From: Agelas oroides
Taxonomy: Eukaryota > Porifera > Demospongiae > Agelasida > Agelasidae
NCBI GenBank assembly: GCA_949130485.1
Contig: OX422193.1
Coordinates: forward strand, 3,102,371 to 3,166,370
Direction: 5' to 3'
DNA length: 64,000 nucleotides
Positions 1 through 64,000 of this stretch are shown here, piece after piece (the stretch's first letter is position 1; every line of letters begins with the position of its first letter). The translations under genes were made by a program, and so were the position numbers. A model generated the notes under the pieces. It had not been told where the DNA came from and ran no database searches. It saw only the letters and a list, made by a program, of their open reading frames with translations.

Positions 1-140
1 GCAGAAGTTTTCCAGGGACATTGCCTAGTGCATCATATAGTTTAGCCATTACAAGACATGAATCAAGAAACTCAGGGAAGGGGGTCCTAGGAGTGGCCGC
101 AGCAGTTGAAACTAGCTTACATTGACCTCGTGGCATGGGT

Positions 141-722
141 AGCAGAGAGTACCTAGAGCTCCATACTAAAATGTTCTGTGAGAGGATGGTTCAGAAGTAG
201 TTAGAGAGTATGCCTGGTGGATGAGTTCCGAGCATTGAAATTTACAGTGACCTTGAAATTATCACAGTTACTGTGCATTTGCACCCCCCTTACCGCCACT
301 GATTATCACAGTTACTAATAGTGTAAACAGACACCAACAGGGCTGCAATTCAAAGCAAGAGCAGATACCACGATCTTTATATAAACTACAACTTCAACCA
401 ATCGCATCATGGACTAATGAGTCATTTGTGCAGCAGAGAGTACCTAGAGCTCCATACTAAAATGTTCTGTGAGAGGATGGTTCAGAAGTAGTTAGAGAGT
501 ATGCCTGGTGGATGAGTTCCGAGCATTGAAATTTACAGTGACCTTGAAATTATCACAGTTACTGTGCATTTGCACCCCCCTTACCGCCACTGATTATCAC
601 AGTTACTAATAGTGTAAACAGACACCAACAGGGCTGCAATTCAAAGCAAGAGCAGATACCACGATCTTTATATAAACTACAACTTCAACCAATCACATCA
701 TGGACTAATGAGTCATTTGTGG
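141..722. repeat. 291-bp tandem duplication
   Basis: Positions 141-431 are repeated almost exactly at 432-722. Only one copy is present at the equivalent place in D3 (from about 47980), so the duplication arose in D1 after the blocks separated. No gene is apparent in it. Confidence 0.95.
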
Positions 723-1051
723 ATTCCTGGCCATTATAATGGTGACTCTAGTTAATGGAGAAACTGAACTATTTAGTAAACTTGACTGGCCTGTTCCAAC
801 TGTGGGTGTAAGACATCTATTTCAGGCTCATCTGGCGGAATGTGAAAATTATCTATATATATTATTTTATGCCAATGAATTTAGTGAATATGATTTCAAT
901 TTAAAACTAATATTTACAACAAATATACCAGCAAATGCATGATTGTGTGCCATATACCTCTTTTACTGCTAAAGAGTGAGACATAGTTGAAGCCGAGAAA
1001 AAACAAAGACTGTCACTACCCTCACTCTAAGAGTGTCACAAACAGCTGTTC

Positions 1052-1365
1052 ATGATTGAACGAGACTGTCAGGCAGTGGAACCCCAGGAGATTGATCAAT
1101 ACCGAGTGAGAGTATCTGGTGTGGCTCCACTTGCCATTCACTTCTCCTGCAAGTTGGTACCACATGGCGTTTTCTGTTCCTTGGTGGCATTCCTTCGGTC
1201 ACAATCATCTCCCTGGAGTTTGTCACTCTGCCCTGAAGACAACACCAAACCATTGTGCTTGACAACGAACTGCATCAAATTCCAGCTCCTGGATCATTCA
1301 CACTGATTGACACATTCTCTCGCTTTGAAGTACATATACGTCCTTTAACTCCTATACATAAAAGA
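1052..1365 (+). pseudogene. Decayed upstream exon of death-domain protein, copy D1
   Basis: The frame from 1052 reads a domain with motifs such as LAIHFSCKLVPHGVF and CLTTNCIKFQL. I associate these with sponge multidomain proteins of the NLR/ROC-COR-like type that end in death domains; this is recalled and not searched. Compared with the D3 copy, a 13-bp deletion after the FQL motif (about 1288) shifts the frame, so the stretch corresponding to TLIDTFSRFEVHI is read out of frame. The upstream codon that is TGA in D3 is CGA here, so the two copies carry different first lesions. Exon borders are uncertain. Confidence 0.6.
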
Positions 1366-2074
1366 GGTGTCACATGAGTGATGAACATGCCTATGTACAC
1401 TGCAGTTCGTGCTCTGTTTTGTTGTTAAATGTTACTCAGACTGGTGTTGACATACCTTTGTACTTTTGGGAGACTGGTTTTGGCTGAGCTTCTTGTATCG
1501 GTAATTCTGTATGGATGAAAGGTAAAGACCCATAAGCAGTTTTCATTTTTTGGCTATTAAAATTTCCTATAAGCACTACATCACATTGTTCTCCTTCACT
1601 TGTTCAATGCAAGTGTACAAATTTAAATCTATACACCACAAGGAAAAAAGAAAAGCCATAATTGAAGCACGAAATGTACCAGTCGTTAAAGAGTATAGAA
1701 TGTGCATTGGTTACATACCTCTGTCAACTTCAGAAAGTGTTTTCAATGGATTTCTTCCTTGAGTTGGAGATACTTGAGGGTTTCTGCTGCTTTCTGGATA
1801 CCCTTGAAAAGAGTGTGCCAAACCGATGGGCAAAAAACGCATGTGTCATGTGGTGCATTAATAGGAGGAAGTATGTCTTCCATTGGAAACACATTCTGGA
1901 GGTATGTGCATGTATGAGTGTTCTGACCACTAACATAGTGCAGCTACGTAATACTGAGCCAATGCACATTAAGCTGCTTTTAGAACTTTAGTGCACATTG
2001 TGCGTAGTACATCTGTTTTGCATAATGCCGTGCTGTGCACTAGACATGATGTGTGATCATTCTTCATTGATTAG

Positions 2075-2552
2075 GACGGCAAGCACCTACTGAAGACGTT
2101 AAGGTTGTACTGGAACAACCTTTTGGAGATGAAAGTATGTTCTTCAGTCTTGCCTTTTAGATCAACTGATGTAAATTTCCATCTCTCCATTATATGACAT
2201 TTGTCTTTTCATTGCCACTGCAGACTACCTAACTTTTGTGGAGTGCATCAGGTTCCAAGGGAGGGAGGAAATGATCAACATTGCTGAGAAAATTAGCACC
2301 AAATACCATGACTTTGGCCTCCTCCTCCTGGATGACCACAATGGAACTAGAGTGCGAAACATGGAGCTTAAGAACAACCAAGATGCTGAGTGAATCAACA
2401 AGGAGATCCTCCAAGAGTGGGTTACTGGGAGGGGGAAGAAGCCAGTGACCTGGGGAACCCTGACTGAGTTGTTATGTGATATTGCACTTTGTACTCTTGC
2501 TAGTGAGATTGAAGCAGTTAAATCAAAGTCAGCCTCTTCACAAAAACTATGA
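2075..2552 (+). pseudogene. Death-domain exons, copy D1 (nonsense mutated)
   Basis: Two exon-like pieces are joined by a short GT-AG intron. Exon 2075-2134 follows an acceptor ending GATTAG and ends at a GTATGT donor. Exon 2224-2552 follows CACTGCAG. The second piece encodes a death-fold helix bundle of about 108 residues, with the patterns IAEKISTKYHDFGLLLL, INKEILQEW and LASEIEAVK that are typical of sponge death domains. An AATAAA signal lies just after the stop, near 2566, so this is the 3' end of the gene. Codon CGA of the intact D3 domain is TGA here (2391-2393), removing the last helices. The likely original role was an adaptor or receptor domain in innate or apoptotic signalling, inferred from the family. 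Confidence 0.72.
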
Positions 2553-2559
2553 TTCACTG

Positions 2560-4086
2560 CTTATAATAAAATCTACATGAGGTTTCAGTCCTCTTTGCTT
2601 GTCTAGCGTGTCAACAGGTACATGATATGGAAACTTTATTTTACAACACCAAAACGTTTGCTGTTTTGGAAGTACATAATACCTGTACTCGTGCTGTTGG
2701 TATGTTTTGTATTATTAATTTATATGATAGCAATTGACTTGAATGCAGTTACAACTCTTTAGGCATGGTTGTTTCAATAGTTGCATGAAGCTGTGGCCAG
2801 GCTAAATTTTCAGTGAAGAAGGTAGGCAAGGCTACAAATCCATCAAGTCACTCTAAAGGAACAGACATCAGATAGTGGGGAGGTCAGATTGTTATCGTCT
2901 GGAACAGTGAGAACACAAGCTCTCATCAGGGTCTTACCAGTTTCCCTTTGCTCTGAAGTTGCAGCTTAGTGGTTTGCTGCTCCTTCTGTCGTTTGAGGGT
3001 ACAGTTGGACACATTCATGCTTTGATCGTCCAAGCCGTGATGAGGGTCCAAGTTCAGAAATAAGCTTTTCCAAGGCATTTTCAAAGATAATATTTATTCG
3101 GACCTTCTGCACAGAGCATCTTCTCCTAACACCTGGAATGGGGTTTACAGGTGCAACAGCTACCCGCTGCACTGATATTCATTCTTTTGTTGAATGCACT
3201 ATGGTGCTTAAACGTCCACGAGATGTCACATCTAATACCATAATATATGGGCTGCGCCACCTTGGCAAACTCTAACGTTGGAGTTGAAGTAATAACAGGA
3301 TACCACTCTTAGACTAGTAACTCCCGAGGGAATGTAAAGTCATAGCCAATCTTTTTATAATTCACAGGAATATTTTTTTGAGGCAAAAGACGTAATTCTT
3401 TCCCTAAGTAAGGCTAGTGTTGTGCATACTTTGGGGCATTTTACGTACAATGAAAGCCAATACCATGTGTAACCCAAAGCACAATTCTGTCCCATTAGTA
3501 ATGTAATTCTTTCCCATGAGTGACACATGGGATATTTCCTCTAATTATGTTTCTTTCTAAGGGACCCTATCTATGAGGACCACTATACACAGTTCCCACT
3601 ATCTACCCCCTATTTTGAATGTCCGTGTGTCTATCTGCCTACATACTTCTAAACTATGTACCCATTAATTAATGTTGAAATAGTATATAGATAAGTAAAA
3701 TGGACTATGTAGTGGCTGGACAGATGCCTATAATACCACCTACAGCCCAAATAGTGCATGAGCCATTGTTCATGTCCAGTTGTATCTGCAGTCGATCAAA
3801 AACAGGTTTAAGGTAATGAGTGGTACTCCACTCTTACAGCTAAACAAAGCTCAAAAGGCAGTATTAGCTACCACATTAGGCACTGCAGTTACCTCTCTTC
3901 TTTAGTACCACAATTTCCTGTAGTGGAATGCTTGAAAAGGTCCACCAAACAGATACACAGTTCACAGTGGCTAATGTGAGAAGATATTTCAGTTGTGTTG
4001 ACTTGCAGAGTAGATTTATTAGCAGCTGAGGCAGACACTTCACCAACCTTGAGGAGAAAATATTTGTGATTGGAAAACACTCTCCT
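2560..4086. other. Duplicated non-coding sequence of block D
   Basis: No coding signal was seen on either strand. The sequence is matched by D3 from about 50055 to 51635, with indels such as the extra hexamer-rich patch in D3 near 51010. Confidence 0.6.
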
Positions 4087-4140
4087 GTGGCAGAACAGTC
4101 TAGGGTGGCAGAACAGACTAGGGTGGCAGAACAGACTAGG
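4087..4140. repeat. 18-bp minisatellite, three copies
   Basis: The unit GTGGCAGAACAGACTAGG is present three times in D1. At the equivalent sites it is present twice in D3 (about 51636-51673) and once in D2 (about 36456), so its length varies between paralogous blocks. Confidence 0.9.
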
Positions 4141-5161
4141 GTGGCATTCTGGCTTGTATCCATGCACCTGTAGAGTGAACGAAGGGTATTCTACAACAGG
4201 TGTAAGTCGTGTAGTATTCAAGTGTACCATAGATGAGCTGAAGTTTTGCTGGCATTGAAGGTATAGGATAGGAAGTGTGTACATGCATGGATGAATGGTC
4301 AGTATAGCCTTGTAGGTACCTGAATCAAGAATACCTGAGTTCTCAAGTGCCAGTGATTGGAAAGTGTTCAGGTTTGGTCTCTTCAGTGGTCCTAGTCTGG
4401 AACCAGAAAGAAAACTGCCACCATTGAACTACCATGAGTAGTGACAATGGTGCAATCAATTCCAAGATGAGTTTCCAGTGTGTTTTTTTTTTGGTATATT
4501 TTACATAGCTGTCAAAGGAGCTGCTGCATGCTTGCATGATTTTCTTCAAAATTGACAATAACTGTACAAAAGTGTAAATTGTGACTAGCTTTTACCCCCT
4601 CCACATATATACATGCAGCTATTGGCACCACTTCGACACTTCAATTCACCTGCTATTGACCTTCTGCAGTAGTCCATGTTATTTAGACAAATCTACGATG
4701 TTGCTTTTTCTGTTATGCTAAATCTGCAGAACAAGGCGTATATTTCCGCGTCAACGTTAGTAAACCCCTTATGGCGCATGCACTCGCACTCTAGTCTCGT
4801 TCCAAGACCGCATTTTTCGCGCGCGCCCGCCGGAAAAAAGGGTCTGCCTATTCCGTTTTCGTTCAAGTGCGCCGGAATGCTGGCGCATTGTTCTTTTCTA
4901 ATTTAACGCTTGACGTCATCGAAGATTTCATTCCACAATGTATGCCAACGATCTGCTAGCGAAATGGACATTGATCGGGCAACCCTATCTGCCGTGAGTA
5001 GACTAGGCTATTGTATCTATCGAAAGGAGCACCAGTAGGCTGTCTAGGAGTTTGCTGTTTACTAGAGCGCTTTTGAATTCACAATCTAGTTGACATGACG
5101 TCACGGTAGTTTCAAAACATTGGAACCAAAACGGTATAGGCAGTTCACCAGACTACTTTCC

Positions 5162-5415
5162 TATGGAGCGCGGATGTGGACAAAATTGAAGATCGATGTC
5201 GAACGTCGATCAACGATCATCGACGTCGACATCAAACGTCGATGACCGATGTCGAACGTCGATCAACGTTCATCGATGTCGACATCGAACGTCGATGACC
5301 GATGTCGAACGTCGATCAACGTTCATCAATGACAATGTCGATGTCGAACGTCGGATCAATGATCGTCGATGTCGAACGTCGATCATCGTTCATCGAACGA
5401 TGGCCAATGTCGACC
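5162..5415. repeat. Left terminal inverted repeat with 53-bp CpG-rich array
   Basis: After about 33 bp of unique terminus, a 53-bp unit made of GTCGAACGTCGATCAACG-type words repeats from 5195, with starts at 5195, 5248 and 5301, and then decays to 5415. The density of TCGA and ACGTCGA palindromes is far above the surrounding DNA. The right end is the inverted counterpart. Such arrays are plausible transposase-binding sites, which is an inference. Confidence 0.9.
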
Positions 5416-5510
5416 TGGGAACGAGGCTATCAGCATCTGCTAGTCTCATTCCCAGATCAGAACGGGAATGAGACTGATCAGTGACACGTGTAGTCGTGCC
5501 TCGTGGTGCC

Positions 5511-8500
5511 ATGGATCAGTCGGAGAAGCTGCAGCAAGCCATTGATCTTCTTTCGTCTATCACTTCCTCCGACTCTTCCCAGTCATCCGCATCTGTTGCA
5601 CAACCGGGCCGTTCCTGTCATCCTCCCCAAAACCTTTTACCCAGAACCCGCAGAGGTATACACATTTTATAGTGGCTACATTCTAATACTCTCCACTTCA
5701 CCCTTCTATCTATAGTAACAGGTGTCTGTTGTGTGAAAGCCTGACTAATGGACCGCCCTGACTTTTGTGTGTCAACATTCATTCAGTAATCAAGTCTAAA
5801 CCACACCCCCAAATGCTCAGAAAGTAAATTAAGTCTGAACTGCACTCAAACATGCTCACTGAGCCTACAGTAACCTAGACTACAGGTTACAATATTTTTA
5901 AAAGATTTGCCAAGTGATATGAGGGTTGTGCAAACCTCAGGGAAGAGGCAGACATGACAGCTGACTTAATTTCCTACCTTACCTGGCAGATCAATATACA
6001 TGAAACATTTTTTTTCTTGCGGTGTAATTAATCAGCTGACAAAATCATGTGCCTGCATGCAAGTACCACAACCTGCACATGAAATTTGTATAGCAATAAT
6101 GTAATTTACAGACTACCTTTAATCCTGTCACTACAGGAGCAGGAATTGATGGTTCCTGTAGCCGTGCACTTCACGCTATCCGAGCTATTAGACAGCGCTT
6201 AGGGTCCAGTGATGTCGTAGCTGAGCAGAGGGCAAATTTTGCTCCTTATACTAAACCCTCAGCCTTAGGCAAAGGCCAGAATTGGACGGTGAAAATGGTC
6301 TGTCTCAGTAGCCATAATGCAACCAGAGTGCCATGTACTGTAGCTGACAGAGAAACCTTGGTGCAGGCGGGCTTGGGTGAAAAAAAGATCAGCATTCCAG
6401 ACATCAGCTGCTCTCCACAAGAGTTCAGGAATATTGTGGTGGCAGCATTTCCTAAGCTAGATGGATGTGGGGGCTTTGATCTTCTGCGCTGCATTCCCAA
6501 CACCAAAGATCTTGAGGCCATATCATTGGCAGTTTCCCAGTCCCCCAAGCTCCTGAAAAGTGTGGTGGGTGGTGGAAAAGTTTTCATCCGCCCAATCCAA
6601 CAAGACTTGGATTTGGACCTGGACAAGAAACTGATCGCCTCAGTTGAGGTTTGTGTGACATTAAGGACCAGCACACATATAAACTTGTGTCATATAACAA
6701 TGATCGTACTTGTAGGTTACAGAGAAGTGCATCCACTGCAAGAGGGAGGTGCCCATGCAAAGCTTACGGAAGCATGTGCAGGGTTGCAGGTTTGAAAGGT
6801 AAAATTAGCTCATTGTTGATGAGCAATAAGTATATTATGTCTGTGCTATAATTATTAAAGGCTCAAGACAACATTTGACTCTTCAAGTGATTCTGACTTC
6901 GAAGAAAAACCCATCCCCAAGGTTGCACACATTGCTATCTCATCTGATGATTCTGAGGTACAAGAAGTATGAGTATGTACCCTCAAATACTAGGCGTACC
7001 CAGTTGGATGCTTTGTCTCTCCAGCATGATGTAACCGAAACAGAAGAGGTGATGGTGGATCATGCAATTGCACTATCTGCTCCCTCTTGTTCCCACTCTA
7101 CAAGGTAAAATACCACAATTAATGTGCATGTATTAGGCTCTTAGGATGTTGATGCATACCTTTTTCTTGTCAGTAGTCAGGAACCACTCCATGTTGAGAG
7201 TCTCCAGGATGTTGTGAGGATGCTGTCTCAAAATGTACAGCACGAGACAATCACAATTCATATGAGAAGGGGACATGTACTTGAAGATGCCCTTCGTAGT
7301 GTCAGACGCAGAGGCTTTCCATTCACTCACACTGTGAAAGTAAGCATGCGTACTTATGAAAGTGAACTGATGATGGATTATATTGATTGTACGTGTATGA
7401 TTTATGTTTACGTATACCATCTCTGATTTTATTTCTTGTTATTGTCTAACAGACCAAGAAGTTCTGGTATGTTGGCCGTCTTATGGCAATGAGCTTGGTC
7501 CAAGATGGAAGTGGATTTCCTTACATGGCACCTCCGCTGTTTGAGTATTTGTGTGGGATGTCTACAATTGATGTGACCAAGGAGGATGTGCCTAGCTATG
7601 AAGTCCAACAGCTACTCCAGCAGGTATGCATGAAATTGGCATTGGATGAGTATAACTTCAGACAGCTCTTTAGCCGCCATGCTGACCAACAGCTTTGGCA
7701 ATAACTTCATGCTGTTACTCAGACAGGCATATATGCAAAGTATGTCACATTTTCAGTATTTAAGGTAGCATCAAAAGAGAAAGGCTTTCAGAAATGGCCC
7801 GGGTATCAGCCTACAGTATCTACATGTGGCACTATCTTAATTTGCTTGTTGCCTTCTTTTAATGTGACCATGTATTAGATTGAGGAAGCCACAGATGACA
7901 GAGCTTTGAAAAACGTGTGTTCAGAAGAAGTGGACCTAATTATGGAAGCTGGGTACACTAAGCCAGTAACTGCCATCACCATGACTGGCAAGGCAGAGCT
8001 CATGAATGTCCTGAAGTTTCATTACACCTTGTATCGCAATAAAGCAGTGCTAGACCAGTTAAAGTCTGGTCTGGATGTGCTTGGAGTCTTGGATGCGATG
8101 ATCCAGTGGCCAAGGATTCTGGAGCCATTCTTTGTAGGTGGGAAGCAAGGACCCCTCACTGCTGGTACGCATTTGTACTATACAACAGTACTATGTTATG
8201 TCCCACTCTGACTACTGTAACTTATGCCTCATGTAGACATGATCAAGAACATCCTCAAGGTAGTCCACTTCTCGGATGTTGGCACATCAGAGAGAGTCAA
8301 AGAGGAATCCACATACATGTTATTTCTTGATCTACTTCACCAGTGTGAAGGTATGACCATGTATTATGGTAGTATCATAGTACCATGCATAGTACAAGCA
8401 CATGATGTGATGTGTTACAAAATATACCATTTTTGCAGATGGTGAGGTCGCAGAGGTGACCCTTGAGCAAATCCTGAATTTTTTCACTGGTGCCAACTAT

Positions 8501-8683
8501 CCACCACCTTTGGGGTTTGATCAACCTGCTGCTCTGTGGTTCAGTCCACTTGCTGAGTTTCCATGTGCTTCTACATGTGCCTTGGAGCTTACACTTCCAA
8601 CAAAGTATCATGACAGCCCTGACATGTTTAAGGAGAAAATGATATATGCTTTGCTGAACCATGGAGGATTTGGATTGCTCTAG
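5511..8683 (+). CDS. Transposon-borne UBZ-like zinc finger/HECT E3 ubiquitin ligase
   Basis: Ten exons join in frame to a predicted 635 aa: 5511-5655, 6137-6648, 6716-6798, 6861-6966, 7025-7104, 7174-7339, 7453-7623, 7879-8164, 8237-8350 and 8439-8683. All have GT-AG borders; the 58-bp intron at 6967-7024 is the least certain. Residues about 224-243 form a C-x2-C-x11-H-x3-C finger with the spacing of RAD18-type UBZ ubiquitin-binding fingers. The part after about residue 309 is HECT: KKFWYVGRLMAMSL in the N-lobe, then the C-lobe with Cys601 in ASTCALELTLP and the terminal FGLL. HECT enzymes take ubiquitin from an E2 on this cysteine and pass it to substrates. The usual N-lobe segment with the GGPRREF-like loop is absent between exons at 7339 and 7453. 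It resembles G2E3-like genes of animals. Its role in transposition is unknown. Confidence 0.82.
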
Positions 8684-8906
8684 ACACTTACACATTGTTC
8701 ATGTAACCGCAGGGTGCGGCCAAGCATGCATATCTTGAGTTGTTACTGCCTGTTGCAGTTGGCATGTGTCAGCATATTATACTGCCTATGGACCTGTGTC
8801 AGCATATTGTGAATTAAGTGTTACTGCCTGTGAGTGTATGTTTCCTCTAAATGGTTTGACGTCACACGACATTGTGATAAAAATTACATGTGATCAATAT
8901 CAATAA

Positions 8907-10457
8907 CTACATACAGGCACTCATAAATGCACGTGTCATCAGATACAGTGAAATACCAAGGTCATCACACTGTTCTAATGGGTCCACAGCCTGCCTTAGT
9001 TCACTCCATTGTTGAGGAGTAAGGAAGTCGGGTGTATCAGGGACCTCCACAGTGTCTGTGGTAATTCCATTTGATAATGGCTCCTCCCAGTCAATCCCAT
9101 AGTATTCCTGAGGAGGAAAAGTATGTTGATTGCCAGTTTAGTACACCTGAAACTGCAACATCTATGTAACATGGACCTCCACATGCATGAGAATGGAGTT
9201 TTCACTTCATGCACAAAAACATCAATCATCTCTTACCAAGGCATCTCCCACAACACCCTGAACTGCTGCATCATCTCCAGATTCTTGACTGAATCCTCTT
9301 ATCCATAGCTGGTATGGGCTTCGATTTCTGGCTGTACGTAAACGATGGTGACCATATGCTTGCCGAAACTCATCAAGCTGGAGGTTGATACGAGGAATAA
9401 ATACATAGTGCAGAGCTAAGAGATCAGTGTCCTTTGAATCATCCAACCAACCACTGTCTTCTAGTGTGTAGAACAAATGGTAGAAAAGTGAAATGCAACC
9501 CATAAAAAGGTCTCTCCAGAGTCTTTCTATCCTCTGATTGTGAACACTTCGTCCGGTAATACAACTTCCACGTCCAGGCCCACGTTCTGGGTGACTCAGC
9601 ATGAATTCCGACACCCTCACGTTCTCACCTCCCCGATCGCATCTTACTCTTGAAGGTAGTCCATACCGCCTTACAGCATCCAGGAAGCAGGTTAGTACTG
9701 TAGCTGCTTTGTTGTTTGTAGAGGCTCGGAGGTACACAGGTAATCTGGAGTACCCATCTATTCCCCCATGAATGACAACACGCCACTTGATCAATTTGTG
9801 GTATCCGTCAATATGCCACAGACTGTTTGACATGCAGACATTGTAACGCCTCCGGTGGAGAGCTCGTCTAAATCGTGTCTCTATCCCTCTGGGGTCAATT
9901 CTCATGAGGCTGTCCCTGACCCTAGAACGTTGGATCCTTAGACCCATGCCCCTTAGGAACCCAGCAAGTGATCTCACACCTGAATTAGGGTGGGTGTCAA
10001 CAAACTGCCTTGTAACAGCATCAAGGTCTCTGTTATCAATCTCACTATAACAAGCCTCCTCCTGTAGCCCATACTGGAGAATTCTCCTTCTCACTGTTCG
10101 AGGACTAATACCTAACAAGTTTGCTATGTCACGATTTGAGAATTGAAGCTCCAGTAATGCCACAAGTTGCTCCTCGCTAATTGGAATTTGCGGTCGTCCT
10201 CGAATGTGCTGGAGGCGGCACGCATCTAAAAGTTGCTGAACATCTCTAACCACATTGACAATGGCCGCCACAATCACCTCACCTTCTGATGGTTGTAGAA
10301 TTCCCTCAACTAACACAACATCTCTAAGGAGCAGTTCTGCCTGCACCGAGATCCCTTCCACAGCATCCACATCATCTAAACAAGTATCAGCTGCATGCTG
10401 GATGCCTATAATAGCATCTTCAACTTCTAATAGGAAATCTTGTAGTTCCTGGTCCAT
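8907..10457 (-). CDS. Integrase-core (rve-type) DDE transposase
   Basis: Two exons, 10457-9237 and 9107-8907, join in phase 0 across a GTAAGA donor and CTCCTCAG acceptor to give 473 aa. Residues about 100-130 form a helix-turn-helix (NRDIANLLGISPRTVRRRI). The RNase H-like core shows D217 (WHIDGYHKL), D274 (RCDRGGEN) and E311 (NQRIERLWRD), so all three catalytic residues are present with about 36 residues between the second Asp and the Glu. The C-terminal exon has YGIDWEEPL followed by an acidic tail. These proteins cut and join element ends, and the gene ends 223 bp from the convergent HECT gene. The start ATG lies just inside the right inverted repeat. No stop or frameshift was seen, so the enzyme may be functional. 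Confidence 0.9.
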
Positions 10458-10546
10458 GTGTCACTTTTGCTGTTTTCAGTCTCGTTCCCGATCTAGAGAA
10501 TAGGACAACCTTACCCATTCCCAAACCAGCGATTCGTTGCTTGACA

Positions 10547-10761
10547 TTGACGTCGGTCAACGATCAACACATCGACGATCGTCGAAATAGTTCATCGACG
10601 TTCGACATCGACATCGATGAAAGTTGATCGACGTTCGACGTCGACATCGATGAACGTTGATCGACGTTCGACATCGGTCATCGACGTTCGATGTCGACAT
10701 CGATGATCGTTGATCGACGTTCGACATCGATCTTCAATTTTGTCCACATCCGCGCTCCATA
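10547..10761. repeat. Right terminal inverted repeat of the HECT-integrase transposon
   Basis: This is the inverted complement of 5162-5415: the same 33-bp terminus followed by GTCGA-rich words in the same order. Left and right arms differ by small indels and substitutions, mostly toward the inner side. Confidence 0.9.
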
Positions 10762-10800
10762 CTTTCCCGCTCGGCGAAAAGTTGTCTGGGCACGAGACTA

Positions 10801-10980
10801 CATGCACTCTGCATGGGCGTAGATACGTACTGTTTCTTAAAATGGTGGGTTAGCTTCCACGCAATGGTCTAGTAAGTGTTTAAATACTAAGACGACTTAC
10901 CTCTTTAGCTCGAACTTACGTAACATTTGGACCTGAATTCACTTCCGGCATTGAACCCAGCCCTTCGCCCGCGGATTATT
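10801..10980. repeat. Right edge of block D1
   Basis: The sequence from CATGCACTCTGCATGGGCG onward matches 37090-37268 and, after the Ginger insertion there, 39336-39370. The first 80 bp also match D3 (52293-52372). The word CACTTCCGGCATTGAACCC is the unoccupied target site for the Ginger-like element near MT3. Confidence 0.9.
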
Positions 10981-11016
10981 GTCCATTTTAGCCTCTGCAC
11001 TCGCGAGCGGGAAATA

Positions 11017-11832
11017 ATGAGCCGCAGCTCGAGCAAGAAGAGACGAGGACGACCGCGATCACACTCAGCCCCTGCTCTTCTTAGAAGCCCAAGGAAAGTG
11101 AAGAAACGTAAGCAGTGGTCAGAAGCATCAATGCCAACGGCTATTGAGGCTGTAAAGAACGGTACTGCCATTCTTCGAGCTGCTCGAGAGCACGGCGTGC
11201 CAAGATCCACGCGTAGTGATAGGATTTCTGGAAGAGTTGTTCATGGCACAAAACCAGGGCCTAGTCCCTACTTAGCGGCTGCTGAAGAAAAAGAGTTGTC
11301 ACTCTTTCTCATTGATACAGCAAAAGGAGGCTATGGAAAAACTCGAAAGGAAGTAAAAGGACTGGTTGAGAAAGTTGCTCGGGTTAAGGGTGTGTTGAAG
11401 AAGTCTGAGGTGACCGATGGGTGGTTTAGAAGATTTCTAGAAAGGCAGCCTACTCTCTCCCTTCGAAGGGGTGATGCCGCTCGACTATCGTGCACCGAGG
11501 GTTGTGACAAAGAACACTGCATCTGGTCCTACATCTAAGAAACGTAAGAATTCCTTAGAAAGTTGTCAATCTGCTTTAGGATCTACCACAGCTGTGACAT
11601 CTTTAGCGACAGCATCTGTCACCACCAAGGGGAGAAAGAGTAGTGAAGTGATTGATAAAAATCAATGTTGTATATGCTATCGCAGTTTTGCTGATGATGA
11701 AAGAGAAGAAGCTGGGGTTTAGAGTGGGTGGAATGCATTTGTACAAGGTGGCTTCATGAAGAATGTATTGATTACAACATAGAAGTTAATGCAGATGGTA
11801 GAGAATTGCTCTGTCCTTATTGTGTTCTTTGA
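11017..11832 (+). pseudogene. pogo/Tigger-like transposase with the DDE core deleted
   Basis: From ATG 11017 the frame encodes a basic, AT-hook-like start (KKRRGRPRSH), a psq-type helix-turn-helix around AIEAVKNGTAILRAAREHGVPRS and a CENP-B/Tc5-like helix-turn-helix ending LERQPTLSLRRGDA. The catalytic DDE region is missing. About 30 bp later, in another frame, comes the C-terminal tail ending in a Cys/His finger (NQCCICY, then ECICTRWLHEECID and LLCPYC), with a further frameshift near 11720. The protein is therefore an internally deleted, inactive derivative. Flanking domains are unusually well preserved. The element lies between block D and MT1. Confidence 0.72.
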
Positions 11833-11941
11833 ACTTAAATAAATCATGTATGCCAAGAAATAGTTATTTCTCAACTTTGTTAATGATCAAAATGTTGAGA
11901 GGGTGGGCCTGGAGCTGTGGCATTTTTGGTAGAATTTTGTC

Positions 11942-12927
11942 TTGTTCTTAGGCCCCAAGGCACTTGGTTTCTTTCACGTTACGTGTGTAGTGACAATAAT
12001 TGGACAGCAAATAAACTCAAAGTCAGAAGTACGAAAAGAGAAGAGAGAAGCACAGTCTGCTGAGGTTAGAAGACTTCGCCCACTATTATCACGAGAACAC
12101 CAAAAACTGCTGGAAATAGCGAGTGAAAAGGGATCATCCAGCTGGCTGGTAGCCCTCCCCATGGAATGCCATAGTTTCTCCCTTCATAAGAGTGCTTTCC
12201 GAGACACTCTCTCCTTGAGATATGGCTGGCAACCATCAAATCTCCCCTCAAAGTGTGTGTGTGTGGAAAGTCATTCAATATAGACCATGCTTTGAACTGC
12301 TCAACATGAGGGTTTCCAACGATACGCCATAATGAGATACGCGACTTCACGACAAAACTCTTGACAGAAGTGTGCCACAATGTGTGTGTGGAGCCTCCAC
12401 TTCAAACCCTCTCAGGTGAGCACCTCCCATACGCCACAGCAAATAGGGAGGACAATGTGAGATTGGATATCAAAGCAAGAAGATTCTGGGGAACACCACA
12501 TCAGTGTGCCTTCTTCGATGTCAGGGTTTTCAACCCAAACTCAGAATTGTACCGTGACCTTGAGATGACGACATGCTATAGACGTCACGAGGGAGAGAAA
12601 TGCCGCGCATATGAAAATCGTGTCCGTGAGGTAGAACATGGATCTTTCACCCCCTGATTGGTATTCAGTACCTCCGGAGGGATGGGAAGAGCAGCTACAG
12701 AGGCATACAAGCGACTAGCCACCCTTATTGTAGCCAAGAGAGAACAACCATACAGTAACGTAATGGGCTGGATAAGATGCCACCTTTCCTTTTCCCTGCT
12801 ACGTTCTGCTGTAATGTGCCTTAGAGGGTCACGCTCCCGACATGGTTTTGCACCACACGAGTACACACCAATCGACCTGGTGGTACAGGAAGGATGCATC
12901 CCCGCTCTACCACAACTGTTCATCTAG
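11942..12927 (+). pseudogene. C-terminal part of an RT-type retroelement-like protein
   Basis: The frame from 11942 reads EHQKLLEIASEKGSSSWL and LHKSAFRDTLSLRYGW. It shifts near 12255 into a zinc-knuckle-like stretch (CVCGKSFNIDHAL) with a TGA. It then continues from 12361 as VCHNVCVEPPLQ, RLDIKARRFWG, FFDVRVFNP and KRLATLIVAKREQPYSNV, interrupted by TGA at 12655-12657. I recognise this as the tail found in cnidarian and sponge RT-containing proteins; the D-x-K-like and FDVRV pattern hints at a nuclease fold. At least one frameshift and two stops make it a pseudogene. A shorter piece of the same tail occurs at 52594-52835. Confidence 0.55.
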
Positions 12928-13251
12928 ATCTTTGAAAATACCCTCTGAACCCATTATTTCGTTCATCCTTTATCCTTTATCTTCTCAGAGTTCTATATAT
13001 ATATGCATATGCTGCTTATTTTGTTATCGTTTTTTTGGAAAAAAAAAATGTATACTGGACAGCGCGCTTTGTTGTTTACGAAATTTTCGCTACAAACCGG
13101 AAATCGCTAAAGACTTGCAAAACGCTGTCATTTAAAAAGCCGAAGACGACGACTCTATTGGTGGTTGTTTGAAGTTCGTTCCTGAGGTTGCAACGCTACA
13201 ATTCAGGCAAACATGTGTGTCGATAATTGGCGGCTTACGCTACTAGTAGCA

Positions 13252-13976
13252 ATGTCGCACAACACAACCAAATTCAGTAGCGCCAAGTTGGAGGGCTTGA
13301 GTGATGGTGACTCCTCCTTAGAGTTAGCAAAGTTTTACTCTGAAGTATCTGATTTACAGAAAGAACATGGGAAGGAATTGATTGGAAAGCTTTCACTTGC
13401 TAAGAACATGAAGATTCTTGACTTGGGTTGTGGTACTGGCTATCTTTCTGCTTTACTGGCTGACTGTGTGGGTCCAGAAGGAAAGGTGGTTGCAGTTGAC
13501 CCGAACAAGAGTCGACTTGAGCTTGCAAAGAAACACTACTCAAGATCTAACCTGCTGTTCCTTGAAACAAGTGATGTAACATTTCCTGAAGATCAGTACG
13601 ATTTGGTGTTTTCAAATTACGTTCTACACTGGATAGAGAACAAGGCTGAACTTTTTAAAAGAGTTTATGAGAATCTCAAACCAGGAAGTCAGTTTGCATT
13701 CGGTGTGAGTGACCAACAACCTACAATTGTTGAGCAGATGGACACCCTGATGGGTCCAGAATGAAGCACTGTTTTCATTGGATGTCAGCTTCAAAATACA
13801 ACCATCTTGCTACTGCTGTTGGATTCAAAGTGACATATAGTGTTGTTCAAAATAAACCAGTCCATTTTGAAAATATTGAGAGTCTTATGCGATTTTATCA
13901 TGCTTCAACAGATGGACAATTTAACCCAGGGAAGATAGAGCCTGGGAGTGGCAATTATTCTTACGAGTCAATATGA
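13252..13976 (+). pseudogene. Methyltransferase MT1 (type I copy), frameshifted and 3'-deleted
   Basis: The frame starts at ATG 13252, in the same AGTAGCAATG context as MT3 and MT5. It carries SAM motif I (LDLGCGTGYL), the acidic motif II end (VAVDPNKSR) and motif IV (DLVFSNYVLHWIE). A one-base deletion near 13760 (CCAGAATG against CCAGAAATG elsewhere) shifts the frame. The distal part then continues in another frame to 13976. Relative to MT3 the last 33 codons are replaced by downstream sequence. The join lies at the word GAGCC, which occurs twice in the MT3 region (40071 and 40393), implying a 322-bp deletion through microhomology. The intact family size is 261 aa. Confidence 0.9.
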
Positions 13977-15275
13977 CCGGTTCAACCTGGGTATGCCATC
14001 TTCAGCTAGAAGCATCAGCAACCCTTATATTGTCATTACGTTTTTAAGCATGTGTACATAATTCGCTAAAATATACTAGGCAAGCTGAAGAGATAGTGGT
14101 TGACTGTTTTCAGAGACTAATTGCATAAGGAAACCTAAGGGGAACTGTTTCAAGTTGTCGTGCAACCACAATCCACAGGTGCCTTTGTTTTTTTATTAGT
14201 GGTTATAGTGGAAGGGTTGTGGTTGTAAGGCCATCTGTATGGACTTCCCGTTTGTTTTTCCTCATTAAATTGGCATTTTCTCATAACCACAGTCTTTTTA
14301 GCTTGTCTGCAACCATAGTAACCACTACACTCTGTGGTTGATGAGACATATACAGTTGTACCATGGTTCTTTGTTAGCATCTTGCCTCAGCTATTGAGGA
14401 AAGGGAAATGCTGGTAGTCACCATGAATCCATGGTCCCTGGTTTGAGCTGCTGAGCTACACCACCACCAGACAACTACCATCCCTCACAATCTGGTACTG
14501 AAAGATTTCTGATAAACATAGCAAACGTCGATGCCTTCATTCTGAATTCTGCAGTGCTGATCTCTTTGACGTTTGCTGTATGCAAAATACTGGAAGTGAT
14601 GGATGCCACCCAGCAGCACTATCTGGCTTGTTATGATAGTCTCATGGGCAAGACTGTCATGGGAGAGGAGTCTTACAAACTTACATTATCTCAAATGCAT
14701 TAGAAGGGTGATACTAGTTGCATCAGAGGATCAATTGTTGTATATTAATTATTTAGTGGGGGTCCATCAGTATGAGAATTAATTGCATCAGAGAAGTGAG
14801 CATTATGGTTCCAACTTACATCAGAGGGTTGATTACATCAGTGTTTATCACTATAAATGCATCTAAGGTTGAGCATTATGGATACTAAGTACATTAAAAG
14901 ATGTCAGAGTGTCTAGTATGGTAAAATTATCAACGGGCTACATAAGCATGTGGATACTAAGTATAGCAGAGAGTAGATCATTGTTACATATGTCCGAGGG
15001 TCTATCACTCTGAGTATATTTTGCACTGAAGGGTGTGCATTGCAGATAATAAGTCCATCAGATTTATAGGCAGACAAGCTGCCCAGTAGTGATTTGAAGC
15101 CCTGTGATACAATTAATAAACACAGGGAGCAAAAATCTGACATGTTCACATCTATTATTGAGATTGCCCTCTGATGTCCTTATTATCCACAATGCTCACC
15201 CCTTGGATGTAATTAATATCTATAGTAAAGGAACCTCTGGTGAAAGTAATATCCAGCAATCAATCCCCTTAGCTT
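13977..15275. repeat. 3' flank of type I methyltransferase, copy 1
   Basis: Matches the sequence after MT3 (about 40430-41915), including the GTTACTATGGTTGCAGA-type imperfect repeats and the patch with minus-strand TAGCTCAGCAG at about 14450. Near 15225-15275 the piece AAAGGAACCTCTGGTG is inverted relative to 41866-41910, marking a local rearrangement. No gene was found. Confidence 0.82.
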
Positions 15276-17539
15276 CACCTTGGCCTCCACGTTCTTACTC
15301 GGTGACTGTGGGGTAGGAAGGCAGCCAATTATTTGTAGTGGGATGTCTCACTTCTAGGGAGTGCTGCATGGAGGTTGCATGATGTAATGGCATATTGAGT
15401 GCAGATCTCTTTGAGCTAGCTATTTGACGTTCTTCAACAAACCCAGTTCTATCCAATGTAGGTCAATGTTTGACTATACTTCATCACTCTTGGAACTCGG
15501 ACATTGCTATAAAGAAACAAGTGAAGCTTAAGACACAACTTTATACAGCAACATTAAACTACCAAAGTTCGTTCACACATAAATGCTACCCTCACCTCAA
15601 TAAGGAATTCCACTCTGACCAGCCTAGAGTGGAGGTTCCAACCTGCAGGAGTCAGAATGGTGTCTCTATTTTGTCTTCTGTAAAGACACTGGGGTCATTC
15701 CATGTCAAATCAACACAAAAAAATCCTTACCCTCACCAATTTGAATGAAACTTGGTTTTTACACAGTGTCTGTTGAGATATTAACGTTGTATGGCTTTAG
15801 AGTTAGGACCAGAAAATTTTTAGCTTACATGTTGTCACTAAATCAACCATAACTTTGACTGAGATTAACTTTAACACTTACAACTTACACCACTTGTAGC
15901 TCATAAAATTTCCTTTCGTTTGATATAATTAACAAGTATATCCCATAAAGTTCGGGTCAAAGGTCATCATTAGTGCATTTTGACCTTTGCTATCTCAAAA
16001 AAGGAATATTTTAATTCTGATGAATTTTTTCCAAATGTTGTTTGGGTCCTTCTCTTCAAGTGGTATTAAAATGGTTTTGAGACTGACATGGGATTAGGAG
16101 ATATGTGACAGAATGTAATGGCAGTCAGGGGAGAAGTACTTTCAAGCATTCCTATAGTTACCTGATGGTGGTTCATTTCAATTGGTATGGTGGTGGATAC
16201 CTTTGTAAACATGACATGACAAAATATCCATGATTCCATGGTTGGTATGTGATGTCCAAGTGGTAGTTGCCATGGTTACTAGGTCAGTTATCTCCTCTAG
16301 AGAGCAGTTCAGTGCTGTTCAACATGTTGAAATGATGACCATTCATTTAGTTACAACTTGCTCAGGCTCTCCCCACAATGTTTGCATTTCACAAATACAA
16401 TAGGGCTGGAAATTTTGATTTAGCTGTTTGATAGTTACAGTGATTAAAATAAGATTCAGCTTGGTGGATTTGTAGGTAGCTTACTCAGTGACAATGTCAT
16501 GGAAAAATTGCAATCACTGCTGCAGGGGTTCTTACTGGTGATAGAAAGCTATATCAGAAGGCAAGATCCTTGCTGAATTCATGGACACTGAGTCTGAGTT
16601 GAAACTTGCTCCGAGTGTGAGTTAAAGCTTGGCAAAGTACGTAGCACCTGCATGGAAAAGGTGCCTGCACTAGCTGTGATGTGAAGTTCTTCTCACATTT
16701 CTAGAAAGGCTGGCTGCTTGCTTACTGTTTATGCTTGAATTCTTTGAGAAGTGGCTTTTTGTTGTCAGCAGCAATCACTCTTGTGAAGTGCACATGTTCC
16801 CACACGTCTTTGATCAAACTATGTAGTATACAAAAACGTGATACAGGGGGGGAAGGTCTGGAAGATCTGACCACATGCATGGCAGCAGGTAGACAGAGGA
16901 CACACAGTGGGGAGGCAGGGAGAGCGGAGGTGAGGATCTCAAGGCCCTTACCTCTATTGTAATTGGAAGCTGGAGCATTTGCAAAGCAGGATGAATACTG
17001 CTTACTGTTAGGCATGAAATATTATGGTCGGGCACTACCATGTGCGTGTTTACCCTCTATCCACCTGATTTCAAAGCACATGACTACCCTTCCTAATTGT
17101 GTATTGCAAGCAACTAGAAACGTAAGGCAACACAGGCCTGGTATCAAGGCTACATCACCACTCATGAAATTGTGAATCATATATATACTAGTGAGATGAT
17201 TCATCATCATGGGGTGAGCCTGAGCAAGCAGCAAGCTGCTGATTTACTACTTTGTCATGGCACACAGCAGGATTTGTCATTGTCGACTGTGCCAAACTTA
17301 ATAACGCATATAAGTAGCTAAGTCCTCACCACAGCTAATATATAAGTATCACATATGCCAGCCATTTCTTCAGCCAGGGCAGCTAATGTGGCTGCACATG
17401 CATGGACTAAGCTTTTACACCAAAATCATGAGCTAAATTTCTCAGGCTTTTATGAGTGCCGTTTATGCATAGCCCGCTACCAGAAGTGACCCAGTCAACC
17501 ACCGTCCATATTAAATTTGTACCCCCTGTTTCAGCATTG
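15276..17539. other. No gene recognised
   Basis: AT-rich sequence with only short frames. I see no recognisable protein motif, RNA gene or terminal repeat. In unit 2 the equivalent interval between the type I flank and MT-II is only about 160 bp, so this region and what follows to 23436 is private to unit 1. Confidence 0.5.
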
Positions 17540-17720
17540 TGGCATTGTTGGCATTTTTGTAGCATTTGCGATAGAGGATGCCCACCTCTTGCCTAGCTTT
17601 GCGACACACTTCTGTGATATGTTTGTTCCAAGAAAGGTTGGATGTTATCCAGACTCCAGGTATCTGTAGTTGTCAACTCTTTCCACTTCCTACGCCTATG
17701 TCTGACACAGATAATATGTA
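17540..17720 (-). pseudogene. LINE reverse-transcriptase fragment
   Basis: Minus-strand reading gives VDNYRYL followed, after a frameshift, by GVWITSNLSWNKHI and KARQEVGILYRK. This is the post-catalytic thumb/connector motif of CR1/Jockey-like LINE reverse transcriptases. Only about 60 codons remain. Confidence 0.72.
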
Positions 17721-18058
17721 CTGAAGACGCAAATAATCTATTGAGCTTTTGAACATTTTTAAAGTTACTAGTCATGCTTGGCATTTCACACATGCTGTGT
17801 GTGATCTCACTCATTGACATATGAAGAACTTGACAGCCCTGAGGTGGTCTGGATGATTTGCACCTATCGATGTTATGCCCCCCCCCTCCTTAAGTTGGGA
17901 TATAGTGGGGCAAGGTGGGGATTTGACTCAGTCAAACGTCAATTGCCCCTATAGTGGGGCAGACCCTTTAATCAAACCCCCTCAGATGGAGAATTTGACT
18001 CCTACAGTTCAACTATGCAGTCTGAGGTAATTGACTATTGGGGCACTGTCTCCAGTCA

Positions 18059-18133
18059 ACCCCCCACCAACTGCCCAATAGGAGGGTAGTAGGGCAGCCC
18101 CACTACCCTCCTATTGGGCAGTTGGTGGGGGGT
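18059..18133. repeat. Perfect 32-bp inverted repeat with 11-base loop
   Basis: Left arm 18059-18090 is exactly complementary to right arm 18102-18133, separated by AGGGCAGCCCC. The arms begin ACCCCCCACCAACTGCCC. A weaker array of GGGGCA/TGCCCC words lies upstream from 17871. It is a strong hairpin or a mini foldback element. Confidence 0.95.
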
Positions 18134-19044
18134 CACTAGGGCAAAACACTGATAGCGCATAACTACTACTAACTGAATACAAAAAAAAAAGTCGAAGAGA
18201 TTACTAAGTTAGCCCTTGTAGCTTGTTGCTGTCAGTTAGTGACTGAACCTGGTAGAGTTACCATATGACTGTTCTCTTCAAGGTTAAGCAGCATCTCCGT
18301 GACTCCGATTCTGTTGTCTAGACAATAAGTCTGTACAAGAAATTAGTGCTATTGCTTAGCATTTTTTACAAGTTGGATTGCTGTGCTAGTGTGTGTGTTG
18401 TACTCTAAAACGTCTGCACTAAATGATACTTGACATATGAGCCTCAGGCTAACAAACACAGTTATTAGGGTATCCAACCTCAAATATCCAAGTGTGCGCA
18501 GTGATTCCAAAACAGTGGTTTTCACAAGAGCCCACCCAGTTATGAAAGCTGGAAAGCATCACAAAAGCACCAGACCAGCAAAGTTGCTAAAACGGGCAAA
18601 ACGTTTATCTTCTTGCTTTCTTCTCCTTCTTCTCCTTCCTTCCACCGGGATAGCATGATAATGGCTGAAGCTATTACAACAATTCAAACGCGAAAAAAAA
18701 ACCCAGCATAAATCACAGGGTATTGCACTGACCACTTGTCGTTCTTAAAGATACAAATTGAACTAGTCAGCAATTGTCAGGTAATACCACATTTATGCTT
18801 GCTGGATACGCCATTTTGTTAGATGATAACACTATTCATAGCCACCAGAAGCTCAAGTGAGCATGTGTTTAGATGGCTTACTGTGATAAGAAGCAGCAGC
18901 TTCTTTCTGTCTGCTTTTATGCCAACCCTATGTGAGTTGTCTTCACTTTTTTGTGTGGCAGTAGGGAAGCATAGTCATTAGCATCATGTGCTGTATGCTC
19001 CCTTCGTGGAGTTGAATGTAGTGACCTTTTGTCAGGTTGGTGAA

Positions 19045-21640
19045 TCAGTATTCCTGAGTCATTAGGAAACTTGGAGTAGAATATGTGATAAAGTTCCTCA
19101 AGCTTTTGTGTAAAGTCTGCATGCTGCCAGTTGCAAATCTGAAGGGGAGAAGTTGTATTAAAGGATCTTCAGTTGGAAACTTCTCCTGTGCAAGAGAAAG
19201 TAGAAAATGAAGCATGTGGGATCTCATTACATGAAATATTACACTAAAATTGTTTACTGTGTTGATGTACCTTGATAGGAGCTTATGAATCACTTTGTGG
19301 TGCTCGTAAACTCCAAGCCTTGGTAAATTGCTACCTGTAATAATGATTACCTTCCTCTTGGATATTTCACACTCAATGTCTTCACTACTTCCAGGGCAAC
19401 TAAGGATTGGAGTCCACATCCAAAACGAGTGTTGCAAGTGTCGCGACTCCTCCAAATCTGCTTTAGGTGAGTCACTTCTCAGGAATGTCTTCTTCAGGTA
19501 CACCTTGACTTGAGAAGTGGGCTGCAAGAGCTTCATTGTCAGTTTGAGAGGTAGACACTCTCGGTGTACTGCTTAGGAAGGGTGTTCCATGACCATTCAG
19601 ATTTCACTTGAAAGACAGCAATAAAATATTTGCAAGGAATGCGCCACCTTGTCCAGTCCTTGCATGAACACGATGGAGTACCCTCCCTAGAAGCAGCACC
19701 AAAATCAGCTATGTGCTTCCCTCTGCTGGCTTTTGACAACATGAAAGACACCTGGTTTCTCAGTCATTTCAATAGCCTCAGCTGTGAATTTGTTGCTGTT
19801 TGTTTTACAGACCAAGCAGTGTTTAATCACAGCACAAAGCCTTCCTCTAAGGTAATCAGGCACTGTGTCAGAACCAGCACGATAAAACTGCAGCTGCCTG
19901 TAATTCTCATTCTAATAGGTAGTGCTGGTGAATGTCGGTAGAAATTGTTCCGTGAGTAGCTGAACCAATCCAGTGAGGGTCATGTTTTTCTTCCAAGGTA
20001 AGGAGGACTTGAGAGCTTTGTTTAGGGACTCAGTACCATTGTTTGTATCAATTGCCCCATAATACTTAATTAAGCATCTGGCCCATCTCTGTTTGTATAA
20101 GAACATAATATTTGCCACCAAAGTAAGTGGGTTGGATTACAGTTGACTGCTTTCTACATAGCACTAAATGGCTTGAGGTTTAATTACACTACATAATTAT
20201 TATTATGCAATATTCCTACATCAGCAAAAACTTATTTTACATTTGGATTGAATGTATCATGACATACCGTGTGTACGGATGGCGAAAAAAAATGGCAGCC
20301 ACACTATAAAAGTGCACAAATGACATGCAGACTGGCAAGTTGCTAAAACAGGCAAATCGCCTATCTTCTGACTTCCTTTCTTCTTTCTTGTTTCTTCCTA
20401 TACTGTGTAAGCACGTGATGTGATGGAATTTCATAGGAGAAGATTTTTGTGGACCCTTTGAATATTGTGGTTCAGTTCTCACTCTGGTGATTGTTTGAGA
20501 TCAGCTTGTTAGTAGTATGCATCGACACCTGGTGTCCACAGCAGATGGAGCCCATGCACATGCTCTGAAGAGTGTTAAAAGCTGCTCTTGTTCCCTCGTC
20601 CACCGATCTATGCTTGTTCTCGGTGGAAATCACATAATTACAATGTGGTGGTGGGAAAGGCTTGCTGAATTAATGGAAGATATCTCGGCCTCAGAGTAGT
20701 TGCAAAGAAAGGATGCATGTTTCCAGTCTAGGTTCCATTGTTTGAGGTTTAGTTGATTCTGACTGAACAATAAAGTAGGCGGCTACTTTGTAACCTGGAC
20801 AGTGCCAAAAAAAAAACAATAGGAGGTCGTACTTGGTTGTTTTTTAGGTCACATCAATTAAGTGTCACCATACTCCACAAGTATGTTTTGTTGCCACTCC
20901 TCTTGATGAATCTGGACAAGTTCTTGTGTGGACTGGGAACTTGTTGATGCAGGGTTAGGGCGCCTTAGCTGCGAGTCAATGTGGTGTCATATATCTGTGT
21001 TTGTGGGATAGTAGGCTCTGCTACTCTCATTTCATTTTTCACATAGCAGCGTTGTTTCACCTCCTGAACATCAATGATGCCCTCCTTTACTAGACTCTCG
21101 ATTTTCTGACTGATTATTGGGTGAACCCTCGGAGATATTCCTCCTGCTTTTCCTGTGGGATGAACTTTCTCATGGGCATATTGGTAGTCTATGCTTAATC
21201 TGTAAGAGAGTCCCAGGATTCCTTAAACACTCTGTTATTCTCGTGTGTCTCTCTTTGTTTAGGTCCTTTCATAGAGTGCCTCTCTTCTTCAGTCAATTGA
21301 TAGTCATGGTACAGGTGGTATTCCTTGACAACCGTATGTGCTGGACACCCAATCTTTTTGGTTGATTGTAGAAACAATCCCTTGCTCTTTTTCCTATAAC
21401 AATGCTTTACATGTTGGCAGTCATTTGTTTTGGTTTGTATTGGGCAGAATGGTACTCCATCAAATTCTACATTTGTGTTTCCAAATGACTACTTTCAGAA
21501 TATTTTCGTGGACCCTGTTCATCAATAGAAATTACTTTTGTAACAGCTGCAATGTTTTGAGCTGTATAATTTGTAGGTGCCTTAGTTTAGTATGGTAGGA
21601 CTGCCACACATTGTGTATAGCTGTGATTGCATGGATATGG
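19045..21640 (-). pseudogene. MULE-type transposase/SWIM-finger gene, decayed
   Basis: Pieces of one protein occur in order on the minus strand. Near 21380-21250 is a FAR1-like N-terminal segment (STKKIGCPAHTVVKEY). Near 21180-21070 is a segment reading HPTGKAGGISPRVHPII. Near 20760-20500 are remains of the MULE DDE core (KQWNLDWKHASFLC, YSEAEIS). At 20121-19914 is GAIDTNNGTESLNKALKS, and at 19700-19560 is a SWIM finger (CSCKDWTRWRIPCKY) in which the expected final His is Tyr. Many stops and shifts separate the pieces. MULE transposases make 8-11-bp target duplications. Whether this was a transposon or a host ZSWIM-like gene cannot be decided here. Confidence 0.72.
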
Positions 21641-21990
21641 GACTTAGAGACACTTTGAAGGCCAGCAGGAGTAAAGCAACCAATGCAACTAGGTGTCCCA
21701 AGTTCTTATGGTTGTATTTGGCTGTGTTCATAAAAATTGCAAGAATTCTACACACGCCTTTAGGGACAGAACATTATAATTTATGTCGAACCTTAACTAC
21801 ACGCTAAAGCCACCATTTGTTGCATATTAGTTTGTCAACTGAAGTTTATGTGGACAGACACCCATCACCATTATATAACATTATTCATTGGCTGAGGGAA
21901 AAGCACTCAGTAAGGCATTATTTTGTTATTGTGCAGTATGCTAAGTAGTCATCATTATGTGGTTTATTCATCTGGTGCATCAGCGCTGCT

Positions 21991-22450
21991 AATTTACTCC
22001 TATTTCACCTACTCCCGTTTTGTCTACTAGATTTTTGTACCATTTTCCCCTACTCCCAATTTCTCTACATTTGCTTTTTAATTCCAGGTTTTGAGAGGGT
22101 AAGGTCCATTCAACCAGTTGCTTGGGTATTTTCTGGTGGATGATCATGATTATTGTTCTCAGCTACAACCTCACCATTAGCATCTGTTGTTGCTCTTCCC
22201 TGACATGAGCGATCAATGCATCTCCAACAAGTCTAGCCATCTCTCTCTCTCCTGTTGATAGTGTACTGGAAACCATTGTAATGTAGAGATCTTGCTCCTC
22301 ATTCGGTTTTTGAAAATTCAGCCATGTTGATGATGCATGATTGCTTTGAATGAATACAGTGACTGACAGCAACTGATGATGGTAAAACATTAGCTTAACA
22401 GTAACAGTAGACCAAACGGGAGTAGACAAAACAGGAGTAGACGAAATGTG
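21991..22450. mobile_element. MITE with TACTCCCGTTTTGTCTACT termini
   Basis: The left end contains CTATTTCACCTACTCCCGTTTTGTCTACT. The right end contains the inverted complement with an internal direct repeat of AGTAGACaAAACgGGAGTAGAC. About 460 bp in total. No coding capacity was recognised and target duplications were not identified. Confidence 0.6.
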
Positions 22451-23436
22451 AACATAATTTACTTGTCGATTTGTAATTGCCAGAGAAGTGAATCCCCAAA
22501 ATGATGCAGCCAGGCAGGGGATGAGAACTATAATATGCAACAAATATATAGTGGCCTAACACATATTTAGTGTATAGCTGATTACTGGTAGTGTTCCATT
22601 GCAAATAGATAGTAATCCTATAGCCTACGTATTTTTGGACAGCATTTTTACCTTGGGTTTGTCATTCTCTTTTGATATAGAACATGAAGATGGTTTTTCT
22701 GTTCTGCGAATGCCTAATCTGGCGGTGGTGTCCTGCTTGTGCAGCTCAAGAACATTGTCTACATTTCGAACTACCCCTCCATAGTAGCAGCCACATACAG
22801 TTCTTGTTTCTTATGCTGATTAGTTTGTACTTTTATGTATCAGTGTATGAATAAGGCCACAGAATTTACTGACATGCATGCGTTAAAGCAGCTTTCACAT
22901 ACTTGCATATCAGGTCTGTAGTGGCTGAATCAACCTGGAGAGTTCACAGATCTCGGCCTCACAATTGTAATTTCACACCAATGCAGCAGGAAAGTTTAAT
23001 TTAGGCGTATGTGCTACGATGTCACGTGTGGTATCCGGATGGTGACTTTTGCCCTCAGAATTGGTGAACAAAATGAATCCCCCTCTCACTTCCATACAAT
23101 TCATGCCTATGAGATCAACTCCCATGAAATCAACTTTCCATGAGATCAACTCCCTCCAGATCAACTTGACTAAAAATGTTATTGCAATATGATGGGGACT
23201 GAGCTGATGTTAACTTCAAGTAGTGTGGTAAGGTCTGCAACATGAAGCTCCAGAAGATCATTGCATCAATGGTTTTGTTGACTATTTCAGTGGCATGTGG
23301 ATGAATGGTCATTACAGATTTAGTCAGTTGAACAACCATCTGAAGGGTGGGCATTCACGAATGAAGAAACTATAGTGGTTAAATCTCTCTAGTTTGAAGC
23401 CAGAGCAATGCAGCCTCATCAATAAAAGGAGGTATC
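22451..23436. other. No gene recognised; GATCAACT-rich patch at 23105-23170
   Basis: No protein motif was seen. A degenerate repeat of ATGAGATCAACT words at 23105-23170 is complementary to GTTGATCT/ATTGATCT words at 25340-25432, beyond the MT2 gene. Confidence 0.5.
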
Positions 23437-23440
23437 GTAT

Positions 23441-23935
23441 ATAGTTGGTAATTTTCGCGGGTACAGATTTTCGCGAAACAGGCCAAAATTCGGGTTTCAG
23501 TTTCGCGCTCGGTGAATCTGGGACCCGCGGGTTAGCTAGCGGTACAGCTAAAAGCTGAGCGAATGTTTAGAATTGTTTACAGAGGGAGATGGCAATGTCA
23601 GCTGTTTGTTCCAGTGTGGCGAGAAAAGTAGCCTCATACCCAGGACGTTCGTAGAAACGATTGCTTCCGCTCCCGGCCTTGCTCCGCCGTCCGGTTCGTG
23701 CGTCTGTGCTTACTTCGATTTCCTGGATGGCTTGAGCGATAGCCGTCAAAGGCACACTCTGTGGCAGGCTTCTGTTGGAGTTAGGACGGCTAGATTGTTT
23801 GAAGTAGGCCGGATTGAAACGTGGATCGCTCGCTTTGCACGTGGCCAACAAAAATTTCTCGGTTTTAATTTTCGCGAATGGCTCTTGACTCGCGAAAAAC
23901 GCGAAAATAAATCCCTCGCGAATATTACCAACTAT
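23441..23935. mobile_element. MITE with ATAGTTGGTAATTTTCGCG termini
   Basis: The left end ATAGTTGGTAATTTTCGCG is inverted at the right end as CGCGAATATTACCAACTAT. The 495-bp interior is rich in TTCGCGAA words. Open frames inside it on both strands have no recognisable domain. The element lies about 260 bp upstream of MT2 and is absent upstream of MT4. Confidence 0.85.
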
Positions 23936-24016
23936 ACGTATAAAGTTTAAATGATAAGCACACTTTCGAAAATTGGAGAGTGTATTGGAAGTTGATCTCG
24001 TGGGAAGACACCTTTC

Positions 24017-24072
24017 GTACTTCCGTTTTCGTACTTCCGTTTTCGTACTTCCGTTTTCGTACTTCAGTTTAC
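24017..24072. repeat. 14-bp tandem repeat upstream of MT2
   Basis: GTACTTCCGTTTTC is repeated three times with a fourth degenerate copy, about 125 bp before the MT2 start. The orthologous block upstream of MT4 (42127-42170) has a shorter, more degenerate version. It could affect promoter spacing, which is an inference. Confidence 0.88.
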
Positions 24073-24195
24073 ACACTTTCACGTTTTTTCCACTTGCCCA
24101 GTTGTTTTGTGTATTGTGTGCTCGCGTTGGTTTTGCGTATCCTACTGTCTGCGGTTTTTTGGAGGAGCGTTTCCGTTCGAGACTAACTTGTAGCG

Positions 24196-24981
24196 ATGTC
24201 GTGCAACACTACCAAGCACAGCAACACTAAGTTGGAGGGCTTGAGTGATGGTGACTCCTCCTTAGAGTTAGCAAAGTTTTACTCTGAAATATCTGATTTA
24301 CAGAAAGAACATGGGAAGGAATTGATTAAGAAGCTTTCACTCGAGAAGAACATGAAGATTCTGGACTTGGGTTGTGGTACTGGCTATCTTTCTGCTTTGT
24401 TGGCTGACTGTGTGGGACCGGAGGGAACAGTGGTAGCAGTTGATCCCATCAAGAGTCGACTTGAGCTTGCAAAGAAACAGTACTCAAGGCCTAACCTGGT
24501 GTTCCTTGAAGCAAATGATGCAACCTTTCCCGAAGATCAGTACGATTTAGTGTTTTCAAATTGCGTTCTGCACTGGATAGAAAATAAGAATGCAGTTTTG
24601 AAAAGAGTCTATCAGAATCTCAAACCAGGAGGTCAGTTTGCATTCAGTGTAATTGCCCATCAACCTACAATTGTTGAGCAGATGGACGATCTGATGGGTC
24701 CAGAAATGAAACAATGTTTTCATTGGATGTCAGCTTCAGAATACAATCACCTTGCTACTGCTGCTGGATTCAAGGTGACATATAGTGTTGTTCAAAAGAA
24801 ACCAGCCCATTTTGAAAATATTGAGCATCTTATCCAAGTTTATTGTGGTTCAACGGAAGGACAATTTAACCCAGGGAAGATAGAGCCAGCCATACTGGAC
24901 GCATTTAAAAAACCTTTTGGTGATAGGCCCGTTGACCTTGATGATTTTCATCGAGTGACAATTATTCTTACCAAATTTTGA
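24196..24981 (+). CDS. Class I SAM-dependent methyltransferase MT2 (type II, intact)
   Basis: An uninterrupted, intronless 261-aa frame. Residues about 54-63 are motif I (LDLGCGTGYL), which binds SAM. VVAVDPIKSR carries the acidic residue contacting the SAM ribose. DLVFSNCVLHWIE is motif IV, followed by the LKPGGQFAF post-motif turn. The overall pattern is that of small-molecule methyltransferases of the trans-aconitate/BioC/arsenite type (Methyltransf_11/25); the substrate cannot be inferred. No signal peptide or membrane segment is seen, so it is likely cytosolic. The start is fixed by conservation with the MT4 start (TGTAGCGATGTCG). This is the only copy whose upstream region is not broken by a close insertion. 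Absence of introns allows either a retroposed or a bacterial origin, neither shown. Confidence 0.93.
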   Translation: MSCNTTKHSNTKLEGLSDGDSSLELAKFYSEISDLQKEHGKELIKKLSLEKNMKILDLGCGTGYLSALLADCVGPEGTVVAVDPIKSRLELAKKQYSRPNLVFLEANDATFPEDQYDLVFSNCVLHWIENKNAVLKRVYQNLKPGGQFAFSVIAHQPTIVEQMDDLMGPEMKQCFHWMSASEYNHLATAAGFKVTYSVVQKKPAHFENIEHLIQVYCGSTEGQFNPGKIEPAILDAFKKPFGDRPVDLDDFHRVTIILTKF

Positions 24982-26716
24982 GCCAAACATGAACGGTTCA
25001 ACTTCAGCAAGTAGTTAAAATGTCCTTATATTTTCTGTTGCATTTCAATCAATCAAAGGCAACTTTTTAGCATACGTATACAGTTTGCTGAAATAATATA
25101 TATTTGTCAATGTATTGCCATGTTGTCTCTCAGAATTATGGGCTAGCATTCATAACAAGGTTGAGAAGGTATAGTGTCCCCTCTATGAGGAAGCGAGCTC
25201 TAAAGGAGCACCACCAATTGTATAATGTAATTAAAGATTTTTGAGAAAGACAAATTTCAGCACCGTTTGAGCACTTGAGATGAATATGAACTTTATGGGA
25301 ACCCTTATATAGTAGTGTTCATTGTATGGACATGCATTTGGAAAAATGATGGAAATTGATCTTGTGACAAGTTGATCTATTGAGAATTGATCTGATGATG
25401 ATTGATCTTGAGAGGATTGATCTCATGTTATCGAGTCACACTGACATTCCTCAAATCATTTGTGTGGGAGTCACTGCAACTACAATGTGCAGGTGACTCA
25501 CTGTATACAGATGCTTGGTGGTTATGACATGGAAGATTGCGGTTGTAAGGTGATCTGGACTTCCTAGCTGTTCTGCATGCTTTATACTTTCTCATAACCA
25601 TACACTGCATGTCTCTTCAGGTTCTCTGTAAATACTCCCTGGCTGATGAATGCTTCCTGTTGAGTTTGTCTCAACTATCTCTTTAGCTTCTCTGTAACCA
25701 AAGTAGCTAACCACTCCCTGGCTGAGCAGCTTAGTCTGGGCTTCCTATTGGTTTGTCACTATGCAATTAGCATAACCACTGCATTTTTCTTTAGTTTCTC
25801 TGAAACCAGAGTAACCACTCCGTAGACTTGATGTTATAGTTGCACCATGGTTCTTTAGAACATCTTGTCTCAGCCAATGTATGAGGTGAATGAAAACAAA
25901 GTGGTGTGTAGCTACCAGGAGTCCAGCCAAGGGTATTTGGCTTGAGCTGCTGAGCTATAAATACAACCACTGCACAACTACCAGCCTTCATACTGCACGT
26001 TTGAATTTAGAGATCATGAGATTGCTTCTGAGACCATTTTTGGACCAAAACGATGCTTGTGGCTGGCCAGACGACAGACTTCCACATGCAATGAATATCT
26101 GCTTTTCCTGCCCATTGCGCCGTATCGTTCGCTAACCTCGCAGGCCACACTGGCCTTTGCAGATGAGGGTTGTTTACTTGAACAACGGAACAAGTTGTTG
26201 GGAGGAAGACCCGGAAGACTTGGAGATCCTTTCGTATACGTATATGCAGCTATCTTGCAAGTTTACAACATGTCATAAACTATTATATATCTATTGTCTT
26301 GTTTTATGTTTTGTAACCCACCCTGTTTTGTTTTATGTCTTGAACTTGTGTTCTGTAAACTAGCTATGTGCAGGACCCTCAGGCAGACCAGCACAAGTGC
26401 CGATGAGGCACTTCCTGTTCAAATGAAAATTTTATCTATCTATCTATCACCTGCCAACGCGCACGTTATGTGCGTGTTAGCCTTGCATGGGCGTCGGTGC
26501 TAATTGGCGACACCAAGCAAGCCATGAGTGAAGGAAACCGGACTAACCGGACCGGCTATAGTTGTGGGTTGAAGAGGTGACAGAGAGTGATTTTTATGTA
26601 CTTTGTGTCGCCTTGCATGGGCAAATCTCAAACAAGCCGCACGCACTTTAAGGAAGCAATATCCCATCTTGCCTAAGAGCCATGCTTTAAGAGGTGTGAA
26701 GAGTTCTTTAAGCAGG
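24982..26716. repeat. 3' flank of type II methyltransferase, copy 1
   Basis: Matches about 45754-47090 after MT4, with two differences. The copy after MT4 carries a 214-bp MITE absent here, and this copy carries a LINE 3' end near 26000-26447. Imperfect repeats of GGTTACAGAGAAGCTAAAGAG (minus strand) resemble those in the type I flank, showing that the ancestral MT duplication included 3' DNA. Confidence 0.85.
26281..26447 (+). mobile_element. LINE 3' end with TATC microsatellite tail
   Basis: The terminus GCAGGACCCTCAGGCAGACC followed by ATTTTATCTATCTATC closely matches, in inverted orientation, the 3' end of the LINE at 33109-34974. Only the 3' untranslated part is seen; the 5' border is unclear. 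The short tail (about four repeats) matches the position of the long GATA array at 33005. Confidence 0.72.
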
Positions 26717-26924
26717 TGTGAAGCGTGTTTTAACTAGGTGTGAATGTTTTTTTGTTGTTGTTGTTGTTTTTTTGTTTTTTATTTTGTCTATGAAACATTT
26801 ATGCTGAGCAAAGGATACACAATAGCATGAGCTAATCGAGTGTGCACCTATTACAAAATAGATTAGGGTGTGGGTGGAGTGGCAATAAATAAGCATAACT
26901 TAATAATTAGAATTAAAGTAGTAT

Positions 26925-29700
26925 TTAAAAGCAGAAACAGATGGAGCAGTTACATGTTGTTGGTGCAGTGAACTTCCATGCAGAAATTGTGTGTGGTACA
27001 AAGGAGTAGAAGTAAGCATTTGTGTGAGCATAAGGTTGATCAATTACAAGGGAGTGATTAGTTCTGAGACTATAATTAGTATGAGGACAAAGAATATCTG
27101 AGGGGAAGTAGCACATACCATGAACAATCTTGTAGAGCAAGGAAAGTTTAGCTGGAGTCTGCGATCAGCAACAGATGGTACATTCATAATGTCAAGGAGT
27201 TCCTGGTATCCTGAGTCCCATTGTTTGGTGGCCATCCGAAATGCAAATTTTTGGACATCCTCGAGGAGCACTTTATCTTTCATTGTGTGAGGGTCCCATA
27301 CTGGGCATGCATACTCCAAATGAGGTCTTATAAGTGACAGATAAAGTTGTTTGAGTGTGTCACCTTCTGCGTGATTGTAGAATCTCCTGTACAGCAGCCC
27401 TAGAATTTGTTTAGCTTTGGAACACACTGACGTAATGTGTGGGGTCCAGGAGAGATCAGAGGAGAGAAGTACACCAAGAACATTCCACTTCGTTGAGGTG
27501 CAAACCATTCAGCATTAGTGGGTGAAGTGGGGTGGTTGGAAATATTTTCCTAGATAGCATCATATAACTACATTTTGATGTGTTGAAGGTTAGGTGATTA
27601 TCCAAGACCCACTGTTCAATTGCCATAATGTCCCTCTGAAGAGTGGTAAAATCCTCCTGCTGAGAAATCGGGTGAAATAGCAGAAGATCATCTGCATACA
27701 AAACAATTTTGGTGTAGCTTGAGATCGGGATAGAAGTAATGCCATCAATATATATAAGAAAGAGGAGAGGGCCAAGGACTGACCCTTGTGGGACTCCTGA
27801 TAGTACTGGCATACTTTCAGATGTAGCGCCATTGACTACAACCTTCTGAGATCTGTTAGTTAAATAGCTGGAAATCCAGACCAACAAATGGTAGGGGACG
27901 CCCATCTGCTGCAGTTTAGTTATCAATGGCCTGTGTGGGACACAGTCAAAGGCCTTTTTGAGGTCAAAAAATACTGCACAGATCTCCTTCCCTTCCTCAA
28001 GTCGCTGGAACCATTCATGAGTAGTTGTCAATAGGGCTGTAACAGTTGATTTCCCTGCAGAGAACCCCCACTGTGAATTAGACAGGGGGTGGTGTGGGCT
28101 AAAATGTTCAGTAAGTATTTTATGCACGTGCCTTTCCAGTAACTTACTGAGCACACTCAGAAGGGAAATTGGTCTGTAATTATTGGGAGAGCCTTTATTG
28201 TTGTTTGACTTGGGAATTGGCACAACCAGAGATTGCTTCCACTCACTAGGTATGTGGCCTGTGCGCAGAGACAAATTAAAGAGTTTCATAATCAAAGGAG
28301 TGATACTTGTAGCAGTGTGTTTCAGTGTTCTAGCAGAAATCCCATCTGGGCCATTGGCTTTTGTGACATCCAGGGAGGACAAAAGCTGGTAGACTTCTTC
28401 TTCATTACACAAAATCTCCTCTGGACATTCTTGGGGTGATTGTAAATTGTGATATTCGGATGGAACCAGGGGTGAGTGTGACAAGTTGTAGCAAGAGGAG
28501 AAAAAGAATTTAGAAGGTCAGCTTTTCCAATGTCTGTTTGCACAGTTGCATCACCATGACTCAGAGTAGGTATTGAGCATTTGCTTTTGTTAAGATATTT
28601 CATGGCTTTCCAGAACTTTGTCGGATTTTTAGGGTTCAGGTTACTGAAGTATTCTCTCTTTGCCATGCGTAACTTTGATACTACTCTGTTGCGTGCAAAC
28701 TTATACTTTGTAAAGTCACCAGACTGCTTAGCCTTCTTGTATAGCTGATTCCTCTTTCTCATTGCACAAATGAGATTCTTATTCAGCAAGGGGAGATTTT
28801 TACGTGGGGGGAGGACCCCTTTAGGTATACAATCCTCGATTATACTCATAAACTGCTGTTAATTGCCAGTTAGACCAAGACAAATTGATATCATCAGAAC
28901 ACAGTGAGTCCCAATTTGTGTTGTCAATGAGCTCACATGCTTTCTCCCAATCAGCATAAGCATACCTCCAAATGAGACGTCTGCTGGAGTGGACTCCGCT
29001 ACCAGTACCTTTCCATTTCATTGTCGTGAGGAGTCCATTGTGGTCTGAATTGAGTAAAGGGGGAACTGTCACACATGAGAGAAGTGAGGCTGGATTGGAT
29101 AAGAATACCAGGTCAATTATGGATGTGCTGCCATTGTGGTGTACATGTGTATACTCTGTTACAATTTGTGTCAAACAATAAGTAGACATTATGTTACACA
29201 ACTTAGAATATAAAGGATGAGAAGAGCTTACAAAATTAACATTTAAAATCTCCAAGCAAAATAAAATTAGAATACTGGGCAGTATTGAGTGACTCAAAAA
29301 TAACTGAAGAAGAACTGGGAGGTCGATAAAAAAGTGAAAGGCAAGCTTTACAATTTCCACTTTGTACACAAATAGTAATGATTTCCAGATCAGTGGGGGC
29401 ACCAGGCAGCACTGAAGTGATGTAGCTCTCCTTAACATAAATGAGGATGCCTCCACCATGTCTATTTCGATCATGACGAAAGATATTATAGTTTGGAATT
29501 GCAATTTCCTGGTCTCTAACATCATGGCCCAGCCAAGACTCTACAATGCAGACAACGTCAGGAAAATTGTGAGCTTCAATTGTTACAGATAGATCATCCA
29601 ACTTAGGGAGGAGACTCCTTGCATTATAGTAGAGTATCCTAAGACTATCAGACTTTATCACTTTTGCCTTGTTTACAGATGGCCCATTGTTTACATACAC
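26925..29700 (-). pseudogene. LINE ORF2 (endonuclease and reverse transcriptase), frameshifted
   Basis: Reading from 29700 down: an APE-type endonuclease (ILYYNARSLLPKLDDL, VCIVESWLG, RHDRNRHGGGILIY) with a frameshift at the LLGDF motif. A linker follows (28849-28530). The reverse transcriptase comes next, from about 28484: PDGISARTLK, NYRPISLLSV, FDLKKAFDCVPH, GVPQGSVLGPLLF and the catalytic YADD box. It ends with a thumb segment (27508-27044) and a C-terminus in a third frame to 26925. At least four frameshifts interrupt what should be one frame of about 900 codons. The order APE-RT and the motifs place it in the Jockey/CR1/L2 group. In unit 2 the flanks (46944-47093) are contiguous, so the LINE is private to unit 1. 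Confidence 0.88.
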
Positions 29701-29702
29701 AC

Positions 29703-30366
29703 CATGGGATATTTGAGAGCGATCACGGTCTCCATGGTAGGTAGGAAGTCAAAATCTATGTCGGTAAGTCTGCTTCCACAGCTGGCTCTAAAAAATTTGC
29801 TGGTGCCATACAGGGCTCCAATTTCCAGGATGTTTGAAGGGCCACCTGTTCCCATACCATTTCTAGCTTCTGTAGGGCTTCTTCCGGCATAAACACCAGA
29901 AACTACCAGCGCAACTTATTACTTGAAGTACGCCTGTATTTACGTTTCACAGTAATGTTGTCAATACCAGGAACAAGTTGGTTGGATATTAATCTAACGA
30001 TAGCTCCCTTGACGGCAGTGGGTGTGCATGATTTCATTGTGCCCCAGACACGCCTAACACCTTGTGCCTGAATCTTCTGGGAACCAGCTAGGTTAGACTG
30101 TGGACTGTCCGTCTCTACATTTGGCATAGCCACTGATGAAGCAGACACAGACATATTGGCACTAACCTGGTTGCTTTGTTCTCGTTGCTGGTGATTCTGT
30201 CTAACGTTCTGGTTTCTTTGCTGGCCCCGCTGCCTGTGCCCAGCCCTACCACCATGATTCCTGCGTCCATGTCTACCACCGTTTTTTTTTGTTGGGTGGC
30301 ATCAGCATTGGATGCCCTATGTGTTTGGCGGGACTCAGGTAAGTTATGCGTGTACAATTGGTACAA
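29703..30366 (-). pseudogene. LINE ORF1-like fragment
   Basis: Immediately upstream of the APE domain on the same strand. Frames at 30366-30115 and 30154-29903, then out of frame to about 29760, give VRRVWGTMKSCTPTAVKGA and, further on, FLVFMPEEALQKLEMVWEQV. This resembles the small ORF1 product found next to sponge and cnidarian LINE ORF2s. Frameshifts are present. Assignment rests on position and a recalled family pattern. Confidence 0.5.
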
Positions 30367-31059
30367 TTAACCCAAAATTGCTTGTACATGGACAGTCCAG
30401 AAGCATATAGAGCTATGTGACACAGAATCTATGCATGAAGCAGACTACATTAGCTTGATGTGCAGACAAAAAGTGTCTAGTATTTAAAGGAATCTTGTAC
30501 GTCATCATCATTAACATTACTTTGGAAGATGCCTGATACAATTGCTGCACTATTTGCGGACAACAATTCAAACGTATATTTGCTGTCAGTGTGAACATAC
30601 ACATCGTCCGCACCGCCAGCGTTGTAATTGTCTAGCTACGTGTATGAACAATGAACGAGTCATATCTCCCTAAAAAATTGGCCTAGATGTCATGCAAAGT
30701 CTTCTGATGCGAATGATGCGTTTCGGCCTACATGCACGTAGTCTCCAACCCCCGTCCAAGGCGAAAGGGTGGTCGCGTAAGGTACCGGACGAAAGCCGCA
30801 TACGTCGTCATTAATAAATAGCGCCGGACCTCTTCACACTTTTGACTTTGTCTCGATCTCCGCACTGCGACTCGTGGCATGCGCTGTGTGAAATGAGCAA
30901 ATATGTTAAGAATCACCTGAGGGATGGCTGCTCTCTCACAACTGGCTTCGTTTCCTCGAAAGACTAAATGCGCAGTGGGTGTGGCACGGAACTCGAACAG
31001 TGACAGATGGTTCCCATCATGGGGAGCATCTGTCACTGTTGTCTGTACTAGCTAGAAGC
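30367..31059. repeat. Linker between MT-II flank and block D, unit 1/2
   Basis: Matches 47095-47833. It runs from CAATTAACCCAAAATTGC to the D boundary at GTTTTCCAGGGACATTGCC. No supported gene; open frames here are not conserved between the two copies. Confidence 0.8.
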
Positions 31060-31640
31060 AAAAGTTTTCCAGGGACATTGCCTTGTGCATCATATAGTTT
31101 ATTCTAGCCATTACAAGACATGAATCAAGAAACTCAGGGAAGGGGGTCCTAGGAGTGGATGCAGCAGTTGAAACTAGCTTACATTGACCTCATGGGTAGC
31201 AGAGAGAGGGCCTAGAGGTCCATACTACAATGTTCCTAGTTAGAGACTTAATAGTATGCCTGGTGGATGAGTTCCGAGCATTGAAACTTACAGTGACCTT
31301 GTAGGGAAATATCACAGTTACTAGCTAATGACGCCAACAGGGCTGCAATTCACAAGAGCGGATACCATGATCTTTATAACTACAACTTCAACCAATCACA
31401 TCATGAACTAATGAATAATTTGTGGATTCTAGCCATTGTGGTGATACTACTCTAGTTAATGGTGAAACTGAACTATTTAGTAAGTTATTTAGTACACTTG
31501 ACTGACCTGTCACTGTTGTCTGTACTAGGCATCTATTTCAAGTTCATCTGTTGGAATGTGATTGGCTAAAAATTATTATACCAATGAATTTAGTGAATGT
31601 GATTTCAATGTAAAACTGCATGATTGTGTGTTATATAAAC
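31060..31640. repeat. Left edge of gutted block D2
   Basis: Corresponds to positions 1 to about 960 of D1, with deletions and without the 291-bp duplication. After about 31640 the match stops, so the death-domain exons are missing from this copy. Confidence 0.85.
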
Positions 31641-31869
31641 TGATCCTCATTCTCAGGCCCTCCCACCGTCCTGATTTTGATGGATGGTGGTAAGTCCTGG
31701 TAACATGACTATAGTAACTGTTGAGGGTTGTTCTAATCATCAGCCACGCCTACAAATAAAGCAGAGAGTTACGTCCATCCTTGTGAACAATGGACGATCC
31801 ATCACTGAATTCTTAGTCTTTATCTTTCCATTCTCTGTTCTGTGAAATCAAGGGAATTTGTTTCCACTT

Positions 31870-32990
31870 TCCAAGTTCCAATATACCAGTGATTGCCTTC
31901 ACTCATTCACCAGGCATACAATTCAGTCTCTGACTGCTGCTGAACCATCCCCTCACAGGTCCTCTTCTGCTACCCACGAGGTCATTGTAAGCTAGTTCTA
32001 ACTGCTGCAGCCACTCCTAGGAACCCCTCCCCTGAGTTTCTTGGTTCATGTCTTGTAATGGCTAGAATAAACTATAACAGTGGCGGATTTAGGGGGGGTA
32101 AGGGGGCCGGGTGCAAATGCACCCACCCCCCTTTGGCGGCTAGTCAATGTATTTTTGCGTACATAAATGCACGAGTCGGACCTGTATCAAGAATTCGACG
32201 CGCGCATGGCCTACTGCGTGCACGTATATACTACCAGAAGCACGTGGCAACCATAGAGACAATGAGTGAAGCGAGCGAGCGAATTAAAGCATATTTATGC
32301 CATAGATGATATAGTACGGACTATATCATCTATGTTCATGCATTGCTCCCTATGCAGCTAGGGATGGCGATATGCTATCAGTATGAGAGCGCTTATTTTC
32401 CCGCACCTTACGCGGATAACCGGCTGCTTTGCAGCCTCAGCGGCCCGAACTTGCGGAGTCACGCCTTTAATTCTGCGGGCTTCAAACACAACAACCAGCT
32501 AGGTTTAGTAGTAGGTGATCCAACTTTTGCAGTTTCACCGCAAGAATACACGATCTCAGAAGGTCAGAAATCAACAATTTTCCCGGGGGGGGCATGCCCC
32601 CAGACCCCCCTAGCAGGCGCCCTATGCATGCGCGCTTAAATCGCATACTGGAACCCCCCTTTTCAAAATTCTAGATCCGCCACTGCTATATATGATACAA
32701 CCATCATTGTCCCAGCCAAACTTCTGCTTCTAGTACAGGCAACAGAATTCGAACGGTGACAGATGCTTCTCATTCTTGTTCACATTTACCGAGTTCACTG
32801 ACAGTGCACTGTAGCTATAGGCTGAAGTTCTTTGTTGTTAACGATCACTTGAGGGATATGGCTGCTCTCTTTCACAAGATTAGTGCGGTCTTCTTGGCTT
32901 CATTTCACTCAAGACTCTCGAAGGTCTAAGTACACGGATGGTGTGGCACGACGCATGCCTAGAGTCGTGGTGCGGAGATCGAGACCGAGT
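31870..32990. repeat. Inverted copy of the D left boundary
   Basis: Read in inverted complement, 31900-32077 and 32686-32990 match the boundary between the linker and block D (compare 30830-31250 and 47540-48050). The D2 left edge is therefore flanked by an inverted partner, making a large imperfect palindrome. A MITE (32078-32685) is inserted in it. Confidence 0.82.
32078..32685. mobile_element. MITE with CAGTGGCGGATTTAG termini
   Basis: The left terminus is CAGTGGCGGATTTAG and the right is CTAGATCCGCCACTG. The unoccupied sequence (inverted complement near 31090) shows it inserted within AACTATATGATG, with CTATA on both sides. Runs of G and C flank both ends internally. The fragment at 41935-42085 matches the right half. 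Confidence 0.85.
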
Positions 32991-33004
32991 GAAAAGTGCG
33001 GGGA

Positions 33005-34974
<1,970 letters not shown>

Positions 34975-35252
34975 AGAACTGATCTCTTTCTTGCGCCCAT
35001 TTCCCAGAAGGTCCCGCGCTATTTATTGCCAAATGCTTTAGCAGAGGCTCATAATCGTGGGGACGCGGCGGACGCTATTGGGATCTTAGTCTGAGGTTGA
35101 GCTTGTATGTCTGTCCATAATGGGTTTAACCGTTCTCAGTGTTTGTCGAGTTCTTTGTATCTGCCGGCTATGGATGAATACATAATGGTAAGACCCGCCC
35201 GCCCGAATTGTGTGCAGGTAAAGCAGCTGATGAGAAACTAAAATTGGGGCAG

Positions 35253-35432
35253 ACAGTGGAACCTCTCTAATACGGACACCCTTGGGGCCAAAATACTTGT
35301 CCTGATTAGTGAGTTGTCCTTATTTCAGAGGAAGAATAATATGTATTTATATAAAATTGGCACTCAGTCAAGTGTCCTCATTAACCAAGGTGTCCTTATT
35401 TCAGAGGTGTCCTTTAAGAGGGGTTCCACTGT
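35253..35432. mobile_element. 180-bp MITE with ACAGTGGAACCTCTC termini
   Basis: The left end ACAGTGGAACCTCTCTAATA and right end AGAGGGGTTCCACTGT are near-perfect inverted repeats. Internal GTGTCCTTATTTCAGAGG words occur twice. Similar termini are common in animal Tc1/mariner-like MITEs, which is a recollection and unchecked here. No TA duplication could be confirmed. Confidence 0.72.
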
Positions 35433-35434
35433 AT

Positions 35435-35743
35435 AACCTTCGCTATGGCACTTGCTTTGGGAAGAAAACCCGAAGAGTTTCAATTCCAACAAGGGATGAG
35501 AAAACATCTCTACCAATGTTTTGAGAAACAAAAGATGTCCATTTGCTTGAAAGAGGAGGTCGAAGAAATCATTGGTAAAACCGATTCAGAAAAGTTCCTT
35601 GTGTTTTGCAATTGCAGGATGCCAGATTAAGAGAACGCATGATAGAGTGTACTACCTGTAAACAGTGGTATCACGTCTCATGTGTAAATGCATGTTCAAC
35701 TGCACTTGACTCTAGTGATTCTTCGTTTTGTAACAGTTGTTAG
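35435..35743 (+). pseudogene. Fragment of Ginger-type protein: Ulp1 tail and PHD finger
   Basis: The frame reads AMALALGRKPEEFQF and MRKHLYQCFEKQKMSI, the end of a C48 (Ulp1-like) protease domain. After a one-base shift near 35633 a PHD-type finger follows (CNCRMPD, then ERMIECTTCKQWYHVSCV) and a stop at 35741. It is paralogous to the C-terminus of the Ginger protein at 38363-39000. The catalytic residues lie upstream and are missing. Confidence 0.68.
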
Positions 35744-35926
35744 CTAATGGATTGTTAGATTGTTTGTTTGTATGGTTTTTTTTGTATGTGTGTGTGGATG
35801 ATTGATTACATTGTAGTGCCAAATTAATTGTAGTATTATTATAGTTTCATGCCAAATTCATGCTTCATAATAACATTTCAAACTACCAGCAGGTCCCAAT
35901 ATACCGACAGACTGCTTAGAGCACTG

Positions 35927-35958
35927 GGGGTCCAAATACTTCGAAGTACTTGGACCCC
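35927..35958. repeat. 32-bp near-perfect palindrome
   Basis: GGGGTCCAAATACTTC is followed directly by its inverted complement with one mismatch. Related GGGGTCCAAATACTTC words recur to 36050, and a run of 14 G follows at 36054-36067. Confidence 0.9.
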
Positions 35959-36089
35959 ATAGGGGTCCACTCATTTCAGGGGGGTCCAAATACTTCAGCA
36001 CTACTCTGAAGTGATTGGACCATGGGGTCAAAATACTTCAAAGTAGTTGGAGCGGGGGGGGGGGGGGACAATTTTGGGGTGTCCATTTT

Positions 36090-37264
36090 TATCCATGACA
36101 GGCCTATTATTGACACATGCAGGCAATAGCATATAGCAGCTGGACAAATGCCTATAATGCCACCTACAGTCCACATAGTGCATGAGCCATCCAAAACAAA
36201 TAATTATTAACTAATAAGGTTGTGAGCAGTATTCCCACATTAGGCACTGCAGTTACCTCTCTTCTTCAGTACCACACATTGCTGTACTGAAATGCTTGAA
36301 AGGTAAAACAAAAAAAAACAGATACACAGTTCACAGTGGCTAATGCTAGAAGACATGTCAGTTGTGTTGACTTGCAGAGTAGATTTATTAGCAGCTGAGG
36401 CGGTCACTTCACAATTTTGAGGAGGAAATATTTGTGATTAGAAAGTACTCTCCTGTGGCAGAACAGACTAGGGTAGCATTCTGGCTTGTATCATGCAACT
36501 GTAGAGTGAACGAAGGGTGTTCTACAACAGGTGTAAGTTGCGTATACCTAGTAGAATGCTGCCATTCAAGGTACAGTGTACCATAGTATTTGTCAATGAG
36601 CTGAAGTATAATGTTATCAAGGTAGCTATAGAAGTTTTTATGGGATACGTACATGCATGGATGAATGGTCAGTATAGCCTTGTATAGGTACCTGCATCAA
36701 GAATACCTGAGTTCTCAAGTGTTAGTGACTGGAAAGTGTTCAGGCTTGGTCTCTTCAGTGGTCCTAGTCTGGAACCAGAAGGAAAACATTGAACTACCAA
36801 GTAGTGACAATGGTGCCATCAATTCCAAGATGAGTTTTCCAGTGATTTTTAGAGTCACATTTTACATGGCTGTGAAAGGAGCTACTGCTTGCATAATTTT
36901 CTTCAAAACTGACAATAACTGTAGGTTTTATTTTAATGTGACTAAAAGTATTGCTTTTACCTCCTTGTTGCCGTCACTTGGACACTTCAATTCACTTGCT
37001 ATTGACCTTCTGCAGAAGTCCATGCTATTCTACGATGGTGCATTTTCTGTTGCAGATCAAGGCGTCGTTTGTATATTTCCGCGTAAAGTTGGCTTTGTGT
37101 CGCGTGCACTCTGCATGGGTGTAGATACGTACTGTTTCATGAATCCTGGTGGGTTAGCTTCCACGCAATGGTCTAGTGAGTGCTTATAAAGCTACTAAGA
37201 CGACTTACCTCTTTTGCACCAGTTCTGAACTACGTGCCCCCAACATTTGGACCTGAATTCACTT
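36090..37264. repeat. Right edge of gutted block D2
   Basis: Corresponds to about 3690-4791 plus 10801-10947 of unit 1. It is continuous through the site where D1 carries the MITE at 4792, with a single CATGCACTC-like sequence (GTGCACTCTGCATGGG). One copy of the 18-bp minisatellite is present. Confidence 0.9.
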
Positions 37265-37268
37265 CCGG

Positions 37269-39335
37269 TGTCAGAGGCGTGAATGACTCCCCGGCGTGAG
37301 TGACTCCCCGGTCATTGACGCCTAAGGCGGAAGTGACTCCCCCCTGGTGGGAATGACTCCCGTACGGCCGTACCGAACGTGGATGATGCGGCCGCTACAA
37401 AACAGACGGGCAGTGATGAGGTGTCATTTTCCGAGTATGGAAGAGTTTCAGACAGAGCTGAGTGTGGTGGAGGAGTACCTATTACGAGGAACTTATCCCG
37501 ACGGATTCTCAAAGGCGGACAAGGCGAATCTGAGGCGAAAATGTAGAAACAATTTCAAGATAGAAGATGGCGTGCTACACTACAGGAAGAATGGTGGAAG
37601 CGAGAAGGAAGAAGATCACTGGCGCATCTGCGTCAGATCAGTGGAGGAAAAGGGTCGCATTCTTGAATCATGCCATTCTGGAGTTGCAGGTATGATAAGT
37701 TGCCAGATATATATTCGCTGTAGCTACATCATGATTGTCCACGTCATGCAAAGTATTCCTTTTGTGTTTCATCTATATCGATGTAGGTAGTCATCTAGGC
37801 AGAGACAAGACAGTGGAAAAGATCACATCACGCTTCTTCTGGCGCAACATGAACGAAGAAATCAGGCAGTTTGTGCAAAACTGTGACAAGTGTCAGCGGA
37901 TGAATGCAAAGTTTGTTAAAAGCAATGCAAAGCTGCACCCAATTCCTGTCGCAGCCAAAGTCTGGCATCAAGTGAGTTAATTGTTATTTTGACTGCTGCA
38001 TGTATATATCTAGCTACATTCACAAATGTGTTGATTTTATCTCTCTACATGCAGGTAGGGATAGATATGATTGGGCCACTGCCTCTGACAAAGTGTTTAA
38101 ATCTGATCAAGATGTTCTGATTCATGGGAAGGAGCTGACAGATGCACTCATTGATGCTGCTCAAAACCTTCTTAGGAAGAATTACCCGCGTATCAATGGA
38201 TTGCAGCCTCCATCTCTTGCACCACTGCTCCAGTTCAACCCAACACCCACTCGGGCTGTTCAAATTCATCACACCGGTAAGTCTGCATGAGCTCTGAAAC
38301 CAGGATATAATATTTTAATGTGTCTCTCTACGTACTTCAAACTATATGGTGTTCTTGTTTAGGACAAAACCACTGGGTGTGCACCTCTAACGTTGGAGCC
38401 AAAAGGGGAGAAGTATTGGTGATGGACAGTCTGGCAATGCAAATACCTATCAACAGATCTATGATCCTCCAGATGGGGCAGATTTATCGAGCACCAAATA
38501 ATCACTCCACAATTTCAGTAAAAGTCTTGCCTGTTCAGCAGCAGAATGGATATAGAGATTGTGGGCTATTTGCCATTGCCTTTGCCACTGAGATCTGCAG
38601 GGGTCAAGACCCAAGCAGAGCAGTGTTCATCCAAACACAGATGCGGGGACACCTGTTCAAATGCCTTACCAAGAGAAACATGATGCCTTTCCCTCAGTTT
38701 CCACAGCAAGAAAAGGCAACACTGCCTCCGCAAATAGCTCTCCGACCACATGTGAACACAATACATGTGACAGTGCACTGCATTTGTCGTATGCCAGATC
38801 ACTATGACACAAACATGGTCCAATGCGAAGCATGCGAAGGATGGTACCACTACTCTTGCATGGGAATCAAAAAAGAGAGAGATATTCCAAAGGTGTGGAA
38901 GTGTGGCTATTGCACACAGCAGCAACTGGACATTCAGCCTGAAAAGCCAATTGAGTTTCAATCGAAGTTTCCTGCAGCCAAGAGACAGCGAGTAGCATAA
39001 TGTGTTGTAGTGTAATATACTGTTATTATTCTAATTTTGCCAGATTTGTTGTCATTGTAAAATTATGTAGCTATATCATATGCATTAACATCGTTTTAAG
39101 ATATCTCCGTGTGTGCATGAGACAATTATACCTAGGCGTGAGTGACTCCCCGAAAATTGATACGTAGGCGTGAGTTACCTAGGGGAGTCATTCGCATCCG
39201 GGGGGAGTCATTCACGCCTAGGCAAAAATGTTCGGGGAGTCATCCACGCCCAGGCGTCAGTGACCGGGAGTCATTCACGCCTAGGCACCAGTGACCGGGA
39301 GTCACGTACGACGGGAGTCATTCGCGCCTATGACA
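37269..39335. mobile_element. Ginger1-like DNA transposon, internally deleted
   Basis: Termini TGTCAGAGGCGTGAATGACT and its inverted partner TGTCATAGGCGCGAATGACT are flanked by CCGG on both sides (37265-37268, 39336-39339). The homologous site in unit 1 (10944-10950) has a single CCGG, proving the insertion. Both ends hold further copies of GGCGTGARTGACTCCC in either orientation. A 4-bp duplication, TGT termini and Gypsy-like integrase sequence with Ulp1 and PHD domains fit the Ginger1 group as I know it. Confidence 0.88.
37437..39000 (+). pseudogene. Ginger-type integrase/Ulp1/PHD protein lacking its catalytic core
   Basis: Exon 37437-37689 and exon 37787-37971 encode the N-terminus and an H2C2 zinc-binding domain (HLGRDKTVEKI then CDKCQRMN). 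The next exon starts at 38055 with the first core strand, GIDMIGPLP, normally the start of the DDE integrase. The rest of that core is missing and the frame jumps near 38092 to SDQDVLIHGKEL. This is a C48 cysteine-protease domain with His (GQNHWVC), Asp (VMDSL) and Cys (NGYRDCGLFA) in place, spanning an intron 38276-38362. A PHD finger follows (CICRMPD to WKCGYC) and a stop at 39000. Without the core it cannot catalyse integration. The protease and PHD exon from 38363 remains open. Confidence 0.85.
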
Positions 39336-39383
39336 CCGGCATTGAACCCAGCCCTTTGCCCGCGGATTATAGTACTAGTAGCA

Positions 39384-40169
39384 ATGTCGCACAATACAAC
39401 CAAATTCAGTAGCGCCAAGTTGGAGGGCTTGAGTGATGGTGACTCCTCCTTAGAGTTAGCAAAGTTTTACTCTGAAATATCTGATTTACAGAAAGAACAT
39501 GGGAAGGAATTGGTTGGAAAGCTTTCACTTGAGAAGAACATGAAGATTCTGGACTTGGGTTGTGGTACTGGCTATCTCTCTGCTTTACTGGCTGACTGTG
39601 TGGGTCCAGAAGGAAAGGTGGTTGCAGTTGACCCGAACAAGAGTCGACTGGAGGTTGCAGAGAAACACTACTCAAGATCTAACCTGGTGTTCCTTGAAGC
39701 AAGTGATGTAACATTTCCCGAAGATCAGTACGATTTGGTGTTTTCAAATTACGTTCTACACTGGATAGAGAACAAGGCTGCACTTTTTAAAAGAGTTTAT
39801 GAGAATCTCAAACCAGGAGGTCGATTTGCATTTAGTGTGAGTGACCAACAACCTACAATTGTTGAGCAGATGGACGATTTGATGGGTCCAGAAATGAAAC
39901 AATGTTTTCATTGGATGTCAGCTTCAGAATACAACCACCTTGCTACTTTTGTTGGATTCAAAGTGACAGATAGTGTTGTTCAAAATAAACCGGTTCATTT
40001 TGAAAATATTGAGAGTCTTATGCAATTTTATCATGGTTCAACAGAAGGACGATTTAACCCAGGGAAGATAGAGCCATCCATACTGGAGACGTTTAAACAA
40101 CCTTTTGGTGATAGGCCCATTGTCCTTGATGATTTTCATCGAGTGACAATTATTCTTACAAAATTTTGA
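39384..40169 (+). CDS. Class I SAM-dependent methyltransferase MT3 (type I, intact)
   Basis: Intronless 261-aa frame with motif I LDLGCGTGYL, VVAVDPNKSR, DLVFSNYVLHWIE and LKPGGRFAF, all expected for SAM binding. It is the only whole type I copy; MT1 and MT5 are broken. The start ATG is in the shared context AGTAGCAATG. A longer in-frame start at 39291 lies in transposon sequence and is rejected. A Ginger element ends only 48 bp upstream, so the original promoter has been moved about 2 kb away. Just after the stop a partial 3' duplicate of the last codons and flank appears at 40403-40432. The substrate is unknown. Confidence 0.92.
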   Translation: MSHNTTKFSSAKLEGLSDGDSSLELAKFYSEISDLQKEHGKELVGKLSLEKNMKILDLGCGTGYLSALLADCVGPEGKVVAVDPNKSRLEVAEKHYSRSNLVFLEASDVTFPEDQYDLVFSNYVLHWIENKAALFKRVYENLKPGGRFAFSVSDQQPTIVEQMDDLMGPEMKQCFHWMSASEYNHLATFVGFKVTDSVVQNKPVHFENIESLMQFYHGSTEGRFNPGKIEPSILETFKQPFGDRPIVLDDFHRVTIILTKF

Positions 40170-41930
40170 GCCAAACATGAACGATTCAACTTGGAACATG
40201 CCATCTTTAGCTACAAGCGTTTCCCATTGCATGGACCATGTTCCCTATGTAACCTGCATACTCTTCCACTGTACTAAAATTATGGTCAGTTTCTCTTTAC
40301 TTGCTGAAAGGCCACATTGCTGGGTTATACTCCCTGTGAGGCACATACAGGCTGGTGATTTTGAAGTCAGAAACAATATCACCCACGCACTAGAGCCTGG
40401 GAGTGACAATTATTCTTACAAAATTTTGAGTCAACATAACTGGTTCAACCTGGGTATGCCATCTTCAGCTACAAGCATCAGCGACCCTTATATTGTCATG
40501 ACGTTTTTAAGCATGTGTACATATTTCGCTAAAATATACTTCTCAATGTAATGTCAGATTTGTTTCTCAGCATTATGAGTTAAAGGCATTCATACTTGAA
40601 GTAATCTTGTGAGGTCAGAACTAGTGCTTATAGTGCATAGACTACAGTACAATCAATGGTAATTCATTACCCAAGTCAGCTGTAGGTATGTGACTGCTTA
40701 GTGCTAAATATAGTATAGTACTGGTAAAACAAGTGGGTTGTTTTAACCATGGTGTGATTACCCTGGTAGCGGGCAAGCTGAAGAGATAGTAGTTGACTGT
40801 TTTCAGAGAAACCTGAGGGGAGCTGTTTCAGATTGTCATGCAACCATAGTCCTGGGATCTTAGTCACTGAATGCGATGCATGTGTGAGAGGGCATGCATG
40901 AGAAAGTTACCATAACTGTATTCCAAATTAGGAAACCCTTGGCAAATCAGGTGACTCCCCGCACACATCAGGTGCCTTTGCTTTTTTGATTAGTGGTTAT
41001 GGTGTGAAAGGTTGTGGTTGTGAGGCAATCTGTATGGACTTCCTGTTTGCTTTGCCTCATTCAATTGGCATTTTCTCATAACCACAGTCTCCTTTGTCTC
41101 TGCAACCATAGTAACCACTACACTCTGTGGTTGATGAGACATAATAATTATACCATGGTTCTTTGTTAGCATCTTGCCTCAGCTATTGAGGAAAGGGAAA
41201 TGCTGGTAGTCACCGTGAATCGAGGCAATGGTCCCTGGCTTGAGCTGCTGAGCCAGACAACTACCAACCCTCGCAATATCTGGTACTGAATGATTTCTGA
41301 TAAATATAGGAAACGTCAATGCCTTCATTCAATTCTGCAGTGCTGATCTCTTTGACTTTTGCTGTATGCCAAATACTGGAAGTGATGGATGCCATTCAGC
41401 AGCACTATCTGGCTTGCTTTGATAGTCTCATATATAGGCAAGACTATCATGGGAGGGGAGTCTGGTCAAATTCCATTATCTTATTACATTAGAAGGGTGA
41501 TACTAGTTGCATCAGAGGATGTTATTTGGTGGGGTCCATCAGTATGGAGATGGGGGCTGATTACTTGCATCAGAGAAGTGAGCATTATGGTTGCTACTTA
41601 CATCAGAGGGTTGATTACTGGATATAAAGTGTTTATCACTATAAATGCATCTAAGGTTGAGCATTGTACATACTAAGCACATTAGAAGATGTCAGAGTGT
41701 CTAGTATACAGTAAAATTATCAAAGGGGTACATAAGCTTGTGGATACTAAGTATAGCAGAGGGTAGATCATTGTTACGTATGTCAGAGGGTTTGTCACTC
41801 CGAGTATATTTGCATTGGAAGGGTGTGCATTGTGGATACCAAGTCCATCAGATCTATAGGGGGTTGATTGCTGGATATTACTTACACCAGAGGTTCCTTT
41901 ACTCTCAGATGGCCAGAAGCACTCTCATAA
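40170..41930. repeat. 3' flank of type I methyltransferase, copy 2
   Basis: Matches 13960-15275. It includes a duplicated gene end (GAGTGACAATTATTCTTAC at 40141 and 40403) that explains the deletion in MT1. No gene recognised. Confidence 0.85.
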
Positions 41931-41934
41931 GGTC

Positions 41935-42085
41935 AAAATTTTTCTGGGGAGCATGTCCCCAGACCCCCCTACAGTACTGTGCACTACATCCACAGTCAAC
42001 TGCGCGCGCTATCTACACGCCCACCAATCTCCACTCTATACCTCCCCCTCCCCCCTCTTCAAACTCTGGATCCGCCCCTGGTATA
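41935..42085. mobile_element. Truncated right half of the CAGTGGCGGAT MITE
   Basis: The words GGAGCATGTCCCCAGACCCC and CTCTGGATCCGCCCCTG correspond to the right end of the element at 32078-32685. The left half is absent. It lies between the type I flank and the MT4 upstream region. Confidence 0.6.
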
Positions 42086-43220
42086 TAAAAAATTGGAAGT
42101 TGATCTCGTGGGAGGACACCTTTCGTACTTCCATTTTCATACTTCCGTTTTCGTACTTCACAGTTTTCACACTTTCGCGTTTTTCACACTTGCCCAGTTC
42201 TTTTGTGTATTGTGTGCTCGCATTGGTATTGCGTATGCCGCTTTTATCACTGTCTGTGGTTTTCTTGGAGAAGCGTTTCCGTTCGAGCATAGATAATATA
42301 CCCTACCTGGGATTGGAAACATTGCCAATTATCACATACTCACACTACAAGCCCGGTGTGCAAGCCCGTGTTGCACTGGAAACATTGCAAGTTCTGTTAT
42401 CTGGTCAGCGTTATTTGGAATACATAGTTCAAACGAGAGTGATGGCTCTTCACGAACAGTCCATTCAACGTACGAACATTCATTCAATACTAATATAAGC
42501 TTTTATGGTGTATATATAATGCTGTTGTGCTATTTGTTTAGTGTCCAGCTACCTCGCAACCGGTGTGCAAGCCATGGCTGGGGGACGATGTCATGTTGTC
42601 TCATAGATAGGTCTAGTCTCGCAAGCCCGACCCACTTCCGCTACGGCCGCAAGATAAGGATTTATGATAAAATATTACAATTTAGATCGAATTGTCATAA
42701 GAGTTCGTTCTCTTCTGTATGTTAACTTCAGTGTAATCGCCATCAAAGCCTCAGCAATCCCCCTTTGCTGGTCCCCTGGCAAATGAGTTTGTTACCCTCA
42801 CAGTTTGCATGTGCTTCTGGAACTCTTGCATGCTGGAGTTGCCATGTGCTTCCACCACCTTCTTGCGCTCCTCATTTTTCCTGTGGACTTTGAGTCAAAA
42901 TGGTCTCCCAGGCATAGTCCATGGTCAGTGCTAAACGGGTCAGATAAAATATGGTGTAACTTGTACTGTGCTTGAAGCATAGACCTACTTCAAAAACCAT
43001 GCAAACATAGATGGTTCTAGGCATGCTGTGGTAGTATCAGCAGATGAATAAACAGTATAATGTGAAATTATGTGGCTCCCCCACAAAGCATGAAGACACT
43101 AACTTCACCAATTTTAGACAAAAGCTCAAACCATTGCCAAAGAAAGGGCATGCTGGGCAAAAATATGTGTCTATGCAAAAGTTCAGTCAGTATGCCAACC
43201 ACTACTTTACAAATATTGTT

Positions 43221-44488
43221 TTTTGTGATTACGTCATTCACTTCCGGATGGCAAAAGCGCACGAATGTCCATTAGCTGCCGTGTGTAAGGCTGTAAGAGG
43301 CCTGAAAGGAAGTAGCGCTCGGTTCTTTTGATTCTCCGAGGCCCCAAACTTGATGAGATTGTAGGAAAAAGCTACTAAACAACAGAAATGGTAGGCGACA
43401 GCGTATAGTAGTACTTGTGAAAGGCAGTTCATAGTGCTACTACCTAAGGTTGCTACAGCTGGCAAAAGCGTTTAGATGGTTTATCTACTCGATAGTGAGC
43501 TAGGATCGCTTCTGCGTCATGGGAATACTCGCTGTACTCTTCACCCTTTGCCATAGTTCACAGCAATCCGGCTGTAAAACAGAGCGCCCTTCCCTCCTTT
43601 TGCAATTTGCCATCCGGAAGTTAATGACGTAATCTCAAAAATTATCGATCGTGGATAAGGTCTATATGTTAGGCTCGTAGTCTCGTCCCCGGACGAGTCC
43701 GCAGGGCGCGCGCGAAAAATTTGGTCTGGACACTTTCACTACGAAAACTGGGGCATGTTTACATACGGCGGTCAGTATAAATTGGGTAATTGTAGGTGTT
43801 AATTACATTATCAGCTACCAGCAGCGTTTGCTTTGGCGCCCAAAAATTTGCAAGCTGGTTATTTGTGATGGCGCATAACGCAATTTACTTTACCTGAGCA
43901 ATCTGATTGGTGCGACAACATGCCGATACATGATTACCCCCCAGTTTTACCAGTGAACGTGTCCAGACCCTATTTTTCGACAAGACCGCAGGGCGCGCGC
44001 GCGAAAAATTTGGTGTCCAGGGACGAGACTACGAGCCTAACATATAGACCTTATCCACGAACGATAATTTTTGAGATTACGTCATTAACTTCCGGATGGC
44101 AAATTGCAAAAGGAGGGAAGGGCGCTCTGTTTTACAGCCGGATTGCTGTGAACTATGGCAAAGGGTGAAGAGTACAGCGAGTATTCCCATGACGCAGAAG
44201 CGATCCTAGCTCACTATCGAGTAGATAAACCATCTAAACGCTTTTGCCAGCTGTAGCAACCTTAGGTAGTAGCACTATGAACTGCCTTTCACAAGTACTA
44301 CTATACACTGTCGCCTACCATTTCTGTTGTTTAGTAACTTTTTCCTACAATCTCATCAAGTTTGGGGCCTCGGAGAATCAAAAGAACCGAGCGCTACTTC
44401 CTTTCAGGCCTCTTACAGCCTTACACACGGCAGCTAATGGACATTCGTGCGCTTTTGCCATCCGGAAGTGAATGACGTAATCACAAAA
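43221..44488. repeat. 1.27-kb near-perfect palindrome
   Basis: The arm from 43221 (TTTTGTGATTACGTCATTC) to about 43677 is repeated inverted from about 44032 to 44488, with only about three mismatches seen over some 455 bp. Each arm is itself a MITE bounded by GTCATTCACTTCCGGATGGC and an inverted partner. The spacer is the element at 43678-44031. Facing 75-aa frames in the arms (43465-43238 minus, 44244-44471 plus) are mirror images and have no recognised domain. Confidence 0.93.
43678..44031. mobile_element. TAGTCTCG MITE at the centre of the palindrome
   Basis: Termini TAGTCTCGTCCCCGGAC and CCAGGGACGAGACTA, with GC-rich CGCGCGCG subterminal words. Its flanks are inverted (AGGCTCG/CGAGCCT), not direct, so no target duplication is present. 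The palindrome runs into the element ends. Confidence 0.88.
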
Positions 44489-44552
44489 TGGTCCCGCGGA
44501 TATAATAGCTATAGCATCACGTGAGCTGTTTCCAATCCCGGCCTGGGAGGGT

Positions 44553-44924
44553 TAGTCTCGTCCCCAGACACCAAATTTTTCGCGCGCGCCCTGCGGCCTT
44601 GTCGAAAAATAGGGTCTGGACACGTTCACTGGCAATTAGTGGTAAAACTGGGGCGTAATCATACGAGCGTATTGGCATGTTGTCGCACCAATCAGATTGT
44701 TCAGGTAAAGTAAATTGCGTTATGCGTCATCACAAATAGCCAGCTTGCAAATTTTTGGACGCCAAAGCAAACGCTGCCGGTAGCTGATAATGTAATTAAC
44801 ACCTACAATTACGCAATTTACTGACCGCCGTAAGTAAACTTGTCCCAGTTTTCATAGTGAAAGTGTCCAGACCCTGACGAGTCCGCAGGGCGCGCGCGAA
44901 AAATTAGGTCTGGGGACGAGACTA
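44553..44924. mobile_element. TAGTCTCG MITE with 9-bp target duplication
   Basis: A 372-bp copy of the same family in the opposite orientation to 43678-44031. It is flanked by perfect direct repeats TGGGAGGGT (44544-44552, 44925-44933). A 9-bp duplication is typical of Mutator-like elements. Confidence 0.9.
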
Positions 44925-44966
44925 TGGGAGGGTATATTATCTATGGTTCGAGACTAACTTGTAGCG

Positions 44967-45753
44967 ATGTCGTGCAACACTACCAAGTACAGCAGCACGA
45001 AGTTGGAGGGCTTGAGAGATGGTGACTCCTCCTTAGAGTTAGCAGAGCTTTACTCTGAAGTATCTGATTTACAGAAAGAACATGGAAAAGAAATGATTCA
45101 AAAACTTTCACTTGAGAAGAACATGAAGATTCTGGACTTGGGTTGTGGTACTGGCTATCTTTCATCTTTGTTGGCTGACAGTGTGAGGCCAGAGGGGAAC
45201 AGTGTTAGCAATTGATCCCAACAAGAGTCGACTTGAGCTTGCAGAGAAACAGTACTCAAGACCCAACCTGGTGTTCCTTGAAGCAAATGATGCAACCTTC
45301 CCCGAAGATCAGTATGATTTGGTATTTTCAAATTACGTTCTACACTGGATAGAAAACAAGACTGCACTTTTGAACAGAGTTTATCACAATCTCAAGCCAG
45401 GAGGTCGATTTGCATTCGGTGTATGTGCCCATCAACCTACAATTGTTGAGCAGATGGACGATCTGATGGGTCCAGAAATGAAACAATGTTTTCATTGGAT
45501 GTCAGCTTCAGAATACAACCACCTTGCTACTGCTGCTGGATTCAAGGTGACATATAGTGTTGTTCAAAAGAAACCAGCCCATTTTGAAAACATTGAGCAT
45601 CTTATCCAAGTTTATTGTGGTTCAACAGAAGGACGATTTAACCCAGGGAAGATAGAGCCAGCCATACTGGAGGCATTTAAACAACCTTTTGGTAATAGGC
45701 CCATTGACCTTGTTCATTTTCATCGAGTGACAATTATTCTTACCAAATTTTGA
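44967..45753 (+). pseudogene. Methyltransferase MT4 (type II copy), single frameshift
   Basis: The frame starts at ATG 44967 as in MT2 and keeps motif I (LDLGCGTGYL). One extra G near 45193 (GAGGGGAAC against GAGGGAAC in MT2) shifts the frame just before the VAVDP strand. The remainder, from IDPNKSRLE to the end, is complete in another frame to 45753. This is the only disabling lesion seen in the coding part. The composite element ends 21 bp before the ATG. Confidence 0.9.
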
Positions 45754-47090
45754 GTCAACACAACTGGTTCAACTTGAACATCCCATCTTCAGCTACAAGT
45801 GCTTCCCATTGTTTGTCTTCAGCAAGTAGTTAAAATGTCCTTATATTTTCTGTTGCATTTCTTTCAATCAAAGGCAACTTTTTAGCATATGTGCTGAAAT
45901 ATATATTTTACAATGTATTGTTGCTCAGAATTATGTGCTAGCATTCATAACAAGGTAGAGAAGGTAGTGTCCCCTCTATGAGGAATAAAGGAGCACCATC
46001 AATTGTATAATGTAATTAGAGATTTGTTGAAAAAGACAGGTTTCAGCACTGTTTGATCCCTTCAATTGAAATGCTGCAAATATATTTAAACTGAACTTTA
46101 TGGGAACCCTTATTGCATGGACAATAACATGCATTTGGAAAAATGATGGAATTTGATCTTGTGACAAGTTGATCTATCGAGAATTGTGCAAGATTGTGGT
46201 TGTAAGGTGATCTGGACTTCTAGCTGTTTTGCATGCTTTATACCTTCTCATAACCATGCACTGCATGTCTCTTCAGGCTCTCTGTAAATATTCCCTGGCT
46301 GATGAATGCTTCCTGTTGGGTTTGTCTCAACTATCTCTTTAGCTTCTCTGTAACCGAAGTCACCACTCCCTGGCTGAGCAACTTAGTCTATAGGCTACCT
46401 ATTGGTTTGTCACTATGCAATTGAAGGGCTGAGAGCCAGAGTGGACTAACCCACAAACATTGAGTTGGACCCCCCTCACTTGGGAATACTTGTAAAATGT
46501 GTTTTAGGAGCTGTAGAAAATTAAGATTTTCAAATTTCTGACCATATGTTCATAGGGTATGATTTCATTTTTGTGCAATTCATGCAGTTTCCAGTACTTG
46601 ATATGTGGGTTAGTCCACTCTGGTTCTTAGCCCTTCAATTAGCATAACCACTGCATTTTTCTTCAGCTTCTCTGAAACCAGAGTAACCTCTCTGTAGACT
46701 AATTGATGTTATAGTTGCACCATGGTTCTTTAGAACATCTTGTCTCAGCCGATGTATGAGGTGAATGAAAACAATGTGAAAAAGCTGGTGCGTAGCTACC
46801 AGGAATCCAGCCAAGGGTATTTGGCTTGAGCTGCTGAACTATATATACAACCACTGCCCAACCACCAGTATTCATACTGCACGGGTGGTGCTGAATGCTC
46901 CAGTCAGCTATCACTACACACCTGACAGCTAATCATTAAGTGTATAGTTATGGGTTGAAGATGTGACAGAGTGATTTTTATGCACTTTGTGTCACCTTGT
47001 GTGGGCAGATCTCAGACAAGCCGCACACACTTTAGGGAAGCAATATCCCGTCTGCCTAGGAACCATGCTTTAAAGAGGTATGAAGAGTGT
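45754..47090. repeat. 3' flank of type II methyltransferase, copy 2
   Basis: Matches 24982-26716 with the differences noted there. It joins directly to the linker at 47095, whereas in unit 1 a LINE and extra sequence intervene. Confidence 0.85.
46423..46636. mobile_element. 214-bp MITE with AATT target duplication
   Basis: Termini GAAGGGCTGAGAGCCAGAGT and its near-perfect inverted complement are flanked by AATT (46419-46422, 46637-46640). The unoccupied site GCAATTAGC is present after MT2 near 25760. Confidence 0.92.
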
Positions 47091-48544
47091 GTCAATTAAC
47101 CCAAAATTGCATGTACATGGGCAGTCCAGGATATATGAAGCATAGAGAGCTATGTGGCACAGAATCTATACATGAAGCAGACTACATTAGCTTGATGTTG
47201 AAGACAAAAAGTGTCTAGTATTTAAACGAATCTTGTACGTCATCATCATTAACATTACTTTGGAAGATGTCTGACAAATGATTGCTGCACTATTTGCGGA
47301 CAACGTATATTTGTTGTGAACATACACATCGTCAGCACCGCCAGCGTTGTAATTGTCTATGTGTATGAACAATGAACGAGTCACATCTCCCTAAAAATAG
47401 GCCTAGATGTTATGCAAAGTCATCTACTGGGAAGGATGCGTTTCGGCCTACATGCACGAGGTCTCGAACCCATGCAGACCCCGGGAAAGGGTCGGGTAAG
47501 GTACAGGGTGAAAGCCGCATACGCCATCATTAATTTTGTAATAAATAGCGCGGGACCTCCTGACACTTTTGACTTGGTCTTAATCTCCGTGCTGCGACTC
47601 GTGGCATGCGCCGTGCCACACCCTCTGTATACTTAGTCTGTAATAGACCTTCGAGGAAACGAAGCCGAGAAGACTGCAGTTGTGAAGAGAGCAGCCATCC
47701 CTCAGGTGATTCTTAACAACAAAGAACATCAACCTATAGCTACGATGCACTGTCAGTGAACTCATTATGTAAACAAGAGATTCTTGTTCATATTTGCTCA
47801 TTTCATACATATCACCGTTCGAATTTTATTGTCTGTACTAGAAGCAAAAGTTTTCCAGGGACATTGCCTAGTGCATCATATAGTTTAGCCATTACAAGAC
47901 ATGAACCAAGAAACTCAGGGAAGGGGGTCCTAGGAGTGGCCACAGCAGTTGAAACTAGCTTACATTGACCTCATGGGTAGCAGAGAGGACCTGTGAGGGG
48001 ATGGTTCAGAATTAGTTAGAGACTTAATGGTATGCCTGGTGGATGAGTTCTGAGCATTGAAACTTACAGTGATCTTATCACAGTTACTAATAGTGTAAAC
48101 AGACACCAACAGGGCTGCAATTTGAAGCAAGAGCAGATACCATGATCTCTTTAATTACAACTTCAACCAATCGCATCATGGACTAATGAGTCATTTGTGG
48201 ATTCCTGGCCATTATAATGGTGACTCTAGTTAATGGAGAAACTGAACTATTTAGTAACTTATTTAGTACACTTGACTGACCTGTTCCAACTGTGGGTGTA
48301 CAACATCTATTTCAGGCTCATCTGGCGGAATGTGACATGATCCTTTCATGCCAATGAATTTAGTGAATATGATTTCAATGTAAAACTGTAATATTTACAA
48401 CAAATATACCAGTAGATGCATGATTGTGTGTTACATAAACTGATCCTCACTGAAGCTGTTTTACTATAGCTACTGCTAAAGAGTGAGACATATAGTTGAA
48501 GCCAGGAAAGAACAAACACTGTCACCACCCGCACTCTAAGAGTG

Positions 48545-48960
48545 TCTGTTCATGATTGAACGAGACTATCAGGTAGTGGAATCCCAGGAGATTGATCAAT
48601 ACTGAGTAACAGCATCTGGTGTGGCTCCACTTGCCATTCACTTCTCCTGCAAGTTGGTACCACATGGTGTTTTCTGTTCCTTGGTGGCATTCCTTCGGTC
48701 ACAATCCTCTCCCTGGAACTTGTCCCTCTGTACCTGAAGACAACACCAAACCATTGTGCTTGACAACGAACTGCATCAAATTCCAGCTCCCAGAAGGTGC
48801 TCCTGGATCATTCACACTGATTGACACATTCTCTCGCTTTGAAGTACATATAGGTCCTTTAACTCCTATACATAAAAGAGGTGTCATGAGTGATGAACAC
48901 GCCTATTTACACTGCAGTTTGCGCTCTGTTTTGTTGTTAAATGTTACTCAGACTGGGTGT
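48545..48960 (+). pseudogene. Upstream exon of death-domain protein, copy D3
   Basis: Keeps the full CIKFQLPEGAPGSFTLIDTF and FEVHIGPLTPIHKRG stretch that D1 has lost by deletion. The codon after DQY is TGA where D1 has CGA, so this copy also has a disabling change, but at a different place. Exon borders are not certain. Confidence 0.6.
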
Positions 48961-49570
48961 TGATATACCTTTGTGCTTTTTGGGAGACTGGTTTTGGCTG
49001 AGCTTCTTGTATCGGGTAATTCTGTATGGATGAAAGGTAAAGACCCATAAGCAGTTTTCATTTTTTTTGGCTATTAAAATTTCCTATAAGCACTACATCA
49101 CATTGTTCTCCTTCACTTGTTCAATCCAAGTGTACAAATGTAAATCTATACACCACAAGGAAAAAAGAAAAGCCATAATTGAAGCACGAAATGTACCAGT
49201 CGTTAAAGAGTATAGAATGTGCATTGGTTACATACCCCTGTCAACTTCAGAAAGTGTTTTCAATGGATTTCTTCCTTAAGTTGGAGATACTTGAGGGTTT
49301 CTGCTGCTTTCTGGATACCCTTGAAAAGAGTGTGCCAAACCGATGGGCAAAAAACGCATGTGTCATGTGGTGCATTAATAGGAGGAAGTATGTCTTCCAT
49401 TGGAAACACATTCTGGAGGTATGTGCATGTATGAGTGTTCTGACCACTAACATAGTGCAGCTACGTAATACTGAGCCAATGCACATTAAGCTGCTTTTAG
49501 AACTTTAGTGTACATTGTGCGTAGTACATCTGTTTTGCATAATGCCTGTATATGCACTAGACATGATGGG

Positions 49571-50047
49571 ACGGCAAGCACCTACTGAAGACGTTAAGGT
49601 TGTACTGGAACAAACTTTTGGAGATGAAGGTATGTTCTTCAGTCTTGCCTTTTAGATCAACTGATGTAAATTTCCATCTCTCCATTATATGACATTTGTC
49701 TTTTCATTGCCACTGCAGACTGCCCAACTTTCGTGGAGTGCATCAGGTTCCAAGGGAGGGAGGAAATGATCAACATTGCTGAGAAAATTAGCACCAAATA
49801 CCATGACTTTGGCCTCCTCCTCCTGGATGACCACAATGGAACTAGAGTGCGAAACATGGAGCTTAAGAACAACCAAGATGCCGAGCGAATCAACAAGGAG
49901 ATCCTCCAAGAGTGGGTTACTGGGAGAGGGAAGAAGCCAGTGAGCTGGGAAACACTAACTACAGTGTTATGTGATATTGAACTTTGTACTCTTGCTAGTG
50001 AGATTGAAGCTGTTAAATCAAAGTCAGCCTCTTCACAAAAACTATGA
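49571..50047 (+). pseudogene. Death-domain exons, copy D3 (domain intact)
   Basis: The exon 49719-50047, after CACTGCAG, encodes an uninterrupted death domain of about 109 residues with the same motifs as D1 and Arg where D1 has a stop. The preceding exon (to 49629, GTATGT donor) has lost about 23 bp that contained its splice acceptor in D1 (GATTAG), so normal splicing into it is doubtful. An AATAAA follows the stop near 50062. If transcribed from an alternative exon, the domain could still be made. Otherwise it is a pseudogene. Confidence 0.7.
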
Positions 50048-52371
50048 TTCACTGCTTATAATAAAATCTACATCCCAATTGACAATGAGGTTTCAGTCCT
50101 CTTTGCTTGTCTAGCGTGTCAACAGGTATATGATATGGAAACTTTATTTTACACCACCAAAACGTTTGCTGTTTTGGAAGTACATAATACTTGTACTCGT
50201 GCTGTTGGTATGTTTTGTATTATTAATTTATATGATAGCAATTGACTTGAATGCAGTTACAACTCTTTAGGCATGGTTGTTTCAATAGTTGCATGAAGCT
50301 GTGGCCAGGCTAAATTTTCAGTGAAGAAGGTAGGCAAGGCTACAAATCCATCAAGTCACTCTATAAAGGAACACACTGACATGCATTGGACATTAGATAG
50401 TGGTGAGGTCAGATTGTTATCGTCTAGAACAATCAGAAAGCAAGCTCTCATCAGGGTCTTACCAGTTTCCCTTTGCTCTGAAGTTGCAGCATAGTGGTTT
50501 GCTGCTCCTTCTGTCATTTGAGGGTACAGTTGGACACATTCATGCTTTGATCGTCAAAGCCGTGATGAGGGTCCAAGTTCAGAAATAAGCTTTTTCAAGG
50601 CATTTTCAAAGATAATATTTATTCGGACCTTCTGCACAGAGCATCTTCTCCTAACACCTGGAATGGGGTTTACAGGTGCAACAGCTACCCGCTGCACTGA
50701 TATTCATTCTTTTGTTGAATACACTGGGGCCCAAGTATGGTGCTTAAATGTCCACGAGATGTCACATCTAATACCATAATATATGGGCCGCGCCACCTTG
50801 GAAAACTCTAACGTTGTAGTTGAAATAATAACAGGATACCACTCTTAGACTAGTAACTCCCGAGGGAATGTAAAGTCATTTATAATTCACAGGAATATTT
50901 TGAGGTAAAAGACGTAATTCTTTCCCTAAGTAAGGCTATGTGTTGTGCATACTTTTGGGCATTTTACGTACAATGAAAGCCTATACCATGTGTAACCCAA
51001 AGTACAATAGATGTAATTCTGTCCCATGAGTCACTCATGGGAAAGGTAATGTAATTCTTTCCCATGAGTGACACATGGGATATTTCCTCTAATTATGTTT
51101 CTTTCTAAGGGACCCTATCTATGAGGACCACTATACACAGTTCCCACTATCTACCCCCTATTTGAATGTCCGTGTGTCTATCTGCCTACATACTTCTAAA
51201 CTATGTACCCATTAATTAATGTTGAAATAGTATATAGATAAGTAAAATGGACTATGTAGTGGCTGGACAGATGCCTATAATGCCACCTACAGCCCAAATA
51301 GTGCATGAGCCATTGTTCATGTCCAGTTGTATCTGCAGTCGATCAAAAACAGGTTTAAGGTGAGTGGTACTCCACTCTTACAGCTAAACAAAGCTCAAAA
51401 GGCAGTATTAGCTACCATGCACATTAGGCACTGCAGTTACCTCTCTTCTTTAGTACCACAATTTCCTGTAGTGGAATGCTTGAAAAGGTCCACCAAACAG
51501 ATACACAGTTCACAGTGGCTAATGTGAGAAGATATTTCAGTTGTGTTGACTTGCAGAGTAGATTTATTAGCAGCTGAGGCAGACACTTCACCAACCTTGA
51601 GGAGAAAATATTTGTGATTGGAAAACACTCTCCTGTGGCAGAACAGACTAGGGTGGCAGAACAGACTATAGGGTGGCATTCTGGCTTGTATCATGCACCT
51701 GTAGAGTGAACGAAGGGTATTCTACAACAGGTGTAAGTTGCGTAGTATTCAAGTGTACCATAGATGAGCTGAAGTTTTGCTGGCATTGAAGGTATAGGAT
51801 AGGAAGTGTGTACATGCATGGATGAATGGTCAGTATAGCCTTGTAGGTACCTGAATCAAGAATACCTGAGTTCTCAAGTGTCAGTGATTGGAAAGTGTTC
51901 AGGTTTGGTGTCTTCAGTGGTCCTAGTCTAGAACCAGAAGAAAACTGCCACCATTGAACTACCATGAGTAGTGACAATGGTGCAATCAATTCCAAGATGA
52001 GTTTTCCAGTGTGTTTTATATTTTACATAGCTGTCAAAGGAGCTACTGCATGCTTGCATGATTTTCTTCAAAATTGACAATAACTGTACAAAAGTGTAAA
52101 TTGTGACTAGCTTTTACCCCCTCCACATACATGCAGCTATTGCCACCACTTCGACATTTCAATTCACCTGCTATTGACCTTCTGCAGTAGTCCATGCTAT
52201 TTAGACAAATCTACGATGTTGCTTTTTCTGTTATGCTAAATCTGTTGCAGAACAAGGCGCATATTTCCGCATAACGTTATACCCTTATGGCGCATGCACT
52301 CTGCATGGGCGTAGATACGTACTGTTCCTTAAAATGAATCCTGGTGGGTTAGCTTCCACGCAATGGTCTAT

Positions 52372-52560
52372 GAACTGATAAAAATAAGGAGTTCCTGGAA
52401 CTCCTCTTATCGACAATTAACTCCTTCATCATAGTGACTAACACCATGGGAGTTCAATTTACTCCTTGATAAGAGTTACTCCTACTAGCCAACTTAATAC
52501 ATGGTATGTGTTACCTATTTTAGTAATATACTTCCTAAAGACTGAAAACAAACATCAGAT
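52372..52560. other. GGAGTT/AACTCC-rich patch replacing unit 1 sequence
   Basis: After the D3 edge the sequence switches to DNA with repeated AAGGAGTT, AACTCC and TTACTCC words in both orientations. A similar patch lies at 53785-53940 beyond MT5. The two may be ends of one element, but clear inverted termini were not found. Confidence 0.45.
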
Positions 52561-52562
52561 TA

Positions 52563-52624
52563 TGTTCTCTCTTGGCTGCAATAAGGGTGGCTATAGCCAC
52601 CCTTATTGCAGCCAAGAGAGAACA
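52563..52624. repeat. Perfect 62-bp palindrome without a spacer
   Basis: Left arm 52563-52593 is exactly complementary to 52594-52624, with no loop. The right arm continues into the retroelement-like tail shared with 12717 onward, so the left arm is a short inverted duplication of that sequence. Confidence 0.97.
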
Positions 52625-52835
52625 ACCATACAGTAACGTAATGGGCTGGCTAAGATGCCACCTTTCCTTTTCCCTGCTACGTTCTGTTGTAATGTGCGTT
52701 AGAGGGTCACACTCCCGACATGGTTTTGCACCACACGAGTACACACCAATTGACCTGGTGGTACAGGAAGGACGCATCCCCGCTCTACCATAACTGTTCA
52801 TCTAGATCTTTGAAAATACCCTCAGAAACCATGAT
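52594..52835 (+). pseudogene. Fragment of the RT-type retroelement tail
   Basis: Encodes ATLIAAKREQPYSNVMGWL and LLRSVVMCVRGSHSRHG, matching 12709-12850. Its 5' part was lost at the palindrome. It shows that MT5 and MT1 shared the same upstream insertion before the units diverged. Confidence 0.75.
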
Positions 52836-52915
52836 TTCTTTCATCCTTTATCCTTTATCTTCTCAGAGTTCTATATATATATGCATATGCTGCTTATTTT
52901 GTTGTTGTTTTTTTT

Positions 52916-52935
52916 GGGGGGGGGGGGGGGGGGGG
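52916..52935. repeat. Run of 20 G
   Basis: A T8G20 tract occupies the place where unit 1 (13030-13050) has TTTTTTTGG followed by ten A. It may be an unstable homopolymer or an assembly-sensitive site. Confidence 0.9.
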
Positions 52936-53148
52936 AAATAATAATATATTGGACAGCGCGCTTTGTTGTTTACGAAATTTTCGCTACGAACCGGAAATCG
53001 CTAAAGACTTGCAAAACGCTGTCATTTAAAAAGCCGAAGACGACGACTCTATTGGTGGTTGTTTGAAGTTCCGGAAACGTTCCTGAGCAACGCTACAGAT
53101 CAGGCAAACATGCGTGTCGATAATTGGCGGCTTACGCTACTAGTAGCA

Positions 53149-53382
53149 ATGTCGCACAACACAACCAAATTAAGTAGTGCCAAGTTGGAGGGCTTGAGTG
53201 ATGGTGACTCCTCCTTAGAGTTAGCAAAGTTTTACTCTGAAGTATCTGATTTACAGAAAGAACATGGGAAGGAATTGATTGAAAAGCTTTCACTTGCTAA
53301 GAACATGAAGATTCTGGACTTGGGTTGTGGTACTGGCTATCTTTCTGCTTCCATTCACTGTACAATGACCTTACTCACTTAG
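53149..53382 (+). pseudogene. Methyltransferase MT5 (type I copy), truncated after motif I
   Basis: The start and first 67 codons, including LDLGCGTGYLSA, match MT1. At about 53350 the sequence changes abruptly and the frame ends after nine unrelated residues. The SAM-binding fold cannot form. What follows has no match to the other MT flanks. Confidence 0.92.
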
Positions 53383-54210
53383 AAGCCATGGCACAGCTAC
53401 CTGGCTTGTATCATCATTTGATTAGCCTGCTTTGGTTGTACTCTATGGTGACAGCATGGCTTTGAAGTGTGGGTATTTGTACAGCTGGGAATGAAAGAAA
53501 CCACATGTGAAGTAATTGTACCCTCACAACAGTACATCACGATACAGTGTAGCTAAATTCTTTCTTTTCCTTTGCTCCAGTTAGTTATACCACTTTCTCC
53601 ATTTGTCTAGCACCATAACTTGGAGCAACCAATGAAATTGCAGAGCAGTGCTTATTGTCAGGTTCAAAATGATGCTATGGGATTCATAATGTAATCCTAC
53701 ACTTACAAGACTTCTGCACTTCTGCAAGCCCCAACGGTTTGAACCTTAACGAGTGCTGGTTGTGGACACCACACTGTTAAAAGAAAGGAGTAAGAGTTAC
53801 TCTTTTGAAGGAGTTCCAACAGCCGGGCAAATTTAACCCCCCAAGGAGTAAAATTTTTACTCCTGTATGGAGTTATGGTAAGCACTTAAAGGAGTAAACT
53901 AGTTACTCTTATGTGGAGTTAGTGTAACTAGTAAAGTAGTTTCATTTAATGTAATTCGTAGGGTTTAGCCTTTAAATGCTCAAAATAAAAGAACTGTGAG
54001 CACAAAGTGTAATGCCAAATAAAACTGGACACAAGAAGGTGATATACAAAAGTTAGCCAGACAAAGAAGAACACAGAGAAGAAACAGATGGTGGAACCTT
54101 TTGATTGTCCTTTAGTCCCAAGACAAAATGCTGAAAAAGGATAAGCAATGCATAGCTAAACCGATTTACGATATGCAGTGTCAAATACAAAATAATGCAG
54201 ATGAGATCCG
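53383..54210. other. No gene recognised; GGAGTAA-rich palindromic patch
   Basis: Unique sequence after the MT5 break. At 53785-53940 several GGAGTAA/TTACTCC words include the palindrome GGAGTAAAATTTTTACTCC. Confidence 0.5.
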
Positions 54211-56266
54211 CTAAAGCATCACCCAGAGTGGGTGCTGAAAGAAGGCAGTCAGATTCCTAGGTATACATGGTACTGCATTGTCTCGTCTGTTTCTGTACCA
54301 ACTATGTAGAGCTCTTGCTGTCCATGTGCTTTCCACCGACATGTCAACATCTGTGCAGCCCTGCTATAAAAAACAAACAAATGATCTATAAATAAGACAT
54401 GACTTTGTCCTCATTTGCTGGGAATATACCAAGCTTACAGTACAAACACTTTAAACTAACCAAGCAACAATCTAAAAACGAGCAAATCAATACAATTAAC
54501 TCTTTCCTATAGTGAGAAGCAGGAGCGCATAAGAACAGACGGGTAGAGTAAGAGCATGCAACTCCAATAGAAGCCCATATAGTCCAGTCAAAATTATTGA
54601 ACCATACTAAAAATAGAACACCCGGTCATGTGCTTAGCAACAATGCCTTATGTCCACACAGCATGTCTAGTACGTATTACTATTTTTAGTACTGGCAATA
54701 AATTTTGACCGGTTTCAAATTTTACAGAGTTGCACGGTCTTACTCCAGCCGCCCGTTCTTATGCGCTCTTGTGAGAAGTTATATATACCAGGCACATTCT
54801 TTAGCATTTTTAGTACACATGCGGAAAATATAAAATGTTGTTGCATAGTGTTTACCTTGTTGTAGTGTAGTATGGTGGTCTTAACCTTCAGTGACCGTGG
54901 ACACAGTAGGTGCTCCAGAATTGTGATGCACTTTAAACCATCATGACCTACATGCATGTATAAACAAGTAAACACATGTGATATAAAATTAATTTTGAAA
55001 GATTGCCCACTCTCAGGCTATTGTTTGTCCAATTATTTGCTGCAAAGGCATTGAGTTACTGCAAAACATGATATGGACGCTCTTTCGTGGTTAAATGCGG
55101 AAACACTTAAAAGAGCGCCCACTCCCCTCTTTGGAAGACGTGTAAAGTGCTCCGCCCTGGGCACTCTTTCACAAGACTACGGTAGGTGCACTCAGCATTT
55201 TTGACAGGCTTTGTCTCATGCATGTGCATGTCACTATGCCTCAATGTGGTCACTGGGAATTACATTTTGCCTACTTAATGAGGCTGTAGGTATTGAAACA
55301 TTTTATGCACTCACTTGGTATGGGCATTTTCAAGCACACAGGGTGCTCCTGTGGCAATGAGGGATGGACAGGCCTGCCGGAAAATATAGCAGAACATCGT
55401 CATGATTACGAGGATTTATCAACAAGTACTCAAACTCAATCACAAGCTCCAAACAAGCAATGCATGTACAACCATTAAACCACATCTCTCTAAATAGTGC
55501 ACGCTTACCAGCAGTTGAAACCACAGCATGATGAATGAAGCTTGTGGCATTAATAACCTTTACTTTAGCATGGACCCCTTTCTGAGCCCCTGGTTTTGGT
55601 GTACTGTCATATTGGAAGTCAAGCGCTAAGCTATCGGGGAGGTTGATACCGATCTCTTTATCCTGCCGGTTGATGAGAGCAACATGAACACATACTGTAC
55701 AGCAACTCTACGGAAGGATTAGACAGAAAATGGTATAGTCCAGAAGTTGTTTCTTTTTCAATAGCTTTTATATAAACGATCGCAAGACATTCAAATGAAG
55801 GTCAAGGACATCGCGCGATTGGGTTCTCTGTATGGCCCACCCAAAGAATTGCTGCAATTGTCATCTTGCTACTGTGCTAACAGACCAGCTCTGGCCTCTG
55901 TACTGAGTGCTTGACCTCCAATGTGACGTGGTCCCAGACCGTAGATCTTCTAGTGATAGTAGTGTAGACTACTCCCAGACTAGCCTCGTTCCCAGGTCCC
56001 ACAAGAGCCTGGGAACGAGGCTACTCCCACACTTAAGCTTACAACTCAACTTGTTTCTTATGATTCCTTTTTCTTCGTAGTATAAAATATTATACAAATA
56101 AATTCACTCACAGCTTCTTGCCACTGCTCAGTAGTGTGAAGTCTCGGCGATGTAACCGCTCGGCACTCTGTTACCGTCGAAGGATACCGGTTCGCTCCAC
56201 TGGGGTATTGAACACGCAATTCCTCTTTTCCACCAAGTCCAGGTACCTCTTCTTTCTTGGCTGCAT
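54211..56266 (-). CDS. Four-exon gene, unknown product (166 aa)
   Basis: Exons 56266-56175, 55705-55509, 54947-54886 and 54360-54211 join with GT-AG borders and matching phases (2, 1, 0) into one open frame of 166 codons plus stop. Each donor is good (GTAACA, GTAAGC, GTTAAG) and the last acceptor has a long T-rich tract. The second acceptor requires AGAG and not the first AG. The product starts basic (MQPRKKRYLDLV), has LPDSLALDFQYDSTPKPG in the middle and ends WYRNRRDNAVPC to QHPLWVML. No signal peptide, membrane span or known domain is seen. MITEs lie in introns 1 and 3. It could be a host gene or a lost transposon gene; the splice model is predicted only. Confidence 0.5.
54527..54772. mobile_element. 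Nested foldback MITE in intron 3 of the 166-aa gene
   Basis: Outer inverted arms (GAGCGCATAAGAACAG at 54531 and CTGTTCTTATGCGCTC-like at 54757) surround an inner element bounded by CCAGTCAAAATTATTG and its inverted partner near 54594-54712. Arms differ by several substitutions. No target duplication was identified. Confidence 0.72.
55981..56023. mobile_element. 43-bp minimal element with 9-bp flanking repeats
   Basis: Arms TAGCCTCGTTCCCAGG and its exact inverted complement are separated by 11 bp. The flanks CTCCCAGAC (55972-55980) and CTCCCACAC (56024-56032) match at 8 of 9. It uses the same type of terminus and duplication length as the TAGTCTCG MITEs. Confidence 0.78.
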
Positions 56267-56440
56267 TTTTTGCGAAGGAATCGTAGCAAAGAAAACGGGC
56301 TCAGCTCAGAAATTTGCTTTTTCAAACGTGCGAAAATTTGTAACGGCGCGCGCAATACTCTCTGCCACTCTGCGCACGCGTACACTAGCTGTGAGCCACG
56401 CCCCATAATCATTAGCCCCACCCCCTCCTGCAAGGCAATC
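56267..56440 (-). promoter_or_regulatory. CpG-rich region upstream of the 166-aa gene
   Basis: Contains CGCGCGC, ACGCGT and other CpG words at far higher density than neighbouring DNA, immediately 5' of the predicted start. No TATA box is obvious. Promoter activity is inferred from position and composition. Confidence 0.4.
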
Positions 56441-56479
56441 GCTGGCTAACAATTGTCATGCCTGAAATAAACTCTTCCA

Positions 56480-56909
56480 TTGGTGTGCACGTTCACAATC
56501 TGGTGTTTGCTTTTATTCTAGAGTGTTCTAGTCTAGTCTTAGTATGTTTGTGATTTTACCACGATCGTTTTCATCGATCCTGAAACAGGCAATACTTGAC
56601 CAAACCAGACAAAATGGGTATCAAACAGTTCCATTTGGTGTGTACATTCATAATCTGATGTTTGTTTTCATTTTGGTGTAAGTGTTCCAAAAAGAGTCTA
56701 GGTACGGTAGTGATTTTACCACTTGTACGCATCGGTTACTTGTAATATTAACAATTTCATCCCTAAAACAGGCAATACATACTGATGTTTGTTTTCATTT
56801 TGGTGTAAGTGTTCTGAAATTAGTCTAGGTACGGTTGTGTTTTTACCACTTACAGTATCGGTAACTTGTACGTAGCTAACGTTTCCAGGCCTGAAACAGC
56901 TAATACTTA
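56480..56909. repeat. 180-bp satellite, left part (degenerate edge)
   Basis: About three diverged monomers with CATTTGGTGTGTACATTC and TGTTTTCATTTTGGTGTAAG words. Divergence rises toward 56480, as expected at an array edge. The array is split by the element at 56910. Confidence 0.9.
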
Positions 56910-57087
56910 CCCAGCAAAAAAATCTTACTAAGATTATCTCAGATCGTGTAAGACATCACAAGATCTTACATAAGAAAGCAAGATCTTGAGTCATGTAAGA
57001 TTCACATCCAAGAAAGACTCTGTCTTTGATAAGATCTTGTCAAGAACCTGATAAGAACTTATGTTGGTCTTGTAAGACTATTACACT

Positions 57088-57480
57088 AAGATCTTGGTAA
57101 GATCATCTCAAGATCTTGGTCTGATCTTGGTCTGATCTTGGGTTATGAGGTAAGACACACACTGAAATCAGATTAAGATCTTGGTAAGATCATCTCAAGA
57201 TCATGGTCTGATCTTGGTCTGATCTTGGGTTATGAGGTAAGACACACTGAAATCAGATTAAGATCTTGGTAAGATCATCTCAAGACCTTGGTCTGATCTT
57301 GGGTTATGAGGTAAGACACACTGAAATCAGATTAAGATCTTGGTAAGATCATCTCAAGATCATGGTCTGATCTTGGTCTGATCTTGGGTTATGAGGTAAG
57401 ACACACTGAAATCAGATTAAGATCTTGGTAAGATCATCTCAAGACCTTGGTCTGATCTTGGGTTATGAGGTTATCTTAAA
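57088..57480. repeat. Subterminal tandem repeat of 74-87 bp, five copies
   Basis: Units start at about 57088, 57175, 57260, 57334 and 57419 with AAGATCTTGGTAAGATCATC. Differences of 11 bp come from one or two copies of TCTGATCTTGG. Probable protein-binding array by analogy with CACTA elements. Confidence 0.9.
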
Positions 57481-58279
57481 CTGATTTAAGACAAAAGATT
57501 ATTCATGATGGCATAAGAATACTGTACATGAAACTTGCTGCACTGATCTCTTTTAACATTCTCTTTCAAAGCAACAAAGGTTCTTTGTCTAGAACACTCT
57601 GATTGTAGCTAAGGTGTATTGATGATACATTGGTTGTTATGGCCCACAGATCATTATTCTCAGGCTATAGGCCTGAGTTGATTGGCCATGGGCTTCCAAA
57701 AATTTCGTGGTTTCCCACTCCACATAGAGTGAGAGCCACCTACCAATTGGTAGGTAGGTGGTTGCACTCGAGGTTGCACTCGAGTGCACAGTATACACTC
57801 TAGGCAGCTCTTTATAAAGCATCTAGCGAACTTTTTAAGTATGGGTTTCCAACAGGTTTCCAACAGGTTTCTAACACCCAGTCACTGCTATACAGTTGTA
57901 TACATATATGATGGAATTCATATAAACATGAATCAACTAAAGCCCTCATGAATAAGCAGTATAGCATGGATTGCAGGTCACTGTCAGTTGAAAAATACTT
58001 TGACCAATCAATGACTTGCAAAATCTGGTTGGTCAGATTTAAAATCACTAGCTGGGTAGTAGGACCTCATTTGTTTGTGGCCAAAAAATGATGAAACATG
58101 ACAATTAAAAGGTGAACTTGACATGAGAATCCCTTTGCAATGCACAGTACGTCAAGAAATGTACAGTTACTAGCTGTAATACTGTTTTGTCTCACTCCAA
58201 ATGGCCATGCAGCATGGTACGTATTCCGCACATCTCCCTGGGAATTAGAACATAATTTTATTAATGCACAATTACAAAA
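57481..58279. other. 3' non-coding part of the EnSpm-like element
   Basis: No coding signal. A short inverted repeat around ACCTACCAATTGGTAGGT lies near 57738. The transposase stop is at 58280. Confidence 0.6.
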
Positions 58280-61200
58280 TTAGTGATGTTCATATGCATT
58301 GGGTATTGTGATTATATAGTCATAGGAAGAATACTTAATAGGGATGTGTACACATTTAGTAAAAATGGAAGATACTGGAACAGCCACAGTCCTATTCGAC
58401 ACCGACAATTTCTTAACCTTGAATACAAAATTATTAATTGCTGCTGTCAGAGTCACATCCAATCCATCCAAAGTAGGATTAGGTAGGCAGGCCAGAGGAC
58501 CTTCAGTGGTTTGTTTGAAAATGTCTATGACCGCAATAGGTATGGTATCACAAAAACATAAAAGTGCAATGGATCCAAATTGTATTCCAGAGTTATGATT
58601 AAACGCACAGACAGAACTGCATTTCAGGGTCTTTTTCTGACTTTGACAGCTGAAGACAACCGGACCTTGTCTAACTCGACTAAAAACTGGAACTGAAACA
58701 TTGGGATTATAGTTCGCCTCAGTGAGGGCTGTCATTTCCTTCTCACTTAAACTCTTATGTTTCACACGACCAACTACTTGTGTTCTATCAGCAATCACTC
58801 GGTCACCTTTTGTTGCTGAGCTTGGGACGAGTGACTTGAGAAACGCAACTGTGGATGAGTTCTCAGATGCTTCTATTCTTTTTCCAACAAGTGGTAGCAT
58901 CTGCCGCATCCTAAAGTTGTGTATTAGCTGAGGTAGAACGTTCCTTGTCCCATGGATATGTTTTCGGAGGTGTCCGTTCATACTCTCGAACCCAAAACAG
59001 GAGTAACACCACAGAGGTCCCCATGCATACACGAACCGGCTCAAATGGAGAAGGCTGTGCATGTTCGCAGTGCACATCTCTAATGGGTACAGATTGGGAA
59101 TGAGATTGCAGAATGCATGTAGCAACTCATGAGCCTTTGCTACTTCAGTTACATCAATGCAGTCACTAAGCAGTAGGTGTAAGGCTGATACGAGCAGTGA
59201 TAGGTGATGAATATAATCTGGAGGTAGAAGATCCATTAGCACTGGTAGGGCGTAATACAACAGCAATGCCCGAAGCTCAGATGCCTTCCAGTACTTGAAC
59301 GTTGTGATGGATCTGGGTGTTCTTCTAAATTCATGAGGAGGCCTAATTCGGAGCAGCTTCTGATCGATAGTGGTGGTCTGGCGGCCAAGGTAATACCGGC
59401 GTGCATGATGCTTCTTGTCGAGCCAGAATTTCAGCAACGTCTTCATTACGCCTTCAAGAACAGCATGCATGTAATCCACTGGTACAGATGTCAAAATACT
59501 GATGTGTCTTGACAGGGCAGATTTGCCCTTGACTCCGTAGATTGGTTTCTTGGACATCTCAGCTTGTTCTGCCCATTGCCTCATGTTTCGTGATGTGCGT
59601 GGCTGGTGGTCTTCTTCAGGAAAGTATAGGTGGCGGTGAGATACGTGTAGTCCTTTGTCAAGGCAATATAAGCACCCATAGTTTCCGTTGAATTGAGTAC
59701 AGTTCGTAGCCATAGCTTTCGCTATCAAATCAAAGACACCCACCAACAAACAAGCCTTAACTCTCTTGGGTCCATCAGGTGTACGAACGTCCACACCACA
59801 GTGGTAGAGCTTATCAATTTTGTCAAGCACTGGCTGCACAATCTTGTCCATAACTGGCTTGACGGGACCCAACCAAACCCCAGCCAATAGAAGATAGTCA
59901 ATGTTCATCCGGATTTCTGGGGGAAAGTTTGCAATGGCAAGTTGGATGGGCCAGAGTGACTGACCACATGATTTGAAAAGCTGGACTCCATCAGAACACA
60001 AGATGAGACCCGCATGCTCAGGGAAGGAGAGGAAATTCCCTGGTTGCATGAGCTTTTTGTACTCTTTACCATCTTGAATATCCTGTATCTTGTTGTGGAT
60101 GATGTTCCGAGTGAACGGGTATTGAAGTTCGTTCCACTTCTCTGGAATGAGGAAAAAAGTTTATGTAACTCTGCATGTCTTGTGTTACTTTTTCTTGCTC
60201 CACTCTTTCAATGTGAAACGGAAACTTATGCAAATTAATAGCTAAGGACTTAGTACACATGCATAACGGCATACCTGAAAAGAGGTCTTTTATGTGCTCT
60301 TCAAAGGGTAGGATACTCAAATAGCACAGTTGGGCACCACTCTTCTTGCAGTCTCTCTTGCTGCAGTATTTCTGACAAGTGGGAACGTCTCCCATACAAT
60401 GAGAGCAGTACTGTAAACTGGTGCAGTTTTTCATGTTGCTGAGGTGCTTCTTGAGCAAGTATAGACTCTTTGGGCACAAATTTGGAGACGGGCAGTGAAT
60501 TCGAATCAGTTCCAGCAACTGGGTAGTAGCTTGATACGACAGCTTGTTTGATACTGCATACTGGTATATGGCATACCAACTTGCTTCCATGCTTAGAGGG
60601 GCGCCCGCATAAAGGGGAATGTTGAAAGTGTTACCAACACCTGTAACAAATAGAGGGAAGTAATTTTTCTCCATGGAACCATGGGTGCATGGAGGAAGGT
60701 TTGAGGAGCTCAATCAAGTAAGTGCTGTGCACCTAGGTAACAAATCCCTTTTTTAACTGGCAGATACATCTGTCAGTTAAAAGGGGTGTATTAAATATGT
60801 CCGCATGCCAGTTGAAAGGGGTGTGTTAGATACATATGAGTACAAATAACACTCACTGTATAATCAGGGTTGAGTGTTATACTCATAAGTAGCAATTGTC
60901 CATACTGGTATACCTGTGTAATTTTCTGTGTCACTAGGGATGCCATCCTCTGATCCACTGGGGAGAGGGTCGTGATCGCTGGGGTCCCCATCCTCTGATC
61001 CACTGGGGAGAGGGTCGTGATCGCTGGGGTCCCCATCCTCTGATCCACTGGGGAGAGGGTCGTGATCGCTGGGGTCCCCATCCTCTGATCCACTGGGGAG
61101 AGGGTCGTGATCGCTGGGGTCTCCATCCTCTGATCCACTGGGGAGAGGGTCGTGATCGCTGGGGTCTCCATCCTCTGATCCACTGGGGAGAGGGTCGTGA

Positions 61201-62033
61201 TCGCTGGGGTCTCCATCCTCTGATCCACTGGGGAGAGGGTCATGATCGCTGGGGTCTCCATCCTCTGATCCACTGGGGAGAGGGTCGTGATCGCTGGGGT
61301 CTCCATCCTCTGATCCACTGGGGAGAGGGTCGTGATCGCTGGGGTCTCCATCCTCTGATCCACTGGGGAGAGGGTTGTGATCGTCTGATCTGTTGCGTGC
61401 ATTGGGATTGCCATCCTCTGTGGTTGTTCCTGCTGAGATAAATATGATTCAATTAGGTCTATGAATTTCAACTCCCAAAGTGGCTGACTTACTAGAAGGG
61501 CTGGTTGTGTACATGCACAAGTGACGCATAAATAAAATTTGATTGATTGATTGATTGATACTAGAAGGTGCATGCAATTGGCAGTTGTTGCTATAGGCAA
61601 CCATGTGCTAAATGGAGAGGTGTCTTCTCTATATATCTTGTAAATTAACCCCCAATAGTACAGATTAACTACCTTCATCACTTTTCTGAGAATTCTGTGC
61701 ATGTATAGTCTGCCGAGGGACTGGACAAAGTGGATTGCGATAATACAGCTTCCTCCGTTTTGGTAGTAGTGATGATGTAGAGTTGGATTCATTTGGATGA
61801 TCTGCACAGAAGAGCAACAGTTACTGTTAATCCACAAACTAGAACCACAACTAACATTCCACACTATTCTTCATATCTGAGCTATAAATATGTTAGTACA
61901 TTAATTTACCTTGAGCAGACTGAGAAAGGTCTTCCGGAAGCTTTCTTTTCAGTCTCCATGAAGTGGCCTTGGGAATAGGTTTCTCTGGATTTCTGAGGTA
62001 TTGTTTATACCTCCTCTTGGTTCCTTCCATCAT
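58280..62033 (-). CDS. EnSpm/CMC-like transposase, five exons, 999 aa
   Basis: Exons 62033-61910, 61801-61673, 61432-60914, 60640-60275 and 60141-58280 join in consistent phase 1 to exactly 1000 codons including the stop. The N-terminus is basic (MMEGTKRRYKQYL). Exon 3 is almost entirely a 15-residue acidic repeat (PSGSEDGDPSDHDPL) in ten copies. Exon 4 has LYAGAPLSMEASWYAIYQYA and a Cys-rich cluster (YCSHCMGDVPTCQKYC), a likely zinc finger. Exon 5 is the Tnp2-like core, with D in CSDGVQLFKS, VDYMHAVLEGVMK and FGFESMNGHLRKHIHGTRN. It would bind the subterminal arrays and excise the element. No disabling lesion was seen. The acceptor of exon 3 is a CAGCAG pair, allowing one optional residue. 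Confidence 0.88.
60940..61390. repeat. 45-bp minisatellite in transposase exon 3, ten copies
   Basis: The unit is a multiple of three, so all three minus-strand frames stay open through it. The frame linked by splicing reads the acidic SEDGDPSDHDPLPSG repeat. The Thr/Pro and Trp/Arg-rich alternatives are shadows. Copies differ mainly by TCTCC/TCCCC. Confidence 0.92.
61501..61559 (+). mobile_element. 59-bp 5'-truncated LINE end with GATT tail
   Basis: GCTGGTTGTGTACATGCACA through AATAAAATTT and (GATT)4 is flanked by a 10-bp duplication TACTAGAAGG (61491-61500, 61560-61569). It is an extremely truncated target-primed insertion, in intron 2 of the transposase gene. Confidence 0.88.
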
Positions 62034-62283
62034 ATCTACCTTCAATCCACATGTATATTTCCTTGTTGAAAAGACACCTGTTCAATTCAAATTATGAACA
62101 TTCCTGGTACACGTGTATCAACACCTGTATTGATTAACTTTCAAGTGCATTCCTGTTGATAACACATGTACTCAATGGCTTTCAAGTGCATTCCCGTTGA
62201 TAACACATGCTAATTAACACATGACCTTTAAATAACACCTCAACTTGGAAGCTCAATCAGTCAGTTCAGCTTGTTTTCCAGTT

Positions 62284-62470
62284 CAAGGTGTTTTCAAGAA
62301 GCTAGTGTTTTCAAGAAGTGTTTCAAGAAGTATTTTCAAGAAGTGTTTCAAGAAGTGTTTTCAAGAAGTGTTTCAAGAAGTATTTTCAAGAAGTGTTTCA
62401 AGAAGTGTTTTCAAGAAGTGTTTTCAAGAAGTGTTTCAAGAAGTGTTTTCAAGAAGTGTTTTCAAGAGGT
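62284..62470. repeat. 13-15-bp repeat array TTTCAAGAAGTGT
   Basis: Roughly a dozen copies of TTTCAAGAAGT(G/A)T in alternation with TTTTCAAGAAGT. It lies between the transposase start and the right end, probably in the shared 5' region. Plus-strand frames reading FKKCFQEVF are low-complexity artefacts. Confidence 0.9.
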
Positions 62471-62481
62471 CTTTTTGAAGA

Positions 62482-62582
62482 ATGAGCAAGGATACGACAG
62501 AAGTTTCAAAGAGAGCACGAAAAGTGCCTTCAAAGCTGCTCAGCAACGGGATCAACCCCTTAAGCAAGCCATGCAAAGAAAG
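62482..62582 (+). CDS. Possible first exon pointing out of the EnSpm-like element
   Basis: ATG 62482 opens a basic frame (MSKDTTEVSKRARKVPSKLL) that ends at a strong GTAAGT donor at about 62583. A TTTAAATAA box lies upstream at 62228, and the repeat array would be its leader. Only 170 bp of element remain downstream, so the rest of this gene is either deleted or would have to be spliced to flanking DNA. No family recognised. Confidence 0.4.
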
Positions 62583-62755
62583 TAAGTATTACACCTGCAC
62601 TTCTAGTGAATGTTATGTCAGAATCTTCATATGTAGCTTACAATTGCATATTATACTTTTATTAAGATTCCGTAAGATAATGAAACTTCTTATGTCCGAT
62701 AATCTTAGTAAGATCTTATCTTATATAAGATCTTGCATAAGATTTTCTTGCTGGG

Positions 62756-64000
62756 TAACCAAAGCAGACAAAATTGGTATCAAACAGTTCCATTTGGTGT
62801 GTACATTCATAATCTGATGTTTGTTTTCATTTTGGTGTAAGTGTTCTGAAATTAGTCTAGGTACGGTTGTGTTTTTACCACTTATAGTATCGGTAACTTG
62901 TAGCTAACGTTTCCAGGCCTGAAACAGCTAATACTTGACCAAAGTAGGCAAAATTGGTATCAAACAGTTCCATTTGGTGTGTACATTCATAATCTGATGT
63001 TTGTTTTCATTTTGGTGTAAGTGTTCTGAAATTAGTCTAGGTATGGTCGTGTTTTTACCACTTACAGTATCGGTAACTTGTAGCTAACGTTTCCAGGCCT
63101 GAAACAGCTAAGACTTGACCAAAGTAGGCAAAATTGGTATCAAACAGTTCCATTTGGTGTGTACATTCATAATCTGATGTTTGTTTTCATTTTGGTGTAA
63201 GTGTTCTGAAATTAGTCTGGGTGCGGTTGTGTTCATAATCTGATGTTTGATTTCATTTTGGTGTAAGTGTTCTGAAATTCGTCTAGGTATGGTTGTGTTT
63301 AAATTTTACCACTTACAGTATCGGTAACTTGCATGTAGCTAACGTTTCCAGGCCTGAAACAGCTAATACTTGACCAAAGTAGACAAAATTGGTATCAAAC
63401 AATTCCATTTGGTGTGTACATTCATAATCTGATGTTTGTTTCCATTTTGGAGTGAGTGTTCTGAAAATAGTCTAGGTACGGTTGTGTTTTTACCACTTAT
63501 AGTATCAGTAACTTAATTGTAGCTAACGTTTCCAGGCCTGGAACAGCTAATCCTTGACCAAAGTAGACAAAATTGGTATCAAACAGTTCCATTTGGTGTC
63601 TACATTCATAATCTGATGTTTGTTTTCATTTTGGTGTAAGTGTTCTGAAATTAGTCTGGGTGCGGTTGTGTATTTACCACTTACAGTATCGGTAACTTGT
63701 AGCTAACGTTTCCAGGCCTGAAACAGCTAATACTTGACCAAAGTAGACAAAATGGGTATCAAACAGTTCCATTTGGTGTGTACATTCATAATCTGATGTT
63801 TGTTTTCATTTTGGAGTAAGTGTTCCAAAAATAGTCTAGGTGCGGTTGTGTTTTTACCACTTATAGTATTGGTAACTTGTAGCTAACGTTTCCAGGCCTG
63901 AAACAGCTAATACTTGACCAAAGTAGACAAAATGGGTATCAAACAGTTCCATTTGGTGTGTACATTCATAATCTGATGTTTGTTTTCATTTTGGTATAAG
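62756..64000. repeat. 180-bp satellite array, right part
   Basis: Monomers begin with CAAACAGTTCCATTTGGTG at 62781, 62961, 63141, 63397, 63580, 63760 and 63940. The period is 180 bp except for one partial internal duplication near 63230 (256 bp) and one of 183 bp. The array continues past the window end. Confidence 0.97.

Follow-up and report, generated by a model that had tools for sequence, protein, structure and literature searches.

The genome of the sponge Agelas oroides carries DDE transposase and HECT E3 ligase genes that are placed tail to tail within common transposon ends, and the results described here show that this is an old, maintained arrangement in this genome. The copy analyzed in most detail lies in the window, i.e., the whole 64,000-nucleotide stretch under study (assembly GCA_949130485.1, contig OX422193.1, forward-strand positions 3,102,371 to 3,166,370), and coordinates are given as window positions. 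Since the pairing recurs in many diverged copies, the HECT ligase probably has a function in the transposon life cycle. The reading that we favor, to which we give an even chance of being correct, is that of an IS3EU-type transposon with an accessory HECT E3 that would act on a host factor restraining the element, the N-lobe of the HECT domain being incomplete in the window copy.

The window element extends from 5162 to 10761, and its first and last bases, read from the window sequence, are TATGG..CCATA. The 6-bp target site duplication (TSD), CTTTCC, was read directly at 5156-5161 and 10762-10767, and the termini scored 20/20 for terminal bases and 6/6 for TSD bases. The terminal inverted repeats (TIRs), located at 5162-5296 (beginning TATGGAGCGCGG) and 10627-10761 (ending CCGCGCTCCATA), are 135 nt long and 98% complementary to each other. 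A repeat scan identified subterminal tandem repeats at 5194-5327 on the left side, with a 53-bp unit, and at 10589-10729 on the right side. The joined flanks matched 40 scored genomic places through the junction at 95-97% (409 candidates), and CTTTCC was present once in each of the three empty sites that were fetched. When the genome was probed with the TIR, the matches were the window element and two C7 copies only. The window element is a real, properly inserted copy of a low-copy cut-and-paste DNA transposon. A previous sequence-only reading had proposed these ends and the CTTTCC duplication, as well as a convergent pair of genes; the ends and the duplication proved to be exact, and the gene pair was upheld, with the HECT gene on the forward strand and the transposase gene on the reverse strand.

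The first exon of the transposase gene (9237-10457, reverse strand) includes an rva_4 integrase core at residues 206-395 of the open reading frame (Pfam PF24764, E=6.1e-81) and a weak helix-turn-helix at about residues 100-130, where the Pfam match to HTH_23 (E=4.3e-4) is under the cut-off of that model. The presumed catalytic triad, D217, D274, and E311, is invariant in the seven transposase sequences that were aligned. A second exon, overlooked in the sequence-only reading, is predicted at 9107-8907 on the same strand from its splice sites and its similarity to the single-exon transposase of the L043 element; it would add a C-terminal extension, and the two-exon model encodes 473 amino acids. 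Searches with the transposase found no solved structure with sequence similarity at E 0.01 and no confirmed viral-contig relative among 20 pattern matches.

In the descriptions of IS3EU elements found in two papers (PMC10045372; PMC12730594), these transposons have TA..TA termini, a 6-bp TSD, and an integrase-like DDE domain that lacks an HHCC motif and has its first D located 100-300 residues from the N-terminus. The termini of the IS3EU elements of rust fungi are given as TAYGG..CCRTA (PMC12730594). The window element shares these features. TATGG..CCATA was found in it and in six further elements; the 6-bp TSD of the window is confirmed by the empty sites, and the other elements have six out of six TSD bases (C6b, C13, C17, C1, and L043) or five out of six (C6a). 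The first D of the core is residue 217, and no C-x2-C was found by eye upstream of the core in the window transposase. The ends and the transposase fit IS3EU, an assignment that we made from the termini, the TSD, and the type of domain. A Ginger1/2 or retroviral-integrase type was considered and found unsupported, the length of the TSD, the termini, and the lack of the HHCC motif all being contrary to it.

The sequence-only reading regarded the element as an integrase-type transposon with its own HECT gene, an idea that would fail if related elements lacked the gene inside the same ends. In this genome the idea passed that test, for diverged families also have both genes between termini that match. 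Of 34 HECT C-lobe matches, 29 had no internal stop and 27 were located within 6 kb of an rva_4 match, while 0.24 were expected by chance; the orientation was convergent in 26 of the 27 linked pairs. The genome has at least 153 rva_4 matches, and all 153 were used for the chance expectation. The proximity count was made with 80 of them; the rows left out are secondary fragments of included loci and weak matches, and all 31 rows of at least 200 bits were included. A second query, the HECT N-lobe of the C17 family, detected additional HECT matches beside C1:31752843 and C4:3989765, and with both queries, 21 of these 31 strong rva_4 matches had a HECT match within 6 kb. The other 10, with no HECT match within that distance even with the second query, set a limit on the co-occurrence.

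Six elements, namely those of the window, C6a, C6b, C13, C17, and C1, have both genes inside TATGG..CCATA ends and a TSD, while no terminal pair was found at eight other places examined. A strict TAYGG scan of single 10-kb loci recovered only the window element, and three more were recovered when loci were joined. L043, which belongs to the 10 strong rva_4 matches that lack a nearby HECT match, is a complete element with TIRs and a TSD in which the C-lobe is at best a diverged candidate (E 0.059, below inclusion, and with no Pfam match). C6b and C13 are 98% identical across 6.2 kb and occupy different sites with different TSDs, which is recent movement. The HECT gene of C13 has one internal stop; the C7 copies have frame-shifting differences near the HECT C-terminus and no transposase core.

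The HECT gene of the window copy (5511-8683, forward strand) is predicted to have 10 exons, located at 5511-5655, 6137-6648, 6716-6798, 6861-6957, 7025-7104, 7174-7339, 7453-7623, 7879-8164, 8237-8350, and 8439-8683; like that of the transposase gene, this exon structure is a prediction made from the sequence. The open ten-exon GT-AG model proposed before was reproduced, with a length of 632 rather than 635 amino acids. The claim of a HECT C-lobe with its catalytic Cys was also confirmed: the Pfam HECT match has E=5.9e-11, and the presumed catalytic residue, Cys598 (codon 8576-8578), aligns with that of the C-lobe of UBE3C, the nearest solved sequence, with which it shares the TC motif. This Cys is kept in eight of eight aligned HECT sequences, the C2 row being a fragment, and is invariant in another set (n=6). 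The similarity to solved host HECT proteins is weak (UBE3C, E 0.036), and the protein differs from known HECT E3s in having predicted beta-grasp and C2HC parts of its own and in the loss of an N-lobe exon. Compared with the C7 copies, about 200 bp are absent within intron 6 (7340-7452), a deletion that removed an N-lobe exon kept in a C7 copy and in five of six other relatives scanned (C6a, C6b, C13, C17, and C1); the exon pattern had no match in C9. The relatives retain the GGPxREF motif of the N-lobe. Exon 6 still splices to exon 7 in frame, and therefore the loss is invisible in the open reading frame. The description of the window genes as intact and without lesions does not hold for the HECT gene. 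Because its N-lobe is incomplete, the window copy probably relies on the ligase of a sister copy or makes no active one.

The N-terminal domain, encoded in exon 2 (6137-6648), is predicted, with moderate confidence, to adopt a ubiquitin-like beta-grasp fold (about residues 98-201). The AlphaFold model has a mean pLDDT of 72.9 (the other four models, 43-51), and beta-grasp proteins were most of the 50 Foldseek neighbors listed out of 317, none of them with E below 0.001. By sequence, its only matches to solved structures were three copper-chaperone sequences (E 0.7-0.8). In the window protein, a C2HC finger, C-x2-C-x11-H-x3-C (residues 224-243, 6728-6787), is placed after this domain and before the HECT region. 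The pattern was also found in C6a, C6b, C13, C2, and C4b and was not found in C1, C17, or C9. Its spacing is that of UBZ4 domains, which touch ubiquitin through an Asp located two residues before the last Cys. The sequence-only reading was correct about this spacing and about the presence of finger and HECT domain in one predicted protein; its term "ubiquitin-binding" was unsupported. The residue at the position of the Asp is Q or E (HVQGC, HVQSC, and HVEEC). Pfam gave sub-threshold matches to TRAFD1/XAF1, zf_C2HC_14, XAF1_C, and others, with no UBZ model among them. The predicted structure, a check of the UBZ fold that the same reading had suggested, retrieved Sgf11, Kaiso, FLN29 zf-TRAF, and others, all with E >1 and with no UBZ among the 50 Foldseek matches listed out of 53; a profile search of the PDB returned Kaiso, ydaL, and FLN29 at E 0.3 or more. 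These results do not support an assignment of the finger to UBZ4.

The two genes diverged in parallel (Mantel r 0.84, with 6 of 5040 permutations as high) in the seven families used for this test and for the trees, a set without C4a, C13, C2, and C7. The HECT and transposase trees disagree in the placement of C9 and of the window relative to C6a. Between C6b and C4b, the HECT gene had pN 0.21 and pS 0.74 over 420 codons, with one gap and no stops, and the transposase gene had pN 0.19 and pS 0.73 over 321 codons. In all three comparisons that involved the window copy, constraint was weaker on the HECT gene (pN/pS 0.42-0.58) than on the transposase gene (0.35-0.45); synonymous change was saturated throughout, one window HECT fragment was not located, and another had no match in C9. 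Low-divergence pairs had omega values of 0.3-0.6, which come from few changes (two window fragments were not located). Judging from these ratios, every pN/pS comparison shows the HECT gene under amino-acid constraint.

In the mechanism that we propose, the transposase would bind the end repeats and then insert the element by 6-bp staggered cuts. The second protein, with its beta-grasp, its HECT domain, and, in some families, its C2HC finger, would be an E3 ligase working in trans. Its substrate would be a host protein, most probably a factor of silencing or repair by which transposition is otherwise blocked. That the two genes are merely neighbors by chance, or that the boundaries are wrong, has practically no probability left, being refuted by the empty sites, the six elements with both genes within TIRs and a TSD, and the 27 of 34 linked matches against 0.24 expected. 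It seems improbable to us that the element carries the HECT gene along as a passenger, captured from a host long ago and of no service to transposition: the position and orientation of the gene are conserved, and constraint was found in every comparison and was as strong as that of the transposase between C6b and C4b, even if the gene is damaged in several copies, including the window copy, and is the less constrained of the two in the window comparisons.

The ligase could instead target its own transposase, limiting its amount or clearing it, together with the bound ends, after strand transfer, and in this way act as a brake on copy number. We consider this rather unlikely, although it deserves more weight than the passenger explanation. 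Co-divergence would suit a direct partner and the TIR probe indicates a small family, but low copy number has many causes and some rva_4 elements have no recognizable HECT gene. The model of the sequence-only reading, in which the HECT protein is both reader and writer of ubiquitin by means of the finger (and the beta-grasp), is to us no more probable than a passenger gene. The UBZ4-like spacing, the location of the finger, and its recurrence in five relatives agree with this model; the absence of UBZ from the Pfam results and the listed Foldseek matches, the replacement of the Asp by Q or E, and the three families in which the pattern was not found speak against it. Our preferred target is a host factor by which the element is held in check.

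Fungal IS3EU elements are described as carrying TET/JBP and alpha-kinase accessory genes (PMC12730594). As in the window, an accessory enzyme gene, that of the alpha-kinase, is oriented opposite to the transposase gene, and the TET enzyme is proposed there to aid escape from silencing; the fungal accessory genes encode a dioxygenase and an alpha-kinase (PMC12730594), whereas that of the window element encodes a ubiquitin ligase. The HECT second gene sets the window element apart from the IS3EU elements described, neither HECT nor ubiquitin appearing in either main text (PMC10045372; PMC12730594). Our literature search found no IS3EU element paired with HECT, and the papers retrieved for IS3EU and ubiquitin were unrelated by title and the start of the abstract. 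Among the papers listed in broader searches, PMC5638112 alone was relevant when judged in the same way.

If the ligase serves transposition, it would be a transposon-encoded E3 and would point to the host factor that holds these transposons in check, and ligases of the HECT class have targets that can be found by standard proteomics. The use of an E3 against the host is a tactic better known from viruses. We take G2E3-like genes to be among the closest known HECT E3 systems. Unclassified repeats of fish with blastx matches to G2E3 have been reported (PMC5638112); as repetitive DNA coding for a G2E3-like ligase, they may be elements of this kind, although the passage that describes them leaves them unclassified and ties no transposase to them. 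A broader proposal, which we advance tentatively and rate at somewhat less than an even chance, is that the beta-grasp/C2HC/HECT ligase is the ancestral second gene in a large animal branch of IS3EU, where it would disarm a host defense or repair protein, and that the apparent expansion of HECT or G2E3-like genes in animal genomes is in large part made up of transposon genes. Of the 49 HECT loci in this genome, 22 have their start no more than 8 kb from an rva_4 match (84 rva_4 matches were used for this count), a warning that transposon genes may inflate the HECT and "G2E3-like" gene counts of animal genomes.

The element occupies positions 5162-10761 (5600 bp) and is bounded by terminal inverted repeats (TIRs) of 135 nt that are 98% complementary and have the termini TATGG..CCATA, with CTTTCC on either flank as a 6-bp target-site duplication (TSD). 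When the joined flanks were compared with the genome, 40 scored matches (409 candidates; 95-97%) spanned the junction; therefore, the insertion target is a high-copy repeat. CTTTCC was single in all three empty sites fetched. These results established the insertion and its 6-bp duplication, as proposed in the sequence-only reading. A Psq-type HTH ORF (10924-11538, plus strand, E 2.1e-6) lies just beyond the right end.

The two genes inside the element are convergent, as had been described. The transposase, on the minus strand, has two predicted exons (10457-9237 and 9107-8907; 473 aa) and carries an rva_4 integrase core (Pfam PF24764, E 6e-81); its residues D217, D274 and E311 are invariant in seven sequences from seven places. 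The assignment to the IS3EU superfamily rests on the termini, TSD length and transposase type, which fit the description in PMC10045372 and PMC12730594. The HECT gene, on the plus strand, is predicted to consist of ten exons, all bordered by GT-AG, and its open frame is 632 aa long. Residues 355-631 of the predicted protein match Pfam HECT (E 5.9e-11). An alignment of the C-lobe with UBE3C takes in the catalytic Cys that had been recognized before, although this alignment is weak by itself (E 0.036).

The frame is open, but the two genes had also been described as free of lesions, and comparison with relatives of the element, named here by location, revealed a missing exon. The HECT gene of two C7 copies is about 96% identical to that of the window, and their intron between exons 6 and 7 is about 200 bp longer. 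In L017, the C7 copy that was read, the extra stretch contains an N-lobe exon that encodes the motif GGPRREF, also found in C6a, C6b, C13, C17 and C1 (as GGPLREF in C1); a search of C9 for the motif pattern gave no match. The N-lobe exon has thus been lost from the window copy, with the frame unbroken. The HECT N-lobe of this copy is consequently incomplete and its ligase probably inactive. The C7 copies kept the exon but have frame-shifting differences close to where the HECT gene ends, and they lack the transposase core. L017 (C7:7987000-7996999) and L018 (C7:7887000-7896999) are near-identical truncated copies 100 kb apart, and their similarity to the window element stops at position 9107 of the window, precisely where transposase exon 2 is predicted to start.

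The finger of the HECT protein had been read as ubiquitin-binding (UBZ), an identity that found no support. The finger is C2HC-like; the window, C6a, C6b, C13, C2 and C4b carry the pattern, it was not found when sought in C1, C17 and C9, and the only match in C4a looks unrelated. The domain encoded by exon 2 is recognizable in six families of a comparison that did not take in C9, weakly so in C1 and C17 (20-22% identity). Its AlphaFold model reached a mean pLDDT of 72.9 and a pTM of 0.61, against 43-51 for the other four models, and shows the order strand-strand-helix-strand-strand-helix-strand plus extra short helices. Most of the best 50 of 317 Foldseek neighbours were beta-grasp-domain proteins, none of these 50 with E below 0.001; the beta-grasp proteins include USP7 UBL, SAP18, RA, FERM, PB1 and UFM1. 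Model topology and neighbours together point to a probable ubiquitin-like beta-grasp fold.

Recurrence of the gene pair was assessed in the 259-Mb genome, which has at least 153 rva_4 matches; the pair count took 80 of the 153, the others being fragments or weak. The 90-aa C-lobe exon has 34 matches, 29 of them without internal stop, and an rva_4 match lies within 6 kb of 27 of the 34 (0.24 expected by chance). The pairs are convergent in 26 cases. The same-strand exception (C4:4922270) belongs to L024, a place at C4:4920746-4922494 where terminal repeats were looked for and none were found. The seven C-lobe matches without rva_4 nearby comprise the two C7 copies, C14:4347276, where rva_4 lies at a distance of 11.8 kb, and four more. 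Conversely, a C-lobe match lies near 19 of the 31 rva_4 matches that score 200 bits or higher, or 21 when a C17-family N-lobe query is added, and neither query detected HECT near the remaining 10. With Pfam HECT alone, 97 matches were obtained, which 15-kb clustering groups into 49 loci; 22 of these loci start no more than 8 kb from an rva_4 match.

Fifteen places, the window and 14 that were fetched, were examined for their ends. Seven have both termini together with a TSD, and six of these elements contain the HECT gene: the window element, C6b (3587827-3594240, TSD CAGAAC), C13 (2369875-2376109, CTCAGC), C17 (5092116-5100720, CGGGAA), C1 (27559035-27564865, GATAGT) and C6a (4568007-4582113, CAGTAC/CAGTAT). 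The co-occurrence within the same termini that the sequence-only reading had put up for checking thus holds in six elements, with 10 strong rva_4 matches lacking a HECT match nearby. The seventh, L043 (C2 9276667-9282315, TSD GGGGCG), is a complete IS3EU-like element with TIRs and a 472-aa open transposase frame. Its convergent ORF gave no match in a Pfam scan and a best C-lobe profile resemblance below threshold (E 0.059); possibly this gene contains a C-lobe of HECT type that has diverged strongly. No terminal pair was found in the two C7 copies, C20, C4a, C4b, C2:9437, C9 or L039, nor any credible HECT match in 7 kb at L039.

Over seven families, HECT identity correlates with transposase identity (Mantel r 0.84, a value reached by 6 of 5040 permutations). 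The two gene trees agree in grouping C6b with C4b and C17 with C1; they disagree on C9 and on the window relative to C6a. Between C6b and C4b, with synonymous sites saturated as in every such comparison, pN and pS were 0.21 and 0.74 for HECT (420 codons, 1 gap, 0 stops) and 0.19 and 0.73 for the transposase (321 codons, 1 stop). In all three window comparisons HECT is under weaker constraint (pN/pS 0.42, 0.58 and 0.55 versus 0.35, 0.40 and 0.45); one window fragment was not found in this set and another had no match in C9. Young pairs gave omega values of 0.3-0.6, from too few changes to be informative. C6b and C13 occupy different genomic sites and share 98% identity, indicating that elements of this type moved recently. 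The pairing of HECT and transposase is maintained, not accidental.

In fungal TET-bearing IS3EU, according to PMC12730594, the TET/JBP gene has the transposase on one side and an alpha-kinase gene of opposite orientation on the other, so the superfamily is known to house accessory enzymes in such a position; the window element differs in having a HECT gene. Given this analogy, the linkage and the constraint, the likeliest role is that the ligase would work on the element's behalf against host restraint. The main rival is that it would instead target the element's own transposase. A literature search combining IS3EU with HECT found no paper in the library searched, and such genes may already be listed in Repbase; HECT and ubiquitin are absent from the main text of PMC10045372 and PMC12730594. 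Unclassified repeats with a G2E3 match, listed in a fish study (PMC5638112), hint at a wider occurrence of the phenomenon.

Other ORFs in the window include one on the plus strand (38311-39000) with an Ulp1-type protease end (Peptidase_C48, E 7.6e-5) and a PHD finger (E 2.3e-8), possibly an accessory gene of another transposon. On the minus strand are a 626-aa Transposase_21 (tnp2 family) ORF (58280-60160, E 1.5e-12) and a retroelement reverse transcriptase ORF (27456-28517; RVT_1, E 3.7e-38). Four SAM-dependent methyltransferase ORFs on the plus strand (13186-13764, 24187-24981, 39285-40169 and 45187-45753) form a local array, related as judged by eye, with the Pfam scan covering the first.
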